Origin: a virus | DNA length: 25,642 bases | Reading direction: 5' to 3' (one strand) | Virus record (IMG/VR): IMGVR_UViG_3300044729_002459 | Location: 1 to 25,642 of that record | Part shown: in pieces, positions 1 to 25,642 of the stretch | How positions within the stretch are numbered: the stretch's first letter is position 1 | How the letters are laid out: every line of letters begins with the position of its first letter | Notes under the pieces: generated by a model | Told to the model about the DNA's origin: nothing | Database searches by the model: none | The model's input: only the letters and a program-made list of their open reading frames with translations | Position numbers and translations under genes: made by a program

Positions 1-10
1 CCCCTTCATG

Positions 11-40
11 TCGACCTTCGCGCGCGCTTTAGCTGATACT
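11..40 (+). promoter_or_regulatory. Possible promoter upstream of the terminase genes
   Basis: TCGACC (11-16), an 18-nt spacer and GATACT (35-40) each match four of six bases of the sigma70 consensus boxes. The site lies in the short non-coding stretch before the first gene and points toward it. Nothing else recognisable is seen in bases 1-63. The match is weak and the left context is cut off, so this is only a candidate. Confidence 0.25.
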
Positions 41-75
41 TTCGGTTCTTCCTGCACTTATTCGGAGTGATAACA

Positions 76-414
76 ATGCCAGACCCGACCGGGAAGCGCC
101 GTCGCGCCTCTGAGCTGGTGGGCCTCGAGGCGGTTACCGCCGAGATTGACGCCGTCGACAAGGACATTCGCAACGCTCAGCGCGACTCGAGCTGGACGGC
201 GGTGTCCGCGCTGCGCCGGAACAAGGAAGTGCTCATGCGCCGCGCCGACGAGCTCCGCGAGGACCAGGCCGCGGAGCCGGTGGACCCGGCCCAGCTGGCC
301 GAGGCATTGCTGGGCGCGGTGCCGGAGCTGGATGACGTGACGTTCGCTCGGCTGGCGGAGGCGGTGGACCTGCGCCGCGGGACGCGGGCGGCGCGCCGAG
401 AGGTGGTCCGCTGA
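76..414 (+). CDS. Putative terminase small subunit
   Basis: This 112-residue charged, mostly helical protein sits directly before the large terminase gene, the usual place for the DNA-recognition subunit of the packaging motor. I chose ATG at 76 because GGAG at 64-67 lies 8 nt upstream; an in-frame GTG at 67 would leave no room for a ribosome binding site. The first two thirds look like a helical hairpin or coiled coil rich in Arg, Glu and Asp, followed by a Pro-rich break and a short Leu/Ala helix. No clear helix-turn-helix can be named, so the assignment rests on position and composition. It could be another small packaging-associated protein. Confidence 0.5.
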   Translation: MPDPTGKRRRASELVGLEAVTAEIDAVDKDIRNAQRDSSWTAVSALRRNKEVLMRRADELREDQAAEPVDPAQLAEALLGAVPELDDVTFARLAEAVDLRRGTRAARREVVR

Positions 415-482
415 CGGTTTCGCCGCTCATCCTGGCGTCCAGGGCTGCCCGCGCGCTTGCGGAGCGGAAGCGAACGCGTCCG

Positions 483-1931
483 GTGGAATACATGCGGTGG
501 GCGCCGCTGCAATGGCGTTTCCTGGCCAGCCAGCGGAAGGTCCGCCAGATTCGAGCGGGCAATCAGGGCATCGGGAAAACGACACCGATGCTGGCGTTCG
601 TCATCGGCGATTGCCTGGGGGAGCACCCGCTGAGCTACCAGCCGGCGGACGTGCTGCAGGAGGCAGCCGCGGCGGGGCTGCCCGGGCCGTATCCGCTGAC
701 CTGGTCGAAGCCGCCGGAATGGTGGCTGGTGTGCTCAAGCTGGTCGCAGTCGCTGGGCATCCAAGAGAAGCTATGGGAGCTGCTTCCGAAGGACCGACTG
801 AGCGACCGGACGGTGTACGACCGGGCATCGGGGTTTGCGCCGACGAAGCAGCCAATCGTGGCGTTCCGCAACGGGGCGCTGATTCGAATCAAGACGGCGG
901 GGCAGGACACGATCGACTTCGCAGGCGCGACGCTGCGGGGCGTGGGCTTCGACGAGCCGCCTGGGTCGCTGCGGATGTTCACCGAAGCGCTGATGCGGGT
1001 GGCCGAGATCGACGGCTATCTGCTGCTCAGCTACACGCCGGTAAACGCGGACACCAGCTACCTGCAGGAGCTGGTGGCGTCGGGGCAGCTCGAGGACTTG
1101 CACGCGCGCCTGACGGCGGATCAGCTGATTCCGATCGGCTGCACGGAGCCCCTAAAGACGAAGGCGGGGATCCCGAAGGACGATGTGTGGATCGCCGAAC
1201 GGGAGCAGAAGGTTCCGTCGCGCGAGCGCGAAGTCGTTGTCCACGGCGAATACGATGCCGGGCCGGAGGGCGCCTACTTCGAGGGCGCCTGGGACTCGAG
1301 CCGCATGGTGCTCCACACCGACCCGCCGGGCATGCACCGTGAATGGCTGACGCTGGGCATTGACCACGGCGACCGGCCTGGAAAAGAGTGTGCGTACCTC
1401 ATGGTTGTGACGCCGCCGGAGGACGAAGGGGCGGGGCACCCGCACGTCCACGTTCTGGACGAGTACGTGGCGCAGACGGGACAGGAGACTCCTGAGGACG
1501 ATGCTCGCGGCATTTTGGCGATGTTGCGTCGACACGATCTGGCCTGGACGGATTTGCGGTTTGCGCTTGGCGACCGTGTCCACGCACCAGGGCGTGCGCA
1601 GCAGAAGTCGAACCGCGACCTGCAGGCGCAGATCGCCAAGCTGCTCAAGGTGCCATTTGACGGGCTGCGCCCGCAGGTGCTGACGGCGAAGCGCGGCGAG
1701 GGGCGCGGCGCGGGCTCGGTGGGGGTCCGGTCGCGGTGGCTGCACCATCAAATGGTGCGCGGCCTGTTCACGGTGTCGGCGCGGTGCATCCGGCTCATCA
1801 ACGCCATTCCGCGCTACACTGGCCGGGACGATGATTCGAAAGACCCGATCGACGCAATCGTGTACGGTTGCGACCGATTGGTCTATGGCGGCTGGCGGTC
1901 GAAGCAAGCCAGCAACGTCAAGCTGTGGTAG
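483..1931 (+). CDS. terL: Terminase large subunit (packaging ATPase and nuclease)
   Basis: This is the motor that cuts concatemeric phage DNA and pumps it through the portal into the prohead. A Walker A motif GNQGIGKT lies at residues 26-33 and a Walker B-like VGFDEP has its acidic pair at 157-158. The C-terminal half shows the RNase H-like nuclease pattern: LGIDHG with Asp294, a following LDEY strand, and DPIDAI with Asp457 near the end. The length of 482 residues is normal. The start is uncertain: GTG 483 has no good ribosome binding site, and the frame stays open upstream to the end of the previous gene, where the translation still looks protein-like. The true N-terminus may therefore be longer. 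The portal gene follows 9 nt after the stop. Confidence 0.92.
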   Translation: MEYMRWAPLQWRFLASQRKVRQIRAGNQGIGKTTPMLAFVIGDCLGEHPLSYQPADVLQEAAAAGLPGPYPLTWSKPPEWWLVCSSWSQSLGIQEKLWELLPKDRLSDRTVYDRASGFAPTKQPIVAFRNGALIRIKTAGQDTIDFAGATLRGVGFDEPPGSLRMFTEALMRVAEIDGYLLLSYTPVNADTSYLQELVASGQLEDLHARLTADQLIPIGCTEPLKTKAGIPKDDVWIAEREQKVPSREREVVVHGEYDAGPEGAYFEGAWDSSRMVLHTDPPGMHREWLTLGIDHGDRPGKECAYLMVVTPPEDEGAGHPHVHVLDEYVAQTGQETPEDDARGILAMLRRHDLAWTDLRFALGDRVHAPGRAQQKSNRDLQAQIAKLLKVPFDGLRPQVLTAKRGEGRGAGSVGVRSRWLHHQMVRGLFTVSARCIRLINAIPRYTGRDDDSKDPIDAIVYGCDRLVYGGWRSKQASNVKLW

Positions 1932-1940
1932 GAGGCGCTT

Positions 1941-3371
1941 ATGTTTCTTCGACACCTGCTTCCGCTTGATGTGCCGCCGCCCGTTTCGGATGCTGGCGAC
2001 CAGCAGCGGATTGAGCATTCTCGCTTGCGCCGTCGGTTGATGTACGGGCTCGGGCGGGAGGACGTTCGGGACCGCATGCGGCTGGCGTTCGGGGCGTTGC
2101 GGTCAGACGTCATCGGTGAGCCAGACTTGTCGGGGAACCCGCTGCTGGCTGCGTGCACGGCGGTGGCGGCACTGTATGACCGCGATCCGGTTGTCACCCA
2201 TCCGGTGGGCCCGGCGGCCACCACGGCGCTGGCCCCGCACCTTCGCACGCTGTGGCCGCTGATGCAGCGGGTGCAGCGCGACGCGGTGGCAATGCGCGAG
2301 ATGTTGGTTCGCGTGGACTGGCGGGTGGACGCGGCGGGGACGCCGGAGATCGTGTACCGCCCGGTCCCGCCCGATATGGTGCAGATGCGTCACGACCCGG
2401 CGCGGCCCGACCATCCGCTCGAGGTCCGCGAAGCCGTCCGCGTCCGCGACCAGGTCGGGCGCGAGGAATGGGTCTGGGAGGTGTGGCGGGTTGCTGCGGA
2501 TGGCACTGACGGGTACCACGCGTGGCACGACTGGGCGACTGATGAGGACGTGTCCGAGCGGTATGGCCGCATGGCTGAGACGGGCCCGACGTACCAGTGG
2601 AGGACGCTCGACGGCCGCTACGTGCTGCCCTACGTGCTGTACCACGCGGCGCTGACGGGGGCGCTTCTCGATCCGTACCACGGGTCCGAGCTGGTTTTTG
2701 GCACGCTGGATGTGGCGGTACTGTGGACGTACCATAGCCACATCATCCGCAATGCAGCGTTCGAGGTGCGGTACACCCTGGGCGCGCGCATTGGCGCCGA
2801 GCTTGACTATGGCGACACCGGCGGCGGGCCGCGCATGCGGGCGGTGGCTGATCCTACGGCGGTGCTGTCGGTGCAGCGGGACCCGGACTTCGACGGGCAG
2901 CCGCAGATCGGGGCGCTGGCTCCCAGCGCTGACCCGCTGGCCATCGCGGAGGCGATCGTCATCCGGGAGCGCCGGCTGATTGCCTTTGCGGGCTTGAGCC
3001 CGGCAGACGTGCACCGGACGTCCGGTGACCCGCGCTCGGGCTACAGCCTGGCCATCACGCGCGACGGCCAGCGCGAGGCGCAACGCCGGTACGCTCCGGT
3101 GTTCTCGCCGATCGACGAGGAATTGATGGGGCTGTCGGCGACCGCGCTGCGGCTGGCCGGCGGGCCGGTGCTCCCGGAGGTTGGCTGGTCGGTGCGGCAC
3201 CAGCTGCTGCCGGCGTCGCCGGAAGAGCGGGATGCCGAGCGGCGCGAAGTGCTCGAGCTTATGGCGCAAGGGCTGATGGGCCGGGCGGAAGCGCGCGCGC
3301 GTCTGACCGGTGAGTCGATGGAGCAGGCAGAGCGAATCTTGGCCGCGCTGCGGCCGATGATGGGGGCGTGA
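1941..3371 (+). CDS. Portal protein
   Basis: The portal is the dodecameric ring at the capsid vertex through which DNA passes and to which terminase and tail attach. Evidence is the position between large terminase and scaffold/capsid genes, the 476-residue length, and the stretch around residues 360-390 (SGDPRSGYSLAI, then a long charged helix with QREAQRRYAPVF), which resembles the stem-helix region of portal proteins. The C-terminus is a Glu/Arg-rich helical tail, as in many portals. GGAGG at 1931-1935 lies 5 nt before ATG 1941. Its stop is followed at once by the TTG start of the next gene, so the two are probably translationally coupled. Confidence 0.85.
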   Translation: MFLRHLLPLDVPPPVSDAGDQQRIEHSRLRRRLMYGLGREDVRDRMRLAFGALRSDVIGEPDLSGNPLLAACTAVAALYDRDPVVTHPVGPAATTALAPHLRTLWPLMQRVQRDAVAMREMLVRVDWRVDAAGTPEIVYRPVPPDMVQMRHDPARPDHPLEVREAVRVRDQVGREEWVWEVWRVAADGTDGYHAWHDWATDEDVSERYGRMAETGPTYQWRTLDGRYVLPYVLYHAALTGALLDPYHGSELVFGTLDVAVLWTYHSHIIRNAAFEVRYTLGARIGAELDYGDTGGGPRMRAVADPTAVLSVQRDPDFDGQPQIGALAPSADPLAIAEAIVIRERRLIAFAGLSPADVHRTSGDPRSGYSLAITRDGQREAQRRYAPVFSPIDEELMGLSATALRLAGGPVLPEVGWSVRHQLLPASPEERDAERREVLELMAQGLMGRAEARARLTGESMEQAERILAALRPMMGA

Positions 3372-3974
3372 TTGGCTGACGAGCAGCAGGAAGACCCGAT
3401 CGAGGCCGCCGAGAACATGGCCGCCGCCAACGGCAACGCAGCGTTCGCCGAGCGTTTGCGGCATCAAGCGGCGCAGATCCGCAGCGCGCGCGCGGAGGCT
3501 GCCAAGCTCCGCGCCGAGCTGGACGGCGTCAGCAAGAGCCACGTCCCGATGACAGAGCTCGAGAAGCTGCGCAGCCAGATCGAAGTCGAGCGCGCGTCTT
3601 GGTCGGCAGAGCGGGCGGTGTATTCGATCGGCATCACCGACCCGCAGGCGATCAAGGTGGCGCAGCTGTTCCACGCTGACCTTCCCGAAGCCGAGCGGCC
3701 GCCGTTGGCCGATTGGCTGAAGGGGCTGCAAGCCGAGCCGAGCAAGGCGCCGAAGGCGTTGCAACTGTACTTTGGCGCTCCGGCGTCGACTGACCAGCCG
3801 CAGGGGAATCAGCGGCGCGCTGCTGCTGCGCCGCCGGTGGCGGCGTCGGTGGCGACGACGACGACGGGCGCGACTTCGGGCGAACTGTCCGCTGAGCAGA
3901 TTCGCCAGATCCAGCAGCGCGCGCGCGAGTCCGGGGACTGGGCGGAGTGGGATCGGTACTTCCCTCGGAAGTGA
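3372..3974 (+). CDS. Putative capsid scaffolding protein
   Basis: The 200-residue product has a strong coiled-coil segment at about residues 25-80 (for example AKLRAELDGV and LEKLRSQIEVE), a Pro/Ala/Thr-rich flexible region near 135-170, and a short C-terminal helical patch with GDWAEWDRYF. Scaffolding proteins commonly combine a helical coil with a short capsid-binding C-terminus, and this gene lies between portal and major capsid, where scaffolds usually are. The start is a TTG directly after the portal TGA, with a G-rich run just upstream. No protease motif is visible here or in neighbouring genes, so scaffold exit by a dedicated phage protease is not supported. Confidence 0.7.
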   Translation: MADEQQEDPIEAAENMAAANGNAAFAERLRHQAAQIRSARAEAAKLRAELDGVSKSHVPMTELEKLRSQIEVERASWSAERAVYSIGITDPQAIKVAQLFHADLPEAERPPLADWLKGLQAEPSKAPKALQLYFGAPASTDQPQGNQRRAAAAPPVAASVATTTTGATSGELSAEQIRQIQQRARESGDWAEWDRYFPRK

Positions 3975-3999
3975 CAACCAGGGCGGACCGTGGTAGCGT
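3971..3999 (+). promoter_or_regulatory. Candidate promoter for the capsid gene block
   Basis: GTGACA (3971-3976; five of six matches to TTGACA), a 17-nt spacer and TAGCGT (3994-3999; TAnnnT) sit at the start of the 104-nt gap before the major capsid gene. It is one of the largest non-coding gaps in the late cluster. A separate promoter here would raise capsid expression over the packaging genes upstream. The rest of the gap (4000-4078) shows no other clear structure and only a weak ribosome binding site. Confidence 0.45.
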
Positions 4000-4078
4000 G
4001 AAAGCAACGTCTACCACCTGGCACCGCGAAGCCGGCGATACGGGCGCAACCTAGCCAGGCCAGACGAACGAGCCGAAC

Positions 4079-4996
4079 ATGGCCAACGAGATTCTGTACG
4101 CTGGCGTTGCGGACCTTCGCACCGCCGAGATCCTGTCCGGTGAGTACCTTCGCCTGCTCGCGGCCCGCGAGTCGCTGCCGCAGCACCCGGCGCTCGTGTA
4201 CGGCGGCGATGCCGCTGGCAGCGGGTCGGTTGTGGTCAAGATCCCGCACCTGGGCCTCGACGGCTACGACCTTCCGTCGTCCGTGGCGGACGGCGCGGCG
4301 ATTGCGAACACCGCGCTGTCCGACGGCTCCACCGCCATCACGGTGGCGCGGTACAGCAAGGCCTACGAGATCAGCGACCTCGCGCGCCTCTCGGACCGTG
4401 GCCTGCTGTCGCCGCAGGCTTTCGCGCAGGACGCGGTCGTCTCGTCCGCCGCGCTGCTCGTCTCGCTGGTGGCGCCGCTGATGTCGGGCTTCTCCAACTC
4501 GGTTGGCAGCACCGGCGTGAACCTTTCGATCGCCGACTACTTCGCGGCCATCGGTCAGCTCGAGGTCTCCAACGTCCCCGGGCCGTACCTCGCCATCCTG
4601 CACCCGCAGCAGGTGTCTGACCTCCGGGCGGCGATCGCCGCGTCGTCGGCGGGCGCGATTCAGTGGCTGCCGGAGTCCCAGGAGCAGGTCCGTCTGCTCG
4701 GCAACGGGTTCCGCGGTACCTTCGGTGGCGTGCAAATCTTCTCGACCACCTACGTCCCGACCGTCGCGGGCGGCGCGGACCGTGGCGGCGGCATGTTCGG
4801 CAAGGGCGCGGTCCTCTGGGCCGACGCCAGCATCCCGGCTTCGAACAGCTCGGAAGAGCTGATCATCGGCGGCAAGGTGCTCTTCGAGCGCGAGCGCGAC
4901 GCCAAGTCGGGCCTGACTCAGTACGTGACCCACCGGTACGTGGGCGTGGCTGAGGGCATCGACGCGGCCGGCGTGCAGATCGCCACCGACGCCTGA
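4079..4996 (+). CDS. Major capsid protein (HK97-fold, likely)
   Basis: The 305-residue product lies downstream of portal and scaffold and has a typical coat-protein layout: an N-terminal helical arm (about 1-35), a beta-rich E-loop-like part (VVVKIPHLGL, then many small residues), a long central helix region and a C-terminal domain with alternating strands (GTFGGVQIF, LIIGGKVLFERE). Codons strongly prefer C at the third position, more than in the terminase, portal or tape measure genes, which fits very high expression. There is no extra N-terminal delta domain of the type removed by proteases in HK97 itself, consistent with the separate scaffold gene. ATG 4079 lacks a strong Shine-Dalgarno sequence. 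Confidence 0.85.
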   Translation: MANEILYAGVADLRTAEILSGEYLRLLAARESLPQHPALVYGGDAAGSGSVVVKIPHLGLDGYDLPSSVADGAAIANTALSDGSTAITVARYSKAYEISDLARLSDRGLLSPQAFAQDAVVSSAALLVSLVAPLMSGFSNSVGSTGVNLSIADYFAAIGQLEVSNVPGPYLAILHPQQVSDLRAAIAASSAGAIQWLPESQEQVRLLGNGFRGTFGGVQIFSTTYVPTVAGGADRGGGMFGKGAVLWADASIPASNSSEELIIGGKVLFERERDAKSGLTQYVTHRYVGVAEGIDAAGVQIATDA

Positions 4997-5021
4997 TTCT
5001 GACTCGATCACGGAGGTTCCA

Positions 5022-5636
5022 TTGTCTCGAGCGACCCGCCAGCAGCGCCAGATCGAACCGGAAGCGGACGGCGGATTCACGCCGCAGCTCGACGGAGTCG
5101 GTGACACGGCTCCGGCGCATCCCATCGGTGTCGGTGTGGTCTCGCTGCTTCGGTGGCATCCCGAGCGGTGGCACGTCATGCATGGTCGGCTGATTCCGCA
5201 GACCAGCGGCTTCCCCTTGCAGGCGGGCGTCAACAACGTCCGCCGCAGCCGGGACGGTCGCTGGTTGATCCGCGAGGCAACGGCGCAGGCCGCCGAGCGC
5301 GGATGGCGAATCATCCCGACCGATGTGGACGGGCCTGGCACTTCCTACTTCGCCGATTCGGCCGGCACCTACCGTTGGCAGAAGCGTCACCCAGGCTCGT
5401 CGGTCGTTGCGACCGACGAACGGGCGTACGCGGCCTGGATGGCTGGCTTGATCGAGCGTGGCGTGATCGAGCCGATTCGGCCGTACGTCGCCGAACGCAT
5501 CGCCGAGCAGCTGCGGCAGCAGGTTGGCCAGGTGTCCGATCAGGTCGCCCAGGGGTCGCCCAGCGCGGTCCCGCTGCTCGAGCGCCTGCGTGCAGACCTC
5601 GGTGTCGTCGAGAAGACGCTGGCGGGTGCTGCATGA
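5022..5636 (+). CDS. Unknown protein of the capsid/connector region
   Basis: I do not recognise this 204-residue protein. It starts at TTG 5022, with GGAGG at 5012-5016 spaced 5 nt. The N-terminus is polar and probably disordered (residues 1-35). A Trp-rich mixed domain follows (LLRWHPERWHVM, and GWRIIPTDVDGPG near residue 100), and the last 60 residues form an amphipathic, coiled-coil-like helix (AERIAEQLRQQVGQVSDQVA). Lying between the major capsid gene and the connector genes, it is likely a minor head or head-completion protein. It overlaps the next small gene by ATGA, suggesting translational coupling. Confidence 0.55.
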   Translation: MSRATRQQRQIEPEADGGFTPQLDGVGDTAPAHPIGVGVVSLLRWHPERWHVMHGRLIPQTSGFPLQAGVNNVRRSRDGRWLIREATAQAAERGWRIIPTDVDGPGTSYFADSAGTYRWQKRHPGSSVVATDERAYAAWMAGLIERGVIEPIRPYVAERIAEQLRQQVGQVSDQVAQGSPSAVPLLERLRADLGVVEKTLAGAA

Positions 5637-5812
5637 GCGACCGAGACCACCAGTCCCGCGCTCAGTCCGAGTCGCGGATGTACGAACAGATGCGCCAGTC
5701 TGGGATCACCCACGATGCCGCGCGTGAGGCCGCCCGCAAGGCGTCCGAGACCGTGCACCGCACCGTGGACCGGACGCACTCCGATACCCACCGCAAGCCC
5801 GACAAGGGCTGA
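5633..5812 (+). CDS. Small charged protein, unknown function
   Basis: This 59-residue protein is very hydrophilic: it is rich in Arg, His, Asp, Ser and Thr, has no Cys or Trp, and ends in THRKPDKG. It would be largely helical in the middle (THDAAREAARKASETVHRTV). Its ATG overlaps the stop of the previous gene (ATGA at 5633-5636) and it is followed by a 9-nt gap, so it is very likely translated. Nothing in it points to an enzyme. It could be a minor head component or assembly factor; function is not assigned. Confidence 0.6.
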   Translation: MSDRDHQSRAQSESRMYEQMRQSGITHDAAREAARKASETVHRTVDRTHSDTHRKPDKG

Positions 5813-5821
5813 GAGGTCACA

Positions 5822-6310
5822 ATGTCCATTTCCCGCATGATCACCGCCGCTGGTACGGCGGTCTCCAACACCACCACCGAGACCTCCCTGGCCTCGTGGG
5901 CCGTCTCCGCGAACGAACTGCAGCCGAACAAGCTGTACCGCGTCACCGGCGCGATTCGGTCGACCGCGACGAACAGCACCGACACCCTCACCGTCACCAT
6001 CCGGTGGGGCACCTCGTCGACCATGTCCTCGAACACCTCGGTGTTTGCGACGACTGCGGTCGACCAGGCCAACGACGATGTGGTTGTGTTCGCGTTTGAT
6101 CTGCACGTGCAGACCGCCACGCGCGTCGCCGTGTCGGGCTTCATGACCGACGCTGACGCTGAAGGCAGCAAGCTGCTCGGCTCGGTCTACCACGTCCTGA
6201 CGACCGCAAAGGACACGGCCTACCGGCTCGACGTGACCGCTACCTGGTCGGTGGCGAACGCTGGCAACTCCTGCCAGGCCGAAGCCTTCACCATCGTCGA
6301 GATCGTCTGA
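5822..6310 (+). CDS. Probable capsid decoration or other abundant beta-rich structural protein
   Basis: The 162-residue protein is rich in Thr, Ser, Val and Ala with alternating strand patterns (LTVTIRWGTSS, VVVFAFDLHVQT, RLDVTATWSV), has almost no long helix, and lacks a signal peptide. Its third codon positions are strongly biased to C, like the major capsid gene, which suggests an abundant virion protein. GAGAGG lies just before ATG 5822 and the stop overlaps the next start as TGATG. A decoration, cement or spike role on the head fits best, but no family was recognised. Confidence 0.55.
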   Translation: MSISRMITAAGTAVSNTTTETSLASWAVSANELQPNKLYRVTGAIRSTATNSTDTLTVTIRWGTSSTMSSNTSVFATTAVDQANDDVVVFAFDLHVQTATRVAVSGFMTDADAEGSKLLGSVYHVLTTAKDTAYRLDVTATWSVANAGNSCQAEAFTIVEIV

Positions 6311-7059
6311 TGGCACTGGCGACCCGCTACAGCACGGACTTCCGTGTTGCGGATCTCATCCGCCGCGGCGTCACTACGACGCTGCGGTGTGCGATGTACC
6401 GCGGCGGGTCGCTGGTCGCTCCGGTGTCCGGGACGGTGTCGATCTACGATCAAGCCGGGACGGCCATTGTCACTGCGGCGGCGGTTGTCGTCGCCGATGG
6501 CGTCGCCACCTATGACGTGCTCGGGACGACGACGGCGTCGCTGCAGCTGCGCGAAGGCTGGCGGGTGTCCTGGTCGCTGACCATGCCTGATGGCGTTGTT
6601 CACGTAGCAGAGAACAACGCCATTTTGGCGCGGCACGTCCCGCACTGCCCGGTGTCCGAGCGTGACATTTGGTCCCGCGTGCCGAGCTTGCACCCCGACT
6701 CTTCGGGGCGGATCTCGACGCGCCGGGACTACTCGACGACGATTGACGATGCGTGGGTGCAGATCCAAGACGGCCTGCTCAGCAAGGGCCGCCGGCACGA
6801 GCTCGTCGTCACCGCCACGCAGCTCCGCGAAGTCACGCTGCTGCTGTGTCTCGCTTTGATCTTTGAGGACCTTGCCGCCGGCATGCAGGACGGCTCGGCG
6901 ATGCGGCTGTCCGCTGCCGACTACCGCCGCCAGTACGCCACGATGTGGGCGCAGCTGTCGTTCGACTACGACTCGGACGATGACGGGACGCCCGACACCC
7001 GGGCGTCGGCGCCGCAAACGGTGTGGTTGTACGGCGGTGACCGCCGCGGGTACCGCTGA
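6310..7059 (+). CDS. Head-tail connector / adaptor-like protein
   Basis: The 249-residue product appears to have two parts. Residues 1-100 form a beta-sandwich-like domain (LRCAMYRGGSLVAPVSGTV, DGVATYDVLGT). Residues from about 115 are helical and end with SAADYRRQYATMWAQLSFDYDSDDDG. This closing pattern, a helix with YRRQY followed by a strand and an acidic loop, is common in head-completion and adaptor proteins. Position between capsid and tail terminator genes supports that role at the portal-tail junction. Start and stop are both coupled to neighbours through TGATG. The exact family is inferred, not proved. Confidence 0.6.
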   Translation: MALATRYSTDFRVADLIRRGVTTTLRCAMYRGGSLVAPVSGTVSIYDQAGTAIVTAAAVVVADGVATYDVLGTTTASLQLREGWRVSWSLTMPDGVVHVAENNAILARHVPHCPVSERDIWSRVPSLHPDSSGRISTRRDYSTTIDDAWVQIQDGLLSKGRRHELVVTATQLREVTLLLCLALIFEDLAAGMQDGSAMRLSAADYRRQYATMWAQLSFDYDSDDDGTPDTRASAPQTVWLYGGDRRGYR

Positions 7060-7511
7060 TGGCGGTGTCACCGGCGCTGATTCGCTCGACACTGCGAACG
7101 CACCTGGAAGGCGCGGCGCAGGGCTGGACAGAGCTGGCTGGCGTGCCGGAGATGCTGGGCATGGACCCGCGCACGCTGCTGCACCTCGGATACTCGGTGG
7201 CGGTGCCGAGCTCAACCACGGTCACTCCTGACCGGCAGGCGCGCGGCGGCATCCACCGCGGCGCGGTAGTCTCGACTGACATTGTGGTCCGGTGGTCCTA
7301 CCGGCTGCCGGTGGACGACCAGCGCGCGGGGTACGATGCAGCGTTGCAAGCCGAGCAGGACCTTTGCCGGCTGGTGCTGTCTGTCCCGGGCGAGGACCAA
7401 ATTCTGCTGCGTTGGACGGGCGCGTCTCGAGCCCCGACCGGCGACGGCTCCCACCTCACCGGGCAGCTTGAATTCGTCTGCCTCCACACCTACGACCTGA
7501 CCGCGGAGTGA
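7059..7511 (+). CDS. Tail terminator / tail completion protein
   Basis: This 150-residue protein lies immediately before the tail tube gene, the standard place for the protein that caps the tail tube and joins it to the head. The pattern fits small mixed alpha/beta tail-completion proteins: an N-terminal helix (ALIRSTLRTHLEG), central strands with TDIVVRWSYRLP, a helix (YDAALQAEQDLCRLVLS), and a final strand pair (LTGQLEFVCLHTYDL). The assignment rests on this pattern plus gene order. The gene starts at an ATG overlapping the previous stop and ends 3 nt before the tube gene. Confidence 0.65.
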   Translation: MAVSPALIRSTLRTHLEGAAQGWTELAGVPEMLGMDPRTLLHLGYSVAVPSSTTVTPDRQARGGIHRGAVVSTDIVVRWSYRLPVDDQRAGYDAALQAEQDLCRLVLSVPGEDQILLRWTGASRAPTGDGSHLTGQLEFVCLHTYDLTAE

Positions 7512-7514
7512 CAC

Positions 7515-8060
7515 ATGGCCGCCCCTTCCACGTACGTGAAGAACGCAATCCACGGCGCGCTGTCCCTTGCGGACGGCACCGGCACTCCGGTCACGCTGAC
7601 CGTGAGCTACGACAAGGGCGACTTGCAGCTCAATGGGCTCGGCGCTGTGCTCAATGACCTGGTGCACATCAGCCGCCGCGGGAAGTACGTGTCGAGCGCC
7701 CACGGCGCGCGCCGGTACCCCACCGTTTCGTTCTCGATGTTCGCAACCAACGTCGTGGGCTCGTCGTCGTCGGCTCCGGGTTCGGTCACCGAATTTCTGA
7801 CCGGCAAGGGCGCCTACTCGGCGAACATCAGCACGCTTGGCAGCGGGCGCCCGATGGCGGTCAAGCTGACCCTGACCATCGAGGGCAGCAACTTCGGCGA
7901 CACTGCCGACGAGACCATCGTGATGAACAACGTGCTGGTGGAGACCATCAACTTCAACGAGGCTGAGGACGGAAACACCATCAGCTTCGAGGGCACGGTG
8001 CTCGGGTCCGTGGTTGTGACGAACTCGACGAACACCGTCACCTACAGTGAGGTTGCCTGA
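7515..8060 (+). CDS. Major tail tube protein
   Basis: The 181-residue protein is beta-rich with many Ser, Thr, Gly and Val, contains paired strands (RRYPTVSFSMFATN, MAVKLTLTIEGSN) and the closing ISFEGTVLGSVVVTN, typical of tail tube proteins that stack as hexamers along the tape measure. It is directly upstream of the chaperone pair and tape measure, as in most siphoviruses. GGAG at 7505-7508 precedes ATG 7515. Codon use is biased to C endings, in line with an abundant virion protein. Confidence 0.8.
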   Translation: MAAPSTYVKNAIHGALSLADGTGTPVTLTVSYDKGDLQLNGLGAVLNDLVHISRRGKYVSSAHGARRYPTVSFSMFATNVVGSSSSAPGSVTEFLTGKGAYSANISTLGSGRPMAVKLTLTIEGSNFGDTADETIVMNNVLVETINFNEAEDGNTISFEGTVLGSVVVTNSTNTVTYSEVA

Positions 8061-8419
8061 TGGCGGATCGCCTTGCCGGTGCGGATGTGGAGCTGGTGCT
8101 GCCGGCGTCGTTTGCGGAGCGGATCGACGTTGTCGAATGCCTCCGCGACGGCTCGCCGCTTCACCGCGTGGCAGCCGCGGCGCTCGGGCTGTGCTGGCCT
8201 CGCATCCGGCGCAAGCTGCCCTATCGCGGCAAGCTGCTCGACTACGGCGGCCAGGTCATCGACCTGCTGCTGCGCGAGGGCGCCACGATGGATGAGGTGT
8301 ACCCCGTCGCGGCGAAGGCGCTCGAGGTTGTGGCGCAGTCTCAGCTTCCGAGCCAGGCCGGAGTCGACGCCGCCCTGGGAAACTCCGCGGCCCCCTCGTC
8401 GGGGGCAAGCAGCGGCTGA
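8060..8419 (+). CDS. Tail assembly chaperone, short form (gpG-like)
   Basis: The 119-residue unshifted product lies between tube and tape measure, the place of lambda gpG. It begins by TGATG coupling to the tube stop and consists of helices (FAERIDVVECLRDG, RVAAAALGLCW, MDEVYPVAAKALEVV), ending in a Ser/Ala/Gly-rich tail. Near the 3' end it contains the in-phase slippery heptamer G-GGA-AAC, where a fraction of ribosomes should shift by -1 to make the longer GT form. Such chaperones coat the tape measure protein during tail assembly and are absent from the finished virion. Confidence 0.8.
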   Translation: MADRLAGADVELVLPASFAERIDVVECLRDGSPLHRVAAAALGLCWPRIRRKLPYRGKLLDYGGQVIDLLLREGATMDEVYPVAAKALEVVAQSQLPSQAGVDAALGNSAAPSSGASSG

Positions 8420-8550
8420 CAATCGACCGCATGGTGCTGCGAATTGAGCGCGACCGGGGTTGGCTCCCGGGGACGTTTGCGGCACTATCGGTCGAAGAGC
8501 AAGAGCGTCTGCTCGCGTTTGAAGCCGTCGAGGGCCGGGGGGTCGTGTGA
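8060..8550 (+). CDS. Tail assembly chaperone, frameshifted form (gpGT-like)
   Basis: A -1 shift at 8377-8383 fuses the first 108 codons of the short chaperone to a 55-residue extension read in the -1 frame, giving a predicted 163-residue protein ending at TGA 8548-8550. The extension is open from the slip site, crosses the zero-frame stop at 8417-8419 and looks like real protein (KLRGPLVGGKQRLTIDR, later ERDRGWLPGTF and EEQERLLAFEAVEG). In lambda-like tails the T domain links the tape measure chaperone complex to the tube protein. The next gene starts at GTG 8547, overlapping this stop, as expected if the extension is translated. Confidence 0.8.
8377..8383 (+). promoter_or_regulatory. Programmed -1 ribosomal frameshift site
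   Basis: The heptamer GGGAAAC is in the correct phase (G GGA AAC) for tandem -1 slippage to GGG AAA, 12 codons before the zero-frame stop. It lies at the canonical position in a tail-chaperone gene. A G+C-rich stretch follows (8386-8416), including CCCCCTCGTCGGGGG at 8391-8405, which can form a short C5/G5 hairpin with a 5-nt loop about 7 nt downstream and could act as a stimulator. The efficiency is not predictable from sequence. Confidence 0.8.
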
Positions 8551-8939
8551 GCTACTACGTCGGCACCGGCAAGAGCAAGGCCCTGATCCAGAACGACCTG
8601 GAAGACATCCAGGGCACGATCGACAAGCTGCTGCCGGGCGCTCGCAAAGTGCTTGAGCGCGAGGCGCGCGAGGTGTACGACTACGCATGGCAGCGATGGC
8701 CGGTGCGGACGGGCGTGTCTCGAGCGGGCCTGACGTGGGGCGTGCTGATCGCGCCAGACCTGTCGATGATGCGTGGGTTCGTGGCCAACGGCGTGGACTA
8801 TGCGCGGTTCATCAAGTCGCCGCAGGTGAAGACGGGGACGGGTCACGCCATGACTGAGCTGCTTCGCAAGCCGGTCGCGGAGCGGGCGGATACCATCGCC
8901 GCAGAGCTCGGGCCGCTGCTGAAAACGGCGATGGAGTGA
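8547..8939 (+). CDS. HK97-gp10-like tail/neck protein
   Basis: The 130-residue protein has the layout of the HK97-gp10-like family: a long N-terminal helix (PGARKVLEREAREVYDYAW), the turn RWPVRTGVSRAGL, a strand region, then GVDYARFI and a C-terminal helix. Members help join or complete the tail. The usual place is upstream of the tube gene near the other connectors; here it lies between the chaperone frameshift extension and the tape measure. The start is GTG 8547, overlapping the GT stop as GTGA. Family assignment is by motif pattern only. Confidence 0.6.
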   Translation: MSYYVGTGKSKALIQNDLEDIQGTIDKLLPGARKVLEREAREVYDYAWQRWPVRTGVSRAGLTWGVLIAPDLSMMRGFVANGVDYARFIKSPQVKTGTGHAMTELLRKPVAERADTIAAELGPLLKTAME

Positions 8940-8942
8940 CCA

Positions 8943-10649
8943 ATGGCGGACATTGACATTGGCTGGAAGGTCCGCCTGGACGACTTGCAGAAGCAGCTGC
9001 AAGCGTCCACGAAGCTGTCCAACGACGAAGTCCGGCGCATGGTCACGTCGCTGGGCTCGCAATTCAAAAAAGCGGAAAGCGAGGCGACGAAGGCGGCGAA
9101 GGCTGCCGAGAAAGAATGGTCCAAGAGCATGGACAACCTCAAGGGCGTGGCCGAGAAGTCTCTCGGCATGCTCGGGGGGCCGTTCGCTCAGCTTGGCGAA
9201 GTGGTGTTCGACCTGGGCGGGAAGATCAGCGGCACTTCCGGGGCGGTGGGCACGCTCGGGGTGGCGCTGGGCGCCAGCGCTGCAGCGGCGGGTGTGCTTG
9301 TCGGCGGCACGATCGCGCTCGCATCGGCGGCCAGCGAGGCGACGATCCGCTTGCAAGAGCAAGGACTTGCGGCGGAGATCCCGCCCGAAGCCATGCTAAG
9401 CCAGAAAGACTACACGGACGCCATCAACGGCCTATACACCCAGGTCGACGTGCTGACGGTGCAGCTTGGCGGCCCCGCGATGAACGCGGTAGCGAACCTG
9501 AGCTACGCAATCGTGGGGCTGACCAACAATCTCGGCGCGATGATTGACCCGATCGTGTCCGCTTTTTCGGCGATCGGCGCCTTTAACCGAATGATGTACG
9601 AATCGAAGATCGCAACCGTGGCGACCTTCGGTGCGAACAAGCTGTACCTCGGTACCATGTTCGCAATTGTTGATGGCTTGAGCAGCCAAGCCGACGAAGG
9701 TCGCCAACTCGTGGCGCAGCGACAGGAAGAAGCGGCTGCTGCAAAGCAATCGACAGAAGCGGCGAAGGGTGAGGCGGCGGCTCGGGCGGTAGCAGCGACC
9801 GCCACGCAGCGGCAGACTCAGGCGAGCAAGGCGCAAGCCGAACAGCTCAAGCTCGAGGCCGAGATTGCCGCCGCTGTGGCCGGCGATCTCCAATCGTACG
9901 AGCAGAAGAAAGCCGATATGCGGGTGGCCAACTACGAGAACGAGAAGGCGTTTGAAGCTCAGCGAATGGCCGAGGCGGAGGCACGGCACCAGAAGCAGCT
10001 GCAATTCGAAGCCGACTCGAAGGCCGCCTATGAAGATGCAGTGGAAGCCGCCAAGACGATGGCGCTGGCCCAGGCTGATGCTGTTGCCGGGTCGCTTGGC
10101 AACTTCAACGAGCTGGCAACTGCTGTGTATGATTCTGTTGCCGAGAAAGGCGAGAACGCTACCGAAGCGGAGAAGCGCGCCGCGCGTACGGCCTTTGCCA
10201 TCAGCAAAGCGCTGTCCGTCTCTCAAGCCTTGATTTCTGGAGCAACGGCCGCCATCACGATGGCTGCCTCCCCGGCGTTTGCGTCGATGGGGCCGTTCGG
10301 CCCCGTGTTGGCGGCTGCTTCCGCAGCTGCAGCGACCGCCGGCGCACTGGCGCAAATTGCGTCCGTCAAGCCGCCGTCGTTTGCTCGAGGCGGCATGGTT
10401 GACACCGACCCTGACCACCAGCTCATTCAGGCTCGGGCGGATGAAGCGGTCCTGACGGGCCGCGGAGTCCGAACGCTGGGCGGCCCGGACGCTGTCGAGC
10501 AGCTTAACCGCGGCATGGCCGGCGGTGCTGGCGGGCAGACCGTGGTAAACATGTACGTCGACGGACGCCGGCTGGCGTCGTCGTCGGTCAACGAATGGGG
10601 CTCTCTGCTGTCCGGTCGCCCGCTCGGGCGGCGGCCGGCGTACGGGTGA
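8943..10649 (+). CDS. Tail tape measure protein
   Basis: This 568-residue protein should set tail length and later leave with the DNA. It has Ala/Gln/Glu-rich helical stretches (about 253-378), hydrophobic Gly/Ala segments near 106-128 and 422-470 that could insert in the host membrane, and a C-terminal FARGGMVDTDPDH and VNMYVDGRRL pattern often found at tape measure ends. At about 0.15 nm per residue the tail would be near 85 nm, which is short for a siphovirus. The gene starts with GGAG upstream of ATG 8943. Its codon use is less C-biased than that of the capsid and tube genes. Confidence 0.85.
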   Translation: MADIDIGWKVRLDDLQKQLQASTKLSNDEVRRMVTSLGSQFKKAESEATKAAKAAEKEWSKSMDNLKGVAEKSLGMLGGPFAQLGEVVFDLGGKISGTSGAVGTLGVALGASAAAAGVLVGGTIALASAASEATIRLQEQGLAAEIPPEAMLSQKDYTDAINGLYTQVDVLTVQLGGPAMNAVANLSYAIVGLTNNLGAMIDPIVSAFSAIGAFNRMMYESKIATVATFGANKLYLGTMFAIVDGLSSQADEGRQLVAQRQEEAAAAKQSTEAAKGEAAARAVAATATQRQTQASKAQAEQLKLEAEIAAAVAGDLQSYEQKKADMRVANYENEKAFEAQRMAEAEARHQKQLQFEADSKAAYEDAVEAAKTMALAQADAVAGSLGNFNELATAVYDSVAEKGENATEAEKRAARTAFAISKALSVSQALISGATAAITMAASPAFASMGPFGPVLAAASAAAATAGALAQIASVKPPSFARGGMVDTDPDHQLIQARADEAVLTGRGVRTLGGPDAVEQLNRGMAGGAGGQTVVNMYVDGRRLASSSVNEWGSLLSGRPLGRRPAYG

Positions 10650-10652
10650 CGG

Positions 10653-13600
10653 ATGGCGCGTCTCGGAAACGACCTGGCAGCGATCGCGGTACCGCCGTCC
10701 GGTCTGTATGACGCGCTGGCGGTGAACACCGCTACCTCGACGACGAGCAGCTACAGCCAGGCCGGTTTCGACCCTGGCGACGCTGAAAGCGAAGACGAGT
10801 ACGTCAAGATGGTGCCGCTGCTCAGCGGGCAGCAGGTCGCCGACCTTGAGATCGTGTCCCTCGTTTCGGGCATGCCGATGCTGTCGATCGTCGGTTCGGC
10901 GCAGCTCGGCTGGCGTTTCGCGGGCGACCCTGCCGCATCCACGCGCGGCTGGATTGCGCCGAACTGGCTTACGGGCGTTCTGACCTACGAGCACACCACA
11001 TCGGGGTCGACCAGCTACCCGACCTGCGGCATCGTGACGCATCCGCAGTCGCAGAAAGTGGTCGCGGCCTACAAGTCCAGCTCGGCGCGGGTGGCGCGCA
11101 CTTATGACCCTGGCGAACACACGGTCACGCCGAACCAGAAGACCACCGCTGCTCGAGAGATTCGGGCGGACTGGGATCCGTCGGACGCGATCGTGTGCTA
11201 CCCGACGACGGGCCGGATCGTGTGCATCGCTGCAAACCGCGCCTATCGCTCGGACAACGTCGGTCACGATTGGACGCTGCACTCAAGCGGCGTGTTCGCC
11301 ACCGAGATTGACTGGCAGAACATTGACTACGCTCGCGCCGCGGCGTCGGCCGACGGGTCGGCGCTGTACCTCGGAGAAGAGGAAACGTCGGGCACAATCT
11401 ACCAGGGCGTCAGCGTGGATGGCCTCGCCACGGTGGAGCTCGTCGGCAGCTGGTCAGGCGAGCGGCCGTCGGTGACGGCGCTGCCTGGCGGCGGATATGC
11501 GGTGGCCTGGATCGCGGACACAACCGACTACCCGCGGTGCGTGCGGCTGGCGTCTCCGTGGCAGCCGGTCGGCGATGTGGAGTCGGTCGTCATTACGTCG
11601 ACGGCCTGCGATCACGTTGCCCTCGTGGCCGACCCTGACGGGATGCTGACGGCCTACTACTCGCCGTCCGGGGCGCAGGGCCAGATCCGTATGTCGGTGT
11701 CACTTGACGGCGGCGCCACCTGGACGGCGTACACGGAAGGCTGTCTGCGGTCGCTGTCGACCGACCGCCCGCTGGTCGAATACGTGGCAGCCTACAGCGC
11801 GGGCGCGCACATTCTGGCGGGGCAGTCGTCGGCGGACACCGCGACCGTGGATGGCACGCTGTGGATCTACCGGCTCGGGGGCTACTCGACGCTGGTCCCG
11901 TCAATCCCGGGCTGGACAGTTGCGCGCGATTTCACCGCTCGAGGTGGTACGGGTTTTTCTTCGGGGCAGAGCAACTGCAGCTGGACGCCGATCGAATTGC
12001 CGGGTGACGCGTCCTGGACGGCGGCGGGGACGGCGACGCAGAGCCTGACGATCGACGGCGTTCGCATCCAGGCGACGGCTGGGCAGACTCGCACTTACGA
12101 GCGGGACATTGGCGCTACGAGCTCCACCTCGGTGTGCGTGTTCGAGGTCGTTGCCGTGCAAGGTGGCGATGTGACCACAAACGAGATCGCGCTGAAGAAG
12201 CGCGTCTCTGATGCCAGCAACGAGCGCGAGCTGGTCATCGCACTTGAGGACGATGGGTCGGTCCGAGCGCGCGATGGCGTTGCAAACACGACGCTGGGCA
12301 CGGTCACGATGGACCCTGACACCATGCTGCAGATCATGGTGCAGGTGTCGACGAGCAGCGCGATCAACTCCGGCGCGTGGGTCCGCTACCCATACCAGTC
12401 CAAGTGGACCGAGATCTGGACGGGTGCATTGGACAACGACACGGCAACGCCGGCTGGGACCAGCCGCCTGCAGTGGGGGCACATTTCAGCGAGCGCTGCC
12501 AATTCGGATTCACGGTGGCGCCTGGTCTGCGACACGGAAAGCACGCAGCTGGGGTATGGCATCGCGCACCCGCAGGCGCTGGGACGGCCGGTCAGCGCGC
12601 GCCCGTATCCGCTGGCCATTGAGGCCGGTCTGGGCTCGGCTGGCGTGTCGAGCGGGGACTATCTGCCCCTGTTCCTGAGCGCCGCCGGAGGGCCCGCCGC
12701 GCTCAAGGAAGTGTGGTCCATCGCGCGCCGGCCGACGCACCCGGTGTCCAGGCTGTTTCCGACCGAATCGCCGTCGCCGTCCGAGCCGTGGCGGTCGACG
12801 GACAAAAGCGAACAGCTGATCGTCTTCGACTTCACCCGCAACCGGTGGCTGGGTGACCAGCTGGCGCTGGTCGCCATCAACGTGAATTTCCGCGCGGCCG
12901 ACCTGCAATACTACGACGGCGCGGCGTGGCAGACGCTCGGTTCGCTCGACCTGGCTTCGGGCTTCACCTCGACGACGGGCACCATCAGCGGCGTGTCGAT
13001 GGTGCCCGCAGCGGCGACGTCGGCAGGCGGGCGGTACCTGCAGGCGGGGGAGCTCGTCGACGGGTACGCGGTGATCGACACCGGCTCGCCGGTCGTCACG
13101 AAGGCCCGCCGCATCAGCGGCCAGACGGCGGGGTGGTGGCGATCGGGCACCGGCCAACCTGAAGCACGGCTGACGCTTGAGGGCATGGATGGCACGGAGA
13201 ACACTGCGACGGCGGCCATCCTGGTGGCCCGGTCGGGGGTGCTCGTCGTTCACCTCGGTTCGCTGGTAGCGTACCGCCGCTGGCGCATCCGCATCCCGGC
13301 CAACCAGGTGACGCCCGATTCTCATTATGAGGCGGGCCTGCTGTCGGTCATGCGGGTGCAGCTGCTCGGCTCGGCGCCCGCGTGGGGCTGGTCGCAAGAG
13401 ACGGCGCCGAACGTGTCCACCTCGCGCGCGAGAAACGGCGCGACGACGGCGTCTCAACTCGGGCCAGCCATCACGACTTGGACGATGGATTGGGCGGATG
13501 GCGTTGACCTGAAAGCGCTGCGCAGCGACGGCTCGGCGGTAGACTGGCAAGCGCCGTCGGGCGGGTACACGTCGGGCGGCATCACTGCGGAGGACGTGGG

Positions 13601-13820
13601 ATGGGTGCTGCGCGGCATCCTCGAAGAAACGGACGCGGGAGCGCACCCGGTGCTGGTGCTTGCCTCGGTGCCCGAGACGAGCGGGACGACCATCACGGAC
13701 CGCACGCTGTGGCACTATGGGCGCCTGACCAGCTCCGTGCGCCTCGATCACCTGCTCGGAACTGAGGGCGAGGCGGAAGTCGTGCGGGTGGCGTCACTCT
13801 CGATCGTGGGGATCCCGTGA
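10653..13820 (+). CDS. Large minor tail protein with Asp-box beta-propeller
   Basis: The 1055-residue protein follows the tape measure by 3 nt, so it is a tail-tip protein. Two sialidase-type Asp-boxes are visible: SDNVGHDW at 200-207 (degenerate) and the perfect SLDGGATW at 350-357, suggesting a six-bladed propeller covering about residues 110-410. Beyond lie a jelly-roll-like region (about 420-660) and a C-terminal part with VAINVNFRAADLQYYDG and repeated strands. Asp-boxes are structural, and no sialidase arginine triad can be claimed. The likely role is binding a cell-surface glycan or building the tip. Its end overlaps the next start as GTGA. Confidence 0.7.
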   Translation: MARLGNDLAAIAVPPSGLYDALAVNTATSTTSSYSQAGFDPGDAESEDEYVKMVPLLSGQQVADLEIVSLVSGMPMLSIVGSAQLGWRFAGDPAASTRGWIAPNWLTGVLTYEHTTSGSTSYPTCGIVTHPQSQKVVAAYKSSSARVARTYDPGEHTVTPNQKTTAAREIRADWDPSDAIVCYPTTGRIVCIAANRAYRSDNVGHDWTLHSSGVFATEIDWQNIDYARAAASADGSALYLGEEETSGTIYQGVSVDGLATVELVGSWSGERPSVTALPGGGYAVAWIADTTDYPRCVRLASPWQPVGDVESVVITSTACDHVALVADPDGMLTAYYSPSGAQGQIRMSVSLDGGATWTAYTEGCLRSLSTDRPLVEYVAAYSAGAHILAGQSSADTATVDGTLWIYRLGGYSTLVPSIPGWTVARDFTARGGTGFSSGQSNCSWTPIELPGDASWTAAGTATQSLTIDGVRIQATAGQTRTYERDIGATSSTSVCVFEVVAVQGGDVTTNEIALKKRVSDASNERELVIALEDDGSVRARDGVANTTLGTVTMDPDTMLQIMVQVSTSSAINSGAWVRYPYQSKWTEIWTGALDNDTATPAGTSRLQWGHISASAANSDSRWRLVCDTESTQLGYGIAHPQALGRPVSARPYPLAIEAGLGSAGVSSGDYLPLFLSAAGGPAALKEVWSIARRPTHPVSRLFPTESPSPSEPWRSTDKSEQLIVFDFTRNRWLGDQLALVAINVNFRAADLQYYDGAAWQTLGSLDLASGFTSTTGTISGVSMVPAAATSAGGRYLQAGELVDGYAVIDTGSPVVTKARRISGQTAGWWRSGTGQPEARLTLEGMDGTENTATAAILVARSGVLVVHLGSLVAYRRWRIRIPANQVTPDSHYEAGLLSVMRVQLLGSAPAWGWSQETAPNVSTSRARNGATTASQLGPAITTWTMDWADGVDLKALRSDGSAVDWQAPSGGYTSGGITAEDVGWVLRGILEETDAGAHPVLVLASVPETSGTTITDRTLWHYGRLTSSVRLDHLLGTEGEAEVVRVASLSIVGIP

Positions 13821-15727
13821 CGCACTGGTTGCTCGAGATGCAGATTGGCGGGCGGATCCACCGCTACGCCCAGCAGCCGCTCGAGGTCACCGACGCGCGC
13901 GGCGCGGTGTGGACGTATGCCGCTGGGCTCGGCGATGTGGAACTGTCGGTGGCCGCGTCGTACACCCTGGGCGACGCATCGGCGGATGTGGAGATCACCA
14001 GCGACGAAGACTGGGGCCGCATTGCGGCGCTGGGCGTGCCCCTTGACGGAGGCCAGGCCGTGCTGCGCCTCTGGCGAGAGGGCACGCTCCTTGAGCGCGC
14101 GCGCGTCATGCTGCGGGGGCGGGTTGCGCAGCCGACCTATGGGGCGGTCGGCGAGCCGCTGACGGTCATCGTGCAACGGAGCCTGAGAGGACAGGCTTCG
14201 CAGATTCCACATCCGCGAATGTCAGTGGATTTGGAAACCTGGACGGAACCCGCCAAGCCGGCCATCGGGCTGACGTACCCGGTGGTCATCGGAGCGCCGG
14301 GGCACACGGAGTCGGCGACGCCAACGCCATGCGTTCCGGTGCCTCAAGTGCTGTGGATGAACGAGGCTCAGGAAGAAACGGAAACGTTTACCGGGATCGC
14401 CGAGCTTGATTGGAACTGCCCGGTCATTGACTTGAATTACGCGCCGCTAAGTGCACGCGTGTTTCATACTCCGGCAGGCGATACCGAGTATGAAATGCTG
14501 AAGAACGTGGACTGGCGGATCTTCTTTGATGCCCCGGTGACGGCGCTGCAGCTTGCGAACAATGGTCAACTGGTGTTGACCGATCGCTGGATGGGAACGT
14601 CAGCAGACACGGTCCGAATCGTCTACTGGTACATCGTCCCGGCTACGTATGAGGGCACCCGCTCGACGGTGGCGTGGATCGGCGGTCACGCCACGCAGGT
14701 CCGATTCGAGGTCATGCCGCCGATCGGAACCGAGCTCAATGGACCGTTGATTACCGATCAAACGGTCACGCCTACGGTCGACTTGTTGTCTCAGCCGGTC
14801 CAGGTTGTGAACCGAGCGTACCCGCTGCCGGGCGGAAATTACTTTCAGATTGGCTCGCCTGACGACCAGCTGTACGTTGGATTCCGCGACGACGGCGTGT
14901 ACGGTGGCGGCATCAAGTACCGCGGAAACGAGCTGCTGCGCGGCGCTGGCGATGTGCTCGACTACATGCTGTCCAGGTACTACTCGGGGCAGGTGGACGC
15001 TGCCCGCATGGCGGCCGCTCAGCAGTACCTCAACAGCTGGAAGATTGACGCGTGGATCGAAGAACCCGTCAACGTGTGGGACTGGCTGCAGTCTGAGGTC
15101 CTGCCACTGCTGCCGGTGGAGATGCGCGAGTCGCCAGACGGGATCTACCCGGCGATCATCCGGTATGACGTGACGGCGGTGGACGCCCGCGGGCGGCTGG
15201 TTGCAAACGAGAACGCGGTGCGGGACTCGGCGGTGTCGTATACCTCGGGCGAGATCATCAACGAGGTGATCATCAAGTACCGCCCGGTGCGCGACACGTG
15301 GCAGGGCCAACGGACGCTAACGGCGCAGGCTGAGAAAGTGTCGATCGGCCTGCCGAACCAGCAGCTGGGCGAGGCCTGGTCGACCAACCAGCCGGGCTTC
15401 TACGGCTCGCCTGACGAACGGGTGCTGGGCCACCAGCGGGCGGCATTGAGCCAGGCAAAGTACGGCCTGAAGTCAAAGGAAGTCAAGGCCGCCGCGCTGT
15501 GGGATACGGCGTCCGCCATCCTGACGGCCACCTGGATGCTCGATCGGTATGCCCTGTCTCGCCGCCGGATCCGATACCGGGTTGAAGAGGACCGGTGGGA
15601 TGTGGGCGATGTGCTCCTGGTCACCGACGCCGATGTGCACTTGACCGATGAGGTCGCCATCATCACCGATGTGACGCCGGAGCCGGGTGGTGATTTCACG
15701 CTGGACCTGGTGCTGGTGGAGAGCTGA
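13817..15727 (+). CDS. Tail hub / tip attachment protein, putative
   Basis: The 636-residue protein starts at GTG 13817, overlapping the preceding stop. Its first 130 residues form a beta-rich domain (LEMQIGGRIHRYAQQPLEV, LRLWREGTLLERARVML) like tail-tip modules that contact the distal tail. The middle contains many strand pairs, and residues about 385-636 include YLNSWKIDAWIEEPVNVW, a region with EIINEVIIKYRPVRD and ending strands typical of tail hub proteins (RRRIRYRVEEDRWDVGDVLLV). Position after the tape measure and before the fibres supports a hub or tip role. No peptidase or lysozyme motif was seen. Confidence 0.55.
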   Translation: MTHWLLEMQIGGRIHRYAQQPLEVTDARGAVWTYAAGLGDVELSVAASYTLGDASADVEITSDEDWGRIAALGVPLDGGQAVLRLWREGTLLERARVMLRGRVAQPTYGAVGEPLTVIVQRSLRGQASQIPHPRMSVDLETWTEPAKPAIGLTYPVVIGAPGHTESATPTPCVPVPQVLWMNEAQEETETFTGIAELDWNCPVIDLNYAPLSARVFHTPAGDTEYEMLKNVDWRIFFDAPVTALQLANNGQLVLTDRWMGTSADTVRIVYWYIVPATYEGTRSTVAWIGGHATQVRFEVMPPIGTELNGPLITDQTVTPTVDLLSQPVQVVNRAYPLPGGNYFQIGSPDDQLYVGFRDDGVYGGGIKYRGNELLRGAGDVLDYMLSRYYSGQVDAARMAAAQQYLNSWKIDAWIEEPVNVWDWLQSEVLPLLPVEMRESPDGIYPAIIRYDVTAVDARGRLVANENAVRDSAVSYTSGEIINEVIIKYRPVRDTWQGQRTLTAQAEKVSIGLPNQQLGEAWSTNQPGFYGSPDERVLGHQRAALSQAKYGLKSKEVKAAALWDTASAILTATWMLDRYALSRRRIRYRVEEDRWDVGDVLLVTDADVHLTDEVAIITDVTPEPGGDFTLDLVLVES

Positions 15728-15760
15728 CGCCGTTCGGGCTATGCTCCCGGCGGAGGTCCG

Positions 15761-16117
15761 ATGGCGGGCGAGCTCCACAACATGGTGCCGGCGCGGTTCG
15801 ACCATGAGCTAGTCATCGGCGACACCTACCGTGTCGAGCTGGTGCTCGAGGATGAGGACACCGGCGCCGCCATCGACCTCTCTGCGGTCACGGCCGGCAC
15901 TGTCAAGCTGCGCACTGAGCCGGGCGGCGTGGTGCTGTTGACGCCTTCGGTGTCGCTGACGGACAAGGCCATCGGCAAGATCGTGTGGTCCAGCCCGCAC
16001 ACGACGACGGATGACTTGCAGCCGGGGACCGCGGTGTACGCGCTGCAGCTGGTCTCGGACACCTACACCACGGTGGTGGAAGGGCGGGTCGTCATCCGCC
16101 GCGCGGCGGTGGTCTGA
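15761..16117 (+). CDS. Small beta-sandwich tail protein, fibre-attachment-like
   Basis: The 118-residue protein is beta-rich, with the pattern [31 protein letters not shown] and a final strand set ending in [11 protein letters not shown]. Such immunoglobulin-like small domains occur at the N-terminus of baseplate upper or fibre-anchoring proteins. The gene has GGAGG at 15752-15756 before ATG 15761 and is coupled by TGATG to the fibre gene, so a role in attaching the fibre to the tip is a reasonable inference. The 33-nt gap upstream contains TATGCT at 15740-15745 but only a poor -35 box. Confidence 0.5.
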
Positions 16118-18351
16118 TGGCGACCACGCGAGCGGTGGTCCGGGTCAAGCGGGTGCGCGCCGTGGTGCGTGGCTCGCTGGTGCAGGTCGGCGGCGGCGGC
16201 GGCGGGATTGACGGCATCATCATCGAAGAGGGCGGCGTCCAGGTTGCTGCCGATGTGACGACCCTCAACGTCACCGGCGATGTGACGGCGACCGATGATG
16301 GCGGCGGGGTGGTCACGCTCAATGTGACCGGCGGCGGCATTGCTGGCGTCATCCTTGAGGAAGGTGGCGTCCAGGTCGCCACCGATGTGACGACCATCAA
16401 CATCACTGGTGAGGCCACGGTCACCGACGATGGCGGCGGCGTGGTCACGGTGGACGTGACGGGAGCGGGCAACGGGTCCACCGGTCCGGTGCACACGGTG
16501 CCGCTGGCGTCTGCGTTCTCGACGACGGTGGGGACCGGGATCACGCTGACCGACACCACGGCCGCGCTGATCCTTCGCGCGACTGGCCACGGCGCCTCGT
16601 TCGATGTGCAGCTCGCTGTGCAGTCCGCGCCGTCGTCCCCGTGGGTGCGGTATTTCCGGTTCGAAATGAACCCGGTGCAGAAGCAGTACCTGTATGGGGG
16701 CTTTGCGATCCGCCGTTCGTCGTCGGGCGCGTTCGTGCTGTGGAGCCTGATCCACACCGGAACGGCGTTGGAGCTTCAATACAGCGAGTATTCCAGCCCG
16801 ACGGCGCGCGCGTCGTTCACGACTGGCATTGCGACTGACGCCACCGCCGTCTACTTCAAGATCGAGGACGACGGGACCAACTTTATCCTGTCTGCCTCGC
16901 CGGGCGGTGAGGCAGGAACCTACGTCGTCGTGCACTCGGTCAGCCGCACGGCGTACCTGGCGGACTACAACCAGATTGGCTTTGCCGCTGATGCCTTCAA
17001 TGGGTCCAGCCCCGACCGCGATTGCATCCTGGCGATCCAGCACTACGGGTCGGCGGCCCCGACGTATGCCGCCGGGTCGGCCAACGGCGTCGGCGGGACG
17101 ACCGACCACGCATCGCTGACCTCGCTGGGCTGGACGCAGAGCGGCCACACCGGCACGGCGTCGACCGTCGCCGCGTTTGACGGGGCGGGCGCCGCGGTGA
17201 CGCGCGCGGCCGGAACGACGGGCCTCGCGCTCCTCGACGACGCGACGCAGGCGGACGCGCGGACTACGCTCGGCCTCGTGCCGGGCACGGACGTGCAGGC
17301 CTACGACGCGGGGCTTGCGAGCCTGGCGGGCGTCGACACCGCGGCTGACCTGGTGCCTTACACCACGGCCGCGGCGACCTGGGCGGCGACTACCCTGACC
17401 AGCTACATCCGCGGCCTCCTCGACGACGTAGACGCCGCGACGGCGCGGGGGACGCTGAGCGCGATCTCCGGCTGGACGGTGACGGTCGACGTGCAGTCCG
17501 GGACCTCCGGCACCTACACGGCGCCGGCGGGGGCCGTGGTCGCGATCGTGGACCTCTGGGGCGGCTCCGGCGGCGGCGGCGGGGGCGCGCGTCAGGACGC
17601 GGCGACTACCTGCACCGGAGGCGCGTCCGGGCAGGCCGGAGAATGGCTCAGGTGGGTGGATAGTCCTGCCGCCATCAACGGGCTCTCGTGGTCCGGCGGC
17701 GCCGGCGGCAGTGGGGGCGCGGGGCGGACGGGAAGCACCGGAGCCGGTATCGCGGGCGGGGCGGGGTCGGACTCGACGTTCGCGGGGCGCGTGGCCGGTG
17801 GCGGATCTAGCGGCGGCGGCGGTTCGGCGACCGGCGCGTCTCTCGGCGGGGGATGCGGGACGACTGGCGCGCCCACTGCCACCGCTACTCGCACTGCATA
17901 CCGCACGGGCACCGCGCTTGTTGCCGGCAAGGCTGCAGCATTGGCGGTGCCTGGGGTCGGGTCTGCTGCCGCCACAACCGCGCAACGCGGCATTGACGCT
18001 ACGGGCGGCGGTGGCGCGTCTGGTGGTCATGGCGGGTCGATGTCGACCACGGCAGCTGGCGCCGGTGGTGACGGTGGCGCGCAGGGTTCGACGGCTGGTG
18101 GTACGGGGGGCGCAAACACCGGTGCGGCTGGCGGCAATGGCACCACGCCATCAAGTGCTTGGCTGCCAGGTTCGGCTGGCGGCGGCGGTGGTGCCAATCA
18201 GACGGGGGCGGGCGGCGCGGCGGGCACGCCAGGTCGCGGATGTAGTGGCGCTGGTGGAGGCGCGGGCCGCACTGGTAACGGGGCAAACGGGTCTGCCGGC
18301 GCGGACGGTGGATGCTGCATCCGCACGATTTGCATCACGGCGACGGCGTAG
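16117..18351 (+). CDS. Tail fibre with N-terminal repeats and glycine-rich tip
   Basis: The 744-residue protein shows clear fibre modules. Residues 33-118 are two copies of a 44-residue beta repeat ([20 protein letters not shown]). Residues about 125-312 form a probable lectin-like jelly roll. Then come the fibre motifs [34 protein letters not shown] and [19 protein letters not shown], found in many phage fibres. From about residue 468 a [18 protein letters not shown] strand leads into some 240 residues extremely rich in Gly (GGSGGGGGG and similar), likely packed polyglycine helices forming the receptor-binding tip. The protein ends with a Cys-containing segment, [14 protein letters not shown]. 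It is followed by a fibre-assembly-like gene. Confidence 0.85.
16213..16470 (+). repeat. Two tandem 132-bp coding repeats in the fibre gene
   Basis: Unit 1 (16213-16344) and unit 2 (16345-16470) encode matching protein repeats, [17 protein letters not shown] and [17 protein letters not shown], each followed by a TDDGGGVVT strand. The period is 44 residues. The nucleotide copies are similar but not identical, so this is an established duplication maintained at protein level rather than a recent one. Confidence 0.8.
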
Positions 18352-18359
18352 GAGAGGCG

Positions 18360-18917
18360 ATGCGCGTGGCACTGGTGCGGGACGGGGTCGCGGTGGCCAT
18401 CATCGGTGGCGTGCGCGCGGATGGTGCGGGCGGCTGGTGTGTCGACGGCGGGACCTCGGATGGCCGCCCCTGGACACCGCCGTCTGAGTACGGGCCGGTG
18501 TCCGTCGTCGAAGCGGGTCCTGCTCAGCTGAGTTGGCTGTATGACGGGTCGACCTGGTCCTCTCCCGGGTTGTCTCACGATGCGGCGCTGGCGGAAGTGG
18601 GCGCGATTTCCGCAGCTCGGCTCGAGGCTGGGGCGGTTCATCGCAACGTGCGGTTTCCGCTCGACACTGACTCGCGGGTGGATTGGCTCGGGCTGCTCGT
18701 CATGGCGTCCGCCTTGCCGCTCCCCGTCCGGGTCGTTGGTCTCGATGGATCGGTGGAGCTGACGACAGTGGGCGAGATCCACGACGCGGCGCACGACCTG
18801 GCGCTGTACCGCCTGCTGGTGCAGGAGGGCTCGGCGAGGGCCCGCCTCGCCATCGCTGCGGCGTCGACCGATGTGGAGCGTGCTAGCATCGTGGCAGCGT
18901 ATCGGGAGGATTCATGA
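18360..18917 (+). CDS. Tail fibre assembly / DUF4376-like protein
   Basis: The 185-residue product starts at ATG 18360 with GGAGAGG at 18351-18357; a longer in-frame start at 18312 would overlap the fibre gene and lacks a good site. Residues 1-60 contain strands (RVALVRDGVAVAIIGGV). From about residue 75 the pattern, a helix with AEVGAISAARLEAGAV, then NVRFPLDTDSRVDWLGLLVMA, LDGSVELTTVGEI and a final pair of helices, resembles DUF4376, a domain found in fibre-assembly or fibre-associated proteins. It likely helps fold or trim the fibre encoded just upstream. Its TGA overlaps the next start as ATGA. Confidence 0.6.
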   Translation: MRVALVRDGVAVAIIGGVRADGAGGWCVDGGTSDGRPWTPPSEYGPVSVVEAGPAQLSWLYDGSTWSSPGLSHDAALAEVGAISAARLEAGAVHRNVRFPLDTDSRVDWLGLLVMASALPLPVRVVGLDGSVELTTVGEIHDAAHDLALYRLLVQEGSARARLAIAAASTDVERASIVAAYREDS

Positions 18918-19318
18918 CCTCGCTCGTCGTGACGATGCTGGGCCTGGTGGCGGCACACCTCGGGCGCGCGCGGTCTGATGTGGCCGACCTCGGGGTGCCG
19001 GCCGCGCTGGCGGTCGGGCTGGCGCATCCTCCCGCGCGAGATGTGGCGCTCGGCGTGGCGATGGTCATCGCGGCGCTGGCTGGCGGGCGCGCGCTGTACC
19101 AGATGCAGGCGGCGCGACGGCTGATGGACGCTGACCCGGAGGCGGCACCCACTCAGCATGGCAACATCATCATCCGCCGGCATCGCCGGCAATGGGCGGT
19201 GGACCTCAACGAGCAGCTGCGGCGGGTAGACTCCATCCGCGTGACCGTGATGGACTCCGCTGCAACGGCGCCGCCGATGCCGCGCCCGGGGAGGCACGAT
19301 GGCACCATCGCAGGCTGA
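18914..19318 (+). CDS. Small membrane protein, holin candidate
   Basis: The 134-residue protein has hydrophobic stretches at about residues 2-16 (SLVVTMLGLVAAHLG), 28-37 (VPAALAVGLA) and 43-62 (VALGVAMVIAALAGG), then a charged tail (IIIRRHRRQWAVDLNEQLRRVD). Two or three membrane passes and a position just before a hydrolase candidate fit a holin. The TM segments are short and Ala/Gly-rich, so topology is uncertain. It starts at ATG 18914 by ATGA overlap, with GGGAGG at 18904-18909. It overlaps the next gene by 20 nt. Confidence 0.45.
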   Translation: MTSLVVTMLGLVAAHLGRARSDVADLGVPAALAVGLAHPPARDVALGVAMVIAALAGGRALYQMQAARRLMDADPEAAPTQHGNIIIRRHRRQWAVDLNEQLRRVDSIRVTVMDSAATAPPMPRPGRHDGTIAG

Positions 19319-19562
19319 TGTGCTGGCAATTCTGCGGGAGCTGGTCCTCGAGCTGCAGCAGCAGCGGCAGGCGATTCAGGAGCTTGAGCAGGCGACCTGG
19401 ATTCGGTACGCTCAGGAGATCGGCCGCTCCACCATCCCGGGCGGGATGCGGGTAGACGTGCTGCTGGTGCTCGGGGCGGCCGGCGCCACGGGTATCCTCG
19501 GGGTCCAGGGCGACACCATCGCCCGCATCGCGGCGTCCCTCGCTGGGCCGGTGGCGCCCTGA
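19299..19562 (+). CDS. Small coiled-coil membrane protein, lysis-cassette candidate
   Basis: The 87-residue protein has an N-terminal coiled coil (ILRELVLELQQQRQAIQELE) and one hydrophobic segment near residues 51-68 (RVDVLLVLGAAGATGILG). It begins inside the previous gene; GGGGAGG at about 19288-19294 precedes ATG 19299. It ends in TGATG overlap with the hydrolase candidate. One membrane pass with a coil is seen in holin partners, anti-holins and other lysis accessory proteins. Which of these it is cannot be told from sequence. Confidence 0.5.
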   Translation: MAPSQADVLAILRELVLELQQQRQAIQELEQATWIRYAQEIGRSTIPGGMRVDVLLVLGAAGATGILGVQGDTIARIAASLAGPVAP

Positions 19563-20038
19563 TGCTCAGGCGGGCGGTGGAGCAGGCTGTGCGGCTGCAT
19601 GCGACCCCGGAGCCGCAGATGGACCAGTGTTGCGTGTTCGCCCGGCTGGTGCTGCGCCAACTGTACGGCGCCGCGGCGGTCGACCGCGCGCCGGTGGCGG
19701 ACTGGCACTTGTGGGACGTGGCGCGCCCGTGGTCTCCGGTGGAGGCGGCGCAGCTGGCGGGCATCGCGGTGTCGGTGTCGCTGCCTCCGGCAGTCGCCAC
19801 ACCGAAGCCCGGCATGCTGCACCAGTGCCAGGGGTGGCGGGGGACGCCGGGGGCAGCCGGTGTCACCGGGCACACCTGGCTGTGGTGGGCGGTGTCCGAG
19901 ACGGCGGGACTGCAGATTGACTCCGCCGCGCCTCCATTTCGCGCTGCACCCGCCATCCAGCTTCGGCCGCGGATGTGGGCGGATGTGGTGGCGCCCTACC
20001 GGTTCGGGGTGGCAGTCGCGGTGCTAAAGCAGGTTTGA
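19562..20038 (+). CDS. Putative Cys/His cell-wall hydrolase (endolysin candidate)
   Basis: The 158-residue protein has features of a papain-like (NlpC/P60 or CHAP-type) peptidase: Cys23-Cys24 at the start of a helix (DQCCVFARLVLRQLYG), His104 in a strand (GVTGHTWLWW) and Asp120 in LQIDSA, giving a plausible Cys-His-Asp triad in the right order. It lies immediately downstream of two small membrane proteins, as endolysins do, and starts at ATG 19562 by TGATG overlap. There is no separate wall-binding domain and no signal peptide. It could instead be a fold-related non-catalytic protein; family identity is inferred. Confidence 0.5.
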   Translation: MLRRAVEQAVRLHATPEPQMDQCCVFARLVLRQLYGAAAVDRAPVADWHLWDVARPWSPVEAAQLAGIAVSVSLPPAVATPKPGMLHQCQGWRGTPGAAGVTGHTWLWWAVSETAGLQIDSAAPPFRAAPAIQLRPRMWADVVAPYRFGVAVAVLKQV

Positions 20039-20076
20039 CCTGCTACCTCGGCGGACGCTAAAAAAAGTTATCGGAA

Positions 20077-20097
20077 ACCCTTGTCGGCCACGGGTTC
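20077..20097. promoter_or_regulatory. Imperfect inverted repeat over the -35 box, possible operator
   Basis: AACCCTTG and CACGGGTT pair at seven of eight positions around a 5-nt centre (TCGGC). The repeat covers the -35 box at 20081-20086, so a dimeric DNA-binding protein here would block transcription. The ribbon-helix-helix protein encoded second in the unit is an obvious candidate for autorepression, but binding is inference. Confidence 0.4.
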
Positions 20098-20109
20098 GCG
20101 TCATACAGT
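20081..20109 (+). promoter_or_regulatory. Promoter for the acidic protein / RHH unit
   Basis: TTGTCG (20081-20086), a 17-nt spacer and TACAGT (20104-20109) each match four of six consensus bases with ideal spacing. It lies in the 114-nt gap between the lysis genes and the acidic protein. An A-rich stretch just upstream (seven A at 20060-20066) could help as an UP-like element. It supports independent expression of the two genes that follow. Confidence 0.6.
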
Positions 20110-20113
20110 ATCT

Positions 20114-20143
20114 CCATCGGACGGCAACGAACGCCGCCGACGG
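20114..20143 (+). promoter_or_regulatory. Leader hairpin touching the ribosome binding site
   Basis: CCATCGGACGGC (20114-20125) and GCCGCCGACGG (20133-20143) can pair around the loop AACGAAC with one mismatch and one bulge. The right arm includes the first two bases of the GGAG ribosome binding site (20142-20145) of the gene starting at 20153. Folding could lower translation or stabilise the 5' end of the mRNA. A transcript starting near 20116 would remove part of the left arm, which weakens the case. Confidence 0.3.
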
Positions 20144-20152
20144 AGCGACACC

Positions 20153-20596
20153 ATGACCCCGACCACTGCGACCGCGTACTACACTATGATCCTCGGCGAC
20201 CGGACGGAGCTCGACGTGGCGACCGACGCCCGCGCGGCCGGCGCCTCGATCCACGACTACCTCGTCGACGCGCACGACGCCGCGGTGTCCGTCGGCATGG
20301 TCGCCACCGATGAGTGCGACGCGTGGCTCGACGCAATCGAGACCCGCGTGATGGCGGCCTGGGACGGGTCGTCGGTGGTCGAGGTCGAGATCGAGGTAGC
20401 TGGCGCGACGTACGGGGCCCGCGTCGACCGCGGCGCGGCCACGACTCTCCGCCCCGTGGTCCGCGTCTCGATCAGCCGCAATGGTGTGTACGCGGGGTCG
20501 GGCTGGTGGGATGACGCGATCGTCGACTGCCCCGCCGACCTTGGCGACGACGCGTTCAATGCGATTGACATTGCGATCCGCGCGGCGCTCGCGTGA
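20153..20596 (+). CDS. Small very acidic protein, unknown (moron / counter-defence candidate)
   Basis: I do not recognise this 147-residue protein. It has about 24 Asp/Glu against nine Arg and no Lys, a net charge near -15. Residues about 15-65 look helical (SIHDYLVDAHDAAVSVGMVA), 70-110 beta (SVVEVEIEVAGATYGARV, VVRVSISRNGVYA), and the end is an acidic helix (DDAFNAIDIAIRAAL). ATG 20153 has GGAG at 20142-20145, spaced 7 nt; a TTG further upstream lies inside the promoter and is rejected. Own promoter, strong acidity and coupling (GTGA) to a small DNA-binding protein recall anti-CRISPR or anti-restriction units, but no sequence family supports that. Confidence 0.6.
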   Translation: MTPTTATAYYTMILGDRTELDVATDARAAGASIHDYLVDAHDAAVSVGMVATDECDAWLDAIETRVMAAWDGSSVVEVEIEVAGATYGARVDRGAATTLRPVVRVSISRNGVYAGSGWWDDAIVDCPADLGDDAFNAIDIAIRAALA

Positions 20597-20799
20597 CGCG
20601 GCGACCTGGCCGCCCGTCGTTCGCCGACCGTACCGCGGTCCGCTCGGAGATCGTCGCCGTCCGGCTGACGCCGGCCGAGCGCGACGAGCTCGAGCGCCGA
20701 GCAGAACTGCAGCTCACGTCCGGCGGCGAGCTGCTACGACGAGCCGCGCTGCAGCCGCCCAGCGACCCAGGCAAGGCGGACGGCGAGCCCGACGTCTGA
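20593..20799 (+). CDS. Ribbon-helix-helix (CopG/Arc-like) DNA-binding protein
   Basis: The 68-residue protein has a basic N-terminus, then the RHH pattern: strand EIVAVRLT, helix PAERDELERRAELQ, a turn, and helix GGELLRRAAL, followed by a polar tail. Such proteins dimerise and bind short inverted repeats through the strand. It starts at GTG 20593 overlapping the previous stop and is probably co-expressed with the acidic protein. Autoregulation of that promoter is the simplest role. The last 66 nt overlap tail-to-tail with the minus-strand gene at 20734-21342. Confidence 0.7.
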   Translation: MTRRPGRPSFADRTAVRSEIVAVRLTPAERDELERRAELQLTSGGELLRRAALQPPSDPGKADGEPDV

Positions 20800-21342
20800 T
20801 GCCAGCGGCGGTTGGGCGTGGTCCACGATGGCCATCGCCACGGCCGCCAGTGCCCGCCCCTCGGACGTGCGCCCGGCTTCTATGTCGAGCAGCTCCACCG
20901 CCAGCAAGCGGCATCCTGCCCGCCATGCGTAGGCCGCGGCGTCCAGCAGCTCCTCGCGCAGGTCCAGCTCCGGGTCTCGCCCGTCGTCGTACTGCAGGGG
21001 CTGGCCGTAGCGCGCGAGGCCCACGGCGCGGCGCTCGACACACACAGCGTGCAGCGGGTGGCCGGAGCCGATGTGCTCAATCAGCTCCTGCCACACGTCC
21101 CCGTGCCCGCCGCTTGGCTCCGGCTGGGTAGGGCGCAGCCGGCCGACCTCCTGCTCAAGCACCCGGACCCGTTCCACCGCTTCGTCGCGCTCGAGGCGCA
21201 GAGCGTCGACCAGCGCGCGGATGGCGGTCTGCGCCTCCGCCGCCAGCCGCAGCTGCTCGACACGGTCCCGCACCTCGGACCACGTCGCATCCGCGCTCAG
21301 GCCGGCGGCGGTGGCCAGCGTCCACACGTCACGCGCGTTCAT
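20734..21342 (-). CDS. MazG-like / nucleotide pyrophosphohydrolase-like protein with coiled coil
   Basis: The 202-residue product starts at ATG 21342; GGGAG on the minus strand at 21348-21352 is 5 nt away. Residues 30-75 form a coiled coil (LVDALRLERDEAVERVRVLE). Residues about 105-165 contain VERRAVGLARYGQPLQ, DGRDPELDLREELLDAAAY and a further helix, the pattern of short phage MazG-like proteins in which the EELLD helix carries metal-binding acids. MazG-type enzymes hydrolyse nucleoside triphosphates or ppGpp-like molecules; substrate here is unknown. It is the last gene of the leftward operon and overlaps the RHH gene from the other strand. Confidence 0.6.
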   Translation of the reverse strand: MNARDVWTLATAAGLSADATWSEVRDRVEQLRLAAEAQTAIRALVDALRLERDEAVERVRVLEQEVGRLRPTQPEPSGGHGDVWQELIEHIGSGHPLHAVCVERRAVGLARYGQPLQYDDGRDPELDLREELLDAAAYAWRAGCRLLAVELLDIEAGRTSEGRALAAVAMAIVDHAQPPLASDVGLAVRLAWVAGRLQRGSS

Positions 21343-21574
21343 CGTGTCTCCCATCCCAGCCGCACCCGCCATCGGACCGGCGGCGCGTGCAGGTGGCCGC
21401 GCCGTCGATGTATTCGACGACGCGCCCGTGGCACCGCTCGCACGGCTCGGGGCGGGTGCGCCGCCCGTGGGCCGCCAGGATGACCAGCCGAGCCGCCTCG
21501 TGGGCGCCGAGATGGTCACCCACCGGCGCCGGGTCTCGCCACTCGTCACCATCCGTCCAGCCTCCGGGGCGCAT
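21329..21574 (-). CDS. Small zinc-ribbon protein
   Basis: This 81-residue protein contains CERCHGRVVEYIDGAATC and a later GGCGWDG, giving the cysteine order CxxC...C...C of a zinc ribbon. The N-terminal half is polar with a helix (GAHEAARLVILAAHG). I chose ATG 21574, but in-frame GTG 21589 and a TTG at 21598 overlapping the upstream stop are possible starts. It overlaps the following gene by 14 nt, so they are probably coupled. Role is unknown; zinc ribbons bind nucleic acid or proteins. Confidence 0.6.
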   Translation of the reverse strand: MRPGGWTDGDEWRDPAPVGDHLGAHEAARLVILAAHGRRTRPEPCERCHGRVVEYIDGAATCTRRRSDGGCGWDGRHDERA

Positions 21575-21594
21575 GCCGCACGCCGCCACCCAGG

Positions 21595-22572
21595 TCAAGG
21601 GCGGCCGCCGAGCGCGACGAGGTACGCGCGCAGCTGCGCGGTGCTCATCGTCGGCAAGGCTTCCAGCGTCAGCCGCAGCGTCTCCTGCGCCTCCGTGTGC
21701 TCGGGAACCTCCACCTGGATGCCCGCCGTCTGCAGCGCTGCCCGCACCTGGTCCGGGTCCCTTTCGATCTGCAGGACGTGGCTCCGGGTCAGCAGGTCTG
21801 CCGCGGAGCCCCGGGCCGGGGGGATGGGGGGCGGCTCCCGTTCGGCTTCGGCGACGGCAAGCTCGGGCATCCACCCGGCGCGCGCGAACCGGCGCACGAT
21901 CTCGCGCAACACCCGCACGTCCGAGACGCAGTGGTCCACGATGGACTGCCGGTCCCCGTTGGCCCACAACGCCGACACGTCCTTTCCATTCACGGTGTCG
22001 GCCACTTCGATGCCGAGAAACCGCGCAACCTCCACCTGCCGACCGATGGCGCGCGAGTCCCACCGCAGCCAGGGCCCGCGCGCGTCGATGTGCAGCGGGT
22101 CGCCCCACGGGCGCGGGATGACCATCCGGCGGGCGAGGTTCCACAATCCGTGGCGCAGCGCCCGCTTGCCCAGGAACTGCCAGCCGAACTGGCCGTTCCA
22201 GCTGACGATCGGCAGCGTCCACCGGTCAACGTTCTCGGTGGCCTTGCTCGGACCCGCGCAAAGCACGCGCTCAACCAGCTCGAGGAGCTTGCGTTCGCCC
22301 TCTTCGTCGCCGGTCACGTTGCTGAGCACCCGCGGATCGCGGTCGCCGATGGCCATGCCGACGCACAACACGATGCCACCGAGTAGCGGCTCAAGGCTGG
22401 ACTGCTCCCGCAGCTCCGCCTCCTGCGTCTCGACCTTGTCCGCCACCCAGGCGGCGCGCTTGTCCGCGTCCTTGATGTTGCGCGGCGGGACCAGGTCTTC
22501 GACCTCGCGCAGCATCCACGGGTAGGGCGGCTGCTGCAGCGTCTCAATGTCGAGGTAAATTGGCGTTCTCAT
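21595..22572 (-). CDS. DnaQ-fold 3'-5' exonuclease-like protein
   Basis: The 325-residue protein starts at ATG 22572 with a perfect AGGAGG on the minus strand at 22577-22582. Exo I is YLDIET (Asp8, Glu10). An Exo II-like WNGQFGWQFLGKRAL at 125-139 fits the PolB-exonuclease-type pattern except that the acidic residue after Phe is Gly130. HIDARGP and GKDVSALWANGD follow, and HCVSDV (His214, Asp218) fits Exo III. The C-terminal 90 residues are a Pro-rich linker and a small helical domain. With an SSB next upstream, a recombination or replication role is likely. The missing acid may mean reduced activity or a shifted active site. Confidence 0.7.
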   Translation of the reverse strand: MRTPIYLDIETLQQPPYPWMLREVEDLVPPRNIKDADKRAAWVADKVETQEAELREQSSLEPLLGGIVLCVGMAIGDRDPRVLSNVTGDEEGERKLLELVERVLCAGPSKATENVDRWTLPIVSWNGQFGWQFLGKRALRHGLWNLARRMVIPRPWGDPLHIDARGPWLRWDSRAIGRQVEVARFLGIEVADTVNGKDVSALWANGDRQSIVDHCVSDVRVLREIVRRFARAGWMPELAVAEAEREPPPIPPARGSAADLLTRSHVLQIERDPDQVRAALQTAGIQVEVPEHTEAQETLRLTLEALPTMSTAQLRAYLVALGGRP

Positions 22573-22632
22573 CGGACCTCCTGACGCCTCAACCCGGCCG
22601 CCATGACGCGAGCCGGGAGAGGAACCGCCCGC

Positions 22633-22673
22633 CGCTGGTGCCCGTCCCCGGAACGACAGCGGAGGCACCAGCG
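22633..22673. other. Perfect 10-bp inverted repeat between SSB and exonuclease genes
   Basis: CGCTGGTGCC (22633-22642) and GGCACCAGCG (22664-22673) flank a 21-nt spacer in the 109-nt gap between two minus-strand genes. There is no T run after it in either direction, so it is not a standard intrinsic terminator. It could be an mRNA stability or processing hairpin protecting the SSB message, or a protein-binding site. The rest of the gap holds only the AGGAGG of the next gene. Confidence 0.5.
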
Positions 22674-22681
22674 GGGGCGGG

Positions 22682-23263
22682 TCAGAACGGGACTTCTTCG
22701 TCAAGCTCCGCGGCCGGCTCGGGCGCCGCGGCGGGCTTCGGCTTCGGCGCCGACTTCGCTGCCGGCTTGGCGGGCGGCGGGGCCTCGGGCGTGCTGATGC
22801 GGGGCGCAACAACCTTAAGCGGCTGCACGTCGCGCTCGTCAAGGGGGTTGAACTGCTCGGCGCGTTCCGTCGCGCCGACCTGGTCGGCGGTCAAGCGGTC
22901 GCCGCGGTCGACTTCGTAGCGGGTCTTCAGGCCGACGCCCGCGCGCGACACGGTGTAGACGCGGTCCTCGCCGTTCTTCTCGACCTTCTGCGCGAGCTTG
23001 GCGAACGTGCCGGAGCCAAGCCGAAGGATGCGGCACCGGTGCTGGTCCGTGTCCCACACGCAGCACACGACCTTTTCGTTGCGGTCGGCACCATCGGTGC
23101 CCGGCGGGACCTTTGCGCCGTCGCGCCAGTAGGTCACCTCCAACCCGGGCTCCGGCATGTTCAACGTGGTGAAATTGATGCTGTCGCCGTCCTCGAGCTT
23201 GACGTACTTTCCGTCATTGCCGCTAGCCCTCACCGCGCGGCCGTAGTCTCCAAAACGTCCCAT
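22682..23263 (-). CDS. Single-stranded DNA-binding protein, phage type
   Basis: The 193-residue protein has an N-terminal region consistent with an OB-fold (KYVKLEDGDSINFTTLN, VVCCVWDTDQHRCRILRLG, DRVYTVSRAGVGLKTRYEV), a Pro/Ala/Lys-rich linker at about 158-185, and the acidic tip LDEEVPF. Bacterial SSB ends in DDDIPF, a tip that recruits repair and replication proteins, so this end is strong evidence for an SSB. It would coat single-stranded phage DNA during replication or recombination. ATG 23263 has GGAG on the minus strand 6 nt upstream (23270-23273). The exonuclease-like gene follows in the same direction. Confidence 0.8.
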   Translation of the reverse strand: MGRFGDYGRAVRASGNDGKYVKLEDGDSINFTTLNMPEPGLEVTYWRDGAKVPPGTDGADRNEKVVCCVWDTDQHRCRILRLGSGTFAKLAQKVEKNGEDRVYTVSRAGVGLKTRYEVDRGDRLTADQVGATERAEQFNPLDERDVQPLKVVAPRISTPEAPPPAKPAAKSAPKPKPAAAPEPAAELDEEVPF

Positions 23264-23281
23264 CGTCTACTCCACTCTGAT

Positions 23282-23299
23282 GCCCGGTGACCGCCGGGC
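23282..23299. other. Short G+C hairpin upstream of the SSB gene
   Basis: GCCCGG and CCGGGC pair perfectly around the 6-nt loop TGACCG, in the 41-nt gap between the small unknown gene and the SSB gene. No T run follows. It may slow RNA decay or transcription slightly, or be chance in such G+C-rich DNA. Confidence 0.3.
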
Positions 23300-23304
23300 G
23301 CGGG

Positions 23305-23517
23305 TCAGATTTCGCGGGACCACACGGCCCGCAGGTGTTCGGCAGTGTCGTCCAGCAGGCCGGCTGCCACCTGCTCGTCCAGGTCGGTGCGGTACCACAC
23401 CTCGCCGGCCTCGACGCGGTGCATGACGATCAGCATGTAGCCGCCATCCTGGCCGACTCGACGGTCCAGCACATCGCCCACGGCGTTGATCAAGTCACTG
23501 AGCTCGCGCTGTCTCAT
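23305..23517 (-). CDS. Small unknown protein
   Basis: The 70-residue protein begins at ATG 23517, overlapping the previous stop as ATGA; a start seven codons earlier would run into the upstream gene. It has an N-terminal helix (QRELSDLINAVGDVLDRRVG), a strand pair (GYMLIVMHRVEAGEVWYRTD) and a C-terminal helix (AAGLLDDTAEHLRAVW). I do not recognise a family. Tight coupling inside the operon supports that it is expressed. Confidence 0.6.
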   Translation of the reverse strand: MRQRELSDLINAVGDVLDRRVGQDGGYMLIVMHRVEAGEVWYRTDLDEQVAAGLLDDTAEHLRAVWSREI

Positions 23518-23909
23518 CGGGCACCCGTCGGCGGCCACGGATGGCCACCACGCTGGGCATAGCGCCGAGCCGCAGTGTACGCCGCTTCTTCGTGGTCATA
23601 GGCCCGCCACCAGTCCGGGGACTGGTCTGCCAAGCGGCGGTAGGTCAGCCCCGGTCGCTTGTCGAGCTCAAGCTTGGCGGGCGGCTCAAGCGGGACTTCG
23701 GCGGCGGTGCCAAGCCGCCAGATGGGGGCATCGCCCAGCGGCTCCACACCCACGCGCCAGACCAGCGCGTCATCCTCTGCAAGCGCCAGCAGGCTGGCGA
23801 CGTTGCGGCGGTCGCGGCCGGTGTGCTCGGCAATCTGCCGAGCCGTCGCATCGCCGAGCGTTCGGAGGCTGTCGAGCACATCCCAGCGGGCCACGGACAT
23901 ACGCTTCAT
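23514..23909 (-). CDS. Winged-helix DNA-binding protein
   Basis: The 131-residue protein starts at ATG 23909, overlapping the previous stop as ATGA. Residues 5-55 form a winged-helix module (VARWDVLDSLRTLGDATARQ, then AEHTGRDRRNVASLL and a wing with ALVWRVG). The rest is a mixed tail with WWRAYDHEEAAYTAARRYA and a Pro-rich end. The module closely resembles the first module of the neighbouring gene at 23906-24379, so they probably arose by duplication. A transcriptional regulator role is likely; the target is unknown. Confidence 0.7.
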   Translation of the reverse strand: MKRMSVARWDVLDSLRTLGDATARQIAEHTGRDRRNVASLLALAEDDALVWRVGVEPLGDAPIWRLGTAAEVPLEPPAKLELDKRPGLTYRRLADQSPDWWRAYDHEEAAYTAARRYAQRGGHPWPPTGAR

Positions 23910-24379
23910 TTCCGCACCCACACCGACGGGAAGTCCTTGACGACCAAGCGCCACACGATGGCGGGCGGCCCCTCGGACACCTTGCGGCGTCCAGCGCGCT
24001 CAATCAGCCCAACTTTCTCGGCGCGCATCACAACCGAATACATGGTTTTCTTGCTGCGATTGAGTGCCGCCACAATGGCGGGCATCGTGGCTTCTCCGCC
24101 ATTCCGCCGCATGTAGTCAAGCACCTGCCATCGAGCGCGACGCATATCAAGCACGGCAGGGTCAGGCTCAGAGACCAGCCCGGTGCAGGTGTAGCGATAG
24201 GCGTAATCGCCGTCGGGGATGGACACTGCGACCCGGGTCACCAGCTTCTGGTGGAGCATGCGCCCGATCATGCGGCCGATGGTGCCCTGATCACGTCCGG
24301 TGTCCTCTGCGATCTGGCGCAGCGTCGCGCCACCCAGCCGCTGGATGGTGTCGAGCACATCCCACTGCGCGGTCGTCAC
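23906..24379 (-). CDS. Tandem winged-helix DNA-binding protein
   Basis: The 157-residue protein contains two winged-helix modules. Module 1 spans about residues 3-52 (QWDVLDTIQRLGGATLRQIA, then TGRDQGTIGRMIGRM). Module 2 spans about 80-130 (RARWQVLDYMRRNGGEATMP, then NRSKKTMYSVVMRAEKVG). Both follow the MarR/replication-initiator-like pattern of helix, recognition helix and wing. It starts at GTG 24379 with GTGA overlap. Two DNA-binding modules in one chain could bind a long or two-part site such as an operator or origin. It is the larger of two related neighbours in the operon. Confidence 0.7.
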   Translation of the reverse strand: MTTAQWDVLDTIQRLGGATLRQIAEDTGRDQGTIGRMIGRMLHQKLVTRVAVSIPDGDYAYRYTCTGLVSEPDPAVLDMRRARWQVLDYMRRNGGEATMPAIVAALNRSKKTMYSVVMRAEKVGLIERAGRRKVSEGPPAIVWRLVVKDFPSVWVRK

Positions 24380-24495
24380 CGGTCACCCCGACGGGTCAGC
24401 GCCTGCCACCAGCGCTCCCGGATGCCATCCGGCGCGAGGCCGTAGGCCGTGCACACGGTCAGGATGATGCACCAGGCCACGATGTGGTCACCCAC
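24376..24495 (-). CDS. 39-residue membrane microprotein
   Basis: GTG 24495 overlaps the stop of the upstream gene, with GAGGTG a few bases upstream as a ribosome binding site, and the stop overlaps the next start as GTGA. The product has a hydrophobic helix (HIVAWCIILTVCTAYGLA, about residues 4-21) and a basic C-terminus (RERWWQALTRRGDR), the form of a single-pass inner-membrane microprotein with its tail inside. Double coupling makes it very likely translated. Role unknown; small membrane proteins in early operons can be superinfection-exclusion or host-takeover factors, but this is a guess. Confidence 0.55.
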   Translation of the reverse strand: MGDHIVAWCIILTVCTAYGLAPDGIRERWWQALTRRGDR

Positions 24496-24697
24496 GGCGC
24501 ACCTCAAAGGGCATGCTGTCGCGGCGGCGCTTGGCGCTGTCGAGCCACTTGGACGCGGCCTGCAGCGTCGAGGTCGAGTCCGGGTGGTGCAGCATCGCAG
24601 AGATAATGACCTCCGCCTCAAGCACGTCGCCGGTGATCAGCGCGATGCCGTCAGCGTCGGCTGGATAGCCGGCAAGTCGCAGCGGAATCAGGTTCAT
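24488..24697 (-). CDS. Small unknown protein, first gene of the leftward operon
   Basis: The 69-residue protein starts at ATG 24697 with a perfect AGGAGG on the minus strand at 24705-24710, spaced 7 nt. It has strands near the start (NLIPLRLAGYPADADGIALI), a helix (VLEAEVIISAMLHH) and a basic helical end (ASKWLDSAKRRRDSM). The frame stays open far upstream, but that part overlaps the divergent promoters and the opposite operon and is rejected. I do not recognise a family. Confidence 0.65.
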   Translation of the reverse strand: MNLIPLRLAGYPADADGIALITGDVLEAEVIISAMLHHPDSTSTLQAASKWLDSAKRRRDSMPFEVRRG

Positions 24698-24716
24698 GGT
24701 CGTTCCTCCTGGCCAT

Positions 24717-24745
24717 GTTCTACTGCGACTGCGAAACGGCGTCAA
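24717..24745 (-). promoter_or_regulatory. Leftward early promoter
   Basis: On the minus strand TTGACG (24745-24740), a 17-nt spacer and TAGAAC (24722-24717) match five and four of six consensus bases. It lies 20 nt upstream of the start at 24697, just before the AGGAGG. It should drive the nine-gene minus-strand operon. Its -35 box is 4 bp from the -35 box of the rightward promoter. Confidence 0.65.
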
Positions 24746-24749
24746 GCGG

Positions 24750-24778
24750 TTGCTAAAAATATTCGACGGTGTTATACC
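24750..24778 (+). promoter_or_regulatory. Rightward early promoter
   Basis: TTGCTA (24750-24755), a 17-nt spacer and TATACC (24773-24778) each match four of six consensus bases with ideal spacing; the spacer is unusually A+T-rich for this genome (AAAAATATT). A strong GAGGAGGG at 24784-24791 and ATG 24795 follow. The two promoters are back to back, so a protein bound between them could control both directions. Confidence 0.6.
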
Positions 24779-24794
24779 CGGAAGAGGAGGGTGT

Positions 24795-24998
24795 ATGGCC
24801 GACGACGTCCAGATTGGGGTCCGAATGCCGCGGGAGCTGGTCGCCGCGATCGAGAGGATCGCGGCTCGGGAGCACCGGACGGTGTCCGGGCAGGTCCGCG
24901 CGTGGGTCCAAGCCGCGGTGCAGGCCGACGAGTCCCGGCTCCGCGACCAGCGCGCGCAAGAGGACCGCCTTGAGCGGGACCGGTGGGGGGAGCCATGA
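24795..24998 (+). CDS. Ribbon-helix-helix regulator
   Basis: The 67-residue protein starts at ATG 24795 (GAGGAGGG at 24784-24791); an in-frame upstream ATG at 24696 is rejected because it lies within the opposite gene start. The RHH pattern is clear: strand VQIGVRMP, helix RELVAAIERIAAREH, a turn with RTVSGQ and helix VRAWVQAAVQADE, then a charged helix (LRDQRAQEDRLERDRW). As the first gene of the rightward operon beside divergent promoters, it is a good candidate repressor of one or both. Its stop overlaps the next start as ATGA. Confidence 0.75.
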   Translation: MADDVQIGVRMPRELVAAIERIAAREHRTVSGQVRAWVQAAVQADESRLRDQRAQEDRLERDRWGEP

Positions 24999-25378
24999 CC
25001 CCCGACCCGAACGCCCTTGCCCGCCGCGCCGTCGCCTGCCGCCGGTGGCGGTGGATGCCTGGGATGCGCTACCTTGTGCCGCGCGCCGCACCGCTCGAGT
25101 CGCTCGTCGGCCGGGTCCCGGACCTCACGCGGGGCTGGACTCGCCCCCCGGGGATGCTCCCCGACCTGTCCGACCCCGCCACGCTGGGGTGCATGCTCGC
25201 CCTCGTGCGGGAGGCGTGGGATGACCCTCGACTGGTCGCCATCTACTGCGAGGCCTGGAACCTCGGCCAGTCCGAGGGATGGGCCGTCCAATGTACGGAC
25301 AACCGCCTGCCCGTGGCGGGCGAGGACTACCCGAGCGAGGCCGAGGCGCTGGTCGCGGCCCTGGAGGGTGCCCCGTGA
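24995..25378 (+). CDS. Unknown protein of the rightward early operon
   Basis: The 127-residue protein starts at ATG 24995 by ATGA overlap and ends by GTGA overlap with the methyltransferase gene, so it is firmly part of the operon. It has a basic helical start (LARRAVACRRWRWMPGMRYL), a Pro-rich middle, a helix (LGCMLALVREAWDDPRLVAI) and a final part with GWAVQCTDN and an acidic end (SEAEALVAALEGAP). The N-terminal pattern occurs in small phage proteins of unknown function, which is all I can say. Confidence 0.6.
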   Translation: MTPDPNALARRAVACRRWRWMPGMRYLVPRAAPLESLVGRVPDLTRGWTRPPGMLPDLSDPATLGCMLALVREAWDDPRLVAIYCEAWNLGQSEGWAVQCTDNRLPVAGEDYPSEAEALVAALEGAP

Positions 25379-25642
25379 CCCGAGCCCTCGGCGACGCGTA
25401 CTACACGCCGGCCCACGTCGCGGCCCGGTGCGTCCGGTGGCTCGCTCCGCGGATCCCGAGCGTCCGGACCATCGTCGAGCCATCGGTCGGCGCGGGCGCG
25501 TGGGTACGGGCCGCTCGGGCGGCGTGGCCGGATGCGGTGGTCGACCGGTACGACGTGTCTCCGGACGCGGCTGGCCTCACGCTCGACGTGGGCCCGCAAG
25601 ATCGATCCGTCATCGCCGACTGGACCCTGCCTACGGATGGTC
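25375..25642 (+). CDS. N6-adenine DNA methyltransferase, N-terminal part (cut by window end)
   Basis: Starting at GTG 25375, the visible 89 codons contain DAYYTP near the start (residues 7-12) and the S-adenosylmethionine-binding motif I, VEPSVGAGAW (34-43), followed by RYDVSPDAAG with the acidic residue that binds the methyl donor. This order is typical of N6-adenine methyltransferases of phages. The catalytic DPPY-type motif IV would lie beyond the window, so activity cannot be judged. Such enzymes can protect phage DNA from restriction or alter gene expression. No nuclease partner is visible upstream, so it is likely an orphan methylase. Confidence 0.7.
   Translation, partial: MTRALGDAYYTPAHVAARCVRWLAPRIPSVRTIVEPSVGAGAWVRAARAAWPDAVVDRYDVSPDAAGLTLDVGPQDRSVIADWTLPTDG

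Follow-up and report, generated by a model that had tools for sequence, protein, structure and literature searches.

Is the pair of small genes at 20039-20799 a regulated unit of its own, or the last part of the operon that precedes it? The window in which it lies (the whole stretch of 25,642 nucleotides that was analyzed, an IMG/VR virus record) belongs by gene content to an unclassified tailed phage. Head and tail genes in rightward orientation come first, with profile matches to major capsid and tape-measure proteins, and are followed by small genes up to 20038; then come a 114-bp gap, a gene for an acidic protein, a gene for an RHH protein, and leftward genes from 20734. The pair is sandwiched as the original prediction had it, between the rightward genes ending at 20038 and the convergent gene 20734-21342, which shares 66 bp at its 3' end with the RHH gene. 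A lysis cassette had also been placed upstream. The position after the rightward genes holds, but the lysis identity was a guess from that position: no PHROG was matched by any of the upstream genes 18312, 18914, 19299 and 19562, and 18312 and 19562, the two of the four that were compared with Pfam, have no match there either. The features of the locus are as follows.

20057..20078, plus strand: AT-rich tract with A7 at 20060-20066, where an UP element would lie (-59 to -38 relative to the predicted start)
20076..20096, unstranded: imperfect palindrome AACCCTTGTCGGCCACGGGTT over the -35 box, 8/10 pairs, candidate operator for the RHH protein
20081..20109, plus strand: sigma-70-like promoter TTGTCG-17-TACAGT, 8/12, predicted start 20116
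20112..20145, plus strand: leader hairpin, the 3' arm of which contains the Shine-Dalgarno (SD) sequence GGAG (20142-20145)
20153-20596, plus strand: acidic orphan gene, 147 aa, from translation and composition
20593-20799, plus strand: RHH gene, 68 aa, GTG start, 4-bp overlap with the acidic gene

The phage group is barely sampled, with the terminase and portal-side genes lacking any relative among 50,697 phage records, and the sole GenBank link of the phage is a capsid match (32%) to Phage DSL-LC06. Terminase and tail baits recovered the near-identical IMG/VR fragments L002, L003 and L005 and two more distant relatives, L004/L006 and L010 (45-48% terminase identity). All of these sister contigs (L006, L010 and the near-identical fragments) end short of the two-gene locus, and neither a virion-protein match nor universal conservation of the pair arose. 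No instance of the same junction in other phages was recovered with the neighbouring genes as bait.

Several other observations were made in the window. A stem of seven perfectly matched base pairs, closed by a 3-nt loop (AGCAGGT ttg ACCTGCT, 20028-20044), lies across the stop codon of the gene just before the gap; it has no T run and may be a terminator of a type outside the terminator scan. The minus-strand gene 23906-24379 encodes two helix-turn-helix regions, both resembling the winged-HTH part of CRISPR-associated Csa3/CasR models with E down to 9e-11, yet under the curated cut-off, and the adjacent 23514-23909 resembles a weaker copy of one half; both are possibly phage regulators. A 132-nt tandem duplication (16197-16460, copies 80% identical) lies within gene 16117-18351, whose glycine-rich product of 744 aa is probably part of the tail tip or of a fibre. 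The tRNA-Glu called by ARAGORN at 6323-6410, inside the start of gene 6310-7059, is probably false, since no Rfam tRNA model reached its gathering score there.

Both genes of the pair are real in their anatomy. The acidic gene has an ATG start with GGAG 7 nt upstream, and the GTG of the RHH gene overlaps its stop codon (GTGA, 4 bp, 20593-20596), so that the coupling of the two reading frames is as had been described. GC content by codon position (0.68/0.53/0.90) is that of other genes of the window.

The second gene had been taken to encode a small RHH DNA-binding protein, in agreement with a match to the Pfam NikA-like family (PF21983) at 28.3 bits against a curated cut-off of 27, the only match to this family in the record in a genome profile search. 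Autorepression is known for an RHH protein of this kind, MobC of plasmid RA3, whose binding site in its own two-gene operon is an imperfect palindrome located between the -35 and -10 boxes (PMC4175270). The pair studied here is similar in having an RHH protein, an imperfect palindrome at promoter boxes and two genes, whereas MobC has 176 aa, is encoded first in its operon and serves conjugation together with a relaxase. No relaxase match was found by Pfam in the flanking genes 19562 and 20734, and the acidic gene is likewise without a match; the domain is therefore held in common with NikA and MobC, but the mobilization role is not.

The acidic protein contains no lysine, 9 arginine, 18 aspartate and 6 glutamate residues, and recomputation confirmed the predicted net charge of -15 (pI 4.1). 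Its charge per residue is the most negative among the 29 window proteins (z -2.7), and it has the strong acidity in a small protein that is expected of a DNA mimic (net -15 in 147 aa). The lack of lysine, although true, is not distinctive, as 8 of the 29 window proteins are also without it; lysine makes up only 1.9% of residues in the window proteins, which explains why its absence is common (a protein of 147 residues would have a chance of about 6% of containing none). The charge, and not the missing lysine, is the real oddity of this protein.

The original prediction claimed no homology, and none emerged: no credible homologue of the acidic protein was found in Pfam, PHROGs, NCBIfam, PADLOC or PDB sequences, nor among phages, plasmids, IMG/VR and GTDB genomes. 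As accessory genes are expected to be without relatives, this counts for an accessory function. Two candidates were set aside. One is a 33-bit match at 11768-11956 of sister contig L006, lying out of frame in a tail gene and containing 14 gaps in 64 columns. None of 300 shuffled queries of the same composition reached this score (best 30.4 bits); the match was treated as accidental because the frame concerned is not a gene. The other, a blastn match to Mycobacterium phage Keshu, was rejected as protein similarity is absent.

Structure prediction and comparison with DNA mimics had been proposed as a check, and this succeeded in part. Single-sequence AlphaFold2 failed on the whole acidic protein (pLDDT 44); residues 70-147 alone were modelled as two beta hairpins and a helix with pLDDT 68, the other four models reaching at most 47. 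In a fold search this C-terminal model resembled SAV0927 (best Z 6.4) and PUR-alpha repeats (5.3), and lower down the acidic UDG inhibitor SAUGI (4.2) and p32, but none stands out, Z scores up to 6.4 being in the background range of the tool, and DNA mimics fit no better than unrelated folds. No function is drawn from these resemblances.

Of the promoter that the original prediction assigned to the pair, sigma-70-like boxes are present and are backed by the AT-richest spot of the window, but their strength is low: at 8/12 they fall below the scanner threshold of 9/12, as scored against a sigma-70 consensus that may not be that of the host. A promoter as good is held by 3.9% of random sequences of leader composition; P values for this and the other leader features are per test and uncorrected for the several features examined. 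The AT-richest 13-mer of the window (0.92) begins at 20059, in a tract that also holds the longest A run of the window and would be well placed to act as an UP element. Because the -10 box ends at 20109, a standard start would fall at 20116, an A. The inverted repeat reported over the -35 box is present one nucleotide away from its described position, at 20076-20096, but it is within chance (13% of random leaders have one as good, P ~0.13). It occurs as a single copy in the window, and the RHH protein may bind there.

The leader hairpin that had been noticed earlier was borne out, with a predicted stability of -19.4 kcal/mol (fold z -2.8, from one sequence); no Rfam family was matched. That the hairpin covers the SD is new here, having been missed in the earlier reading: its CUCC arm pairs with the SD GGAG. 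Opening the SD is calculated to cost 8.2 kcal/mol on read-through RNA versus 2.6 on RNA starting at 20116, from which the CUCC arm is lost. The minimum of this cost falls exactly at starts 20115-20117 and the cost rises again on either side. Only 0.4% of shuffled leaders match the drop, which ranks second among 184 GGAG sites in the window, the first being the same hairpin on the other strand. The trimmed leader still keeps a stem beside the SD, and the SDs of genes 1941 and 15761 also require about 8 kcal/mol to open, so that occlusion of the SD is not unusual for this GC-rich genome.

Our best explanation, which remains tentative, is that the pair is a self-contained, autoregulated accessory (moron-like) operon that is translationally insulated from late read-through. 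A sigma-70-type promoter of its own would produce a short-leader mRNA from near 20116 with the ribosome site largely free, and the RHH protein, made by coupled translation, would bind near the promoter and repress it. Messages reading through from the upstream operon would carry the full hairpin and hide the ribosome site, so the pair would not be made from them; as the upstream operon is presumed to be late, late read-through would be silent and the pair would be expressed only from its own promoter. Production of the acidic protein would then be confined to the early phase or the prophage, with the RHH protein controlling its dosage, and its most likely role would be to bind a host protein in the cytoplasm. 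What argues for this accessory operon is the RHH match over its cut-off, the GTGA coupling, the AT-richest spot before the promoter boxes and the statistics of the SD hairpin, together with the likeness to NikA/MobC-type autorepression and to the T4 e and I-TevI geometry. It is weakened by the 8/12 promoter, the palindrome within chance, the other costly SDs and the residual stem.

In T4, the SD or start codon of e, soc, 49 and I-TevI is sequestered on long messages, and for e and I-TevI late promoters beside the ribosome site give a translated RNA from which the 5' portion of the structure is missing; the I-TevI protein acts in addition as a repressor of its own promoter (PMC3014915, PMC2988022). 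The leader studied here is predicted to be similar in that the SD is sequestered in a helix on long, read-through transcripts and RNA from an adjacent candidate promoter should lack the 5' strand. In T4 it is a late gene that is silenced on early or middle long messages, whereas the long message here would be late; the start is a predicted one, and there is no sequence relationship.

A special case of the accessory operon, and a rather unlikely one, is an anti-defence operon of the acr-aca type. The acidic protein, possibly by mimicking DNA, would then inhibit a nuclease or CRISPR complex of the host, and the RHH protein would play the part of an Aca-like repressor. The original prediction pointed to morons and acr-aca pairs, and the layout stands, with a small orphan gene followed in one operon by a coupled small DNA-binding gene at the end of a presumed late operon. 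An inverted repeat lies at the core promoter, as in acr-aca operons (PMC9410906), and the first product is the most acidic of the window. RHH domains also occur among predicted anti-defence genes of archaeal viruses. However, the described bacterial families, Aca1-10, are HTH proteins (PMC9410906), whereas an RHH family is matched here and PADLOC and other family matches are absent; the inverted repeat is no better than chance, and the C-terminal model does not favour mimics. The pair may work like an acr-aca operon but is not filed as one, given this difference in domain and the lack of any known inhibitor activity. The anti-defence or DNA-mimic part of the original prediction gained no positive support, as no family, structure or neighbour points there, and such a role for the acidic protein is plausible but unsupported. 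Aca2 is reported to bind its own mRNA leader besides its operator, and by analogy the leader hairpin might also be a protein-binding site.

It is also unlikely that these are two ordinary late genes ending the lysis operon, with the promoter, palindrome and hairpin arising by chance or the hairpin acting as a terminator or processing site. This would agree with a promoter under threshold, a palindrome within chance, the partly paired SDs of several window genes, and a terminator scan that returned zero intrinsic terminators. It accounts poorly for a 114-nt gap inside a tightly packed operon and for the coincidence of the AT-richest spot of the window with a hairpin matched by few shuffles; a terminator, moreover, would not need a stem that ends in the SD.

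Alternatively, although we consider it distinctly unlikely, the pair may consist of regulators at the early-late junction, the RHH protein being an Arc-like repressor of other phage promoters and the acidic protein its partner or antagonist. The RHH protein matches the PHROG Arc-like repressor with E 0.008, and a DNA match led to a core motif, VRLT..ERDELE..A, common to it and to gp12 of Burkholderia phage KL3, an Arc-like repressor of similar length; no significant relatives were found by protein search of phages, plasmids and IMG/VR. KL3 is a P2-like phage and gp12 maps to its repressor region, but no coupled acidic partner gene is apparent beside gp12, and the candidate operator occurs only once in our window.

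A toxin-first type II toxin-antitoxin-like pair, whose antitoxin and autorepressor would be the RHH protein, is highly improbable: there are two coupled genes with the RHH gene second in an autoregulatory layout, and toxin-first operons look like acr-aca loci, but Pfam and NCBIfam contain no toxin family into which so acidic a protein of 147 aa would fit, and these libraries gave no toxin match beside the RHH protein.

To return to the insulated accessory operon, a version of it that we regard as very doubtful would make the pair an anti-defence (moron) operon with two locks, the RHH autorepressor at the promoter and the hairpin silencing translation from late read-through, with the operon's own start trimming the hairpin. 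Such an operon would combine an RHH counterpart of acr-aca, a T4-like insulator and a protein family without relatives. If the insulated accessory operon is the right reading, it shows how a phage can attach an extra gene to the end of a strong late operon and avoid overproducing it late in infection, the ribosome site being masked on read-through RNA and freed only on the gene's own transcript. This arrangement would provide a feature by which genomes could be scanned for accessory or anti-defence genes that are insulated in this way and lack homologues.
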